45,819 bases of DNA from a virus: positions 1-45,819 of IMG/VR virus record IMGVR_UViG_3300005578_000202, one strand, 5' to 3'. Below, piece after piece: positions 1 to 45,819 of this stretch. The stretch's first letter is position 1; each line of letters begins with the position of its first letter. Both the position numbers and the translations under genes were made by a program. A model generated the notes under the pieces. That model made no database searches. It was not told the origin of the DNA and saw only the letters and a program-made list of their open reading frames with translations.

Positions 1-201
1 ATGAGCAGTCTTTTCATCAACGAGCATGGCGGACGCTTCACTGTCGAACCCGCTCATTCGAGCACCCCGCTGCACACAGCAGCCACCCAGGCGGACGCCA
101 TTGCCTGGGCGAAACAAATGCATCCGAACGACGCTTTGCACGTTGCGCGGGTTCGCCATCTATCGGATAAGCGCAATCCCGACCATTGGCGCAAGGTCTG
201 A
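1..201 (+). CDS. Small hypothetical protein, DUF2188-like
   Basis: A 66-residue protein whose ATG is the first base of the window, so a longer upstream form cannot be excluded. The core 'TQADAIAWAKQ' followed by 'HVARVRHLSDK' resembles by eye the small alpha/beta fold of DUF2188 proteins. There is no signal peptide or membrane segment. Its GC-rich composition matches the prophage and contrasts with the AT-rich genes that follow, so it may be the last gene of a neighbouring element. Function unknown. Confidence 0.55.
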   Translation: MSSLFINEHGGRFTVEPAHSSTPLHTAATQADAIAWAKQMHPNDALHVARVRHLSDKRNPDHWRKV

Positions 202-367
202 CAGCACAGCATCAAGCTGAGTGCCGGGCATCGCATTATGGGTAATGGTGATGTTTTGGTGATTAACTGCCTTCATCCTAATTAGTGCATGGGGTTCTTA
301 TCTTCACTGGGTTGTTTGTAGGGACTTGGTCTAATCATATGAGTACTTCTGAAGAAAAGGATGTGAG

Positions 368-1183
368 ATGAAGGATGTTTATGATTTTATCTTGGATATT
401 TATTTCGACGAAATAAATACGAGAGAGCGTATCGTTTCTAGAATTCAGGTAAATTTGGCAATTTTTGCTAGCGTGCTTGCTATTTTGTCTTATATGGCTA
501 GACGGCTTGATTATTCCTCTGGATACCCTTTAGTGATCTTATTTTGGATTGGCGAATTTTCATCGCTCGTACTGATTGGAGTGTCGATTTTTTTGACATA
601 TCACGCATTTACTGGGTTTGAATACAAGTTCTTCCCAAAAGCAAAAGATGTCATTGCCTATAAAAGGGATATAGCGAGATATATTGATCGTGGCGAGAAT
701 ATTCATGGAAGCATTGAAGAGTTCATGATTGATAGCGTTTGTGAGTGCGTTGACAACAACTATGCATTAAACGAATTTAGAAGGAAAAAGATAAGTTTTT
801 CTTTAGTTTTCTTGGTTATGTCCGGCATCCCAATATTTTTTACATGTTTTTTGTTTGTTGTCTTTGATATGGATGCTTCGTCCCCACGTAAGGATATGCT
901 CATTGTTGATCGATCAGTTGTTGCCCAGCTAAAAGAGCTTACCTCTTTGACTAAATCTAATTACATGAATAACCAATTGAAGGAGGGCGTGCAAATGAGC
1001 GACGAAAGAAATCAAAGCGGCCAAGGTGGCCAGGGGGATCAAAATAGACAGGGTGATCAAGGTACTAATCAGGGAAGTCAAACGTCCAAGGTGCCGCCGC
1101 TTCCACCTCTTATTCCTCCAAAGATTCAAATATCGACAGAAAACTTCAAAGGCGATAAAGGTAAGGAGACACTCAATGAATGA
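368..1183 (+). CDS. Hypothetical membrane protein with Gly/Gln/Asn-rich tail
   Basis: A 271-residue protein preceded by 'aaggatgtgag' as a plausible ribosome site. Hydrophobic segments lie at about residues 27-45, 55-82 and 141-166. A soluble loop of about 55 residues separates the second and third. The last 60 residues are a low-complexity Gln/Gly/Asn/Asp stretch followed by a proline cluster ('PPLPPLIPP'), suggesting a disordered cytoplasmic tail. The gene is AT-rich compared with the prophage, a sign of separate acquisition. The layout of N-terminal membrane helices and a soluble tail is seen in some defence effectors, but nothing here proves that role. I do not recognise the family. Confidence 0.7.
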   Translation: MKDVYDFILDIYFDEINTRERIVSRIQVNLAIFASVLAILSYMARRLDYSSGYPLVILFWIGEFSSLVLIGVSIFLTYHAFTGFEYKFFPKAKDVIAYKRDIARYIDRGENIHGSIEEFMIDSVCECVDNNYALNEFRRKKISFSLVFLVMSGIPIFFTCFLFVVFDMDASSPRKDMLIVDRSVVAQLKELTSLTKSNYMNNQLKEGVQMSDERNQSGQGGQGDQNRQGDQGTNQGSQTSKVPPLPPLIPPKIQISTENFKGDKGKETLNE

Positions 1184-1238
1184 GTCCTTCTTTTCCTTGA
1201 GTCGCTCGGAAATGAGGTGGTTCTAACTGAACACCGAG

Positions 1239-1288
1239 ACGGGGTCAGGTTAAGTTCTGGAACTGGCAGAAAGTGAACCTGACCCCGT
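1239..1288. repeat. REP-like imperfect hairpin
   Basis: A perfect 13-bp inverted repeat (ACGGGGTCAGGTT at 1239-1251 and its complement at 1276-1288) encloses a 24-nt middle. The arms resemble the interspersed 'GGGGTCAGGTTCA' palindromes common between genes in Xanthomonadaceae, often linked to REP-associated tyrosine transposases. No transposase is present in this window. It lies 55 bp after the membrane-protein gene and about 100 bp before the next cluster, with no U-tract after it, so it is not a normal terminator. Confidence 0.6.
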
Positions 1289-1390
1289 TATCCGCCGGAG
1301 ACATTAAAGAAGGCTGGTTGCGGCCGCTATTTAAGCCCATTCAAGCTCCAGATTCTCATAGTCAAAAAATGAACACGGGAGGAGTCGTAT

Positions 1391-1933
1391 ATGTTCGATG
1401 ACGCTAAACAACAGATGGAAAAGATTCTAGAACTTGTCCAAATGTGTCCTGAAAAGCTTCAGGAAAAATGTTTTGAAGTACTTATGAACGCATATGTTGC
1501 CAGTCTAACGGTCAAACACAAGTCGCAGCAGTCAACGCATTCTCAGGAGGGACGGACGAGTCAATTTGAGCAGGCGGAAAATGTGGCTAAGGTTCCTGAG
1601 GCAATTAAAGGTCGTCTAGTAAGTACTGCCGCAAGACTTAAAATTACGGTCGATCAGCTAGCTAGTCTTTTTGACTTTAATGCTGACCCGTTTTCATATC
1701 ACGCATATGCTGTTCCAGGGACAACTAAAGCTGAAAAGACCAAGAATGTTGCCCTGCTGCTTGCCGCGAAAGGTTATCTGTCTGGCGCTGGATGGACAGT
1801 CGATTGGAAGGAGTTTCGCGCCAGCTGCGTAGATCAAAATTGCTACGACAAAGCCAATAACGGGATGGGTGCCAGTATGAATAATCATAGAGATACATGG
1901 GGAGAGAAATGCCTATTTTTAAAGAGCGGTTGA
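1391..1933 (+). CDS. Hypothetical protein A of a HEPN-associated cluster
   Basis: A 180-residue protein with a strong ribosome site (GGGAGGA) before its ATG. The N-terminal helix ('ILELVQMCPEKLQEKCFEVL') matches the N-terminus of the next gene product ('IVELVELVPEQFKNQCFELL'). A variable linker follows, then a C-terminal domain ending 'CVDQNCYDKANNGMG' that aligns with the same region of the neighbour. It therefore looks like one member of a tandem paralogous pair. It lacks the roughly 25-residue C-terminal extension of its paralogue. The gene is AT-rich. Function unknown; an adaptor or sensor next to the HEPN protein is inference. Confidence 0.7.
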   Translation: MFDDAKQQMEKILELVQMCPEKLQEKCFEVLMNAYVASLTVKHKSQQSTHSQEGRTSQFEQAENVAKVPEAIKGRLVSTAARLKITVDQLASLFDFNADPFSYHAYAVPGTTKAEKTKNVALLLAAKGYLSGAGWTVDWKEFRASCVDQNCYDKANNGMGASMNNHRDTWGEKCLFLKSG

Positions 1934-2556
1934 AAGAAATCGTGGAGCTCGTAGAGCTTGTCCCCGAGCAATTTAAGAATCAATGCTTCGAGCTTTTGCT
2001 TAAAGAAGCTATTGAGGCAAGCCGAGTGGTTCGTGTACCTTCAGGTGAGGAAGGTAACGGTTTGGATCGGAACAAAGCTGCTGTTGCCGATATCGAAGGT
2101 GCTGGGGACGGGGAGGAAAAGCGTTCTAGTGGCGGGCATAGTGGAAGCCAGGCGGAGATAGTCAATAGCGATCTCCATTTGAAGACGCGTCGATTCATGG
2201 AGAGGAATGGCATAGATATTGCGAGAATTAATGAGCTTTTTTACAAAGAAGATGGCGAGATAAAGCCTTTAGTGGAAGATTATGGATCCACTAAGATGGC
2301 TCAATGTCAGATCAGAATTGCGCTGTTTCGAGCTTTAAAAAATGCACTTCCAACGGGCGAGTTTGTGACTTCTGTTGAAGCGGTTAAGTTGGAGTGTGTC
2401 GATCGCAAAACTTTCGATGGTCCAAATTGGTCGAAGAATTTTAAACAAAATGCGACATTGTTTGATTTTGAAGATTTTTCTCGTGATGTGGTTGAACTTC
2501 GATTAACGGAAGATGGCAAGCAGGAGCTTGCAAACATTATTTCTCAACTGGGTTGA
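1909..2556 (+). CDS. Hypothetical protein B, paralogue of the preceding protein
   Basis: The ATG at 1909 is preferred over the in-frame ATG at 1897 because GGGGAG lies just before it. This gives 215 residues and a 25-nt overlap with the preceding gene, consistent with translational coupling. The N-terminal helix is homologous to protein A. A charged linker of about 65 residues follows. The C-terminal domain contains 'STKMAQCQIRIALFRALKN' and 'LECVDRKTFDGPNWSKNF', also matching protein A. The pattern suggests a small winged-helix-like domain, judged only by eye. Stop and next start are 3 nt apart, so it is in an operon with the HEPN gene. Confidence 0.7.
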   Translation: MPIFKERLKEIVELVELVPEQFKNQCFELLLKEAIEASRVVRVPSGEEGNGLDRNKAAVADIEGAGDGEEKRSSGGHSGSQAEIVNSDLHLKTRRFMERNGIDIARINELFYKEDGEIKPLVEDYGSTKMAQCQIRIALFRALKNALPTGEFVTSVEAVKLECVDRKTFDGPNWSKNFKQNATLFDFEDFSRDVVELRLTEDGKQELANIISQLG

Positions 2557-2559
2557 TCA

Positions 2560-3381
2560 ATGCTCGACTTATTGAATGGCATCTTCAATCGAGCGAAAGC
2601 GTTGCGGCGGGAGCTTCGCACGCACGCTCCAAAGTTAGTTGCGCGAAGGAGCTTGCGAGACGAAGCGGGTTCACTCGGCGCGCATTGGCATCAGGAAGTT
2701 CTTCCTAAAATAACTCAACACGCTGATATGGAAGTCTTGAAGCGATATAGCGATGCTTTTACACGACTAATAAAGTTGAGTGGTCCAAATAATCTGGCAA
2801 AAAGTTATCTTGAGGTGCTTGATATAATCATAAGAAATTTTCAGGATAATTTTATTATTCCTGCGCGACAGGGAGGTTTTTCTGCGTCACATGTAAGCGA
2901 GTTTGATACCTTCCTGGACGCGATAACGGATGGTGTCGAAAGTGAATATTTTTCGGAGGCGATAGCCTGTGCCAAACACGGCTATCTGCGCGCGGCCGTG
3001 GTGCTGGGATGGAGCGCTGCTATTGATCGAGTTCATCGGCGTGTTGAGGAGATAGGATTTAATAAATTCAATTCGACTTCACTGCAAATGGCGAATCAGC
3101 AATTGGGGCGTTATAAGAAGTTCAACCAGGGACAAAATATCAGTAGTCTGGCTGATATTCGCGAAGTTTTTGACAATATAGTATTATGGATTATTGAGGG
3201 TATGGGATTGATTGACGCTAATCAGCACACCCGGCTCCGGTCATGTTTTGATATGCGCTGTCATAGTGCGCACCCGGGCGAGGCGCCTATTACTACTTAC
3301 AATTTACTTTCATTCTTTTCGGATCTTGATCAGATAATCTTCAAGAACCAAAAATTTAAAGCTATGAAAGCGCCAGAATGA
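2560..3381 (+). CDS. HEPN-domain protein, putative RNase
   Basis: A 273-residue protein. The C-terminal half is helical: 'AIACAKHGYLRAAVVLGWSA' is the type of helix that opens HEPN domains, and 'MRCHSAHPGEAP' near the end supplies an R-x4-H motif (Arg233, His238). RX4-6H is the catalytic signature of HEPN ribonucleases in toxin-antitoxin, abortive-infection and CRISPR effectors. The N-terminal 100 residues are a separate basic-to-helical region I do not recognise. It is the last gene of a three-gene run with two paralogous partners. RNase activity is inferred from the motif; the substrate is unknown. Confidence 0.65.
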   Translation: MLDLLNGIFNRAKALRRELRTHAPKLVARRSLRDEAGSLGAHWHQEVLPKITQHADMEVLKRYSDAFTRLIKLSGPNNLAKSYLEVLDIIIRNFQDNFIIPARQGGFSASHVSEFDTFLDAITDGVESEYFSEAIACAKHGYLRAAVVLGWSAAIDRVHRRVEEIGFNKFNSTSLQMANQQLGRYKKFNQGQNISSLADIREVFDNIVLWIIEGMGLIDANQHTRLRSCFDMRCHSAHPGEAPITTYNLLSFFSDLDQIIFKNQKFKAMKAPE

Positions 3382-3704
3382 TTTTTTGTAAAGCTGCATC
3401 GATTATCCATAGATAGACCAACCTTTGAAGTTGGATTGATGGAGGAATTGGGTTTGTTATTGCATAAATAATACAAATGCAGGTGGTCGCCATGCAGTGG
3501 CCCTGCCTCTTGTAAAGATTAATGTGTGGCATCATTTTGCACTGAGAAAGTCGAATAACGCTTGCTATGCATCACGATGCAGAAAAAGAAGAAACTGAGC
3601 GTGCCTCTTTAGATCGAAGGTGACAGGATTGGGCGTTTATTAATTTATCTTAATCTCGGCGACCTAAAGAGTGTGGGCGCACTAAACAGGAAGAGGAATT
3701 GCTC
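3382..3704. other. Intergenic stretch with no gene
   Basis: These 323 bp separate the HEPN cluster from the next membrane protein. I see no convincing reading frame. A short hairpin 'CCAAC-n7-GTTGG' occurs near 3419, and a longer imperfect one (GCAGG ... CCTGC) near 3480-3510 without a clear U-tract. The last 29 bp are the leader described separately. The stretch is AT-rich like the genes to its left. Confidence 0.5.
3676..3704 (+). promoter_or_regulatory. Leader shared with prophage accessory genes
   Basis: GGCGCACTAAACAGGA at 3676-3691 is identical over 16 bp to 7221-7236, which precedes another accessory gene inside the prophage. Both run straight into a purine-rich ribosome site and start codon about 30 bp downstream. 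This copy lies to the left of the att site, so the similarity spans the element boundary. The segment upstream is less like the other copies, and no clear -35/-10 pair is visible here. Confidence 0.5.
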
Positions 3705-4382
3705 GTGCACCAATTGCTTCGGTGGCTTGACAGATTTGCGTGGTCAATCGTTTTCGCATGTATGGGTCTTGTCGTAGGCTTGGCGCTTAAGTACCCAGCG
3801 GACTGGAACCCGCCGGACCCAACACTCAACCTGCTTGGAGGGCTTGTGGGGTCGTTGGGCTCCGTCGCTGCAGCATTTCTTGTCCTACAGCGCCAGTTTG
3901 CCCACGAGGGTGATAAGGAGGCAAAGCGCGAGCAGGATGTGCGTCGTAAGATCGGGCGGATATTTACGGTTCTTTTAGTAGAGATTCAAGTCGGATTACA
4001 GAAGAGCGATGACGGTCGAACGGTGACAGTCACTGAGCTTGGGGGTAAGCTCGCGAAGCTAGTGCCAACTCTTCTCAAATACGAACAGGTGTTGCCTAGC
4101 CAGCTTGAGGCTTGGATGGACTTCGATGAAGAGTGCGTTATGTTCTTCGAAACCACGCGGGTCGCCCTCCAGGCGCTTAGTGTCGGCTGCGAGAAACTGC
4201 GTGAGCAGGTGTTATTAATGTCCGAGTTGCCGCTGACTGACAATTTCAAGAGCAACTGGGAAGCCTTAATATATGATGCCAACACGCTCGTGGATCACGT
4301 CATGGAAATATCTGGTAGCGACGAGCTGAGGGGTGCGAGAATCGAGCCCAAGGCACATCTGAGCTTAATCCTTGAGAGCTGA
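3705..4382 (+). CDS. Hypothetical two-helix membrane protein
   Basis: GTG at 3705 is chosen because AAGAGGA (3691-3697) stands 7 nt before it; the in-frame TTG at 3699 is too close. This gives 225 residues. Two membrane helices lie at about residues 12-28 and 42-60, separated by a short proline-rich loop. A charged helical cytoplasmic region follows ('DKEAKREQDVRRKIGR') that runs to the end without recognisable catalytic motifs. It has the shape of many uncharacterised phage or defence membrane proteins. It shares its leader with accessory genes in the prophage. Function unknown. Confidence 0.6.
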   Translation: MHQLLRWLDRFAWSIVFACMGLVVGLALKYPADWNPPDPTLNLLGGLVGSLGSVAAAFLVLQRQFAHEGDKEAKREQDVRRKIGRIFTVLLVEIQVGLQKSDDGRTVTVTELGGKLAKLVPTLLKYEQVLPSQLEAWMDFDEECVMFFETTRVALQALSVGCEKLREQVLLMSELPLTDNFKSNWEALIYDANTLVDHVMEISGSDELRGARIEPKAHLSLILES

Positions 4383-4590
4383 TGGAATATCCTGGCAGCC
4401 ATTGCGGGTGCAAGAATAGCGCCGCTTTAGATTTTAAGTTTTTCGCACTCAGTAAAAAGGATCATCGATTTCCGATGAAAGAAATTGGGTTGAGTTATCC
4501 CTCGATTTCTCCGGCGCTTTAATTGGGACACTCGATGCATTCTCTTGATGTTCCAAGAACGAGGGACAGGTTTGTTTTCCGCACTCAACA

Positions 4591-4622
4591 AAAAAGCCCG
4601 ACGATCTCTCGCCGGGCTTTTT
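4591..4622 (-). terminator. Intrinsic terminator (bidirectional) after the RNA gene end
   Basis: A 10-bp stem (AAAAAGCCCG / CGGGCTTTTT) with a partly paired interior. The A and T runs on both sides let it work in either direction. On the minus strand it begins about 11 nt after the CCA end of the tRNA/tmRNA fragment, the usual spacing for the native terminator of such a gene. It can also stop plus-strand readthrough from the membrane-protein gene. Confidence 0.85.
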
Positions 4623-4632
4623 CTTGCTTCAT

Positions 4633-4664
4633 TGGTGGAGGTGGCGGGAGTCGAACCCGCACGC
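4633..4664 (-). other. Prophage attachment site: 3' end of a tmRNA or tRNA gene
   Basis: Read on the minus strand, a complete T-arm (GCGGG TTCGACT CCCGC, 4644-4660) is followed by CACCTCCACCA, ending at 4633 in an encoded CCA. The acceptor strand CACCTCC would pair with GGGGGTG, the usual start of tmRNA in this group, so ssrA is the best guess. No D-arm, anticodon arm or tmRNA body follows to the right, so this is only the displaced 3' end left beside an integrated element. The integrase gene lies about 280 bp away. The exact core cannot be set without the other att copy. Confidence 0.65.
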
Positions 4665-4716
4665 ATTGGCTTAAGACTGCGCCTTCCCAGCGGTAGGTTG
4701 ACCAGAAGTTGACCAT

Positions 4717-4944
4717 TCACCCTTCAAAGAAGACGGCGCCTTTGCCGTACGAGGCTATGGTGTTCATCTGCGCGACTGTGAGCAAGTCGATGTCAGCTAC
4801 CACGATTTTCGCGTTGCCGCTCCGTGCGTAGGCTGCAAGCGTATTGAGCTGATCCGCTGTGAACCTCGTGGCACTGACCCTAAATCCGCCGCCATGGGCG
4901 GCGAGGGTATTTAGCTGATCGACGGTTAGTAGCGTGGTTTTCAT
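4717..4944 (-). CDS. Small three-repeat protein next to the integrase
   Basis: A 75-residue protein made almost wholly of three copies of one motif: 'LLTVDQLNTLAAHGGG', 'FTADQLNTLAAYARSG' and 'LLTVAQMNTIASYGKG', each followed by a short beta-like stretch. Its ATG overlaps the integrase stop codon (ATGA), so translation is likely coupled. Being between the integrase and the att site, it is the first gene inside the prophage. No known domain recognised; a structural or DNA-proximal role is only a guess. Confidence 0.7.
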   Translation of the reverse strand: MKTTLLTVDQLNTLAAHGGGFRVSATRFTADQLNTLAAYARSGNAKIVVADIDLLTVAQMNTIASYGKGAVFFEG

Positions 4945-6104
4945 TGCCGCTCCTTGATCCTGGGTTGCTCAGCCCAGAGGGCCGATACCTTCTGGCCAGC
5001 GTCTGGCGCCACCGAGGGTATCCAGCGCCCGTAGGTTCGCACAATCATCGTCCAGTCCTTGTGCCCCATCATCGACGCCACCCACACCGGATTCTCGCCC
5101 GCGCTGAGCAACGTTGAAGCGAAGGTATGGCGCATCTGATAGGGGTAGCGATAGCGCACGCCGGCCGCTTTCAGTACTGGCTGCCAGGCCGTCTTGCGGA
5201 TCGGTCCGTCGTGCTCCCACGGCTCGCCCGTGCGCGGGTTGAGGAACACCTCTGCGCCGGCGAGCTGGGTGTGCTGGCGCTGGGCCAGGACTGCATTCAG
5301 GGCAGGCTCCAGCAATGGCACGGTGCGGCGCCCGGCTTTGGTCTTAGGGGCCTTCACCTGCTTGCGAACCTTGGCCCGCCGGACCGATATCGTGCCGTTG
5401 ACCAGGTCGACATCCTCCCACCTGAGCGCAATCAGCTCGCTGGTGCGAAGGCCCGTCCAGAATCCGAACTCGAACAGGTTGCGCACCTGGCCGTTGGCGG
5501 CATCGAGGATGGCCTTGACCTCAGCCGGCGTGAACGGGTCGACGTCATCCGACTCCTTCGGTGGCTCGATCTTCCGCGGCGTCCAGCCAATGAAGGGGTT
5601 GGCGGTGATCTGCTCATCCTCCATCGCCTGGGAGAAAAGTCCGCGCAGCGGCAGCAGCAGGTTTCGGATCCGCTTGAGGCCACAGGTCTGCGCCGACACC
5701 CATTCCTTCAGATCGCCCCTGGTCAGCTCGGTGAGCCGCTTGGCGCCAAAGGCTGGAATCCAGACGTTCTGGATGGCCAGGTCGTAGTCGTTGTAGGTGG
5801 AGTGCTGAATCTGGCCCTTCATGCCCTTTAGCCACTGCTCCAGAGCCTTGCCGATAGTCACGGCCGCGCCGGGCGTGCGGCTGAGCATGGTCGCGCGCTT
5901 GCTATCGGGGAAAAACTTCGCGTAGTCGAAGGTGCCCCGGGCGATTTCGGCTTGGATCTGGGCTCGCAGATTGGCGGCAAACTTTTGGTTGGCAGCCGTG
6001 GGGACCAGCTTCAGCCGTTCGCGGCAGCGAACCCCGCGATAATAGAAGTCGATCGTTATGCTGCGCTGCGTTGAAGCGCGCACACCTGCTTGCCTTCCAC
6101 CCAT
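4941..6104 (-). CDS. int: Tyrosine integrase
   Basis: A 387-residue site-specific recombinase that inserts and, with excisionase, removes the prophage. Residues 10-65 resemble the DUF3596 arm-DNA-binding domain, 85-175 form the core-binding SAM-like domain, and 190-370 the catalytic domain. Catalytic residues are visible: Arg220 in 'TGLRTSEL', Arg325 in 'YQMRHTFAS', His348 in 'MMGHKD' and nucleophile Tyr358 in 'RTYGRWI'. The usual His of HxxR is Tyr322, a common phage variant. The gene starts inside the excisionase gene (49-nt overlap) and points toward the att site, the standard arrangement. Confidence 0.95.
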   Translation of the reverse strand: MGGRQAGVRASTQRSITIDFYYRGVRCRERLKLVPTAANQKFAANLRAQIQAEIARGTFDYAKFFPDSKRATMLSRTPGAAVTIGKALEQWLKGMKGQIQHSTYNDYDLAIQNVWIPAFGAKRLTELTRGDLKEWVSAQTCGLKRIRNLLLPLRGLFSQAMEDEQITANPFIGWTPRKIEPPKESDDVDPFTPAEVKAILDAANGQVRNLFEFGFWTGLRTSELIALRWEDVDLVNGTISVRRAKVRKQVKAPKTKAGRRTVPLLEPALNAVLAQRQHTQLAGAEVFLNPRTGEPWEHDGPIRKTAWQPVLKAAGVRYRYPYQMRHTFASTLLSAGENPVWVASMMGHKDWTMIVRTYGRWIPSVAPDAGQKVSALWAEQPRIKERQ

Positions 6105-6262
6105 ATTCCATATCCCTCAGTGTCGATCAGCACCCTCCCGTCGGGGGCCTTTTTCCAGACGATGCCTTCCAACCATACGCCGGTCTTGATCTTGGCGCGC
6201 ACCGCGTCCTCGGAATAACCCGATTCCTCGGCGAATTTGCCAATGGTCAGGTAGCGAACCAT
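6056..6262 (-). CDS. xis: Excisionase-like protein
   Basis: The ATG at 6262 gives 68 residues. A perfect AGGAGG lies upstream, although at a long spacing (12 nt), so the start is somewhat uncertain. 'YLTIGKFAEESGYSEDAVRA' is the winged-helix opening of phage excisionases, followed by 'VWLEGIVWKKAPDGRVLI' and the typical 'GYGIWVEG' end. It would bend att DNA and steer integrase to excision. It overlaps the integrase start. The divergent promoter of the next accessory gene overlaps its upstream region. Confidence 0.85.
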   Translation of the reverse strand: MVRYLTIGKFAEESGYSEDAVRAKIKTGVWLEGIVWKKAPDGRVLIDTEGYGIWVEGKQVCALQRSAA

Positions 6263-6279
6263 AGGCTTATCGGACCTCC

Positions 6280-6339
6280 TTGCCGCCGACCCGCTCCGGA
6301 GCGACGATTGGCGCACTGAAGACGATGGGGGACTCACGC
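6280..6339 (+). promoter_or_regulatory. Promoter and leader of an accessory gene (copy 1)
   Basis: TTGCCG (6280-6285), a 17-bp spacer and GACGAT (6303-6308) form a promoter-like pair. GGCGCACTGAAGACGATG and GGGGACTCACGC run into the ATG. The copy at 7191 has TTGCGG, the same 17-bp spacer and the same GACGAT, and the leaders align through the ATG. The promoter faces away from int/xis and overlaps the excisionase upstream region. Promoter strength is not predicted; the -10 is weak by consensus. Confidence 0.5.
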
Positions 6340-6579
6340 ATGTCGTTGCCCATGCCAGTAGGAAATCTGTGGGTGTCCATCGTGACGCTTCCAGTTTCGC
6401 GTCAGAACGAAGAGTGGTATGGGCGATGGTTCATCTACGACTGTCGGCCCGATTTGGAGACGAACGCGGAGGCGAAGCCGCTCTGCAACGGGGCGACGAC
6501 GAATTTTCCCGACGAACGCCAGGCGGAGAAGGCTGCGAAGCTTCAGGGCAGGCGCCAGGCACTCGCCATGCAGCAGTGA
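6340..6579 (+). CDS. Small accessory (moron) protein, unknown
   Basis: ATG at 6340 follows GGGGGA at a good spacing and gives 79 residues; an earlier in-frame ATG at 6280 lies in the promoter and is rejected. The sequence 'VSIVTLPVSRQNEEWYGRWF' followed by an Asp/Glu/Lys-rich helix ('DERQAEKAAKLQGRRQAL') suggests a compact beta-sheet plus a C-terminal helix. No signal peptide. It is transcribed against the surrounding leftward operon from its own promoter, as phage morons are. Function unknown. Confidence 0.6.
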   Translation: MSLPMPVGNLWVSIVTLPVSRQNEEWYGRWFIYDCRPDLETNAEAKPLCNGATTNFPDERQAEKAAKLQGRRQALAMQQ

Positions 6580-6604
6580 CGCTGCGCGGTCGCGCTGACG
6601 CCCA

Positions 6605-6646
6605 TAGGCTATCCTGTGGCCAATCATCAGGATGGGGAGTTCACGC
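6605..6646 (+). promoter_or_regulatory. Leader of an accessory gene (copy 2)
   Basis: The segment from 6618 to the ATG at 6647 (ATCATCAGGATGGGGAGTTC then ACGC) aligns with the leaders at 6310 and 7221, with the best match in the last 20 bp. Upstream, TAGGCT (6605-6610) or TATCCT (6611-6616) could be the -10 element. No good -35 is seen. It has the same layout as its neighbours but is the least conserved in its upstream half. Confidence 0.35.
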
Positions 6647-6847
6647 ATGCTTGACGATTCCGAGCTGTACATCAAAATTGATGCCGCGTACGAGGCGTGG
6701 CTGGCCGAGAACGGCCGGACCAGGTCGCGTGAAAGTGGCGGAATCTTCTCCGCCGTGAAGACGCACATGGGGACGGACCGTTTCCATGGTCTTAGTGAGG
6801 CTCAGTTGAACGAGATTGTTGACGGCGACAAGCGATACACCGACTGA
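6647..6847 (+). CDS. Small accessory (moron) protein, unknown
   Basis: ATG at 6647 with GGGGAG upstream gives 66 residues, acidic and helical: 'LDDSELYIKIDAAYEAWLAE' and 'LSEAQLNEIVDGDKRYTD'. There is no signal peptide or transmembrane segment. It shares its leader type with the genes at 6340 and 7251 but not its protein sequence. Size and acidity are in the range of phage anti-defence and DNA-mimic proteins, but no motif supports a specific role. Confidence 0.55.
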   Translation: MLDDSELYIKIDAAYEAWLAENGRTRSRESGGIFSAVKTHMGTDRFHGLSEAQLNEIVDGDKRYTD

Positions 6848-6878
6848 CATCACGCTGCGTCCCTGACGCTGTTTGTGA

Positions 6879-7136
6879 CTAATCACGCGGCTTACCCCTC
6901 AGGTCGATTTCGCCGGGCCATCGGCCGCCAAGATCGATTCCGATCTCATTGGCAAGGTCGATCAGTGCCTTCTCGGCGTGGCATGCGAGCGTCATTGAGA
7001 CAGGACGCTTGTGCGGCTCCATCGGAAACCCGCTCTGTTCGCGGATGGTCTTCATCGCATAGAGCAGGTACATGGCGGCGCCTTCGATCGCGCGGTGGTC
7101 GATTACGAAGGATTTCGTAGGGGCGTGATACTTCAT
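6879..7136 (-). CDS. Hypothetical phage protein of the leftward operon
   Basis: An 85-residue protein on the strand of the early-left operon. Its ATG overlaps the stop codon of an upstream reading frame whose last 25 codons remain (ATGA, 7133-7136), evidence that it was once translated in a chain. 'AAMYLLYAMKTIREQSGFPM' and 'CHAEKALIDLANEIGIDLGG' suggest two helices. It is now separated from the rest of the operon by a plus-strand cassette. Function unknown. Confidence 0.55.
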   Translation of the reverse strand: MKYHAPTKSFVIDHRAIEGAAMYLLYAMKTIREQSGFPMEPHKRPVSMTLACHAEKALIDLANEIGIDLGGRWPGEIDLRGKPRD

Positions 7137-7213
7137 GCTTCGGCGCCCTGCTTGGCGGCAAGAGCACTCGTGGTTACCTGCTGGACCACCTTGCGGCCGG
7201 CAGTGATCGCATG
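7133..7213 (-). pseudogene. C-terminal remnant of a disrupted early-left gene
   Basis: On the minus strand the frame ending at 7133 encodes 'HAITAGRKVVQQVTTSALAA' plus five more residues and a stop that overlaps the next start by ATGA. This spacing matches the true genes of the operon. Upstream of about 7214 the frame enters the promoter and coding region of the opposite-strand cassette and has no convincing start. I read it as the tail of a gene cut by insertion or replacement. Confidence 0.4.
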
Positions 7214-7250
7214 GACGATGGGCGCACTAAACAGGATAGGGGGTTCACGC
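7191..7250 (+). promoter_or_regulatory. Promoter and leader of an accessory gene (copy 3)
   Basis: TTGCGG (7191-7196), a 17-bp spacer and GACGAT (7214-7219) repeat the arrangement at 6280-6308. From 7221 the leader GGCGCACTAAACAGGA is identical to 3676-3691, then GGGGGTTCACGC leads into the ATG at 7251. The conserved part begins at the -10 region and ends exactly at the start codon, while the coding sequences are unrelated. Confidence 0.5.
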
Positions 7251-7844
7251 ATGGCCGCTAATCCGCGGGACGAGGTGTTTGACTTCACGAAGACCCTGGT
7301 CGGCGACGACGCCGTGGGTATGCTTTCGAAGCTGCTGTGGGAGATGCAGCAGATATTCGAGTACAAGGGGGATGAGTCTGCGATACGTGCTTTCATGTCC
7401 TACAACGCAGCATCCACCGCATGGCACATTCATGAGTGGCTGTGGAAACTTTGCCCTGACGATCAGCGTTCGAACCTGCTGGAGGTCGTCAACGCGAAGA
7501 CCCAAGACTTCGATGGATACGTCCGCGGACTGCAGCTTTCGAACGGCGCCATAGCAATCTGCCGGCAGATTGCTACGGCTGGCAAGCACGTTGGAGTTAA
7601 GTACAACCGCGACGACATTGCAGGCGAAATACACCACGATGCCGAGACCGGGGCGACCGCAGTCAAGTTTAAATGGAATGACCGAGTGGTTGACGATCTT
7701 GCCGTCTATGCCGAAGCGCTCCATGTCTGGATGCGCATCTATGTTGGGCTTGGTTTCAAGGAAGCCGAAAAGCTCGCCTCCGTTGTGGCCGAGATAGATG
7801 GTTGGCGGGCGGCGCAACAGGGCGCAACGGCAAATGGCGAATAG
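7251..7844 (+). CDS. Accessory (moron) protein, DUF-like, unknown
   Basis: ATG at 7251 is set by the shared leader and GGGGG ribosome site; the in-frame ATG at 7011 lies in an older gene and is rejected. The 197-residue protein is helical and soluble. 'YNAASTAWHIHEWLWKLC' and 'GAIAICRQIATAGKHVG' resemble a family of uncharacterised proteins with HEPN-like helices. No RX4-6H motif is present, so no nuclease call is made. It is transcribed against the operon from its own promoter. Function unknown. Confidence 0.55.
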   Translation: MAANPRDEVFDFTKTLVGDDAVGMLSKLLWEMQQIFEYKGDESAIRAFMSYNAASTAWHIHEWLWKLCPDDQRSNLLEVVNAKTQDFDGYVRGLQLSNGAIAICRQIATAGKHVGVKYNRDDIAGEIHHDAETGATAVKFKWNDRVVDDLAVYAEALHVWMRIYVGLGFKEAEKLASVVAEIDGWRAAQQGATANGE

Positions 7845-7856
7845 TGCTAGCTTGCC

Positions 7857-7886
7857 GATCTCGTTGTAGTAGTGAGCCGCGCTCAT
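7857..7886 (-). pseudogene. N-terminal remnant of a DNA cytosine methyltransferase-like gene
   Basis: Immediately after the gene at 7886-8335 (TGATG overlap) the minus strand encodes 'MSAAHYYNEI', then runs into sequence antisense to the accessory gene. Many phage C5-methyltransferases of this group begin with a '(Y)YNEIDPYAAxWLR' motif; that is recalled family knowledge, not a search result. Start spacing and the ten residues fit a gene truncated where the cassette joins. Confidence 0.35.
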
Positions 7887-8335
7887 CACCCCTTCTCCTT
7901 CCCGGCGAGCATCGGGGAAGTGAGCCGCTCCGCAACCCAATTCCGCATACGCTGCCAGCGCTCTGCCGGCGTTTCAGGGCCGTGAAGGTAGTTGTGCCAG
8001 TTATTGCCTTCGTCGTTCTCGAACATGATTTCTTGAACGAGGGCGTTGGCGCTGCCGAACGCACTGCTGATGACGTCGAAGTCGCCTTGCTCGGCGGCGT
8101 CGGCCATGGCCGCCAAGTCAATGCCGCGGTTAGCGCCCAGCACACCCAGCGTGCAGTAGGCGCCTTCCGGCGACTGGAACGAGCCACCCTCCAGCTCCTT
8201 GACCGGCATCGCGTCCAGCGCATCGCGAATGGCGATTAACAGCGCCTGGCCGCGCTTGCCGCTAATGGCGCGTTGCACGGCGCCGCGCCACAGGCCCGGG
8301 TTCTCGCAGTCGTCGCTGTATCCGCTGCGGCTCAT
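7886..8335 (-). CDS. Hypothetical phage protein
   Basis: ATG at 8335 overlaps the stop of the upstream gene (ATGA), fixing the start; 149 residues. The N-terminus 'NPGLWRGAVQRAISGKRGQA' and the middle 'GAYCTLGVLGANRGIDLAAM' resemble uncharacterised phage proteins of early operons. The C-terminus has 'TPAERWQRMRNWVAERL'. Soluble, with no catalytic motif seen. It is the last intact gene of the run that begins at 15210. Confidence 0.65.
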   Translation of the reverse strand: MSRSGYSDDCENPGLWRGAVQRAISGKRGQALLIAIRDALDAMPVKELEGGSFQSPEGAYCTLGVLGANRGIDLAAMADAAEQGDFDVISSAFGSANALVQEIMFENDEGNNWHNYLHGPETPAERWQRMRNWVAERLTSPMLAGKEKG

Positions 8336-8889
8336 AGGAAAGCCTCCGCAACGAAGCCCATCAGCTCGCGCGGGCTGAGCTGGAACCGGTCGAATTCCTG
8401 ATGGAAGCGCTGGCCCTTGGCGATGATACTGTTGGCGTGGATCGAGGTTTCCTCGGTCTTCGTCATCAGCGTGATAACGACGCCGTCGACGGGCGTATGG
8501 TGGTACGCCCCGGGCTGCATGATGTATTCGCATCCTGCGTCGATGCGCTCGGCCGCATGCTCGTACACATTGCACTGCGCGACCACGCAGGACTCGCGGC
8601 CGCCCAGCGCGCTCCTGGGACCGTTGTGGGAAATCACCTCGTGCGTGCCTTCGCGCACCAGCTCGATGTCGACCCGCACGTTTACCTGGGTGCCTTTGAG
8701 CACGCGGCTAATGAACCCGAAGCGGTGATTGTGGATCGCGGAATGCTCGTAGCAGTCGCGACGTGGCAGGTCCGGGTGCCACACATGAAGGCGGCGATTC
8801 GCCGGCAGCACCACCTGGATAAAGCCCAAGCCGTGCAGGCTTACGGTCTCCTTGGTGGGCGTGAAGTCTTTCAGGTGGCGCACGTTCAT
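8332..8889 (-). CDS. Cupin-like hypothetical phage protein
   Basis: ATG at 8889 follows GGGAGG at 6 nt and overlaps the upstream stop (ATGA); 185 residues. Two histidine clusters, 'SAIHNHRFGFISRVLKG' and 'PGAYHHTPVDGVV', are spaced as in cupin-fold metal sites, with beta strands between them. This suggests a cupin-like barrel that may bind a metal. Substrate and role are unknown. Overlaps with both neighbours show it is translated within the operon. Confidence 0.6.
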   Translation of the reverse strand: MNVRHLKDFTPTKETVSLHGLGFIQVVLPANRRLHVWHPDLPRRDCYEHSAIHNHRFGFISRVLKGTQVNVRVDIELVREGTHEVISHNGPRSALGGRESCVVAQCNVYEHAAERIDAGCEYIMQPGAYHHTPVDGVVITLMTKTEETSIHANSIIAKGQRFHQEFDRFQLSPRELMGFVAEAFL

Positions 8890-9128
8890 GGCGAACCTCC
8901 CTTGCCGGGGCGGCCCGCCACCTCGGACCATTCATCGCAGACGTGGACGGTGAGCGGCAGAAAATGTGAAAGCTGCATCGTGCAGCTCGTGCCGGAGCAA
9001 ACCTGCATGTACTGCGGGATGAGCTGAACCTCGTCGTGACCGCGCAGGCAACGGCGATCGGGGCATCCAGCGAGAAGGGCGACGCACAGCACTACCGCGA
9101 GCAGCACGGCAAAGGGGCGCCGGATCAC
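8886..9128 (-). CDS. Small phage lipoprotein
   Basis: GTG at 9128 is chosen: GGAGG stands 6 nt upstream and GTGA overlaps the preceding stop codon. The 80-residue product starts with two Arg and a hydrophobic stretch ending in 'VALLAGC', a clear lipobox (Cys20 or nearby), so it should be lipidated and anchored in an envelope membrane. The mature part has four more cysteines ('CSGTSC', 'VHVC') that could form disulfides in the periplasm. Function unknown; envelope-altering or exclusion roles are possible. Confidence 0.65.
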   Translation of the reverse strand: MIRRPFAVLLAVVLCVALLAGCPDRRCLRGHDEVQLIPQYMQVCSGTSCTMQLSHFLPLTVHVCDEWSEVAGRPGKGGSP

Positions 9129-10195
9129 TTTGCGCCTCCAGCGGCCGCAGGCTCGCATTCCAGGTCGGTGAATTCGGGACCGGCATGCCACGCGATGACC
9201 TCGTCCCCCTTGTCGCAGACAGGGACATAGCGATAGTCGAACTCGTCGTCGCTCTTAATGTCGTACCAGCCCGAGACCGCAATGTCGCCTTCATCGTTCT
9301 CGTCTAGCACTTCCTGAGACCAGCCAGGGCCGGATGCCTCGCAAGGATCGTCGTCGGAACTGCAGAGCGGATACCGGTTCGCATAGACGGCCGGAAAGGT
9401 GTGGACCTTCCCGCTAGCGCGCCTGATCGCGATCCAGTAGAAGCCGTCCCTTCCTTCGGCCACGGGCGGTAGCCGCTCGGAAGTCCGAACCCACCCATTC
9501 CGCGCCGACGCAGATTCATGATTGCGGACCAGGTGGTGACTTTCCGCATCCTCGAAGGCGGCGCGGGCATCCGTCGCGTTGAGCGCACCACCAAGATCAT
9601 GGCGCTCCACCCATTCCGCGACCTCGGAGTCAGTGGCGCTCCGGTCCGCAACACATATGGCCGCCATGGCGTCGCGAACGCGTTCCGCACGTGAGCGCGC
9701 TTGCTCGGGCGAATCGCCATATACACGCGCGAAAACCTCGTCGCGGTCCGGCTCGACTCGGAGCTGGACCCACCAATCACCCAAGCCGGGATACTCATCA
9801 CCGTTCGCCGTTGGAAGGCGACCGACGGCCAGGGCGATGCCATCAGGCTCCACGTCTCGCAGGGCGTAGAGCTTGGTCCCGGCCGGAAAATCGTAAGGCC
9901 CATTTCCGGCGACAGCCTCCGCCACTGCGTGACGCAGAAAGGCCTGGCATTCCTCGTGCTTAGGGCCGAGGCTTTCAGCGATCTTCTCCGCGGCGCCCAA
10001 GCCGAGCCGAATGCCGCGGCGGATCGGTTCGACAAGCACGCGGCGGGCGGCTTCGTTTCGCGTGCGCTCGACAAGAGAGTCGATTGCCTCACCCAGGTTG
10101 CCCTGCGTCGCATGGGCGAAGCCATGCCGCGTAAGAGCGGCGATAACCTGGTGGACGGCGATGCCCAGCCCTTCGTTGATGGCGGATTCACTCAC
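9125..10195 (-). CDS. Hypothetical phage protein with DUF551-like C-terminus
   Basis: A 356-residue protein. The last 130 residues, from 'NGWVRTSERLPP' to 'VIAWHAGPEF', follow the pattern of DUF551, a phage domain starting 'W(I/V)..(S/D)RLP' and ending with a Trp/His segment. The N-terminal two thirds contain helices and an alpha/beta stretch ('DWWVQLRVEPDRDEVFARVY') I cannot place. Start and stop both overlap neighbours. Its length suggests fusion of DUF551 to other domains. Role unknown. Confidence 0.6.
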   Translation of the reverse strand: MSESAINEGLGIAVHQVIAALTRHGFAHATQGNLGEAIDSLVERTRNEAARRVLVEPIRRGIRLGLGAAEKIAESLGPKHEECQAFLRHAVAEAVAGNGPYDFPAGTKLYALRDVEPDGIALAVGRLPTANGDEYPGLGDWWVQLRVEPDRDEVFARVYGDSPEQARSRAERVRDAMAAICVADRSATDSEVAEWVERHDLGGALNATDARAAFEDAESHHLVRNHESASARNGWVRTSERLPPVAEGRDGFYWIAIRRASGKVHTFPAVYANRYPLCSSDDDPCEASGPGWSQEVLDENDEGDIAVSGWYDIKSDDEFDYRYVPVCDKGDEVIAWHAGPEFTDLECEPAAAGGAK

Positions 10196-10436
10196 TGGCT
10201 TGCTCCTTGGCGTCGGCCTTCCGGAGGAAGCGGCGGCGGCGAGCCTCCGTCTTTCCCTGGGCGGCGGAGATTTCGCGCTGGGCGCGGAAGATGGCGTCTT
10301 TGACGTTGGGCGGCAGGCGGCCGTCCTCGGCGTGCTGCATGGCCCGCTCCAGCAGGCGAGCGGCCTGCGTCATGTTGGAGTTGGCCTCGGAGCACTCGGC
10401 GGCGCGGCCGCGCAGTTTTTCGGCGGCTTCGTTCAT
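10188..10436 (-). CDS. Small helical phage protein
   Basis: An 82-residue, strongly helical, charged protein ('NEAAEKLRGRAAECSEANSN', 'RRRRFLRKADAKEQ'). It overlaps both neighbours by 4-8 nt in the leftward operon. No membrane segment or motif recognised. The basic C-terminus could contact nucleic acid, but this is only a compositional hint. Confidence 0.6.
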   Translation of the reverse strand: MNEAAEKLRGRAAECSEANSNMTQAARLLERAMQHAEDGRLPPNVKDAIFRAQREISAAQGKTEARRRRFLRKADAKEQASE

Positions 10437-10663
10437 GGCGTCCCCTTGCTGGGCACGAAGTCCCGGCAGTAGTGGAGCGCCGCGGGGTACTGGCCGATCA
10501 GGCCGAGCTTGCAGCGCCCCATGCCGACCTCGGGGTTATTCGGGTTGGCCACGTGCAGGTTGCAGTCCAGGCAGCGCACGCGGGTTTCCACGATGCGCGG
10601 TGGCGGCGCGTCCTTGGGGTAGCCGTACCATTCGGGCGGGAGGCTGGGGCGATAGCTCGGCAT
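10433..10663 (-). CDS. Small cysteine-rich phage protein
   Basis: ATG at 10663 gives 76 residues; the longer upstream frame overlaps the preceding gene and is rejected. Four cysteines in 'RCLDCN', 'GRCKLG' and 'HYCRDF' are spaced like a zinc-binding knuckle, in a protein rich in Pro and Tyr at its start. This pattern is common among unknown early phage proteins. It overlaps the next gene by ATGA. Confidence 0.6.
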   Translation of the reverse strand: MPSYRPSLPPEWYGYPKDAPPPRIVETRVRCLDCNLHVANPNNPEVGMGRCKLGLIGQYPAALHYCRDFVPSKGTP

Positions 10664-10665
10664 GC

Positions 10666-10872
10666 TCAGGCCCTCGCGGTGCTGGGCTGGCTGGCGTTGG
10701 CCGGGAGGTCGGGGTACGACCCCCAAGCCTTGTGCATTTCGCGCCACGGCGTGTCCGTGTAGCCGACGGCACCTTTCGACGCATAGCGGCGCAGCTGCCC
10801 GTCCTGCCACACCTCACGGCGGCCGGTGGCTGCGTTGTCGAAGATCCCGTCGAACAGGTCGGCCGTGGTCAT
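10666..10872 (-). CDS. Hypothetical phage protein
   Basis: A 68-residue soluble protein; 'LFDGIFDNAATGRREVWQDG' and 'YTDTPWREMHKAWGSYPD'. Its stop lies two bases before the next start and its start 9 bp after the preceding stop, in step with the operon. No domain recognised. Confidence 0.55.
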   Translation of the reverse strand: MTTADLFDGIFDNAATGRREVWQDGQLRRYASKGAVGYTDTPWREMHKAWGSYPDLPANASQPSTARA

Positions 10873-10881
10873 GGCGGTGGC

Positions 10882-11598
10882 TCAGGCCGAAGCCGCTTCC
10901 GGCGTCTCGATGGCCGGCTTGTCTTCGGGCCGCAGCGCGACCGGGAAGTACGATTCGAGCGCTTCGCCACGGAACACCGGCATGATCATGCCAAGGCCCT
11001 TTTCGCCCGTGCGCATATGGGCGGTAAACAGCGTTGCCTGCTTTTCCGGCTCTTCGCAGACCTTGTGGAAGAACTCGATTTCACCGGGCAGCTGCTTGGC
11101 CTGCAGCAGGTATTGCGCCGCCAAGGATCCCACGAGACCCTTAGCCCATTGCTCGGAACTGCCCATTACGGCGCCGATGTTCGGGAACCGGCCGTCAATC
11201 AGGCAATCGCCCGGCTCGACGTACAAAGCCTCGCTCGTGTAGCCGTCGATGATCGTCGCCAGGCCGGCCTTGCCTTGACCACGCGTGATGACGATCTTGT
11301 TGCCCTTCTTGAGGAAGAACGCCGCGCGCTTCGACAGCCGCAGGATCAGGTTCTCGCTCACGAACCCGCCGCGGTCTTCCTCCACGTAAAGCATGTGGCC
11401 GTTGGTGGCGGCGATGACCGGCCACTTGCCCGGGATCAGGGCAACACCGTTGAGGTAGTAACGGATGTCCTGGTTTGCGGCGAACGGATAGACGCGGCCG
11501 ACCGCTGCCGCGCTGATAATCGCGATCTGCTCCGGCGCTTTCACTTCCGGCGCGGCGTCTTCGGTCTTCGGCTGGCGCTTGCTGCTGGTGCTCGACAT
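10882..11598 (-). CDS. Phage sliding-clamp-like protein (DNA polymerase III beta-like)
   Basis: ATG at 11598 follows AGGAGA at 6 nt; 238 residues. The N-terminal 25 residues are charged and probably disordered. 'YYLNGVALIPGKWPVIAATN' then 'GHMLYVEEDRGG' matches the beta-clamp pattern (LxGVxL ... ATDGHRL), and 'CLIDGRFPNIGAVM' matches the clamp signature IDGRFPDYxxV. It is about two thirds the length of a bacterial clamp, so domains must be missing. It may act as a phage replication clamp or as a decoy for clamp-binding host proteins. The family call is by motif only. Confidence 0.6.
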   Translation of the reverse strand: MSSTSSKRQPKTEDAAPEVKAPEQIAIISAAAVGRVYPFAANQDIRYYLNGVALIPGKWPVIAATNGHMLYVEEDRGGFVSENLILRLSKRAAFFLKKGNKIVITRGQGKAGLATIIDGYTSEALYVEPGDCLIDGRFPNIGAVMGSSEQWAKGLVGSLAAQYLLQAKQLPGEIEFFHKVCEEPEKQATLFTAHMRTGEKGLGMIMPVFRGEALESYFPVALRPEDKPAIETPEAASA

Positions 11599-11654
11599 CG
11601 GGACTCTCCTTGGAGCCTGCGCGGCGCATCGGCCGCAGTGATGGAACGAAGGGA

Positions 11655-11951
11655 TCAGCGCCGCTTGTCGGGCGCCTTCAGGAAATCGGGGATGCGGCCG
11701 GATGGGTTGAAGCGGCGGAACCAGAACCTGAAGATCGGCGCGCGGAGCTCGACCGACTGCAAGGCGGCACGGGCGCGTGCGCCGCGGTCGCGCGAGACGG
11801 GCGGCTTGACCCACTGGCGCGCAGCGCCAGGCTCATTGATGCCGCGCCGGCGCCAAATGCTCTCGTCGGCGTAGTAGGCCAAGGCGCTCATCAGCTGGGC
11901 GTTGGCCGCCTCCAGCTCGCGGGTGCGCTTGCGGAAGAAGAGGAAGAGCAT
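11655..11951 (-). CDS. Small membrane-anchored or basic phage protein
   Basis: ATG at 11951 overlaps the preceding stop by one base (TGATG); GGGAGGG lies upstream; 98 residues. It starts '[20 protein letters not shown]', a very short hydrophobic N-terminus followed by a coiled-coil-like helix, and ends in a strongly basic region rich in Arg and Phe ('FRFWFRRFNPSGR'). No known domain. A gap of 56 bp follows before the clamp-like gene. Confidence 0.55.
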   Translation of the reverse strand: MLFLFFRKRTRELEAANAQLMSALAYYADESIWRRRGINEPGAARQWVKPPVSRDRGARARAALQSVELRAPIFRFWFRRFNPSGRIPDFLKAPDKRR

Positions 11952-12082
11952 CAGGCGTGCCCTCCCGCGGCCATGCACACGACCAGGCCGAGAATCAGCG
12001 CCAGGTCCATCAGGGCGGCGACCTTGACCAGGTCGAACCAATCGGCACGGGTGGCCGGGTGCAGTTCGCGATCTGCGCTCAT
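11951..12082 (-). CDS. 43-residue single-helix membrane protein
   Basis: A short gene: ATG at 12082 overlaps the pentapeptide gene stop (ATGA) and its TGA overlaps the next ATG by one base. The product '[20 protein letters not shown]' continues into one hydrophobic helix ('[19 protein letters not shown]'). Overlap on both sides supports real translation. A small inner-membrane protein of unknown role. Confidence 0.55.
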
Positions 12083-12915
12083 GCCGACTTCGGCGCGAAC
12101 GCCGCCTGCATGCTGGCCAGCCAGGTCTCAGCCCAACCCAGGGCGACAGCCGCATGCTGGTTGGTCTCCGGCGTATCGCCCTGGCGGATGCTCATGAAGA
12201 ACCGCTCGATCGGGCGATACGAATCCTGCGGCAGCGTATCGACGTCCACGCCGCGCACATTGGCGATGGTGCCAACCAGGCAGGCGCAGGTTCCGGTATA
12301 GGTCGATCCGTCGACGCGCCCTTCCTTCAGCGCCGCGATCAGCGCGGGCACCTCCGCAGGCGCCCAGGACAGCACGTCGTAGAAGTCGGCGCGGATGGGT
12401 TGCAGGTCGGCGGCGCTCAGGTCGGCGGCGCTCAGGTTGGCGGCGCGCAGGTTGGCGGCGCTCAGGTTGGCGGCGCTCAGGTTGGCGGCGCGCAGGTCGG
12501 CGGCGCTCAGGTTGGCGTCGCTCAGGTCGGCGGCGCTCAGGTTGGCGGCGCGCAGGTTGGCGGCGCTCAGGTTGGCGTCGCTCAGGTCGGCGGCGCTCAG
12601 GTTGGCGTCGCTCAGGTCGGCGGCGCTCAGGTTGGCGGCGCTCAGGTCGGCGGCGCTCAGGTTGGCGGCGCGCAGGTTGGCGGCGCTCAGGTCGGCGGCG
12701 CTCAGGTTGGCGTCGCTCAGGTCGGCGGCGCTCAGGTCGGCGGCGCTCAGGTTGGCGGCGCTCAGGTCGGCGGCGCTCAGGTTGGCCTTCTCGGCGATCG
12801 CCTTCTTGACGGCAAAGCCGAGCTGCACCGAATACGACTTGTCGGCAACTTCCGCGGACAGCTCGCAGGTGTACTGCACAGCGCCGGACCAGCGATTACG
12901 GATCTCGAATTTCAT
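12079..12915 (-). CDS. Pentapeptide-repeat protein
   Basis: A 278-residue protein. Residues 1-43 are a beta-rich N-terminal part; about 44-170 are an uninterrupted series of pentapeptides of the type A(D/N)L(S/R)x, which fold as a right-handed quadrilateral beta-helix. The last 105 residues ('[20 protein letters not shown]') form a separate alpha/beta domain seen in several phage pentapeptide proteins. Some members (Qnr, MfpA) mimic DNA and bind gyrase; others are scaffolds. The repeats are nearly identical at DNA level, indicating recent expansion. Overlaps of 4 nt at both ends place it in the operon. Confidence 0.85.
12406..12780. repeat. 25 tandem 15-bp units inside the pentapeptide gene
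   Basis: From 12406 to 12780 the plus strand reads in perfect 15-bp register as variants of GTTGGCGGCGCTCAG. Only three positions vary (T/C at 3, G/T at 8, T/G at 12). Twenty-five units in a row keep the period without indels. The array encodes pentapeptides on the minus strand and should be prone to copy-number change by slippage. Confidence 0.95.
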
Positions 12916-13121
12916 GCGATGGTCTCCATGGAGAAAGAAGGGCCGGCCCCGGGAGCAACAGGGGCGTGCTCCGCTGGCGTCGAAGGGGAGGGGAGCGACG
13001 CTGGGGCCGGCAAAACGGAAAGGGGAAGGCGAGCTTTGCGGACGACCAGCATTCGCTGCAGCGCAGCCAGCTGGAAATCCACGGCGCGCTGCTCAACGGG
13101 AGACAGGGCGGCGTAGCTCAT
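12912..13121 (-). CDS. Small phage protein, unknown
   Basis: A 69-residue protein: '[20 protein letters not shown]' is a helix, followed by a Pro/Ala/Ser-rich tail likely disordered. Start and stop overlap neighbours by 4 nt each. No recognised domain. Confidence 0.55.
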
Positions 13122-13381
13122 GACGGGTACCGCGAGGCGATGACGATGTTGGCGATCAACATCGCGGCGGCGCCGGCACCGATCAGCACCACCAGCAGGA
13201 ACAGCCAGGGGTTGCCGCTCTGCGGTGTGCCGTCTTCGCCGGGGACAGGGACCGGGCTGGCGAGCCGGTGCCGGCGCCGCTTCAAGTAAAGGACGTTGGA
13301 GGCATGCGTGTGGAGCGCGGCGGCTTCGCCGCGGACCGGGCGCAGGTAGTAGGTGCCGCCACTGGCACGAAGGTCAGCCAT
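13118..13381 (-). CDS. Small single-helix membrane protein
   Basis: ATG at 13381 overlaps the end of the PP-loop gene by 8 nt; 87 residues. A basic N-terminal half ('VLYLKRRRHRL') precedes a strong membrane helix near residues 61-80 ('WLFLLVVLIGAGAAAMLIAN'). Topology is probably N-in. Function unknown. Confidence 0.6.
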   Translation of the reverse strand: MADLRASGGTYYLRPVRGEAAALHTHASNVLYLKRRRHRLASPVPVPGEDGTPQSGNPWLFLLVVLIGAGAAAMLIANIVIASRYPS

Positions 13382-14192
13382 GGCGGGAGTCCTTTGCGAG
13401 CGCAGCATTGCCAATAGCGACCAGCTCGCACAGCGATTTCCGACTCTGGTGCATCGTGTAGCCGGTCCGCTGCTCAATCTCCCTGTATTTGGCGAACAGC
13501 TCAGGACGGTGCCTAGCCCCATTCGCCAGATCACGAGGGCTGCCCATAATGCAGAAGACGCAGGACAACCTTTCGTTGCCGGCTTCGTACGCCCAGTGGA
13601 GCGATTGCCCGGCGCCGGCAATGGTCTGCAACACCTGATCGGTGGTCAGGTCGTGGATTGGCAACCACTCGAACCAGTCCCGGCCGGCGATGCTGCCGCG
13701 CTCGTTGCGTGAGAAGGGCGCGCGCTTTGCGCGTCCGGGGCTTTCCTGCGCACGAAGGCCCAGGCAACTGACGATCTTGGAGAAGCGATGCTCCTTGGCG
13801 TAGCGGCGCACTTCGCGCTCGATCGGCCCGCGCTTCAAGTCGCTCGTGCACTGGCGGTTCGAGGCCGAGGGCCAGCACGACGAATTAGGGCCGGGGCGGA
13901 CCTTAAAGCGATGCTCCACCATGTCGAAGAACGTCTTGACGGCATGGGCAACCACAAACGGGAGGCCGGCCTTCTCCGCCTGGTTGCTGGCGTGCTCTTG
14001 TGCACCATCCCATTCGGCCTCGCCTAGCGAGGCGTGGACCACCAGCAGTTGCGAGCGCGGGATGATTTCGAGCAAGCGAATGAGCATCGCCTGCGAGTCC
14101 TTGCCGCCGCTGTGGTTGGAGACAAAGAGGGCGCCGGCAGCGATCAGCTCGTCAACGCTGGGTAGTGCTTCGTTGGAAAGGACGGCGGCCAT
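13374..14192 (-). CDS. PAPS-reductase-like PP-loop protein
   Basis: A 272-residue protein. 'FVSNHSGGKDSQAMLIRLLE' carries the PP-loop SGGKDS of the adenine-nucleotide alpha-hydrolase superfamily. Later cysteines ('SSCWPS', 'RQCTSDLKR', 'LSCVFCIMG') and 'KIVSCLGLRAQESPGRA' follow the layout of the phosphoadenosine phosphosulfate reductase family, in which ATP or PAPS is bound at the loop. Phage members are related to DndC-type DNA-sulfur or other modification enzymes, so a nucleic-acid modification or sulfur role is possible. Overlaps the next gene by 8 nt. Confidence 0.75.
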   Translation of the reverse strand: MAAVLSNEALPSVDELIAAGALFVSNHSGGKDSQAMLIRLLEIIPRSQLLVVHASLGEAEWDGAQEHASNQAEKAGLPFVVAHAVKTFFDMVEHRFKVRPGPNSSCWPSASNRQCTSDLKRGPIEREVRRYAKEHRFSKIVSCLGLRAQESPGRAKRAPFSRNERGSIAGRDWFEWLPIHDLTTDQVLQTIAGAGQSLHWAYEAGNERLSCVFCIMGSPRDLANGARHRPELFAKYREIEQRTGYTMHQSRKSLCELVAIGNAALAKDSRHG

Positions 14193-14794
14193 CAGCGAGT
14201 CGCCTCCGGCGCGGCATCGGCGGGCAGGTGGCCCAGCAGGCGCTCGCCGCCGCGGCCTTCCTGGAAGTAGACGCCGCGCTTGGTGGCCAGGTAGCCCGGG
14301 CCGTTGTCATAGTCGCCGGCCGAGAACCACTCCGGCCGCTCGATCCGGATCGTTACCGGATCGCCCGTCAGGCGCATGCCCAGGAAGCGGCGGTCCGCGT
14401 CGGACGCGTGGAAAGCGCGCTTCGTCGAGTGGCTGTGGATCGCGTGGCCGGTGCTGACCATGCCGTCGGGCACGTTCTCAGCAAAGGACGCGCAGAAGAT
14501 GTGCGCCTGGCTGGTGTACGCGTCCACGGCGTATCGCTGGCCGTCGGCGCTGCGCGCAATTGTGCCGCAGGCCTCGAACTGGGTCTGCTCGGAGAAGGTC
14601 ACCAGCGCCTTGCCGACGCGGAGCAGGAACGTGTCCAGAGATTCGCCCGCGGCGCTGCGGAACTCGCCGACGCGCTCAGTCGGCGCCTGCACGTTGGGCG
14701 TGTCGCTGGCCTGCACCGTCGCCACGCTGCTGGCGACCAGCGCGGCAACGGCGGCTATGGAGCGGCGGTGGCTGCTGCGGAACGGGCGGTTCAT
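14192..14794 (-). CDS. Secreted JAMM/DUF4329-like protein
   Basis: A 200-residue protein with a basic start and hydrophobic segment ending 'VQA' near residue 29, a likely signal peptide. Glu74 in 'FEACGTIA', the pair His120/His122 in 'HAIHSHSTKRAFHASDAD', Ser131 and Asp134 fit the JAMM metal site (E ... HxH-x7/8-S-x2-D). The mature protein could be a periplasmic zinc isopeptidase-like enzyme. DUF4329 proteins show this pattern and occur in toxins and phage proteins. It lies in the early-left operon between a PP-loop protein and an unknown gene. Activity is inferred. Confidence 0.65.
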   Translation of the reverse strand: MNRPFRSSHRRSIAAVAALVASSVATVQASDTPNVQAPTERVGEFRSAAGESLDTFLLRVGKALVTFSEQTQFEACGTIARSADGQRYAVDAYTSQAHIFCASFAENVPDGMVSTGHAIHSHSTKRAFHASDADRRFLGMRLTGDPVTIRIERPEWFSAGDYDNGPGYLATKRGVYFQEGRGGERLLGHLPADAAPEATR

Positions 14795-15210
14795 GCCGCA
14801 CCGTCCTGCTGCCCGGCATTAGCAGCGGCAATATGCGCGCGCCGCTTATGCACGCCGCGCACCAGCGCGTCAGCCAGCTCTATCGCCTGTTCCTCGCCGA
14901 TGCACATTTCCAGCGGGCCGAATGCAAGCCGGACCGGCGCCTCCAGGACGAGAAGGTCAGACACCACGACCCGGATGACCGAGGCTCCGAGCTGCACCAG
15001 CGACTCGCTGCGCGCGCCTTCGACGAAAGCGTATGAACCCAGCGACGGGGTGCGAACCGTGATCCTGGCGGGCGCGTCGCCGTCGCAGCCGGCGAGACCT
15101 GCCGGGGCGACACTGCCGTCCGAGGGGGCGGCTTGCCCATGCGCTGCATTCGCGTTTCCTACACAATTTGTCGTGTAGGGCGTGGAGCACTTGCTGGTCT
15201 CGGTCGGCAT
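14791..15210 (-). CDS. First gene of the early-left operon, unknown
   Basis: ATG at 15210 follows GGGAG at 6 nt; 139 residues. Residues 1-50 are Ser/Pro/Ala-rich with several cysteines; the rest is alpha/beta ('LVQLGASVIRVVVSDLLVLE', 'ECIGEEQAIELADALV'-type helix). It begins 28 bp from the -10 of PL and is therefore first expressed when the repressor is inactivated. Function unknown; lambda N/anti-host proteins occupy this place in other phages, but no arginine-rich motif is seen. Confidence 0.6.
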   Translation of the reverse strand: MPTETSKCSTPYTTNCVGNANAAHGQAAPSDGSVAPAGLAGCDGDAPARITVRTPSLGSYAFVEGARSESLVQLGASVIRVVVSDLLVLEAPVRLAFGPLEMCIGEEQAIELADALVRGVHKRRAHIAAANAGQQDGAA

Positions 15211-15237
15211 GGCAAACTCCCTTCGTGTTTGATCAGG

Positions 15238-15266
15238 AGTTTGTTCATGAACGAACAAAACTGCAA
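15238..15266 (-). promoter_or_regulatory. Early-left promoter PL with repressor operator
   Basis: On the minus strand, TTGCAG (15266-15261), a 17-bp spacer and CAAACT (15243-15238). The spacer and -10 are covered by an 18-bp dyad at 15241-15258 (TTGTTCA-TGAA-CGAACAA, one mismatch). Operator and -35 are placed exactly as at PR near 18255. A further opposed half-site pair, TGAAC-n6-GTTCA, lies at 15274-15289. CI binding here would silence the leftward operon. Confidence 0.65.
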
Positions 15267-15338
15267 TCATCCGTGAACAATATCGTTCAGCGGCCGTTTA
15301 TGCTCGGAAGACTTACCGCCCTGGGAAGGAATGCACCG

Positions 15339-15854
15339 ATGAATAACCGTTCGAGGACTTACATCTGGCTAGTGGCGCTGGCGCTGTCCGCCTTCGTGGG
15401 GGCGTCGGCTAACGCGCAGGACGCCCGCGGCCTGGGCACCAGCTGGCCGAGCGCCGCGGACGTGAGCCGCAGCGCGGGCTTTCACGCCTATCGCTGGATC
15501 CGCAACGGCGTCTCGTATGTCCAGGTGAACGACGCCGCTGGCGTTCCGCAGCTCGCGATCGCCGCGGCTGGCGGCACGGTCATCGTGCTGCCGGTGGGCG
15601 CGCCCACGACGCAGGTGAAAGTTATTCAGAGCACTCCAGCCGTGTCCGGCGCGCCCATCTACAGCGATGAGCGCGTGAGCATCAACCAGGACGCTTCCGG
15701 GTTCACCGTACAGTCGCTGGAGGCCGAGCCATGCACTGACCCGGTGGAATGCGCGAAGGTCAACAACGCTGTGGTGGTACCGGCCCCGCCGTCAAGCGCG
15801 CGCACCATGACGGCCCAAGACACGTGCAGCGACCCAGTCGAGTGCGCGAAGTGA
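15339..15854 (+). CDS. Secreted protein of unknown function
   Basis: ATG at 15339 with GGAAGGA upstream; 171 residues. Residues 1-27 form a signal peptide ('LVALALSAFVGASANA'). The mature part has a beta-rich segment ('HAYRWIRNGVSYVQVND') and ends with two copies of a Cys-containing motif, 'CTDPVECAK' and 'CSDPVECAK', the second at the exact C-terminus. It lies between the two early promoters, points opposite to the early-left operon, and ends in its own terminator. This is typical of a gene expressed in the lysogen. Confidence 0.65.
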   Translation: MNNRSRTYIWLVALALSAFVGASANAQDARGLGTSWPSAADVSRSAGFHAYRWIRNGVSYVQVNDAAGVPQLAIAAAGGTVIVLPVGAPTTQVKVIQSTPAVSGAPIYSDERVSINQDASGFTVQSLEAEPCTDPVECAKVNNAVVVPAPPSSARTMTAQDTCSDPVECAK

Positions 15855-15861
15855 TGTGGAA

Positions 15862-15887
15862 GGGCGCCGTTGCGGCGCCCTTTTTTT
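15862..15887 (+). terminator. Intrinsic terminator after the secreted-protein gene
   Basis: An 8-bp stem (GGGCGCCG / CGGCGCCC) with a TTG loop and seven T residues. It ends the rightward gene at 15854 and overlaps the stop codon of the convergent kinase-like gene at its T-run. Confidence 0.9.
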
Positions 15888-17481
15888 ATGCCCTTCGAGA
15901 ATCCGGAATTAGAAGTGCTGCGACATCTTCGTCGAAGATAAACGCAGTTGTGTAACGCCAGAATCCGTCTTTCTGCTGCCGCATCTTTCCACCATACGCC
16001 TCGGCCAGCTCATACAGCCCAGCGATCGCCACTTCGTCGATTGCGCGCACCTTGGATTGATCATCATCGACCGGCCTGGCGCAAATGTGCATCCGAAGGC
16101 CGAGCCAGCGGCGACCCGCTGAAGATCCCACGCGGAGCCTGATCGATACCTCTCGAACGGTAGCCTCGCGCATGGCGTGCGCCAGGTTCTCATGGACGAT
16201 TTGATAAACGGCCTGCTGCGCGCCAAGGGCGAACCCATTTACCGAGGCCGGAAGGTAAAGATAGACGTCTTCGCCGGCCGACCGGATTGTCTCGATGATG
16301 GGGGCGCAGGTGAGCGCTGTCCGCAAGCCATACTCTTCAAGGAGCGGTGGGAATAACGCTTCGCGCTTGCTGCGCAGGTCGCTGCGCGTGCCATGCAGCA
16401 TGCGAAAATGCTGGCTTAGCGCTTCATCCTTCGCCATGGCTTGGCCGCGATCGACAACTCTGGAGAAGGTGAGGGAGTCATACACCTCATCAAGGATGGC
16501 CGCCTTGTAGCGGAGCATAGAGTCGGGAAGGTTTATCTTTCGCTGCAGGGCTTCGCGCAGGCGGTCCTTAACCTCTTCCTCTCGCATCATCCGCTCGCCG
16601 AATCGGCTGACGAAAATTCCGACGAACCATGCGCTGACACTAAAGGCGATGGCGATCTGCTGAGCTTCAACCACTCCTGGCTCGCGCGAGCCTGATTCGG
16701 TGAGCACCACGGCGCCATTGGCCAGAATCATTCCGAGCGCCGCGCCACGCGTTCCGTGCATGGCCGCGAGAAGGATCGGCGGGACAGCCGAAAGACCTAC
16801 TCGAAGGGTCCAAAGCAACGGTGACGGAATGCCAGTGTGCGCGATCACCACCAGAGCCAAGCATGGGCTGGCCAGAAAAAGGGCTGACTTAACTGCAGGA
16901 GCGAGGCCCGCCTGGACGAGGCGCTGTTTCCAGGGGCTTTGCGTTAGGAAGACTAGCCTGCCGAAGGCGACGAGTGGGGCCATTGTGAGGCCGCCAAGAA
17001 ACGTGCCGCATGAATAGATCGCAAGTAGCCCTAAGACAGACTCTCGCTGCGTGGTGATGGATACGGTGTAGGTCGACCACACGGCAAAGCTCGCCAGTGG
17101 CTGAGCCATCGCTGTTGCCAATAGGGAGGCCATCAAGATCATGCCGTTGTGCGCCGACGGCTTGAGCATGTCGAGCTTGTACTGGTTCCCAATCAGAGCG
17201 CCGGGAATAATGACTAGCGGCTGCAGGATCGCATAGACGAATACGTAGCTCGGGGTGACGAAATCATGCTCGTGAAACGCCGTCACCGCACATCCAAGGT
17301 TTACCAGGAAGTCCGCTGCGAGGATGGTGGGCCAGCGACGAACATCTGTGACCAGAAGCACCGCGAGCCGCAGGCCAACAGATAGGTTTAGGTGGGACGG
17401 TGCGTCCTTGAGTGCGAGGAACGCCAACGCGTATACCCCGCCGATCAACGCGCCGCGCAAAGCCTCCCCCAGCTTGCCCAT
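15886..17481 (-). CDS. MASE1-type membrane sensor with degenerate kinase domain
   Basis: ATG at 17481 has AGGGAA just upstream; ATG at 17505 has none, so 531 residues are preferred. Residues 5-300 hold about eight to ten hydrophobic helices resembling a MASE1 integral-membrane sensor. A coiled linker follows. The C-terminal 180 residues resemble NarX/HPK7-type ATPase domains ('YQIVHENLAHAMREA', 'GLYELAEAYGGKMRQQ'), but the N-box Asn is replaced by His and no DxGxG is visible. It may be kinase-dead or a binding domain. It starts about 30 nt after the repressor gene, so it is probably co-transcribed in the lysogen. Confidence 0.65.
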   Translation of the reverse strand: MGKLGEALRGALIGGVYALAFLALKDAPSHLNLSVGLRLAVLLVTDVRRWPTILAADFLVNLGCAVTAFHEHDFVTPSYVFVYAILQPLVIIPGALIGNQYKLDMLKPSAHNGMILMASLLATAMAQPLASFAVWSTYTVSITTQRESVLGLLAIYSCGTFLGGLTMAPLVAFGRLVFLTQSPWKQRLVQAGLAPAVKSALFLASPCLALVVIAHTGIPSPLLWTLRVGLSAVPPILLAAMHGTRGAALGMILANGAVVLTESGSREPGVVEAQQIAIAFSVSAWFVGIFVSRFGERMMREEEVKDRLREALQRKINLPDSMLRYKAAILDEVYDSLTFSRVVDRGQAMAKDEALSQHFRMLHGTRSDLRSKREALFPPLLEEYGLRTALTCAPIIETIRSAGEDVYLYLPASVNGFALGAQQAVYQIVHENLAHAMREATVREVSIRLRVGSSAGRRWLGLRMHICARPVDDDQSKVRAIDEVAIAGLYELAEAYGGKMRQQKDGFWRYTTAFIFDEDVAALLIPDSRRA

Positions 17482-17511
17482 AATTTCCCTGGCCCCTGTT
17501 GGCATGGTGGA

Positions 17512-18234
17512 TCACACGCGCGACGGCGTTATTTTCGTGAGCACCTTGCCGTGAATTACGAACTTTTCCAGCTCTTTCCCTTGGAGCTCGGTCAAGTCTT
17601 TGGATTCCTCAGAACCTGATATGCGTAGCACGTTGTCCGCCGGCAACCAGGTCAGTTTCTTGATGTCGCGCACGTTGTGGTAGGTGTAGGCGTAAAGCCC
17701 CACACCCCACACCTCCACATCCGTTGCCCGCGTATCGATGATTGCAATGCTGCCCTCGGCAAGCTCTCCTCGATTGCTCTGATTTCGCTTTACAGCGAAG
17801 CGCGCAAACTCAGGCTCAATGCCAACGTTGAACAAGAACCACGAGCGCGGAAAAGCGATCGGATCATCAAGCCAGTGGTAATGATCGAACAAGGGGCCGC
17901 TGGGCAGCTCGAACCCGTCGAGCATCCGAACGAGAACTAGATCACGTTTTAGCCGCGGATCGTTGGTGATGTCCTTTCGGCGCAGGTCGTCACCAGGCAC
18001 GGAAAAATATGCCCCCAGCTGGTCCAGCGTCTTGCTGGTCGGTTTGTAGTCGTCGTCGTTGAGGATGCGGTAGATCGTCGAATACGACGGCCCCGCGGCC
18101 TCAGCCAGTGCCTGCGGCGTCGGCAGGTTCTTGGCGCCCATCAGGTAGGTGAGGTTCTTGCGGATGTAGTTCATGCCTGAATAGTCGCTTTTATCAGGAG
18201 TGAACAAAATCCGGACGGTAGAGGTATTGTTCAT
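17512..18234 (-). CDS. CI-type phage repressor
   Basis: A 240-residue repressor. An N-terminal helix-turn-helix ('TPQALAEAAGPSYSTIYRIL') binds DNA. The C-terminal half follows the S24/LexA pattern ('LAEGSIAIIDTRATD', 'VRDIKKLTWLPADNVLRISG'), where Ser/Lys self-cleavage inactivates lambda-type repressors. The usual GDSM is replaced by 'RNQSN', so the serine position is kept in a changed context and RecA-induced cleavage may be altered. It lies divergent to the Cro-like gene, with an operator between them, as in lambda immunity regions. Confidence 0.85.
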   Translation of the reverse strand: MNNTSTVRILFTPDKSDYSGMNYIRKNLTYLMGAKNLPTPQALAEAAGPSYSTIYRILNDDDYKPTSKTLDQLGAYFSVPGDDLRRKDITNDPRLKRDLVLVRMLDGFELPSGPLFDHYHWLDDPIAFPRSWFLFNVGIEPEFARFAVKRNQSNRGELAEGSIAIIDTRATDVEVWGVGLYAYTYHNVRDIKKLTWLPADNVLRISGSEESKDLTELQGKELEKFVIHGKVLTKITPSRV

Positions 18235-18240
18235 AGGTGA

Positions 18241-18269
18241 TTGACTTATTGTTCAAGGATGAACAAAAC
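18241..18269 (+). promoter_or_regulatory. Early-right promoter PR with repressor operator
   Basis: TTGACT (18241-18246), a 17-bp spacer and CAAAAC (18264-18269). A perfect 7-4-7 dyad TTGTTCA-AGGA-TGAACAA (18249-18266) covers spacer and -10. Further half-sites TTGTTCA (18227-18233, at the repressor start) and TGAACAA (18201-18207) lie inside the repressor gene end. The design mirrors PL. Repressor here would block the Cro-like gene and the replication operon. Confidence 0.7.
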
Positions 18270-18277
18270 TAGGCGGC

Positions 18278-18487
18278 ATGACTCCAAAAGACGCCGCCCA
18301 GTCACTGCGCAAGACCGGAATGCGGGATGCCGCGATCGCGAAAGCTGTCGATGCCAGCGTCCCCACCATCAACCGAATCAGGAAGGGCCGGGACTGTCTT
18401 TGGTCCGTAGGCGACCGGGTGATCAGGTTCGCCCTCGAAAGAGGACTGCAGCCGCAACCCAGCCAGGACGCGACGGAGGGCACCTGA
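18278..18487 (+). CDS. Cro-like DNA-binding protein
   Basis: A 69-residue protein starting just after PR. 'GMRDAAIAKAVDASVPTINR' is a helix-turn-helix with the recognition helix at 'VPTINRIRKG'. Position opposite the repressor and small size fit Cro, which would turn down repressor synthesis during lytic growth. Downstream genes overlap or follow within 2 nt. Confidence 0.75.
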   Translation: MTPKDAAQSLRKTGMRDAAIAKAVDASVPTINRIRKGRDCLWSVGDRVIRFALERGLQPQPSQDATEGT

Positions 18488-18488
18488 C

Positions 18489-18593
18489 ATGGGCGCTTCC
18501 GAATTAGTGCACTGCAGGCTGCTGGTGATGTCCATGGCCGCCACGGTACCGGGCGCCAACGGCACGTTCCACGTGCGAAAGGTGCTGCCGTGA
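18489..18593 (+). CDS. 34-residue leader-like protein
   Basis: ATG at 18489 lies one base after the Cro-like stop, and its TGA overlaps the GTG of the next gene (GTGA). The product 'MGASELVHCRLLVMSMAATV' plus 14 residues has a weakly hydrophobic middle. The tight spacing on both sides suggests it is translated, perhaps mainly to couple translation to the CII-like gene. No function recognised. Confidence 0.45.
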   Translation: MGASELVHCRLLVMSMAATVPGANGTFHVRKVLP

Positions 18594-19042
18594 ACGTGTT
18601 AGATGCCGCCTACAAGACGGTGCACGGCTGCGTCGGCGGATGCGACGTACTCGCAGGGCGCATGGACATGAAGCCGGGTGTCCTGCGCAACAAGGTGAAC
18701 CCGAACAGCAACACCCATCATCTGACGCTGGCCGAGGCCGACGAGATCATGGGGCTGACGGGGGACCACCGGATACTGCAGGCGCTGGCGGCCGAGCACG
18801 GCTATGCGCTGGTGCGCACCGAGCTGCCGAACGTGGACGCATCGCTGATGTCCAGCGTGCTGCAGTTCCTCGGCGCCAGTGGCGCCATGTCGACCGCGCT
18901 GAACGAGGTGCTGGCCAAGGGCCAGATCACCAAGAACGCCAGCCGCCAGATCGAGGCGCACTGCGCCGACGTGCAGGCCGCCTTGCTGACCATGGCACGG
19001 CTGGCCACGCGGAAGACCTCCGACCTGGAGCGCGACGTATGA
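18590..19042 (+). CDS. CII-like phage regulator (CP76 family)
   Basis: GTG at 18590 overlaps the preceding stop; 150 residues. 'VGGCDVLAGRMDMKPGVLRN' then 'KVNP' and 'LTLAEADEIMGLTGDHRILQ' are the hallmark layout of the phage regulatory protein CII/CP76 family, with a helix-turn-helix near the N-terminus and a helical C-terminal half. It probably activates or modulates the lysogenic choice. It is third in the early-right operon, the place of cII in lambda. Confidence 0.8.
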   Translation: MNVLDAAYKTVHGCVGGCDVLAGRMDMKPGVLRNKVNPNSNTHHLTLAEADEIMGLTGDHRILQALAAEHGYALVRTELPNVDASLMSSVLQFLGASGAMSTALNEVLAKGQITKNASRQIEAHCADVQAALLTMARLATRKTSDLERDV

Positions 19043-19242
19043 AGGCGCCCAAGGCCCTTGGCCTGCTCGGCCAGGTGGAAGCGGCGCGCGCCGCGGTGCT
19101 GTGCTCGGACCCCACGACCGCCGACCTCGTGGTCGGCATCCTGGTGTCCACCGCGCCTCTGCGGCAGCGCCCGTTGCCCGAGGAACCGATCTGGCTGGGC
19201 ATCGACCTGGCGGCGCCGGACGGCGGGGCAGGGAAGCCATGA
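19039..19242 (+). CDS. Small early phage protein, unknown
   Basis: A 67-residue protein; both ends overlap neighbours by ATGA. 'ALGLLGQVEAARAAVLCSDP' suggests a helix and the second half is Pro/Leu-rich. No domain recognised. Confidence 0.55.
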   Translation: MKAPKALGLLGQVEAARAAVLCSDPTTADLVVGILVSTAPLRQRPLPEEPIWLGIDLAAPDGGAGKP

Positions 19243-20078
19243 GCACGCTGCTGATGGCGCAGTGCTGGCCGCTCAAGATGCCGCCGACGCCCAAGGCGAT
19301 CCTGATCTCGCTGGCCGACAACGCCAGCGACCAGGGGTATTGCTGGCCGTCGCTGACGAAGATTTGCGAGCGCACGTGCTTCGGCCGCACCGCGGTGATC
19401 GACGCCATCAAGTGGCTGGAGGAAGCCGGCGCGGTGCGCGCGGACCGCAGCGATCGCTACCGCACCACGTACATCCTGACGCCGGCGAACTACTCGCCCA
19501 AGACCGGCTGCGACGAGGGTAACCAGTCCGGCTCGCAAACTAGTCCGCCTCCCGTACTAGTTCGGCAGGCGGAAAACGAAGTCCGCCAGGCGGACAACGA
19601 AGTCCGGGAGACGGACGACGAAGTCCGCCAGGCGGACACTAACCGTCAAGAACCGTCATTAACCGTCAATAAGAGCAACCGTCAGAGGAAGCGCGTACCC
19701 GCCGCGGAGATCTCCGTCGTGTTGCCGCCCTGGCTGGACCCTCCGCTGTGGGAGTCCTGGGTCAGGGATCGGAAGGAACGCGGCCATGCGCTGACCCAGC
19801 GCGCCGCCGAACTGTCCATCGACTCGCTCGCCAAGCTCCGATCCGAGGGCTGGGCACCGAAAGCCGTGATCGACAACGCCATCGCGCTGGGCTGGCGAGG
19901 GCTGTACGCACCCAAGAACGTTCCCCCAGGAGGCGGTCATGCAAACCGTGCATCAGGCAGCAGTGGCGGGGTTGGCGACGCTGTCCAGCGCGCCATCGAC
20001 CAGCGGAACGCCCGCACCGTCGGCGACCAGCCAGGCGTCACCATCGAGGGCACGCACGCCGCAGCCGCTGCTCGATAA
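19239..20078 (+). CDS. O-like replication initiator with HTH domain
   Basis: ATG at 19239 overlaps the preceding stop; 279 residues. Residues 10-85 form a winged-helix region ('PPTPKAILISLADNASDQGY', 'ERTCFGRTAVIDAIKWLEEA'), like phage replication protein O. Residues 105-135 are heptad-like repeats 'NEVRQAD', which are the translation of DNA iterons. Residues 165-225 ('LPPWLDPPLWESWVRDRKER') resemble a DnaT-like region. The last part is Gly/Ala-rich and overlaps the next gene in another frame. Expected to bind its own iterons and open the origin. Confidence 0.75.
   Translation: MSTLLMAQCWPLKMPPTPKAILISLADNASDQGYCWPSLTKICERTCFGRTAVIDAIKWLEEAGAVRADRSDRYRTTYILTPANYSPKTGCDEGNQSGSQTSPPPVLVRQAENEVRQADNEVRETDDEVRQADTNRQEPSLTVNKSNRQRKRVPAAEISVVLPPWLDPPLWESWVRDRKERGHALTQRAAELSIDSLAKLRSEGWAPKAVIDNAIALGWRGLYAPKNVPPGGGHANRASGSSGGVGDAVQRAIDQRNARTVGDQPGVTIEGTHAAAAAR
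19554..19684. repeat. Iteron array, candidate replication origin
   Basis: Three adjacent 21-bp repeats at 19575-19595, 19596-19616 and 19617-19637 (consensus AACGAAGTCCGCCAGGCGGA then C), with a degenerate copy at 19554-19574. They are followed by four AACCGTCA boxes at 19641, 19651, 19661 and 19677. The boxes are AT-richer than their surroundings. Iterons plus an AT-richer direct-repeat region inside the initiator gene match the lambda-type origin layout. Confidence 0.65.
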
Positions 20079-20613
20079 GTTCTGGCTCAAGATGGCGCGG
20101 ATGTTCGGCAACACCTGGGTCAGCCAGTACGGCGTCGATCCTGCCGGTGGTGCCGCTGATGACTGGTCCGCCGCGCTGGCCGGGCTGTCGCCGGAGCAGA
20201 TCGCCATCGGCCTGCAGGCGACGCTGGCGACGGGTCGGGAATGGCCGCCGTCCGCGCCGCGCTTCCGCGCCATGTGCATGGGCATTCCCAGCATGGCCGC
20301 GGTTCGTCACCAGATGGCGCACCCCGGCGATGAGCACTCGCCCTTCATGCGCCAGTTCTGGAGCTTCCTCAACACGGCGGAGTACCAGTCCGGCGACGCG
20401 TACCGCTGCGAGCGCGCTGTGAACGAAGCCTACGAGCTGACGTGCGAGCACGTGATGCGTGGCAAGCAGCTTCCGCCGCCGATCTCCGCGCTGCTGCAGC
20501 GGCAGAAGGCGACCAAGCCGCCGGCCGCCAGTGAAGCCACTGCGCGCGCGGCGCTCAGCGACATCGCGCGCATGCTCAAGGTGGGCGAGCCGGAACAGCA
20601 GGCCGTCGCATGA
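19939..20613 (+). CDS. P-like replication protein (helicase loader type)
   Basis: ATG at 19939 follows a perfect AGGAGG at 5 nt; 224 residues. It overlaps the O-like gene by 140 nt in a different frame. The first 40 residues are Ser/Ala/Pro-rich; from 'LLDKFWLKMARMFGNTWVSQ' the protein is helical, with 'SPEQIAIGLQATLATGREWP' and 'PSAPRFRAMC', the pattern of phage replication protein P. P proteins bring host DnaB helicase to the origin. Position after O supports the call. Confidence 0.7.
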   Translation: MQTVHQAAVAGLATLSSAPSTSGTPAPSATSQASPSRARTPQPLLDKFWLKMARMFGNTWVSQYGVDPAGGAADDWSAALAGLSPEQIAIGLQATLATGREWPPSAPRFRAMCMGIPSMAAVRHQMAHPGDEHSPFMRQFWSFLNTAEYQSGDAYRCERAVNEAYELTCEHVMRGKQLPPPISALLQRQKATKPPAASEATARAALSDIARMLKVGEPEQQAVA

Positions 20614-20858
20614 GCACGCGCAATCGCATCGTCGGCGCGCTGGTGCTCGGGCCGCTCACCGTCGAGCAGATGGCCCTAATGCTGTGCATTCGAGAGGGCG
20701 GAATCCGCCGCGAACTGCTGGCGCTGCGCCAGGACGGCGTCGTCGCTTACCAGGCCGTCAGCCCTCAGGAAAGGCAGCGCTTCAAGGGCGGCAGCTATCG
20801 GCTCGTGCAGCCGTACATCCCTCCCGCCAATAAACATTCCCACAAGGATCCCGCATGA
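20610..20858 (+). CDS. Small winged-helix-like phage protein
   Basis: An 82-residue protein whose ATG overlaps the preceding stop. 'LGPLTVEQMALMLCIREGGI' then 'RRELLALRQDGVVAYQ' has the shape of a winged-helix DNA-binding domain. The tail is basic. Early-right position suggests a role in replication or regulation; family not recognised. Confidence 0.6.
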   Translation: MSTRNRIVGALVLGPLTVEQMALMLCIREGGIRRELLALRQDGVVAYQAVSPQERQRFKGGSYRLVQPYIPPANKHSHKDPA

Positions 20859-21148
20859 GCAGTAGCTGGGTGCCCAGCCGCCATCAGTACCGCATGAACC
20901 AGCTGGGCAAAAAATCCCGCTGGGAGGTGTGTCCCATCCACAAGATGCGGTTCGAGGCCTATGGCGTTACTCGCCTGGGCCATATGGGGCCGAAGCGGTG
21001 CAAGGCCTGCTCGGCCGAGGATGCGTGGTGGGATCAGGCAGAGCGAGAGCTGGGCTACCCGGCCAATCTGGATAAGCACGCTGTCTATGCGCGCGCTACG
21101 GCAATCGGTGGTCTGCCGCTGGAGAGGTATTTGCGCTATGCCCGCTGA
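20855..21148 (+). CDS. Small phage protein with possible zinc site
   Basis: A 97-residue protein with ATGA overlap at the start. 'EVCPIHKMRFEAYG' and 'GPKRCKACSAED' give C-x2-H and C-x2-C pairs spaced about 20 residues apart, consistent with a zinc finger. The rest is charged and helical. A similar gene often sits before RuvC in related phages, by recollection. Function unknown. Confidence 0.6.
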   Translation: MSSSWVPSRHQYRMNQLGKKSRWEVCPIHKMRFEAYGVTRLGHMGPKRCKACSAEDAWWDQAERELGYPANLDKHAVYARATAIGGLPLERYLRYAR

Positions 21149-21614
21149 TTTCGTAATTGGCATTGACCCTGGGTGCTCTGGCGCCATCGTCGTTTTGGCC
21201 GCCGGGCAACAGGGGCTGGAGCCGATCGAATGGTTGCGCATGCCGACGCTCAAGGTGGGGAGCGCGAGTCGCGTGAACAGCGCGGTGCTGGCGCGCTTCC
21301 TGGGTAACTACCCCGGCGCCCACGCGTTCCTGGAACAGGTGCACTCGATGCCCGGGCAGGGCGTCAGCAGTGTGTTCGGCTTCGGGCACGCCACTGGCGT
21401 GGTGGACGGCGTGCTGGGTGCGCTGGCCATCCCGTACACGCTGGTGACGCCACAGGCATGGAAGAAACGCGCAGGTCTGATCGGCGAGGACAAGGACGCG
21501 GCGCGGTCGCGTGCCATCCAGCTCTGGCCCCGGTGGGATGCGCTGGACAAGAAAGGCGCAGGCCAAGCCTTCGCGGACGCAGCGCTGATCGGCTTCCATG
21601 GGCGGACGCCATGA
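21138..21614 (+). CDS. RuvC-like Holliday-junction resolvase
   Basis: ATG at 21138 overlaps the preceding gene by 11 nt; 158 residues. 'VIGIDPGCSGAIVVL' provides the first catalytic Asp of the RNase H fold, 'FLEQVHSMPGQG' the Glu, and 'KKGAGQAFADAALIGFHG' the terminal Asp. 'TPQAWKKRAGL' and 'DKDAARSRAIQLWP' are typical. Resolves branched DNA before packaging; it sits in the usual place just before Q. Confidence 0.9.
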   Translation: MPADFVIGIDPGCSGAIVVLAAGQQGLEPIEWLRMPTLKVGSASRVNSAVLARFLGNYPGAHAFLEQVHSMPGQGVSSVFGFGHATGVVDGVLGALAIPYTLVTPQAWKKRAGLIGEDKDAARSRAIQLWPRWDALDKKGAGQAFADAALIGFHGRTP

Positions 21615-22036
21615 GCCGATCGCGCGACCTGGACGACCGCCTGAAGCAATGGGGCCATGAGTACAGCCGCCGCGTGGTGCTGGGCAGCGGCGGTTCGTGG
21701 CTGGCTTCGCTGATGCGGTGGCATGGACGCGCGCCCACCGGCCTGGTGGCCGAGGAATTGACCGGCACGCAAGCCGATGAAGTGGAGCAGGCAGTGCAAA
21801 TGCTGGAGCGCCAGCGCAACGGCCAGCAGATCGCGCTGGTGCTGCGCGCGGAGTTCATGGACAGCGAGCCGCGGGAGCGGCGCCTGCGCAGGCTGCAGGT
21901 CAGCACGGTGCGCTACAGCCAGTTGCTGCGGCTCGGCCGGATCCATGTCGCTGGCTGGCTGCGCCTGCCGTTCGATGAGCCGTTGCCGACCGGAGAGCAG
22001 GTCGCGATGCTGGAGTACGTGGCGACGCTTGATTAA
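21611..22036 (+). CDS. Q-like late antiterminator
   Basis: ATG at 21611 overlaps the resolvase stop; 141 residues. 'LKQWGHEYSRRV' at the start, 'ADEVEQAVQMLERQRNGQQI' and 'LRRLQVSTVRYSQLLRLGRI' follow the layout of phage antitermination Q proteins, with a helix-turn-helix near the end. It closes the early-right operon and is followed by a terminator and the late genes. It would allow transcription through the many terminators in the late region. Confidence 0.65.
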   Translation: MSRSRDLDDRLKQWGHEYSRRVVLGSGGSWLASLMRWHGRAPTGLVAEELTGTQADEVEQAVQMLERQRNGQQIALVLRAEFMDSEPRERRLRRLQVSTVRYSQLLRLGRIHVAGWLRLPFDEPLPTGEQVAMLEYVATLD

Positions 22037-22085
22037 TTAAAAATCCTGTCGAGAATGGGCACCGTGACATCGCGTGGATGAACGA

Positions 22086-22113
22086 AAGCCTGGGCCAGCC
22101 GCCCGGGCTTTTT
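22086..22113 (+). terminator. Intrinsic terminator after the Q-like gene
   Basis: A 10-bp stem (AAGCCTGGGC / GCCCGGGCTT, one G-T pair) with a 5-nt loop and a T-run. It separates the early-right operon from the lysis/late genes and is where a Q-type antiterminator would be needed. Confidence 0.85.
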
Positions 22114-22130
22114 GCTTTTCTGGAGGCACG

Positions 22131-22337
22131 ATGCAACTGCGAGCTGATGCCAGCACCCGTACCGGTTGGGTGCTCCGTGACCCCGAAACGCTGGAATTCT
22201 GTTCGGCCACGCTGTGCGAGTCCGAGGCGGAAGCGCAGGCGTTGCTCGATGCCCAGCACAACATCCTTCCGGAAGCTCGGACCACCGAGCTTGTCCGGGT
22301 CGCGATCATCATTACCGCGGTGCCCGTAGGTCGATAA
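22131..22337 (+). CDS. Small phage protein, unknown
   Basis: ATG at 22131 has GGAGG at 6 nt; 68 residues. A beta/alpha pattern with 'EAEAQALLDAQHNILPEART' and a hydrophobic end ('VRVAIIITAVPVG'). It lies between two terminators, a typical moron position. No domain recognised. Confidence 0.6.
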   Translation: MQLRADASTRTGWVLRDPETLEFCSATLCESEAEAQALLDAQHNILPEARTTELVRVAIIITAVPVGR

Positions 22338-22392
22338 CCAGGAAGTGGCAATCCGCTGAGCGGACCCTGGCATCTGGCGCGGTAATCCCTTT

Positions 22393-22413
22393 CCCCGCAT
22401 CGGCGGGGTTTTT
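22393..22413 (+). terminator. Intrinsic terminator before the lysis genes
   Basis: CCCCGC-atcg-GCGGGG followed by five T residues. It isolates the small gene at 22131 from the endolysin. Confidence 0.85.
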
Positions 22414-22430
22414 CGTTTCTGGAGCACGTC

Positions 22431-22886
22431 ATGCCGAGCGCGGCAAATTTCAGCATCAGCCAGAACGGCATCGAAATGATCGCTGGCTTCGAAGGCTACA
22501 GCGCCACGGCTTATCCCGACCCGGGAACGGGCGGCGCGCCGTGGACCATCGGCTACGGCCACACCAAGGGTGTGCAGCCGGGGCAGACGATCACCCGGGA
22601 CCAGGCCGAACAGTTGTTGAAGGAAGACCTGGCATGGGCCGAGGCCGGCGTCCGGCTCAACGTGCGCGTGCCGATCAACCAGAACCAGTTCGACGCGCTG
22701 GTGAGCCTGACCTACAACGTCGGCGCCCACGGCTATCGAGGTCTGCTCGCGAAGCTCAATGCCGGCGACTACCAGGGCGCGCAGGCCATGTTCGGCGAGT
22801 ACGTGCATGCCGGAGGCCGTGTGCTGCAGGGCCTGGTAAACCGGCGCGCCGCGGAGGCGCAGCTTTTCGGTGGTCAGCCGTCATGA
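22431..22886 (+). CDS. Endolysin, GH24 lysozyme
   Basis: A 151-residue muramidase that cuts the beta-1,4 bond in peptidoglycan. Catalytic Glu21 ('AGFEGYSATAYPD'), Asp30 and Thr39 ('TIGYGHT') match T4/P22-type lysozymes. 'FDALVSLTYNVG' and 'GLVNRRAAEAQLF' are standard. There is no signal or anchor segment, so it depends on the holin to reach the wall. Its stop overlaps the next start (ATGA). Confidence 0.95.
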   Translation: MPSAANFSISQNGIEMIAGFEGYSATAYPDPGTGGAPWTIGYGHTKGVQPGQTITRDQAEQLLKEDLAWAEAGVRLNVRVPINQNQFDALVSLTYNVGAHGYRGLLAKLNAGDYQGAQAMFGEYVHAGGRVLQGLVNRRAAEAQLFGGQPS

Positions 22887-23029
22887 AACGCATTGCTTTG
22901 GCAATCATGGCTGGCGCCTATGTGTTGGCTGCCGCGTACATGGAAGCGCATGACCATAGTGCAGATGGCCTGTGGATCATCGCCGCGATCATGGGCTCGC
23001 TTTCTATGTCGCCCTTGGCAAAGGACTGA
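22883..23029 (+). CDS. 48-residue membrane protein of the lysis cassette
   Basis: ATG at 22883 overlaps the endolysin stop. Two short hydrophobic segments ('IALAIMAGAYVLAAAYM' and 'GLWIIAAIMGSLSM') are separated by 'EAHDHSADG'. It could be a second holin, an antiholin or a lysis regulator; no sequence evidence decides this. Confidence 0.6.
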   Translation: MKRIALAIMAGAYVLAAAYMEAHDHSADGLWIIAAIMGSLSMSPLAKD

Positions 23030-23075
23030 CGAATGCTCATCGGCGTAGCCGCGATGGAAGAACAAGGGGTGCGCC

Positions 23076-23435
23076 ATGTTCGATAACGATCCGCAGAAGT
23101 CGGCGCTGCTGCTGGCGCTAGGTGGCTGGCTCAAAGGCGCCGCTTATGTGCTGCTCGCCGCTGTTGCTGGCGCGCTGGGCCATATCTTCGGCCGCATGGA
23201 TGCCGGCAAGCCGGTGCGGCTATGGGAAACGGTGGTGCAGACGCTGGGCGCAGGCTTCGTCGGCATGCTGGTGATGTGGATGTGCCAGGCCGGCAACTGG
23301 TCCCCGCCGATGACCGCGGTCACGGTTGGGGTAAGCGGTTGGTTGGGCGCCTCGGCGAGCATCCAGATGTTGCAGCGCTTCATCTGGGGTCGCCTGGGCC
23401 TGAACAGGAATCTGGACGATGACCATCCTACGTAA
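23076..23435 (+). CDS. Holin
   Basis: A 119-residue protein with three hydrophobic segments: about 10-38 ('AAYVLLAAVAGALGHIF'), 50-70 ('LGAGFVGMLVMWMCQAG') and 78-98. The C-terminus is charged. Size, topology and position between endolysin and spanins fit a LydA-type holin that permeabilises the inner membrane at lysis time. Confidence 0.75.
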   Translation: MFDNDPQKSALLLALGGWLKGAAYVLLAAVAGALGHIFGRMDAGKPVRLWETVVQTLGAGFVGMLVMWMCQAGNWSPPMTAVTVGVSGWLGASASIQMLQRFIWGRLGLNRNLDDDHPT

Positions 23436-23931
23436 CGCGTTCGCCGCCGCGGCTTCGCTCGGTGGCACGGCCTGGGCCTGGGTGAAGGGCAAGGCCCGGC
23501 TTATCATCGAATACGTGCTGCTGGCGGCATTCGTTTCGCTGGCCGGCTTCGCGCTGGCCACCTGGCTGCATAGCGTTGAACTGGCCAAGCAGGTCAATTC
23601 CTTGAGCACCACGGTTGGAACGCTGAGCGGTACGGTGACCGAGCAGGCCAATATCAACCAGCAGCAGGACATCGCCCTCGGCGAGCTGAAACGCCTGCGC
23701 GAAACCGACAACAAGGCGCTTGTGGCGCTGCATGGCGAACTGACCAAGGCCGGCGAAAAGGGTGACAACCTGCGCCGGCGCATTGCCGAGCTGGAGAAGA
23801 ACAATGCTGATGCGCGCGCGCTGCTGGACACTCCTGTCCCTGCTGAGCTTGGCTGCCTGCTCGATGGTCGACCCTGCCAAGGTGCCGGTGGTCATGACGG
23901 AAACCAAAGTCGTCCCCCAGCGCCCACCTGA
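23419..23931 (+). CDS. Rz-like i-spanin
   Basis: A 170-residue protein with one N-terminal membrane helix ('YVLLAAFVSLAGFALATWL') and a long periplasmic coiled coil ('LGELKRLRETDNKALVALHG', 'NLRRRIAELEKNN'). This is the inner-membrane subunit of a two-component spanin that fuses inner and outer membranes in the last step of lysis. The Rz1-like gene begins inside it in another frame. Confidence 0.8.
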   Translation: MTILRNAFAAAASLGGTAWAWVKGKARLIIEYVLLAAFVSLAGFALATWLHSVELAKQVNSLSTTVGTLSGTVTEQANINQQQDIALGELKRLRETDNKALVALHGELTKAGEKGDNLRRRIAELEKNNADARALLDTPVPAELGCLLDGRPCQGAGGHDGNQSRPPAPT

Positions 23932-24136
23932 TGGCTTGCTGGCGCTTTGCGACGCACCGACCTATGTCCAGACCAAGCTGGTGCGGGACATGAAAGACAA
24001 CTGGATCAGCGCCGATACGGCATTCAATGCCTGCGCCGCACGCATGCGCTGCCTGGCGTGGTGGATCACCACTGCCAACCACGAGAAACCCGCGGCCGAG
24101 TGCCAGCAGTTGCAGGCGGCAAGTAATGGACGCTGA
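23804..24136 (+). CDS. Rz1-like o-spanin lipoprotein
   Basis: ATG at 23804 with GGAG upstream; 110 residues. A signal peptide with lipobox 'SLLSLAAC' (Cys19) predicts an outer-membrane lipoprotein. Mature part: 'VPQRPPDGLLALCDAP' is the proline-containing segment typical of o-spanins. It overlaps the i-spanin gene by 128 nt in a different frame, the nested arrangement of many spanin pairs. Confidence 0.8.
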   Translation: MLMRARCWTLLSLLSLAACSMVDPAKVPVVMTETKVVPQRPPDGLLALCDAPTYVQTKLVRDMKDNWISADTAFNACAARMRCLAWWITTANHEKPAAECQQLQAASNGR

Positions 24137-24326
24137 GGCGCTGGCGCGCGATTGGGAAGGCAAGGCGCAGTTCTGGGAGAACCAGGCCGCGCGTATGAAC
24201 CGCAGTCGCTGTCATGACGGTGACCGCAATCTCCGGATCGGCATGGCCCAGGCTGCGCGCATGTGCGCTGACCAGCTGCGTGCCGCACAGCAGACTATGG
24301 TGCAGGTCGATGAGCGAGAGCCATAA
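24126..24326 (+). CDS. Small phage protein, unknown
   Basis: ATG at 24126 overlaps the o-spanin end by 11 nt; 66 residues, helical ('AEALARDWEGKAQFWENQAA') with two cysteines. No domain recognised. It lies between lysis and packaging genes. Confidence 0.5.
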   Translation: MDAEALARDWEGKAQFWENQAARMNRSRCHDGDRNLRIGMAQAARMCADQLRAAQQTMVQVDEREP

Positions 24327-24546
24327 CGTCATCAACGTGGTTTCCGTCGACGCGGACGTGCTTGCCAATATCCTCGCCGCGGCTACCGCAGCGGCAGCTG
24401 CGCTGAGCGCTGTGGCCGATGCAGTGCAAGCACAGGCCGTGGCACTGAACGCGCTGGCCGATGCCATCGCCGCGCCGATCGAGGAAGAGGCCGAGTCCGA
24501 GGACAACCGCCCGCGCTACATGGACGGCTCGCTGATCGATCCCTGA
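24310..24546 (+). CDS. Small alanine-rich phage protein
   Basis: ATG at 24310 overlaps the preceding gene by 17 nt; 78 residues. 'LANILAAATAAAAALSAVAD' and the following Ala-rich helix could form a coiled bundle. The C-terminus is acidic ('EEEAESEDNRPRYMDG'). Its stop overlaps the HNH start by one base. Function unknown. Confidence 0.5.
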   Translation: MSESHNVINVVSVDADVLANILAAATAAAAALSAVADAVQAQAVALNALADAIAAPIEEEAESEDNRPRYMDGSLIDP

Positions 24547-24896
24547 TGCCCAGGAAGCCACCAACGTTCCGCGTTCGGCGTCCAGATACGCCGGTGCATT
24601 GGGTTGCCCTCAGGCCGCAGCTGGCGCCCAACGCACCACCCGAGCGTTGGGGACAAGGGCGAGGCGGCAGGCCATGGCGCCGACTGCGCATCGAGGTGTT
24701 CGAGCGCGACCTGTACACGTGCCAAGCGTGCGGACGCGTAAGGCGCGAGCACGAGCTGGATGCAGACCACGTGACACCGGTGGCCGAAGGCGGCACCGAC
24801 GACATGGACAACCTGCAGACGCTGTGCCGCACCCCATGCCACCGCGACAAGACGGCCCGCGAGGCGGCACGAGCCGCAAATGTTAAGAAAGCCTGA
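24546..24896 (+). CDS. HNH endonuclease
   Basis: A 116-residue nuclease. 'CQACGR' (Cys59, Cys62) and 'LCRTPCHRDKT' (Cys94, Cys98) form a zinc site; 'DADHVTPVAEGG' carries His75 of the HNH motif, with Asn89 and His99 completing it. HNH proteins beside terminase genes are part of the packaging machine of many cos phages with 3' overhangs, where they help TerL nick the cos site. Its 3' end overlaps the first palindrome described next. Confidence 0.9.
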   Translation: MPRKPPTFRVRRPDTPVHWVALRPQLAPNAPPERWGQGRGGRPWRRLRIEVFERDLYTCQACGRVRREHELDADHVTPVAEGGTDDMDNLQTLCRTPCHRDKTAREAARAANVKKA

Positions 24897-24968
24897 ACAC
24901 CATTCAGGTTGTCTTAACAAGTAGCGATTGTTAAGAGATTCTGAACGGCGTTCAGTTTCATTTAACAA
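24881..24968. repeat. Two tandem 40-bp nested palindromes, candidate packaging-site elements
   Basis: Unit 1 (24881-24920) and unit 2 (24929-24968) each have outer arms TGTTAAG / (C/T)TTAACA and inner arms CTGAA(C) / (G)TTCAG with the same centre (24900 and 24948). Centres are 48 bp apart. The spacers between arms differ, so only the arms are conserved. The pair lies between the HNH nuclease and TerS genes. It could bind a symmetric protein complex or form cruciform or RNA hairpins. Confidence 0.8.
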
Positions 24969-24970
24969 CC

Positions 24971-24978
24971 GGGGGGGG
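24971..24978. other. G8 tract, possible cos region
   Basis: Eight G residues follow the second palindrome directly, then 'CAAAAG', a SalI-type palindrome (GGTCGACC) and a GC-rich imperfect hairpin before T8. Short G-rich 3' overhang ends are frequent in HK97-like cos phages, and an HNH gene is adjacent. No cut position can be read from sequence alone. Confidence 0.3.
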
Positions 24979-25061
24979 CAAAAGTTGGGAGGTCGACCGC
25001 CCCGGACACCGGGCGCCCAGCCTTTTTTTTGCACCGTCACATCAGAAAAACGGTTTTTGCG

Positions 25062-25481
25062 ATGCCCACTCCCCGGAAGCCCCACAACCTAAAGGTGATC
25101 GGCGGCACCGACCGTGCTGACCGCCTCGTGCGCGACGCGGTGGAAATGCCGCTGATCGACATCGCACCGCTGCCGCCCGACTGGCTCCCCAACATCCACG
25201 CGCAGAAGGAATGGGAGCGCCTGTCCGCGATCTTGCTGGCGAACCGACTGCTTACCGAGGTGAGCCTCGGTCCTCTCGGAGTGCTCTGCGCACTCCACGG
25301 CCAGATCGTCCAGCAGTACGCCGCCGGCGTCGCACCGACCGGCCACATGTTGGCGCAGTACCGAAACATGGTGAACGACTTCGGCATGACGCCCGTTGCG
25401 CAAGGCAAGGTGAGGCAGCTTGGCGAAAAACCGAAAGCCAACCAGTTCGCGCGCAACGGCGCCAAAGCGAAGGGAGGGTGA
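25062..25481 (+). CDS. Terminase small subunit, P27-like
   Basis: ATG at 25062 gives 139 residues; the longer frame from 25029 starts in a T-rich region and is rejected. 'LIDIAPLPPDWLPNIHAQKE' then 'WERLSAILLANRLLTEVSLG' is the P27 TerS pattern (proline-rich start, helix bundle). It binds packaging DNA and activates TerL. TerL starts 62 nt before its stop. Confidence 0.85.
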   Translation: MPTPRKPHNLKVIGGTDRADRLVRDAVEMPLIDIAPLPPDWLPNIHAQKEWERLSAILLANRLLTEVSLGPLGVLCALHGQIVQQYAAGVAPTGHMLAQYRNMVNDFGMTPVAQGKVRQLGEKPKANQFARNGAKAKGG

Positions 25482-27162
25482 TTACGTTGGCATAGCCATC
25501 GACTATGCCAACGAAGTCTTGGCCGACAAGAAGCGAGAGCACCATGGCCTGCTGATCCAGCAGGCGGCTAAGCGCTTCCTCGCGGACCTCAAGCGCGCCA
25601 AGACGAAGCGGGCGCCTTTCATCTTCGATGAGTGGCAAGCCAACGACCCGTGCGACTTCATCGAAAAGCTGCCGCACATCGAGGGCGTATGGGAAACGCC
25701 AACGATCCAGTTGCACCGCTCGCATGTCTTCTTCGTCGTTCAGCTGTTCGGGTTCCGCAACCATGACGGTACGCGGCGATTCACGTCGGCGCTGTTCGCC
25801 GTGGCGCGCAAGAACGCGAAGTCGACGCTCGCCGCGGCGATCCTGTTGTATTGCTTCTGCTGCGAGGATGAGCCGGGCGCCCAGGTGATCACCGCGGCGA
25901 CGACATATAGCCAGGCCGCGATCATCCTTAAGCTGGCGCAGGCCATGGTGCAGAAGACGCCGGACCTGCGCGACTATTTCGGCCTGGGTGTGTGGGCCAA
26001 GGCCATCAGCCGGATGGAAATCTCCGGCTCGTTCAAGGCACTGCATGCTAAGGCCAGTACGCAGGACGGCTTGAACCCATCGCATGTCGGTCTAGATGAG
26101 ATCCACGCGCATAAGACTCCCGATTTGCTCAACGTGCTGCAGTCCGCGGCTGGCGCGCGGCGCGCGGCGTTGTTCCTCTTCACCACCACCGAGGGCTATC
26201 TCAACCCTGGCCCATGGGAAGACCTGCGCAAGTTTGCGAAAGACTTGCTCAAGGGCGTGTTCGGTCAGGAGGCTGATCACTTCCTCGCCGTGTTCTTCGC
26301 GGTGGACGACAAGGACGAAGATCACGACGAGAAGGCTTGGCGCAAAGCTAACCCGCTGCATGACGCAAACCCGAATCTGATTCCAGCCATCCGCAAGGAA
26401 TGGGTGGAAGCGAAGCGGATGCCGTCGAAGCTGTCCGAGTTTCGGATCAAGCGGCTCAACCGTCCGGCGTCAACCGCCTCAGGTTGGATCGACCTGACGA
26501 AATGGCGGCGCTGCGGCGGAAAGGTCGACCTGGATTGGTTGGCCGGACATCCCTGCTGGGGTGGCCTCGATCTGTCCAGCACGATGGATATCACCGCCTT
26601 CCGCCTCGTGTGGCTGGTAGACGGCGTGTACTACACCTATGGGTGGCGCTGGGTTCCCGAGGATCAGGTCAAAGTGCGCACGGAGCGCGCTACGGTGCCC
26701 TACGCCTCCTGGGTGGAACAAGGCCTGCTCAAGCAGACGCCCGGCGATGTCGTCGATTACGCCGTAGTAGAGGCCGACATCGTGGCTGCGTGGGAGCGGT
26801 TCCAGCCGCTCGCCATCGGCTACGACTCTTGGAACGCCGCGGACCTGGTCAATCGCCTTGTCACGCAAGGTTTGCCGATGGTGCAGTTCATCCAGGGAAC
26901 GAAGAGCTACCAGCCAGCGATGCAGGCGACAGAAATCGCCTACGTGGGCGGAAAGCTGGTGCATGGCGGCGATCCGTTACTCACCTGGAATGCGTCGAAC
27001 GTCGTGGCGCGCAAGGACAGCAACAACAACCAGGCGCCGGACAAGAAACGGTCGCCCGACAAGATCGACGACATGGTGGCGCTGTTTATGGCCGTCGGCG
27101 TGTCGCTGGGCCCGGCCGAAGAGCCGGATGTGCATGAACAGGGCTTCGTGGTGATCGACTGA
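25420..27162 (+). CDS. Terminase large subunit
   Basis: TTG at 25420 is the only suitable start upstream of conserved sequence; 580 residues. ATPase: 'VARKNAKSTLAAAILLY' Walker A (129-136) and 'VGLDEIHAHK' with Asp226/Glu227. Nuclease: 'GGLDLSSTMDITAFRLVW' first Asp, 'AIGYDSWNAADL' second, 'KRSPDKIDDMVALFMA' last. Pumps and cuts concatemeric DNA into proheads. Family is HK97-like TerL. Confidence 0.93.
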   Translation: MAKNRKPTSSRATAPKRREGDYVGIAIDYANEVLADKKREHHGLLIQQAAKRFLADLKRAKTKRAPFIFDEWQANDPCDFIEKLPHIEGVWETPTIQLHRSHVFFVVQLFGFRNHDGTRRFTSALFAVARKNAKSTLAAAILLYCFCCEDEPGAQVITAATTYSQAAIILKLAQAMVQKTPDLRDYFGLGVWAKAISRMEISGSFKALHAKASTQDGLNPSHVGLDEIHAHKTPDLLNVLQSAAGARRAALFLFTTTEGYLNPGPWEDLRKFAKDLLKGVFGQEADHFLAVFFAVDDKDEDHDEKAWRKANPLHDANPNLIPAIRKEWVEAKRMPSKLSEFRIKRLNRPASTASGWIDLTKWRRCGGKVDLDWLAGHPCWGGLDLSSTMDITAFRLVWLVDGVYYTYGWRWVPEDQVKVRTERATVPYASWVEQGLLKQTPGDVVDYAVVEADIVAAWERFQPLAIGYDSWNAADLVNRLVTQGLPMVQFIQGTKSYQPAMQATEIAYVGGKLVHGGDPLLTWNASNVVARKDSNNNQAPDKKRSPDKIDDMVALFMAVGVSLGPAEEPDVHEQGFVVID

Positions 27163-28475
27163 TGATGAACTGGCTACGCCGCAATGTGGAGCCGGCGCGC
27201 GATCGCGTGGAGCCGGTCATTGGGAACATGGCCGACGTTGGCGACGTCGTGGTCAGCTCCGACCGCGAGGGCATGCTACGCCTCTTCATGGACATGCCGA
27301 CCGACGCCGGCGCGGTCGTGACCAGCGCAACGGCCATGCGCGTCTCCGCTGTGTATGCCTGCGTGAGGTTGATCGCAGGCGCCATCGGCTCACTGCCGGT
27401 GGACATCTACAAGCGCGACGCCGATGGCAACTCAATGCCGCTGCACAACCACGATCTATGGTGGCTGTTCAACGAATCGGCCAGCCCGCAATTCAGCTCC
27501 ACCGCGTTCAAGGAATTCATCGTCTCGCAGATGCTGCTGCGCGGTGATGCCTTCGTCTACATCGTGCGTAACCCGCGCACGCTGGCGCCGGAATCGTTCC
27601 TTCCGCTGCGCCGCGAGCAGGTGATTGTGGAGCGCGTTGCGCCAAAGGATCCGCGTCAGCAACCGCGCTTGGTGTACTACGTCACCACTCCGGATGGCGC
27701 GTTCGGCGTGGAGCAGGAAGACATGCTTCATTTCCCGGGCATGGGCTTCAACGGCATGACCTCGCTGTCGGTCATCCAGTGGGGTGCGCGCAATGGCATC
27801 GGTATTGCGATTCGCGCCGACGAGTTCGCCGGGAAGTTCTTCTCACAGGGTGCGCAGCCGCAGCACGCCATCACAACCGCCAAGAAAATGGAGGACAAGC
27901 AGCAAGAGCAGCTGCGCGCGGCGTGGGTGGCGAAGTACACGGGCAATGGCCCTAATGGCGTTCCGCTGATCCTCACTGAAGGCGCGGACGTCAAGCAGCT
28001 CACCATGTCGGCGGTGGATGCCCAGCTGCTGGAAACGCGTAAGTGGCAGATCGAGGACATCGCCAGGGCGTTCGGTGTCCAGCCGCACTTGATCGGTGTC
28101 ACCGAGAAGGCGACGTCTTTCGGATCGGGCCTGGAGCAGCTCGGTCAGGGCTTCATCAACTACACGCTGGCCCCGCACTTCGGGCGCATGGAGAACGAAT
28201 GCAACCGGAAGCTGTTTCGCCGCGCCGGCACGTTCCTGCGTTGGAACGTCGACGGCCTGATGCGCGGCGACGCCACCGCACGTGCGAACTACTACAAGGC
28301 CGCCCTCGGCGGCACGCAGAACCCCGCATGGATGACACCCAACCAGGTTCGCAAGCTGGAGAACCAGCCGCCCATGCCGGGCGGCGACGAGCTCGCGAAG
28401 CCGCAGCCGAAAGGCCCCAACGACCCGCCCAATGGAGGCAGCAGTGAACAAGATCCACCTACTCCGGGCAAATAA
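27162..28475 (+). CDS. Portal protein, HK97 family
   Basis: A 437-residue protein (two adjacent ATG codons, 27162 and 27165) overlapping the TerL stop. 'AMRVSAVYACVRLIAGAIGS' then 'LPVDIYKRD' and 'LLRGDAFVYIVRNP' are the portal signature, and 'QIEDIARAFGVQPHLIG' the crown-side helix. Twelve copies form the ring through which DNA passes. The C-terminal 40 residues are Pro/Gly-rich. Confidence 0.93.
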   Translation: MMNWLRRNVEPARDRVEPVIGNMADVGDVVVSSDREGMLRLFMDMPTDAGAVVTSATAMRVSAVYACVRLIAGAIGSLPVDIYKRDADGNSMPLHNHDLWWLFNESASPQFSSTAFKEFIVSQMLLRGDAFVYIVRNPRTLAPESFLPLRREQVIVERVAPKDPRQQPRLVYYVTTPDGAFGVEQEDMLHFPGMGFNGMTSLSVIQWGARNGIGIAIRADEFAGKFFSQGAQPQHAITTAKKMEDKQQEQLRAAWVAKYTGNGPNGVPLILTEGADVKQLTMSAVDAQLLETRKWQIEDIARAFGVQPHLIGVTEKATSFGSGLEQLGQGFINYTLAPHFGRMENECNRKLFRRAGTFLRWNVDGLMRGDATARANYYKAALGGTQNPAWMTPNQVRKLENQPPMPGGDELAKPQPKGPNDPPNGGSSEQDPPTPGK

Positions 28476-29268
28476 GCCCGGCACCGCCACGCGCTGCGAG
28501 CTTGTGCAGGGCGACGGCGAGGACACGCTGTACGTGTATGGCGTGATCGGGGCGGACTTCTGGGGCGACGGCGTGCCGGCCTCCGACTTCGTCAAGGCGG
28601 TCCGTCAGTCCACCGCGGGCCGCCTCAACGTCCGCATCAACTCCCCCGGCGGCGACGTCTTCGAGGGCGTCGCCATGGCGCAGGCGCTGCGCGACTTCAA
28701 GGGCGAGACTGTTGCCTACGTCGATGGCATGGCCGCCAGTGCGGCCACGTTCCTCACGACGGCTGCCGGCAAGACCTTGATGGCCAAGGGCTCGATGCTA
28801 ATGGTGCACCAGGCGTGGACCGTCGCGATCGGCAACAGCACCGACCTGACCACGATGGCCAGCTTGCTGGACAAGATCGACAACCAGATTGCCGAGCAGT
28901 ACGCGGCGAAATCGGGTGTCACCGTCGACCAAGCCAAGGCCTGGATGGCCGCGGAGACCTGGTTCAGCGACACGGAAGCCGTGGCCGCCGGCTTGGCCGA
29001 TGGCCTGCAGGGTGACGACGGCGAAGAGCAGGGCGCTGGCGACGGATCCGCCGAGAACCGCGCCAAGCAGTGGAACCTCGAAGGCCTGCCGTTCGCCCGC
29101 GTACCGAAACAGCTGTCCGCCGTCGCTGCTGCGCCGGCACCCGCTCCGGCACCCGCTCCAGCCCCTGCGCCGGCCGCCGCGCCAGCCCCGCCGCCGGCGG
29201 CGCAGGCCAATCACGACCACGAACGCGCGAGCCGCCTGCTCAGGCTGCTCGGCTCGACACCTGCGTAA
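28444..29268 (+). CDS. Prohead protease, ClpP/S14-like
   Basis: GTG at 28444 is chosen because GGAGG lies 5 nt upstream; ATG at 28432 has no ribosome site. 274 residues. 'RINSPGGDVFEGVAMAQALR', Ser99 in 'DGMAASAATFL' and His122 in 'SMLMVHQAW' are the ClpP catalytic site. It cleaves scaffold or capsid delta regions during head maturation. Residues about 220-245 are an Ala-Pro repeat linker, followed by a short helical end. Confidence 0.93.
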   Translation: MNKIHLLRANKPGTATRCELVQGDGEDTLYVYGVIGADFWGDGVPASDFVKAVRQSTAGRLNVRINSPGGDVFEGVAMAQALRDFKGETVAYVDGMAASAATFLTTAAGKTLMAKGSMLMVHQAWTVAIGNSTDLTTMASLLDKIDNQIAEQYAAKSGVTVDQAKAWMAAETWFSDTEAVAAGLADGLQGDDGEEQGAGDGSAENRAKQWNLEGLPFARVPKQLSAVAAAPAPAPAPAPAPAPAAAPAPPPAAQANHDHERASRLLRLLGSTPA

Positions 29269-29291
29269 CGGCCTCCCGCACGCAGCCAACC

Positions 29292-29315
29292 AAGCCGCCT
29301 CCGGGCGGCTTTTTT
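29292..29315 (+). terminator. Intrinsic terminator between protease and capsid genes
   Basis: Stem AAGCCGCC / GGCGGCTT with TCCG loop and T-run. It lies inside the late operon, 22 bp before the capsid start. Confidence 0.85.
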
Positions 29316-29336
29316 ATTGCCCCAAGGAAAGCACAC

Positions 29337-30602
29337 ATGACTCAGCCGATCCTGGCCCTGCGGGAGCGCCGCAACGCGCTGGCCAACGAAGCCCGCAAGC
29401 TCGTGAACGAGAACCCGGGCGACAAGTGGAAGCCCGAGCACACCGAACAGTTCGACAAGCTCAACGCCGACATCGAACGCGTCGACGGCGAGATCACCCG
29501 CAACCAGAAGATCCTCGACAACGACGCTGCGCGCGCCTTCAAGGATGCCGGCGTCCGCGAGCACGACATCGAGGACATGACCCCGGCCCGAGCGGTCAAC
29601 AAATGGCTGCGCCACGGCACCCAGGCCATGAGCACCGACGACTGGGCGCAGGCCCGGAAGCTGATGACCGCCGAAAACGACGGCTTCAACATCGTCCGCA
29701 ACGCGATGTCCGGCGACCCCGCGAATGGCGGGCAGGGCGGTTACACGGTGCAGACCGACATCGTCGCGTCGGTGACCGAGGCGCTCAAGGACTTCGGTGG
29801 CATGCGCGAGGTGGCCGAGGTCTTCCAGACCGAAAGCGGCAACCCGATGAACTTCCCGACCTCGGACGGTACGTCCGAGGTCGGCGAGCTGGTGCCCGAG
29901 AACACCTCGGCCACCGCGCTTGATGCCTCGTTCGGCACCGTGGGCCTGAACGTGTACAAGTTCAGCTCCAAGATCATCACCGTGCCGTTCGAGCTGCTGC
30001 AGGACTCCAGCGTCAACATCGAGGCCTTCCTGGCCAATCGCCTGTCCACCCGCCTGGGCCGCATCCAGAACCAGTACTTCACCACCGGCACCGGCGCCAG
30101 TCAGCCGCGCGGCATCGTCACCGGCGCCGCGTCGGGCAAGGTGGGTGCGACCGGACAGACCGGCACCGTCACCTACGACGACTTGGTCGACCTGGAGCAT
30201 TCGGTGGATCCGGCGTACCGCAAGCGCGGCAAGACCCGCTTCATGTTCCACGACAACACGCTGGCGGTGCTGCGCAAGCTCAAGGACCAGCAGGGTCGCC
30301 CGATCTTCCTGCCGGGCTACTACGACAACGGCATCGCCATGGGCATCCCGGACACGCTGCTCGGCCGGCCGTTCACCATCAACCAGGACGTGGCCACGAT
30401 GGCCGCGAACGCGAAGTCGATCCTCTTCGGCGACTTCACCAACTACAAGATCCGCGACGCGATGCAGATCACCCTGTTCCGTTTCACGGACTCGGTCTAC
30501 ACGTCGAAGGGCCAGGTGGGTTTCCTGTGCTGGATGCGCTCGGGCGGCAACCTGATCGATACCGGCGGCCCGGTGAAGTACTACGCCAACTCCGCGACCT
30601 GA
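29337..30602 (+). CDS. Major capsid protein, HK97 fold
   Basis: A 421-residue protein with AAGGAAA upstream. Residues 1-110 are a charged coiled coil (delta/scaffold domain) expected to be removed by the protease. The mature part has 'GGYTVQTDIVASVTEALKDF', 'TSEVGELVPENTSA', 'STRLGRIQNQYFTTGTGASQ' and 'ARSILFGDF'-type strands ('AKSILFGDFTNYKIRDAMQI'), the HK97 capsid pattern. Forms the icosahedral shell. Confidence 0.94.
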   Translation: MTQPILALRERRNALANEARKLVNENPGDKWKPEHTEQFDKLNADIERVDGEITRNQKILDNDAARAFKDAGVREHDIEDMTPARAVNKWLRHGTQAMSTDDWAQARKLMTAENDGFNIVRNAMSGDPANGGQGGYTVQTDIVASVTEALKDFGGMREVAEVFQTESGNPMNFPTSDGTSEVGELVPENTSATALDASFGTVGLNVYKFSSKIITVPFELLQDSSVNIEAFLANRLSTRLGRIQNQYFTTGTGASQPRGIVTGAASGKVGATGQTGTVTYDDLVDLEHSVDPAYRKRGKTRFMFHDNTLAVLRKLKDQQGRPIFLPGYYDNGIAMGIPDTLLGRPFTINQDVATMAANAKSILFGDFTNYKIRDAMQITLFRFTDSVYTSKGQVGFLCWMRSGGNLIDTGGPVKYYANSAT

Positions 30603-30619
30603 TCGTCGCGCGTCAGCTT

Positions 30620-30648
30620 GACCGGGCGGTCACGCCGCCCGGTCTCTT
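30620..30648 (+). terminator. Intrinsic terminator after the capsid gene
   Basis: A 10-bp perfect stem (GACCGGGCGG / CCGCCCGGTC), 5-nt loop and a T/C-rich tract. High capsid output ahead of it suggests it may trim transcription of later genes. Confidence 0.8.
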
Positions 30649-30671
30649 TCTCTCAGCATTGAGGTATCGAT

Positions 30672-30905
30672 ATGGCACAGGTACGAGTCTTGCGCGCCTT
30701 CCGCGGCGTGCCGGCGGGGGTGTTCGCGGAAGTGGTGGGGCGCGCCCTGAAAGATGGGCTCAAGGAGCGCGCGCTGGACGACCAGGTCACGGCGGAAGAG
30801 GTTCCGGACGCCGAGACGTGGGACGGCGTGATCGGCGAAGAAGATGGCGCTGCGGTCGAGCCTCCGCCGGTGCCTAACAAGAAGCCGGCGAACCCGGGGA
30901 AGTAA
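30672..30905 (+). CDS. Small head-region protein, unknown
   Basis: A 77-residue protein between capsid and connector. 'LRAFRGVPAGVFAEVVGRAL' is followed by an acidic middle and a Pro/Lys-rich end. In this position some phages have a head-stabilising or decoration protein; no domain is recognised here. Confidence 0.6.
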   Translation: MAQVRVLRAFRGVPAGVFAEVVGRALKDGLKERALDDQVTAEEVPDAETWDGVIGEEDGAAVEPPPVPNKKPANPGK

Positions 30906-30908
30906 CGC

Positions 30909-31577
30909 ATGTACGAATACACCGGTCCCCTGTTCGGACTGCCGACACCGTCGTCGGTCCGCGTGCCCTACAACGTGCGGAGCGTCGTGGTCGTCACGCC
31001 CCCTGCAGGGGAGCCGGTGACGGTCGATCTTGCGCGCAAGCAGCTGCGACTCATCAGCACGGACGATGATGATCTGCTGGCGCTGCAGATCGCCGCGGCA
31101 CGCGTGATCGTCGAGGCGGCGGCCAACCGCGCGCTGGTGCGGCAGACCTGGCGCGTCACCTATGACCGCTTCGAGACGCCCCTGTGCCTGCCCGGCGGCG
31201 ATGTCACTGCCGTGCAGAGCGTGACCTACTTGGACACCGATGGCGTGCGCCAGACGCTCGATCGGGCCCTCTACGCGACGGACATCGACAGCGTCCCCGG
31301 CCGCGTGGCGCACGCGCCGCACAAGCCGTGGCCTTGCACTCAGGCCGTGCCCGGCGCGGTCTCGGTGACCTACGACGTCGGCGCGGAGCCGGCCATGGTG
31401 GGCAACCCGCCCGAACCAGACTACGGCGCTAACGTGCATCCGGCCCTGCGCGCCGCGGTGCTGATGCTGGTGGCCGACCTGTACGAGAACAGCGAGTCGA
31501 CCATGACCACCGGCGTAGCGATCGAGAACCCAGCCTTCGACCGCCTGATCTCGCTGGCGAAAGTGGTGACCATATGA
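30909..31577 (+). CDS. Head-tail connector, gp6-like
   Basis: A 222-residue protein. 'VDLARKQLRLISTDDDDLLA' then 'LQIAAARVIVEAAANRALVR' and 'LRAAVLMLVADLYENSEST' are the phage gp6-like/adaptor pattern. It forms a ring under the portal. Its stop overlaps the next start. Confidence 0.85.
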   Translation: MYEYTGPLFGLPTPSSVRVPYNVRSVVVVTPPAGEPVTVDLARKQLRLISTDDDDLLALQIAAARVIVEAAANRALVRQTWRVTYDRFETPLCLPGGDVTAVQSVTYLDTDGVRQTLDRALYATDIDSVPGRVAHAPHKPWPCTQAVPGAVSVTYDVGAEPAMVGNPPEPDYGANVHPALRAAVLMLVADLYENSESTMTTGVAIENPAFDRLISLAKVVTI

Positions 31578-31915
31578 GGTCCGGGCGCCTTCGAATGCGG
31601 CTGGCGCTGGAACGGCCGGTGCAAACCAAGAACCCGACCAGTGGCGGCACGGTGGAGACGTGGGAGCTGGTGCAGGGCGGCATCCCGGCGGAGAAGTCGG
31701 CGCTCACGGCGCGCGAGTTCATCGCTGCTCAGGCTGCCCAGTCGCAGATCACCGGAAAGATCGTCATGCGCTGGATGGACGGCATCAAGGCGAACATGCG
31801 GTTGCGCGATGAGCTGACCGGCCAGATCTACAACATCGCCGGCGCGCTACCCGACACCAAGACGCAGCGCCGGTATCTGACGCTGCCGGTGAGCGAGGGC
31901 GTAAACCGTGGCTGA
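31574..31915 (+). CDS. Head closure / head-tail joining protein
   Basis: A 113-residue beta-barrel-type protein: 'RMRLALERPVQTKNPTSGGT', 'WELVQGGIPAEKSALTAREF' and 'RYLTLPVSEGVN' match the SPP1 gp16/HK97 gp7 joining family. It plugs the filled head before tail docking. Overlaps both neighbours. Confidence 0.85.
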   Translation: MRSGRLRMRLALERPVQTKNPTSGGTVETWELVQGGIPAEKSALTAREFIAAQAAQSQITGKIVMRWMDGIKANMRLRDELTGQIYNIAGALPDTKTQRRYLTLPVSEGVNRG

Positions 31916-32411
31916 TGAGCTGAAAATCACCGGCCTGGACGACACCATCGCGGCGCTCCGCGCGCTGCCGGCCGCGCTATCGGGCAAGAATGGCGGGCCG
32001 ATCCGTAAGGCGCTTTTCGCCGCGGCGAAGCCGTTCCGTGACGAAGCGCGGCAGCGCGTGCGCCACCGCACCTGGAACCTGCACGACAACATCATCATCC
32101 GGCGCGACCGCAATCCAGCGGCATCGGGCGCGGCGGAGCGCTATACCGTCACGATGCGCACGCGTCGGCGCAAGTACGCCCACAGCCGCGTTAACAAGCG
32201 CCTGCAGCGCGCTGGGACGCGCTTCGAGGATTGGGGTAACGCGTACTACGGCAAGTTTCTGGAGTTCGGCACCTCGCGCATGCCGGCATATCCGTTCCTG
32301 CGGCCCACCTTCGAGAACAAGAAGACCTCGGCGGTCGACGTGTTCGCGGCAAGCCTGCACCAGGATGTGGCCGCCGCGGTTGAGCTGGCGAAGCGGGGAG
32401 GTGGTGGGTGA
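31908..32411 (+). CDS. Tail-joining protein, HK97 gp10 family
   Basis: GTG at 31908; 167 residues. 'IRKALFAAAKPFRDEARQRV' and 'YYGKFLEFGTSRMPAYPFLR' are the HK97 gp10 signature. Member of the head-tail connector assembly. Overlaps neighbours by 4-8 nt. Confidence 0.88.
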   Translation: MADELKITGLDDTIAALRALPAALSGKNGGPIRKALFAAAKPFRDEARQRVRHRTWNLHDNIIIRRDRNPAASGAAERYTVTMRTRRRKYAHSRVNKRLQRAGTRFEDWGNAYYGKFLEFGTSRMPAYPFLRPTFENKKTSAVDVFAASLHQDVAAAVELAKRGGGG

Positions 32412-32761
32412 TCACCGAGACCTATCCAATCCTGGCTGGCGATGCCGGTGTGGTAGCCCTGGTCGGCGATGGCATTCATCGCGTCGTGGCGCCGCAAGGC
32501 ACTCCCGCGCCGTATGTCGTGTTCGGCGGCGTGGCGCTTGAGCCGATCGTTTACCTCAACCGGGCGCCGGACGTGGACTACGACCGCGTCCAGATACACG
32601 CCTGGGCCGAAGACTTCGACACCGCGGCGGCGATTTCGGCCGCGTGCCGCGCGGCGCTCGACCCGTTCGGCTACATGGCCGGCGGCTACATCGAAGACCG
32701 AGACCCGGAGACGAAGCTGTTCCGCGTCGGCTTCGACTGGTCGTTCTGGGACGAACGCTAA
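32408..32761 (+). CDS. Tail completion protein, DUF3168
   Basis: GTG at 32408 overlaps the previous stop (GTGA); 117 residues. 'AVVALVGDGIHRVVAPQGT'-type start ('GVVALVGDGIHRVVAPQGT'), 'PAPYVVFGGVA' and 'DYDRVQIHAWAEDFDTAAAI' fit DUF3168, the tail terminator family capping the tail tube end. Confidence 0.88.
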   Translation: MITETYPILAGDAGVVALVGDGIHRVVAPQGTPAPYVVFGGVALEPIVYLNRAPDVDYDRVQIHAWAEDFDTAAAISAACRAALDPFGYMAGGYIEDRDPETKLFRVGFDWSFWDER

Positions 32762-32803
32762 ACCACCTCCAAGCCGCCCGGTTGGCACGCCGGACGCCGC
32801 ACA

Positions 32804-32829
32804 AGCCCGCCCTCGCGCGGGCTTTTTTT
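32804..32829 (+). terminator. Intrinsic terminator before the tail-tube gene
   Basis: AGCCCGC / GCGGGCT stem, 6-nt loop and seven T residues, 35 bp before the tail-tube start. Confidence 0.88.
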
Positions 32830-32863
32830 GTGCCCGAAACCCACCCTTATTGAGGAAAATACC

Positions 32864-33328
32864 ATGGGCAAGCTCAAGACCCAGGGCACCGACGTCTACG
32901 TCAGCCCGGACGGCACGGCCGTCGACAAGATCGCCTGCGTGATGTCGTTCAGCGGCCTGGCCGGCCCGCGTGACCAGGTGGACGTCACCTGTTTCAGCTC
33001 GCAGGAACGCGAATACGAGGCCGGCATGGCCACGCCGGGCCAGGTCACCATCGGCGGCGCCTACGACTCCGCGGACACCGTGTTCGAGACGCTGGTGGAA
33101 CTCAAGGAATCCGGCGCCGTCGTGCAGTGGTACGTCGGCGGCTCCGACGGCACCGCGCCGCCGACCGTCACCGGCAGCGTGCTGACGCCGCCGACCAGCC
33201 GTACCGGCATCAGCTTCAAGGGCTACGTGGCCGACGTGAGTTGGCAGCTCGAAGCGAACAACGTCTGGAAGTTCGAGCTGGTGATCCAGCGTTCCGGCGC
33301 CTGGACGCTCTCGCAGAAAACGCCCTGA
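32864..33328 (+). CDS. Major tail tube protein
   Basis: ATG at 32864 with GAGGA upstream; 154 residues. 'VYVSPDGTAVDKIACVMSFS', 'DQVDVTCFSSQEREYEAG' and 'TGISFKGYVADVSWQLEANN' follow the siphophage tail-tube pattern. Polymerises into the non-contractile tail. It has its own terminator upstream, so it may have an individual expression level. Confidence 0.88.
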   Translation: MGKLKTQGTDVYVSPDGTAVDKIACVMSFSGLAGPRDQVDVTCFSSQEREYEAGMATPGQVTIGGAYDSADTVFETLVELKESGAVVQWYVGGSDGTAPPTVTGSVLTPPTSRTGISFKGYVADVSWQLEANNVWKFELVIQRSGAWTLSQKTP

Positions 33329-33441
33329 TCCACCGTAGCGGTGGCCCAAGTTTTGTCGCTGGCGCGCGGGAAGACACCGCGTTGTCCACCGTGGCGCGGC
33401 CCGCACGTCGGCGGCACCTATTTGTTCAACGGTGATTTTCC

Positions 33442-33804
33442 ATGACGAACGAAAAAAAGTCGGTCGACCTCGACGATTTCGAGGCGCCCAACGGCTATGA
33501 ACGCACCATCACCATCGGCGAGAAGTCGCGGAAGTACTTCATCACCGAACTGTCGGATGCCGAGTGCACCAAGGTATTCGAAACCACCAATGGCAAGGGT
33601 GTGCGCGACCCGGAGAAGGTCGCCACGCTGTCCGCCCGTGCGGTCGCCGCGAGCGTCACCCGCGAGGATGGCTCCCCGATCAGCTATGCCGAGGCCCGCG
33701 CGTTCCGGCGCCCGCTGCTGGATGCCCTCATCAAGGAAGTCCTGGACATCCACGGCTATGGCGCCGACCAGGCCGCGGTTGTCGAGGAACACGTAAAAAA
33801 CTGA
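33442..33804 (+). CDS. Tail assembly chaperone (G-like)
   Basis: A 120-residue acidic protein: 'DLDDFEAPNGYERTITIGEK' and 'YFITELSDAECTKVFETTNG'. Position between tube and tape-measure genes and the slippery site at its stop codon define it as the G-type chaperone, which coats the tape-measure protein during tail assembly. A 113-bp gap precedes it, with a small hairpin CCACCG-tag-CGGTGG at 33330-33344. Confidence 0.85.
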   Translation: MTNEKKSVDLDDFEAPNGYERTITIGEKSRKYFITELSDAECTKVFETTNGKGVRDPEKVATLSARAVAASVTREDGSPISYAEARAFRRPLLDALIKEVLDIHGYGADQAAVVEEHVKN

Positions 33805-34064
33805 GCCGGGGCGGCGAGGACTTCCTATGGCATGTCCTCGCCCTCCGAATGGGTGCGACGGTGGCAGAGCTGCGCCGTCGCATGACCCGCTCGGAGTTTT
33901 TCAGCTGGCTCGCCTTCGCCCGGGTGTACCCGTTGGTCGAGGCGCCCATCGGCCCCGTGCAAACCGCAACCACGTTCGACGGCGATCCGCCCGCGGACGT
34001 CCCCGGCCTCGACATCGAGATCGTCCAGGCCTTCGTCTCTTCCAGCCGACAGTCCCGCGGGTGA
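33442..34064 (+). CDS. Tail assembly chaperone fusion (G-T type) by -1 frameshift
   Basis: A slippery heptamer A AAA AAC (33795-33801) sits directly before the TGA of the shorter gene. A -1 slip continues as 'KKLSRGGEDFLWHVLALRMG' to the stop at 34064, giving about 207 residues. The T part ('AELRRRMTRSEFFSWLAFAR') is the usual second half recruiting tube protein. Frame, position and heptamer all agree with lambda-type programmed frameshifting; the ratio is unknown. Confidence 0.85.
33795..33801 (+). promoter_or_regulatory. Ribosomal -1 slippery site
   Basis: A AAA AAC in the correct phase (GTA AAA AAC TGA). Both tRNAs can re-pair after a one-base slip to AAA AAA, and the stop codon that follows favours pausing. 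GC-rich sequence downstream (33804-33825) could form a stimulating hairpin. Confidence 0.85.
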
Positions 34065-34067
34065 TCT

Positions 34068-36863
34068 ATGGCCAACAACGTCGGCACCGTCTCCATTGAC
34101 CTGGAGGCGCGCATTGCCAAGCTGGAGTCGGACCTTGGGCGTGCTGCGCGCATTGCCGAGCAGCGTGCCAAGGAAATCAGCCGCACGCTGGCCGGCATCG
34201 CCACCGCGATCGGTGGCGCGTTCAGCGTCGGCGCCGTCGCCCACTTCGTGCAGTCAGCGCTCGACGTGCAGGACGAGATCAGCAAGCTGTCGCAGAAGGT
34301 CGGCGTCAGCACCGAAACCCTGTCTGGCTGGCGCCTGGCGGCTCAGCAAGCCGGCGTGGATGGCGAGGGCTTCAACAAGTCGATGGTGAAGCTGGAGCAG
34401 GCTGCCACGAAGGCAGCGGCTGGCAACAAGGAGCAGATCGCCCAGTTCAAGGCGCTCGGTATCTCGGTCACCGACACCAGCGGCAAAATGAAGTCGACGG
34501 AGCAGCTGTTCGGCGAGGTGGCCGATCGCTTCTCCCAGATCAAGGACGGCGCCACGAAAACCGCGCTGGCCACTGACTTGTTCGGTAAGTCTGGCGCCCA
34601 GCTGATCCCGCTGCTCAATGGCGGTAAGGCCGGCCTGGACGACTACATCAAGATGGCCAAGGACTTCGGCCTGGTCGTCAGCAAGGACGCGGCGCCGACG
34701 GCGGAGCGCTTCAACGACGCGATGGAGCAGCTGTCCTTCGTCGGCAAAGGCGTGGCCAACCAGCTCGCCACCGTGCTCGGTCCGGTGCTGGCGGACATCG
34801 CCGTCAAGGCGGCGACGTTCTTCCGCGGCGACCAGTGGAAGGCGACGCTGGACACCATCGCCGCCGGCGCGCAGGCGGTGGTCGACAACTTCGACGCGAT
34901 CATCGACGCCGTGACGCGGCTCGGCGAGATCGCCGCGGCCGTGTACGCGCAGAATCTGCTGCTGAACGGCGCGCGCTGGATCGCCACGATGGGCGGTCAG
35001 CTGGCTGCGCTCAAGGCGCTGATCGTGGCGCAGTCCGAGTGGGGCGCGGCGACCGCAGCCAGCTTCTCGGCGGCGACGAAAGAGGTTGGCCTGCTCGGCA
35101 TTGCCTTCAAGCTGCTGACGTCGTTTTTCATCGGCTGGGAGATCGGCTCGTACCTCCGTGACCAGTTCCTCGAGGTACGCCTGGCCGGTATCGCGCTGGT
35201 GGACGGTCTGCTGACCGGTTGGGAGCGAATCAAGCAAGGCGCGCAGATCGCCTGGGAGGCCATCAAGGCCGGCGCTGTAGGGTCGTTCAACTCGATTCGC
35301 ACCATGCTGGCGGACCTGGCGGGCAGCGAGGCGGACCTGCTGGACAAGCTGCCGTTCCAGAGCGGCCGTTCCGATCAGCTGCGCGATGTCGAGAAGCGCC
35401 TGCGCCCGGCTACCGCAGCCGCCGACGACTTCGCCGCTGCGGTCGCGCGAATCAACGCGGAGGCCGAGAAGAACATCAAGGCCATCCACGACACCACCAC
35501 CGGCCTGGCCGATTACGAGATCGCCGCGGAGGCGGCCAAGAACAAGGCGGCCAAGCCGCTGCCGAAGATTCCTACCGTCGACAACCGGCAGGATCTGGGT
35601 GCTGGCTTCGCGTCGGGCGTGGCCAAGGCCAACACGGCGTTGGAGAAGTTCAACCAGCTCGTGGCGGATGCCTTCTCCAAGAACATGGGCACCGATGACA
35701 AGATCATCGACAAGCGCGTGGAGGCAATCCGAAAGCTGGCGGAGGAAGGCGGCAAGGCCATCGCCGGCGGTGCGCCGGTCATCGAGGTGCAGAAGAAGCT
35801 GGGCGCCGCGATCGACCAGACGAACCAGTATTACGACCGGCAGATCAGCCAGGCGCAGAAGGGAATCAACGAATACACGGCGGCGATGGATCAGCGCCTG
35901 GCAACCGATAAGCAGGAACTGGACCTGCAGGTCGCCAGCCTCGGCATGAGCGACCGCCAGATCGCACTGGAACGCAAGCTGATCGAGATCCACCGCGAGA
36001 GCGAGGCGGAGCTGGCGAAGCTCAACGACCCGAGCAACCGGGTCCAGATGACCCAGCAGGAATACGACCAGAAGCTGGCGAAGATCAAGAAGTACGAGGC
36101 GGAGCGGATCCAGGCGGCGCAGGATGCCGACGCTACGATACTCAAGGCTTCGCAGGACTGGAGCCGTGGCGCACAGCGCGCCATGCTCAACTTCGCCAAC
36201 CAGGCCGGCGACGTATCGAAGCAGACGGAGGATCTGGTCACCAGCCAGCTCAACAGCTGGACGGACGCGCTGGCCAACTTCGTCACCACCGGCAAGATCA
36301 GCTTCAAGAGCCTGATCGACGCGTTCGTGGCCGACCTGGTGAAGATGGAGCTGCGCATTCTGGCATCGCAGGTGCTTACCTCGATCTTCGGCAGCGGCGG
36401 CTTCGGTGGCACGAACGGCCAGGGCGATCTCAGCTACAACAGCCAGGGCTTCGTCAGCCATGTGAACGCCAAAGGTGGCGTCTACAGCTCGGCCAGCCTG
36501 TCCCGGTTCTCCGGCCAGGTAGTGAGCAACCCGACCATGTTCAAGTTCGCCAACGGCGCGGGCCTGATGGGCGAGGCCGGCCCGGAGGCGATCCTGCCCC
36601 TACGTCGCGGCAGCGATGGCCGCCTGGGCGTGCGTACGCAGGGTGGCGGCGACGGCGACGTCAATGTCCAGGTCAACGTCACCAACAACGGCCAGCCCGT
36701 GCAGGCGCAGCAGACGGGCGCGCGGCGTGACGGCGATACGGTGATTATCGACGTGGTCCTGGACGCGGTCGCCAGCGACATCAACAAGGGCGGCCGCACC
36801 GCGCAGGCGATGCAGCAGCGATTCGGCGTGCAGCGCCGCGGCGTTTCGGTGGGAGGTGGTTGA
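34068..36863 (+). CDS. Tape measure protein
   Basis: A 931-residue protein, the longest helical product, as expected for setting tail length. It opens 'GTVSIDLEARIAKLESDLGR', has 'GAFSVGAVAHFVQSALDVQD' and 'SKLSQKVGVSTETLSGWRLA' in the conserved front part, hydrophobic segments near 290-370 and a lambda H-like C-terminal part ('SFKSLIDAFVADLVKMELRI', 'NGAGLMGEAGPEAILPLRRG'). It starts 3 nt after the frameshift product stop. Confidence 0.93.
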   Translation: MANNVGTVSIDLEARIAKLESDLGRAARIAEQRAKEISRTLAGIATAIGGAFSVGAVAHFVQSALDVQDEISKLSQKVGVSTETLSGWRLAAQQAGVDGEGFNKSMVKLEQAATKAAAGNKEQIAQFKALGISVTDTSGKMKSTEQLFGEVADRFSQIKDGATKTALATDLFGKSGAQLIPLLNGGKAGLDDYIKMAKDFGLVVSKDAAPTAERFNDAMEQLSFVGKGVANQLATVLGPVLADIAVKAATFFRGDQWKATLDTIAAGAQAVVDNFDAIIDAVTRLGEIAAAVYAQNLLLNGARWIATMGGQLAALKALIVAQSEWGAATAASFSAATKEVGLLGIAFKLLTSFFIGWEIGSYLRDQFLEVRLAGIALVDGLLTGWERIKQGAQIAWEAIKAGAVGSFNSIRTMLADLAGSEADLLDKLPFQSGRSDQLRDVEKRLRPATAAADDFAAAVARINAEAEKNIKAIHDTTTGLADYEIAAEAAKNKAAKPLPKIPTVDNRQDLGAGFASGVAKANTALEKFNQLVADAFSKNMGTDDKIIDKRVEAIRKLAEEGGKAIAGGAPVIEVQKKLGAAIDQTNQYYDRQISQAQKGINEYTAAMDQRLATDKQELDLQVASLGMSDRQIALERKLIEIHRESEAELAKLNDPSNRVQMTQQEYDQKLAKIKKYEAERIQAAQDADATILKASQDWSRGAQRAMLNFANQAGDVSKQTEDLVTSQLNSWTDALANFVTTGKISFKSLIDAFVADLVKMELRILASQVLTSIFGSGGFGGTNGQGDLSYNSQGFVSHVNAKGGVYSSASLSRFSGQVVSNPTMFKFANGAGLMGEAGPEAILPLRRGSDGRLGVRTQGGGDGDVNVQVNVTNNGQPVQAQQTGARRDGDTVIIDVVLDAVASDINKGGRTAQAMQQRFGVQRRGVSVGGG

Positions 36864-36865
36864 AC

Positions 36866-37222
36866 ATGTCGAATCCGACCTGGCCGGCAGGCCTGCCCAC
36901 GCCGCTGGTGGCGAACATCAACTACGCGCCGCTGGTGGACCCCATCCTGGCTACGCAGATGGAAGGCGCCATGAAGACCCGGCGGCGCTTCACCGCGCTG
37001 CCGGAGAAGCTGACCTGTTCGGTGATGTTGACGCAGGCGCAGCTGGCGACGCTGCAGGCGTTCGTCAAGACCACGCTCAGCTACACGTTGCCGTTCGACT
37101 GGACCGACTTCCGGGACGGCACCGCGGCAACGTACGTGTTCTTGAAGACGCCGAGCGAGCAATACGTGGCCAGCGCCGAAAGGCTATGGCGTGTTGATCT
37201 TGAACTGATGAAGGAACCGTAA
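36866..37222 (+). CDS. Minor tail protein (M-like)
   Basis: ATG at 36866 (a TTG six bases earlier is less likely); 118 residues. 'TRRRFTALPEKLTCSVMLTQ' and 'FDWTDFRDGTAATYVFLKTP' are typical of the small tail-tip protein following the tape measure. Its stop overlaps the next start. Confidence 0.75.
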   Translation: MSNPTWPAGLPTPLVANINYAPLVDPILATQMEGAMKTRRRFTALPEKLTCSVMLTQAQLATLQAFVKTTLSYTLPFDWTDFRDGTAATYVFLKTPSEQYVASAERLWRVDLELMKEP

Positions 37223-37698
37223 TGCGCCAGGTATCCACACGCGCGCTGCAGGCGATGCTGGCGCAGCAGACAGCGGAGGTGTTCATCCCGTGCCTCAAGG
37301 TCGAGCACCCGTCCTTCGCCTCGCCGATCCGCGTTGCCTACAACACCGAGACGGTCACCCGCACGGACGGCAGCTATCTGCCGTTCGCCTTCCAGGTGAA
37401 TCTGCCGGATCAGCGCGAAGACCAAGTGCCGCAGGTAACCGTTACCTTCGACAATACGGACCTGTCGATCAACTCCGCGATACGCGACCTCACCGGCATG
37501 CCGTCGGTCACGCTGGACGTGGTGCTGGCCAGCCAGCCGAACACCATCGAGGCCGGGCCGTTCGCCTTCTCGCTGTCCGATGTCACCGCCACCACCGAGA
37601 CGATCACCGGCACGCTGGCCTACGAAGAGGACGTCTTCTCCCAGGCCTGCCCGGGACAGCAGTACCTGCCCACCAACAGCCCCGGGCTGTTCCTGTGA
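37222..37698 (+). CDS. Tail-tip protein, DUF1833 (L-like)
   Basis: A 158-residue protein: 'TAEVFIPCLKVEHPSFASPI', 'TRTDGSYLPFAFQVNLPDQR' and 'DLSINSAIRDLTG' match DUF1833, the counterpart of lambda L in tail-tip assembly. Overlaps both neighbours. Confidence 0.85.
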   Translation: MRQVSTRALQAMLAQQTAEVFIPCLKVEHPSFASPIRVAYNTETVTRTDGSYLPFAFQVNLPDQREDQVPQVTVTFDNTDLSINSAIRDLTGMPSVTLDVVLASQPNTIEAGPFAFSLSDVTATTETITGTLAYEEDVFSQACPGQQYLPTNSPGLFL

Positions 37699-38105
37699 TC
37701 CCCGCCTGGGCCGGCCCCTATGTCGGCCTGCCATACGCCGACAAGGGCCGTACGCGCGCTGGCGCGGACTGCTGGGGCGGCGTGCGGCTGGTTCTGGCGG
37801 AGGTGTTCGGCCTGCTGCTGCCGGACTACGGCGACGCCTACCCATCGGCCGAGGATCGACTGGCGGTGGCTGGCGCGGTGGCGGCGGGCCTGGCCGCCGG
37901 CTGGGAACCGGTTTCGGCGCCCGCCGCCGGCGACTTGCTGATCCTCCGCATTGCCGGCCGCCCGTGGCACTGCGGGATTATGGTCGCGGCAGATCGGTTC
38001 CTTCATTGGCCGCCCAGGGCCACCAGCTGCATCGAGCGCCTGGATTCACCGCAGTGGGCTCGCCGAATCGAAGGGGTATATCGTATCGGCCGAACTGGGG
38101 AATGA
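37695..38105 (+). CDS. NlpC/P60 tail peptidase (K-like)
   Basis: GTG at 37695 overlaps the previous stop (GTGA); 136 residues. Catalytic Cys in 'TRAGADCWGGVRLVLAEVFG' and His in 'GRPWHCGIMVAADRFLH' define an NlpC/P60 cysteine peptidase. It probably opens peptidoglycan during DNA injection or assists tail assembly. The JAB half of lambda K is absent. Confidence 0.88.
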   Translation: MIPAWAGPYVGLPYADKGRTRAGADCWGGVRLVLAEVFGLLLPDYGDAYPSAEDRLAVAGAVAAGLAAGWEPVSAPAAGDLLILRIAGRPWHCGIMVAADRFLHWPPRATSCIERLDSPQWARRIEGVYRIGRTGE

Positions 38106-38115
38106 AGGATCGACG

Positions 38116-38463
38116 ATGCGACACGTATTGCTTGGAATCGGCGTCTGCCTATTGGCGGCCTGTGCCAATTACTCCGACGTCCAGGTAAGGACGCCGATGC
38201 ACGTAACGGAGTCTGCGATGCAACCGCAGGCCGTCGCGGAGTGCGTTGCGTCGAAATGGATAGATACCAATGCCAGTACCCATATCGTTCCGAATGGCGA
38301 TACGCGCGTGGTTGTGGTGCCTACCGGCGGAGGTACAACCACTTTGGTGATGATGACGCTCACCGCATCGCCCACGGCTTCCGGAAGCCATATCGAGATG
38401 CGGACAACGCCGACACTCGGCACATTCAATGAGCAGTGGGATCAGGCTCGGTCCTGCTTGTAG
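38116..38463 (+). CDS. Lipoprotein inserted in the tail operon
   Basis: A 115-residue protein with AAGGA upstream. Signal peptide with lipobox 'GVCLLAAC' (Cys16), then 'AVAECVASKWIDTNASTHIV' and a beta-rich Thr/Ser part with a C-terminal Cys. It sits between K-like and J-like genes and ends in its own terminator, the place of superinfection-exclusion or lysogenic-conversion genes in several phages. Family not recognised. Confidence 0.65.
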   Translation: MRHVLLGIGVCLLAACANYSDVQVRTPMHVTESAMQPQAVAECVASKWIDTNASTHIVPNGDTRVVVVPTGGGTTTLVMMTLTASPTASGSHIEMRTTPTLGTFNEQWDQARSCL

Positions 38464-38485
38464 TCCAGCCCAATGCTCGCAACCA

Positions 38486-38512
38486 AAGCCCGCCACTCGG
38501 CGGGCTTTTTTT
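38486..38512 (+). terminator. Intrinsic terminator after the lipoprotein gene
   Basis: A 9-bp stem (AAGCCCGCC / GGCGGGCTT), ACTC loop and seven T residues, ending 11 bp before the J-like start. Confidence 0.9.
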
Positions 38513-38522
38513 ATGGACCGCT

Positions 38523-41348
38523 ATGACCAACGAATGCACCGTTGTTGCTCAGCCGAACGTGATGAACGGCGAAGAACGAGTTTTTGCCCAGTTCCAGGCC
38601 GGGCAGTCGCTTACCGAAATGCTCGGTGAGTTCGCCAGCCATGCCTGCGAGGTGCAGATAGGGGGCTATCCGGTGCCTCGCACGATGTGGCCGAAGGTGA
38701 AGCCGCGCGCTGGGCAGTATGTGCATGTCGTGGTTTTTCCACAGGGCGGGAATGGTGGAAAGATTCTGCGCATCGCTGCGATAGTCGCGTTGACGGTCTT
38801 CGCTGGCCCGCTGGGCGCCGTAGTCGGCCAGGCGCTTGGCGTGGGCACCGCGATTGGTACGGGCATCGTGATGGCTGTCGGCACGCTGGCAATCAACGCG
38901 CTGATCCCACCGCCCACGCCAAAGAGCCTTGGCGGTGGTGGAGGTGACGCGTTCAACCAACTGGCGACGATCACCGGCACGAGTAACCAGGCCGCGCCGT
39001 ACAACGTGATTCCCTGCGTGGTCGGCTCCTACCGGATGTTCCCGCCGCACGCAGCCCTGCCATACACCGAGATCAGCGGCAACGATCAGTATCTGCGGAT
39101 GCTGCTGGACCTAGGCTACGGTGACCTGGATATCTCGGATATCCAAATCGGCTCGACGCCGATCGAGAGCTATGACGACGTGGAGTGGCAGATCAGCACC
39201 ACGCCCACGCTGTTCTCGCAGGACATTTTCGAGGCCGCGGTGGGCACCGCGCTGAACAACAGCGGCGACAACGACACCCGCACCACGCAGACCGGCACTA
39301 CGGAAATCTCGCTCGACATGGTGTTCAGTGGCGGCTTCTACGGCGTCGACAACAAGGGCCGCACCGTCAGCGGCTCGACCAGTTTCACCGTGCAGTACCG
39401 GCCGGTAGGGTCGGGCACCTGGTCCTACGCCAACGGCGCCACGGGGCTGAGCCTCACCGGCGGCCTGACGAATGGTGGGTCGACCTTCAACATTTCCAGT
39501 TCGGCCAAGCAGACGCTGCGCACGGGCATCCGCTGGACGGTGCCGATCGGCCAATACGACGTGAAGGTGACGCGAGGTACGACGGCTTTTGGCAGCATCC
39601 AGTTCGCGCAGAGTGCTGCCGCGTGGTCGGTAATCCGCTCGATCAACCCGCAGCTGCCCAGCACCACCGGCACGCTGAAATTGGCCGTTCGCATCAAGGC
39701 CACCGACCAGCTGCAGGGCGTGGTGCAGAACCTGTCCGTGCTGGCCTCGCAGAAAATCCCGCGCTGGGACAAGGGTGCGCAGGCCTGGTTGCCCGACGTG
39801 GCCACCAACAACCCGGCGTGGATCTATGCCTGGCTGATGACGCGGTGCCCGGCCGTCATGCGCAGGCTGCCGGACTCGCGCCTTGACCTGGACGGGATCG
39901 CCGACTGGGCGAGCGAGTGCGACACCAAGGGATTGCAGATCGGGTTCGTGATGGACAGCTCCCGCGCGTTCGGCGACGTGGTCCGCGACGTGCTGGCCGC
40001 CGGCCGGGCCAGCTTCGGCCTGCGCAACGGCCGGTACAGCGGCGTGCGTGACCTGCCGCAGACGGTGCCAGTCCAGATGTTCACGCCGGTGAATAGCTAC
40101 GGCTTCAGCTATGCCCGCGTGTTCAGCAATCCGCCGCACGCGCTGAGGGTGAAGTTCACCAACCCTGAGGCGAGCTGGCAACAGGACGTCCGCGTCGTCT
40201 ATTGGGACGGATACAACGCCACCAACGCCACGCGGTTCGAGGAACTGGACCTGCGTATGGTCACGGACCCGGACGCCGCGTGGCGCCTCGGGCGCTACCA
40301 CCTGGCCGTGATCTGGAAGCGACCGACCACCTACACCTTCAGCGCCGACATCGAGCACATGGTCTGCGAGCGCGGCGACCTGGTGCACGTCGCGCACGAC
40401 ATCATCGCCTGGGGCTTGGCCTGGGGCCGGGTGAAGGCGCTGGGCGGCAGCACCATCACGCTGGATGGGCCGGTGACCCTGGAGTCGGGCAAGAGCTACC
40501 AGGTGCGGATCCGCGGCGCCAACGGCACCGAGTCCACGGCGAACGTGACGAACGGGGCCGGCACCTGGATTTCGCTCAACCTCGGCAGCACGCCGGCGTG
40601 CGCGCCGGGCGACCTGTTCGTGCTGGGTGAGGTCAACCGCACGGTGGCCGAGCTGATCGTGAAGTCGGTCCTGCCGTCGAACGACCTATCGGCACAGCTG
40701 GTGTGCGTCGACGCCGCGCCGGACGTGCTGACGGCCGATGCCGGCACGCCGCCGCCCTTCGTCAGCGACATCACGGGCGTGTCCTGGTGTGCGCCGCCGG
40801 ACCCGCCGGTGGTGACCATCCGGGCCGGCGACAGCGCCGCGGACGACGCTGGCGTGGTCCAGGCCAGCCCGGGCGTGTCCGGGGCGCCGGCGCCTGGCAT
40901 CTACCGCGTGCCGATCAGCGCCGGCGGCTGCGTGGTCACCGATTCGCTGCTGCCCGACATGCGCCGGGCTGGCGAGGTGGCCGTAGGCGATTACCTGCAG
41001 ATGGCTGACCAGGTGACGCTGGCCGACCGCACCGACCGGGTCACCTACAGCGAACCGAAGCTGCAGCCCTGCGTCGAGATCGTCACCGTCTCGGGCGCGG
41101 TGCTGCGCTGTTCGACCTCCGCGCCAATCCCCACGCCCTCCGGCGTGGTGCTGGCGCCGCACCTGGCCGGCCGAAGGGTGGCGGTCAAGGACGGCGATGG
41201 CGTGCGCTGGGAGGCCGTGGCGCGCCTCCGCGGCATCGGCATGCAGGTCGTGCAGCACATCACCGTCAACGACGGCTGTTTCTGGGCTGGTGCTGAGCCA
41301 GGCCGCTACATCCTCCACCACAACAAGCGCTCTGCCGAGGTCGATTAA
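38523..41348 (+). CDS. Tail-tip host-specificity protein (J-like) with C-terminal Hint domain
   Basis: ATG at 38523 gives 941 residues. The front carries a lambda I-like region (membrane-active segment 'ALTVFAGPLGAVVGQALGVG' near 85-130). 'GSYRMFPPHAALPYTEISGN' and 'DLGYGDLDISDIQIGSTPIE' mark the J core, 'RVVYWDGYNATNATRFEELD' the central part. Residues 803-941 are a Hint domain: 'CVVTDSLLPDM' block A, 'LRCSTSAPIPTPSG' block B, 'GRYILHHNK' at the end. The usual block-B His is Ala. The J core binds the host receptor; the Hint domain may cleave its own ends. Confidence 0.85.
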   Translation: MTNECTVVAQPNVMNGEERVFAQFQAGQSLTEMLGEFASHACEVQIGGYPVPRTMWPKVKPRAGQYVHVVVFPQGGNGGKILRIAAIVALTVFAGPLGAVVGQALGVGTAIGTGIVMAVGTLAINALIPPPTPKSLGGGGGDAFNQLATITGTSNQAAPYNVIPCVVGSYRMFPPHAALPYTEISGNDQYLRMLLDLGYGDLDISDIQIGSTPIESYDDVEWQISTTPTLFSQDIFEAAVGTALNNSGDNDTRTTQTGTTEISLDMVFSGGFYGVDNKGRTVSGSTSFTVQYRPVGSGTWSYANGATGLSLTGGLTNGGSTFNISSSAKQTLRTGIRWTVPIGQYDVKVTRGTTAFGSIQFAQSAAAWSVIRSINPQLPSTTGTLKLAVRIKATDQLQGVVQNLSVLASQKIPRWDKGAQAWLPDVATNNPAWIYAWLMTRCPAVMRRLPDSRLDLDGIADWASECDTKGLQIGFVMDSSRAFGDVVRDVLAAGRASFGLRNGRYSGVRDLPQTVPVQMFTPVNSYGFSYARVFSNPPHALRVKFTNPEASWQQDVRVVYWDGYNATNATRFEELDLRMVTDPDAAWRLGRYHLAVIWKRPTTYTFSADIEHMVCERGDLVHVAHDIIAWGLAWGRVKALGGSTITLDGPVTLESGKSYQVRIRGANGTESTANVTNGAGTWISLNLGSTPACAPGDLFVLGEVNRTVAELIVKSVLPSNDLSAQLVCVDAAPDVLTADAGTPPPFVSDITGVSWCAPPDPPVVTIRAGDSAADDAGVVQASPGVSGAPAPGIYRVPISAGGCVVTDSLLPDMRRAGEVAVGDYLQMADQVTLADRTDRVTYSEPKLQPCVEIVTVSGAVLRCSTSAPIPTPSGVVLAPHLAGRRVAVKDGDGVRWEAVARLRGIGMQVVQHITVNDGCFWAGAEPGRYILHHNKRSAEVD

Positions 41349-43726
41349 TGGCCGCTTCCGCCCCCGTCCAATATGAAATCCGCTGGCGCGAGACGGGCAC
41401 GCTGCAGTGGAGCAAGGTCGCCACGGCGTCGGTGACTGCCGAGCTGGTCGTCACCGGCCTCGATCGCTCGAAGAACTACGACTTCGAGGTGCGCGCCGTG
41501 TCGGCGTGCGGTGCGAAATCGGTGTGGGTGCCGAGCGGGTACAGCGTGCCCAACTCGTCGGCGCCGCCGGCGGTGGCCACGCTGGCCGCCCAGTCGGTTT
41601 CTGACGGCGTGCTGCTGACCTGGACCACATCCACCACACCGCCCGCTGGCGTGGAGTACGAGGTGTGGCGCAGCGACACGATGGCCGGTGTATATGCGCT
41701 GCTCAACCGTGCCCGTACGCTGAGCTACACCGACGGCATCACGGACGGCGTGGTGCGCTGGTACAAGGTCCGTGCGATCAATTTCGCCGGCGTGGCCGGC
41801 GCCTATTCGCCGATCGTCAGCGGCCGCGGCAAGACCTCGGCCGACGGTGCCGACGTCACCGGTCAGCAGACCGGCATCAACGTCGGCAACCCGTACTTCC
41901 AAAAGGATCTGTCCAGTTGGACGCCTGACCATACGCCCGGCTGGTACTGGGAGACGGGCACGGGCAACAAGCCGGACCCGAGTTTTAATACCTACGTCGT
42001 GCACGCCGGCAGCACGGCGCTGGCGGGGTCGACTGCCACCGACAACCTGCGCAACAGCTACCACATCAACGTGCGACCTGGTCAGCAGGTGGTGGCGACG
42101 TGCTGCGTGAAGGCTATCGGCGCACCCAATGCCGGCGCGCTGGCGTACGCGCGGATCTCGTGGCGCGACATCAACAACGCGGAGATCTCGACTTCCGCGC
42201 CGGATGGCAGCACGGCCTATCCACGTTGTGGCGCCGCCGGCACCGGCACCTATACGCAATGCGTGACCAAGGTGGTCGCTCAGGCGCCGACGAACGCGGT
42301 CTACGCGGTGTGTGAGCTGGTAGTCGTGTCTCATACCGGCGGCTATTTCACCTTCTGCGGCGCCACCATCAATATCCAGCCGAGCAGCCTGGACGAAGTG
42401 CCGGACAGCTCGGTCTATACCCGCAGTATTCAGTCGTCTGTCGCGGAAGTGGTCGATAACGCCGATTTCGAAGCCAGTACATCGACCACTGCGCCGGTGC
42501 CGGGATGGAGCGGTGGCAGCGCGAACCTGTCGTATGCCGGCGGAGGTGCGGCCTACGCGGGTAACCAAAGCCTGGGTGTGACCACCACCGCCATGTTCGG
42601 AGCAGCGGTCTCCAATCGGATTTACACCTGCAGCCCCAATGATGTCTTCTTGATCTCCGGTGCGATGGTGAATTGGATCAACACCGGGCCGGCCTATATC
42701 CAGCTGGTCTTCTTCGACAAGACGGGCGCCGTTGCAGGAACGGGAGGCCCGTCGACCACTTCGACATCGTGGAACACCTACTCGCAGCAGGTCACGGCTC
42801 CGGCGAACTCCGTCAACTTCAAGATCTATCTCCAGAACAATGGCGCTGCAGGCTCGCAGGCAGCCTACGACGGGATCCGCCTGTCGCGCCTGCGCAGTCT
42901 CGCCACCGAGGTGAAAGGCACGCTGAGCACGCAGCGCAACCTGCCCACTGTTTCGTTCGGCAACTACGGTAGCGGCTGGATCGGCTTGTCGTTTGGCTAC
43001 AACACCACGCCTACCGTGGCCACCATCACCGCCACGGCGGCAACGCTGCAATTCGGCAATGACCAGATCTCCTACAACGCCTCCGCCGTCGGAGTCACCG
43101 GGTCTGCTGGCGCCACGGTCAAGTTCTACCTGTACTACGACGATCCGAACCTTGTGGGTGGCAGCCAGACCCTACAGGCCACCACCAGCAACATCACTGC
43201 GATGGCGAACAACAACCGGCTGCTGCTGGGCACCGCAACGGTAGTGTTTCCCACCAGCGGCACCGGTGGCGGTTCGGGCGGAGGCGCATGCGTCACGGTC
43301 GATTCCTGGCTGCCCGGCCACGGCGCTGCCGGCGCCATTGCCGTGGACGACCTGCTGGAGCTGGTGGAGGATGCCGCGAGCTTCCGACGCCGCGCTGGCA
43401 GGGTGACCTACGCCGTGCGGAAACTGGCGCCGTGCGTTCGCATCATCACCGAGAGCGGCATTTCCCTGGACTGCTCCACCAGCGCGCCGATTCTCTGCAG
43501 CGACGAATCGCTGGTGCTGGCGCCGGACCTAGTCGACACGAGGCACCCGGAGCGCAACCGCGTCATTCCGGTGAGCGACTTTGGCGACCACCGGCACGAG
43601 CGCGTCGTGGCCGTCGAGGACATCGGCGAGCGCGAGGTGATGCACATCACCTGCGAGAACAGCGTCTTCCTGGCCGGCCGCACGCGCGGCCGCTACATCG
43701 GCCACCACAACCTCAAACCGACCTGA
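41348..43726 (+). CDS. Fibronectin-type tail protein with C-terminal Hint domain
   Basis: ATG overlaps the J-like stop (TAATG); 792 residues. Residues 1-165 are two fibronectin type III domains ('YEIRWRETGTLQWSKVATAS', 'YDFEVRAVSACGAKSVW'), which in lambda belong to the end of J itself. Residues 180-340 and 370-520 resemble carbohydrate-binding beta-sandwiches ('NPYFQKDLSSWTPDHTPGWY', 'DNADFEASTSTTAPVPGWSG'). After a Gly/Ser linker, residues 648-792 are a second Hint domain (Cys648, 'CSTSAPILCS', 'GRYIGHHNLKPT'). Likely tail-fibre or tip spike that contacts the cell surface. Confidence 0.8.
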   Translation: MAASAPVQYEIRWRETGTLQWSKVATASVTAELVVTGLDRSKNYDFEVRAVSACGAKSVWVPSGYSVPNSSAPPAVATLAAQSVSDGVLLTWTTSTTPPAGVEYEVWRSDTMAGVYALLNRARTLSYTDGITDGVVRWYKVRAINFAGVAGAYSPIVSGRGKTSADGADVTGQQTGINVGNPYFQKDLSSWTPDHTPGWYWETGTGNKPDPSFNTYVVHAGSTALAGSTATDNLRNSYHINVRPGQQVVATCCVKAIGAPNAGALAYARISWRDINNAEISTSAPDGSTAYPRCGAAGTGTYTQCVTKVVAQAPTNAVYAVCELVVVSHTGGYFTFCGATINIQPSSLDEVPDSSVYTRSIQSSVAEVVDNADFEASTSTTAPVPGWSGGSANLSYAGGGAAYAGNQSLGVTTTAMFGAAVSNRIYTCSPNDVFLISGAMVNWINTGPAYIQLVFFDKTGAVAGTGGPSTTSTSWNTYSQQVTAPANSVNFKIYLQNNGAAGSQAAYDGIRLSRLRSLATEVKGTLSTQRNLPTVSFGNYGSGWIGLSFGYNTTPTVATITATAATLQFGNDQISYNASAVGVTGSAGATVKFYLYYDDPNLVGGSQTLQATTSNITAMANNNRLLLGTATVVFPTSGTGGGSGGGACVTVDSWLPGHGAAGAIAVDDLLELVEDAASFRRRAGRVTYAVRKLAPCVRIITESGISLDCSTSAPILCSDESLVLAPDLVDTRHPERNRVIPVSDFGDHRHERVVAVEDIGEREVMHITCENSVFLAGRTRGRYIGHHNLKPT

Positions 43727-43735
43727 GAGGGCAGC

Positions 43736-44224
43736 ATGAGCTACACCAAGGTTTCCCCGCAGCCGCAGCCACGCGACCCCGACAACAGCGACATCGGCGC
43801 GCCGGGCCTCTATCCCAGCGAAGTCGCGGTGCAGCTGGATACCGGCGAATACGTGGCTGTCTACGTCGAGCGGACGTGGCAGGAAAACAACGCCGGCTTG
43901 GCTTTCTACACATCGGCGCGACTCGTCAACGCCGACGGCAGCACCAAGCTGTGCGTGGCCGGCAAAGAAATCGTGATCGAGGTGCGCACCGCCAGCGTGC
44001 AGAAGGACATCCAGGACTATGGCGCCGACGCGCTCACGAAAGAGCATGTCCTCGCCGTGCTGGGAGAGCAGACCACGCAGGTTCCGGTGCCCGACGGCCA
44101 GCCAGGCGAAACGATGTCGATGATGCGCTGGGACGCCAACTTCCTCGCCAATATCAGCATTCGGCAGGCGATCGCCGCGGTGGCTTGCGCTGGCGAGGTG
44201 ACGACGCTGGCCGACCTCCTGTAG
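43736..44224 (+). CDS. Tail-associated protein, unknown
   Basis: A 162-residue protein with GAGAGGG upstream. 'GLYPSEVAVQLDTGEYVAVY' and 'FYTSARLVNADGSTKLCV' suggest beta strands; the C-terminal half is helical ('SIRQAIAAVACAGEVTTLAD'). It directly follows the tail-fibre gene. May be a fibre chaperone or tip subunit. Confidence 0.6.
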   Translation: MSYTKVSPQPQPRDPDNSDIGAPGLYPSEVAVQLDTGEYVAVYVERTWQENNAGLAFYTSARLVNADGSTKLCVAGKEIVIEVRTASVQKDIQDYGADALTKEHVLAVLGEQTTQVPVPDGQPGETMSMMRWDANFLANISIRQAIAAVACAGEVTTLADLL

Positions 44225-44254
44225 CGCTTCGCACGCCCTGAGACCGCCCCGGCG

Positions 44255-44260
44255 TAGGCT
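44255..44260 (+). promoter_or_regulatory. TAGGCT element, possible -10
   Basis: TAGGCT lies just before the GTG of the next gene; the same hexamer occurs at 44553-44558 before the SRAP gene and at 6605-6610 before an accessory gene. No convincing -35 is seen at 16-18 bp. Transcription from it would start close to GTG 44267, giving a leaderless message. Confidence 0.3.
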
Positions 44261-44266
44261 GTGGCG

Positions 44267-44542
44267 GTGGCAGACGACGTCGAAATGAAATGGGAGCTGG
44301 TCCAGTGCGGGACCGACAAGATCGACCTGTGGACGGGGCGGTTAGTCCGCCCGTTCCTTTCGGTCCATTTCGTGAAGGTGGGCATGCGCCTGGATGGGGG
44401 CTATAGCCTCTGGTTCTGCCCGAAGGGCATCGGCATCGACTTGCCCTATAGCATCCACCGCTACGGCACCGATCGCGGCAAGCCCATGGCTCAGGTCGAG
44501 CGCTGGGCCCGGACCCACTGGCGGTCGATACCGCGCGCCTGA
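44267..44542 (+). CDS. Small right-end protein, unknown
   Basis: GTG codons at 44261 and 44267 and ATG at 44285 are all possible starts; no ribosome site stands out. 44267 is given because a transcript from TAGGCT would begin there. About 91 residues: 'MKWELVQCGTDKIDLWTGRL', 'FVKVGMRLDGGYSLWFCPKG'. Compact, beta-rich, soluble. Function unknown. Confidence 0.5.
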   Translation: MADDVEMKWELVQCGTDKIDLWTGRLVRPFLSVHFVKVGMRLDGGYSLWFCPKGIGIDLPYSIHRYGTDRGKPMAQVERWARTHWRSIPRA

Positions 44543-44552
44543 CGGCCGGGTG

Positions 44553-44558
44553 TAGGCT
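44553..44558 (+). promoter_or_regulatory. TAGGCT element before the SRAP gene
   Basis: TAGGCT 29 bp before the proposed ATT start and 15 bp before its GGAGG. Same hexamer and similar GGTG(T)/GGCG flank as at 44255. A -35 match is weak. Confidence 0.3.
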
Positions 44559-44587
44559 GAGAGCCTGCTCGCTGGAGGGTCGCCGCC

Positions 44588-45523
44588 ATTTGCTATTCCG
44601 CCCAGGTCAAAGCCGACTACATGGCCTTCGTGCGCATCTTCGGCGCGGTCATGGATATCCATGAGTTCGTGAAGCTCTTCGTGGAGAAGCGCGCGGATGG
44701 CGGGTGGACGAAGCTACCCAAGGCGATGCGCGAGTCCTTCCGCAAGCCGGCGAGCGAGGAGGGGTTCGAGCTGGCCAAGATCGTGGCCGAGGGCGATCGG
44801 GAGCTGGAGGCGAAGCTGGTGGCCGAGCTGGACACGCAGCGCGAGCGCCTGGCCAAGGCCGAAGCGGTGCTCGCCGGGCCGAAGCCGACCAAGAAGGCCG
44901 CGGAGGACCAGCGGATCGCCGGCAACAAGGTGAAGGCGGCCCAGCGAAATCTGGACGACCTACGGCGCGCCGAGCCGGACCCCAAGGATTCCCGAATCTA
45001 CCCGGGAAGCTATGCCCCGGTGATGATCGCCGACGCCAAGACCGGCCAGCGCCGCGTTGTGCCCATGCGCTATCAGTGCCGCCTGCCTGGCTGGACCGAG
45101 GCCGTGGAGCGGAAGTACCCGGGCACCTACAACGCGCGCCGGGACAACCTGGAGAGCGCATGGTCCAAGCTCTTCGGCTACCACCACGGCATCATGATCG
45201 TCACGACGTTCTACGAGAACGTGGACCGCGACGGGAAGAACGTGGTGCTGCAGTTCACTCCGAAGCCGCCGCAGGACATGCTGGTGGCCTGCCTGTGGTC
45301 GCACACCACAGACCGCGACGGCGACGAGCTATGGTCCTTCGCGGCCACTACCGACGAGCCGCCGCCAGAGGTCCTGGCCGCAGGCCATGACCGCTGCATC
45401 ATCCCCATCAAGCCGGAGCACCTAGATGCCTGGCTCAACCCCGACCCGCGCGACCTGCAGGCGCTCTACGCCATCCTTGATGACCGGCCGCGCCCGTACT
45501 ACGAGCACCGGCTGGCGGCATGA
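44588..45523 (+). CDS. SRAP-family protein (HMCES/YedK-like), ATT start
   Basis: Start set at ATT (44588-44590), because the next codon is the Cys that must follow Met: 'CYSAQVKADYMAFVRIFGAV'. GGAGG lies 9 nt upstream. The first ATG (44621) would remove the catalytic Cys2. 311 residues. 'PGTYNARRDNLESAW', 'MIVTTFYENV' (Glu) and 'AAGHDRCIIPIKPEH' (His) complete the SRAP active site, which bonds to abasic sites in single-stranded DNA. A central coiled insert ('LAKAEAVLAGPKPTKKAAED') marks the long phage form. It could protect phage DNA from abasic-site damage or base-excision attack. Confidence 0.85.
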   Translation: MCYSAQVKADYMAFVRIFGAVMDIHEFVKLFVEKRADGGWTKLPKAMRESFRKPASEEGFELAKIVAEGDRELEAKLVAELDTQRERLAKAEAVLAGPKPTKKAAEDQRIAGNKVKAAQRNLDDLRRAEPDPKDSRIYPGSYAPVMIADAKTGQRRVVPMRYQCRLPGWTEAVERKYPGTYNARRDNLESAWSKLFGYHHGIMIVTTFYENVDRDGKNVVLQFTPKPPQDMLVACLWSHTTDRDGDELWSFAATTDEPPPEVLAAGHDRCIIPIKPEHLDAWLNPDPRDLQALYAILDDRPRPYYEHRLAA

Positions 45524-45819
45524 GCAAGGCGTGGCTCGCGGCGATCGCTGTGTTTCTGGTGTCCTGTAACGGACTCAGAATGGTTGTCCATACAACCTGC
45601 GGAGACGGCTGGCACTCCCCATCGATCGGCCGCCGGGGCGCTTGCTCCCATCACGGCGGTGTGGATCGAATTGCAGGCAATCTAGTTCTGTTCGGTAGCG
45701 GGGCTGCCGCCTGGTTAGCATGGAGTTACATCGAGAACCGCGAGGAGCGGCGGCGGCAGAAGGAGCGCGATCAACGAGAGAAGTCCCGCAAAAGCCAACA
45801 GGACGACGGCAGTGTCTAG
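45520..45819 (+). CDS. Small lipoprotein/membrane protein, DUF3761-like motif
   Basis: ATG overlaps the SRAP stop (ATGA); 99 residues ending at the last base of the window. A signal segment ends 'AVFLVSC' (Cys16, lipobox-like). 'GWHSPSIGRRGACSHHGGV' resembles the DUF3761 'GaCSxHGGV' core. A second membrane helix at about 51-70 is followed by a highly charged end ('REERRRQKERDQREKSRKSQ'). Probably a right-end moron in the envelope. Confidence 0.6.
   Translation: MSKAWLAAIAVFLVSCNGLRMVVHTTCGDGWHSPSIGRRGACSHHGGVDRIAGNLVLFGSGAAAWLAWSYIENREERRRQKERDQREKSRKSQQDDGSV

Follow-up and report, generated by a model that had tools for sequence, protein, structure and literature searches.

We identified a coherent family of Hint domains that end phage tail proteins and were previously unlabelled in the sequence libraries searched. 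Two members cap the chains of a lambda-type tail-tip protein J that is split in two and encoded in the window (i.e. the whole stretch of DNA analysed here, 45.8 kb, positions 1–45,819 of the IMG/VR virus record IMGVR_UViG_3300005578_000202). The literature searched contained no description of such a family: a search for Hint or bacterial intein-like (BIL) domains in phage tails returned only terminase and replication-gene inteins, most subscription journals lying outside its scope. Searches against Pfam, PHROG, NCBIfam and PDB sequence profiles, including those of known BIL and Hint domains, left the phage domain unmatched, and it was recognised by fold comparison only. The domain sits at the tail tip, where host recognition happens, and every member carries a lysine in the short tail behind its terminal Asn, which suggests self-processing, with phage tail proteins being cut or covalently re-linked without an outside enzyme.

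A lambda-like set of head and tail genes is present in the window (terminase, portal, protease, tape measure and minor tail proteins), and downstream of the minor tail protein genes, in the place of J, lies a J-family match with a fibronectin-III (fn3) domain, as in a phage central tail fibre J. All features described below are on the plus strand. The initial annotation had seen two consecutive tail proteins here; judged by their profile matches, these are instead the N- and C-terminal pieces of one lambda-like J, broken inside the fn3 domain. The first chain (J-N, 38436..41348) matches phrog_31 (central tail fiber J) over profile positions 98–890 (E 5.9e-108), as well as the Pfam families FNIII-A_GpJ and Phage-tail_3, and the second (J-C, 41348..43726) continues over positions 902–1270 of the same profile (E 7.7e-20). 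J-C begins within the fn3 domain, the Pfam fn3 profile being matched there only from position 31 of 84 (positions 31–75, at 41369..41518), while the first part of the domain sits in J-N. The consecutive phrog_31 segments, together with the partial fn3, point to one J made as two chains. The two open reading frames share one base in a TAATG stop/start overlap (41346..41350), for which relatives have TGATG or ATGA. J-N starts with GTG at 38436 or, alternatively, with ATG at 38523; the residue numbers first given for its Hint domain (Cys803 and Asn934) hold from the ATG and become Cys832 and Asn963 from the upstream GTG, which is used here.

All close J homologues are split at the same fn3 loop, with or without a Hint, whereas more distant homologues are single chains with an intact fn3. 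Ten relatives are split at this site without a Hint there, so the split is independent of Hint 1, which we rejected as its cause; the two-chain state would need no Hint, as the fn3 halves could complement each other. The second open reading frame is in the −1 frame relative to the first in the window, L009 and L013, and a −1 frameshift fusing the J halves was considered, but no slippery site was seen and the 1–4 base overlap fits stop/start coupling. A fused J query gave no match in the phage collection. As these split J proteins show, the coding of a tail-tip fn3 domain can be divided between two chains. A J of two chains with two Hints also occurs in a Rhodanobacter glycinis prophage (L013) and in L063 and L107; the two copies in a row that had been singled out in the window are real but not unique to it. 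As a separate observation, J-C starts with MxK(S/T) in most loci with a Hint-less J-N (L061–L071, L081, L114) and in none of the five with a Hint on J-N (window, L009, L013, L063, L107), a pattern that could reflect clade structure or an alternative lysine.

Hint 1 comprises 132 residues (40929..41324), from Cys832 (codon 40929–40931) to Asn963 (codon 41322–41324), and reads C-VVT-DS-L-LP ... CSTSAPI ... GRYILHHN. Its block-B Ser is encoded at 41112–41114, and the position of the block-B His is taken by Ala (41121–41123). It is directly preceded by the linker GIYRVPISAGG (40896..40928), which lies downstream of the first fn3 part and is conserved in J-N chains whether or not they bear a Hint, and is followed by the seven-residue tail KRSAEVD (41325..41345) and the stop codon; Lys964 (41325–41327) is the proposed acceptor. 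Hint 2 comprises 141 residues (Cys648 to Asn788, 43289..43711), reads C-VTV-DS-W-LP ... CSTSAPI ... GRYIGHHN and follows the Gly-rich linker PTSGTGGGSGGGA (43250..43288); its four-residue tail LKPT (43712..43723) contains Lys790 (43715–43717). Both linkers are flexible, ending in Gly-Gly or Gly-Ala, and both domains are strictly C-terminal, with these tails in place of a real C-extein. The motifs from which the two domains had first been paired (block A, CSTSAPI, VTY...KL-x-PCV and GRYI-x-HHN) were all found where the initial annotation had placed them, and the homology that it proposed is borne out by a local alignment score of 242 (maximum 54 among 1000 shuffles) and a sequence match of Hint 1 against Hint 2 at E 1.5e-26.

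AlphaFold (AF2) was run on the Hint domains with 16 window and related sequences, and yielded all-beta models for Hint 1 (pLDDT 90.8, pTM 0.85) and Hint 2 (pLDDT 89.7, pTM 0.85). For both models, Foldseek against the PDB retrieved Tetrahymena BIL2 (6y75/6tmm), DnaB mini-inteins (TM up to 0.80 for Hint 1), the Hedgehog structure 1at0 (TM 0.75 for Hint 1 and 0.69 for Hint 2) and the Clostridium (Cth) BIL 2lwy (0.71 and 0.64 respectively), BIL2 (6y75) being the best match of Hint 1. As modelled, both domains are Hint folds, and the structure prediction that had been suggested as a check on the intein-like assignment upholds it in both copies.

Relatives were collected from J proteins, VrlC baseplate proteins and fibres, 42 at first and then 73 (non-redundant). 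They derive from annotated phages (Stenotrophomonas phage DLP6, Xanthomonas phages PhiXhv-12, LucasX and XacN1, and Erwinia phage Ep032), from IMG/VR contigs and from prophages (that of R. glycinis and others), and cap J-N, J-C, unsplit J, VrlC-type baseplate proteins and fibres. The collection scan used narrower alignments, A1 being too diverse for it. The domain is rare in genomes, being found in five of 399 sampled Lysobacterales and in four of the 399 genomes of the phylum sample, one of these four being marginal (E 7e-4). One proteobacterial genome (G869) gave six family matches, five of them substantial, on contigs C25, C35, C54, C58, C97 and C111, apparently from several related prophages. 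All members lie at the extreme C-terminus, with the stop codon 3–23 residues past the Asn; a Gly-rich linker precedes the domain in 63/73, and the residue before Cys1 is Gly in 54/73. The 42 aligned members (< 90% identity between members, median 29%) share without exception Cys1, Ala14, the block-B Ser and the next Pro, and likewise the closing His-Asn. This extends the His-Asn end of the window pair to the whole alignment; a survey of J homologues for HHN ends had been proposed. The two losses noted in the initial annotation hold throughout as well: the block-B His position is Ala in 26 and Thr in 16 members and His in none, and the +1 residue, Lys and Leu in the window, is never Cys among the 73 relatives (Ser in two, Thr in two). 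With both the block-B His and a +1 Cys absent, splicing of the ordinary kind would not be expected. L175 confirms the register of the missing His, as its Hint in tandem upstream of the terminal one reads VCSTTHKF at the place where the family has CSTTAPI. Internal Hints of this canonical type, in L019 and L175, keep the block-B His and continue with HN-Lys. That of L019 spans residues 1741–1881 of a 2082-amino-acid VrlC and is followed by a C-terminal family member, so that both loci have tandem Hints in one baseplate protein.

In the tree, the J-N Hints form one clade (support 0.97), apart from the J-C Hints. VrlC has undergone two splits at separate sites, and in both cases the N-half bears a Hint: the break in DLP6 maps to the Rhizobium phage I1_18 protein between its residues 1312 and 1396, and that in L020, L022 and L024 near residues 1165–1203. 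The Hints of these two VrlC groups branch in separate regions of the tree, which indicates that the module has moved between tail proteins.

With the Hedgehog/intein fold and an N-terminal Cys nucleophile (42/42), the phage domain is of the Hint/BIL kind; it is not an intein, nor provably an A-type BIL. It shares fold, Cys1 and His-Asn with inteins (mini-inteins, Ssp or Npu DnaB) but has no Cys at +1, no His in the block-B T-x-x-H motif and no C-extein to join, and it is never an in-frame insertion between two joined exteins, a stop always coming within 3–23 residues. A-type BIL domains have a conserved His-Asn end and do not require Cys, Ser or Thr at +1 (PMC7765530); the likeness to them first proposed is apparent in the Hint fold, the His-Asn end and the variable +1 residue, whereas the Ala or Thr in place of the block-B His, the strict C-terminal place and the lysine in every tail set the phage domains apart. 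BIL2, from the Tetrahymena BUBL1 polyubiquitin locus (6y75, 6tmm), is the best or near-best fold match of both copies and likewise has C1 and a terminal Asn. It lies between two ubiquitin-like domains and has a catalytic His69, whereas the phage Hints lack the block-B His and cap the C-terminus of their chains, followed only by a short tail with its lysine. In the BIL2 reaction, the ubiquitin-like domain on the N-side is reported to become attached through its C-terminus to a lysine side chain by an isopeptide bond (PMC8616854); the phage equivalent is our proposal. The Hedgehog Hog domain (1at0) is also a C-terminal Hint, whose N-terminal part is passed to a nucleophile and not spliced, as we propose here, with lysine in place of cholesterol; the phage Hints differ in keeping the terminal Asn and in having no sterol-recognition region (only 3–23 residues follow). 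In FrpC clip-and-link, autocatalytic release leaves a C-terminus linked to lysine by an Asp-Lys isopeptide (PMC5472700), an analogy of outcome only, as that chemistry depends on Asp-Pro and calcium and involves no Hint fold.

Lysine was present in the tail after the Asn in 73/73 relatives, and an acceptor candidate near the C-side of the Hint, as in BIL2, is thus available in every tail. In the first set, all 42 tails contained Lys against 8.1 expected from the Lys content of each protein, and no other residue was comparably enriched. As a guard against retrieval bias, scans were made with queries ending before His-Asn, so that the tail was unable to influence retrieval, and every new terminal Hint with His-Asn also had a tail Lys. 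An ordinary C-terminal Lys bias was rejected, as only 12%, 17% and 32% of 590 other genes on the same contigs have Lys in the last 4, 6 and 12 residues respectively. The position of the Lys relative to the Asn varies from +1 to +14; in the VrlC group the penultimate residue is Lys in 26/26, with the neighbouring positions variable. The best matched control comes from J-N chains broken at the same split site, where Lys occurs in the last 12 residues of 5/5 chains with a Hint and 1/10 without (Fisher p 0.002). The 73 tails share kinship, which makes raw probabilities optimistic, yet the pattern recurs in the J-N, J-C, VrlC and fibre groups. Two other origins of the lysine were rejected. Derivation from the Shine-Dalgarno sequence of the next gene does not fit the cases inspected, as the GAGG of the window lies downstream of the Lys codon and the purine stretch of the KP-tail group comes after the stop. 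Conserved VrlC sequence does not account for it either, the YDK/YEK motif being absent from five unsplit VrlC proteins.

By analogy with BIL2, we tentatively favour, as a real possibility, a C-terminal autoprocessing Hint family in which the tail lysine attacks a Gly~Cys thioester to form an isopeptide and Asn cyclisation frees the domain. Hint domains of known systems form a thioester at Cys1 and are able to cyclise the Asn. Here, Cys1 would attack the preceding, usually Gly, peptide bond to give a thioester between tail protein and Hint. The tail lysine, brought near the active site because the two ends of a Hint lie together, would then attack this thioester in place of the +1 nucleophile of inteins, and His-Asn would cyclise the Asn to release the Hint. 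In cis, the tail protein would end up with a lysine-linked C-terminal peptide; in trans, it would be bonded to an adjacent tail-tip chain through the lysine tail of that chain. The lysine may thus offer a specific route to the cross-linking of the tail tip that had been suggested in general terms. With both ends invariant and almost nothing behind the C-end, an inert domain is hard to explain. Several points weigh against the lysine as acceptor: Hint-less J-N chains evidently manage without such chemistry, a cis reaction would leave only a short peptide attached, of doubtful benefit, the Lys might instead serve as a general base or make a structural contact, and the block-B His, which normally drives the N-S shift, is absent. 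Some inteins function without this His (PMC7664689), and bulky −1 residues can compensate for its loss (PMC6333167), a compensation that is inapplicable to the phage family with its predominant Gly at −1.

Alternatively, and as a somewhat unlikely possibility, the Hint could be a self-cleaving C-terminal domain without ligation, a disposable assembly module whose Cys1 thioester is hydrolysed and/or whose Asn cyclises. Self-cleaved C-terminal chaperone domains are known from phage spikes and fibres, and the strict C-terminal position and the flexible Gly linker would suit this role. The block-B His, missing in all members, would require a substitute, and the lysine might merely help catalysis in that capacity. 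The products of BIL domains are, moreover, mainly cleaved ones (PMC7664689, PMC7765530). Cleavage by itself leaves the invariant His-Asn unexplained when so few residues come after it, and a lysine that wanders from +1 to +14 is easier to reconcile with a flexible acceptor than with a general base in a fixed place. It is quite unlikely, in our view, that the Hints act in trans, with the lysine tail of one Hint-bearing chain taking over the Gly thioester of a second (between J-N and J-C, or among the chains of the J trimer) and so locking the tail tip covalently. Two Hint-bearing genes often stand side by side (window, L013, L063, L107 and L014–L016), and BIL2 is able to attach the ubiquitin-like domain that partners it to other proteins (PMC8616854), but the J pair of L009 and several J proteins have a single Hint, so that a partner Hint is not obligatory.

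We consider it very unlikely that the Hint is an inactive structural domain, i.e. a stable all-beta cap for folding or receptor contact. The loss of the block-B His and of the +1 nucleophile, and the existence of a stand-alone paralogue without Cys1 or His-Asn (L004 26600–27019), would agree with this, but Cys1, His and Asn are invariant in 42 members at a median identity of 29%, while most of the surface varies. Descent from a cis-splicing intein in J and VrlC, the host gene having later been split at the insertion point, would account for the Hints where J is broken and, independently, at the two positions where VrlC is. This reading is already disfavoured and scarcely credible: J is split at the same place in the ten Hint-less relatives, many Hints cap unsplit J proteins and fibres, and the lysine tail and the invariant catalytic residues argue against decay.

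To return to the lysine as acceptor, its universal presence turns the vague label 'intein-like' into the specific prediction of a Gly-Lys isopeptide. If this bond forms, phages mature or weld their tail proteins by self-catalysed conjugation, and the domain is a compact lysine-ligation tool; if it does not, the family still represents a new catalytic layout without the block-B His. A broader proposition, which we regard as unlikely, is that phage tails carry a widespread ATP-independent conjugation module, in which the Hint activates a Gly C-terminus as a thioester and hands it on to a lysine. Chains of the tail tip or baseplate (J-N and J-C, the halves of VrlC, fibres) would thereby become joined by covalent isopeptide bonds, in a viral parallel to the reaction by which BIL2 dispenses ubiquitin.

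A number of other observations concern Hint-capped genes and their neighbours. The stand-alone Hint-like protein of PhiXhv-12 (XYR92700, the L004 26600–27019 product) is encoded by a gene whose start overlaps the stop of a Hint-capped fibre gene by one base, and looks like a non-catalytic paralogue or partner. In the same phage, a Hint-capped gene (L004 14503–16046) has a four-base overlap with a 2OG-Fe(II) oxygenase gene, a possible partner modification. The DLP6 record (L007, about 1–1637) holds a further, unannotated Hint-capped open reading frame that ends SHNVTKQIP. The large-genome contigs L014, L015 and L016 encode two consecutive Hint-capped fibre-like paralogues, one of which has a Cys-rich tail containing PPNCC. 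In the window, a small protein starting MSYTK (43736–44224; no family match) is encoded directly 3′ of J-C, and small proteins related to it are encoded behind Hint-capped J in L011, L023 and possibly L042/L043. Adjoining the tail genes, the window also encodes a protein with an SRAP (SOS response-associated peptidase) domain and an N-terminal extension (44621–45523).
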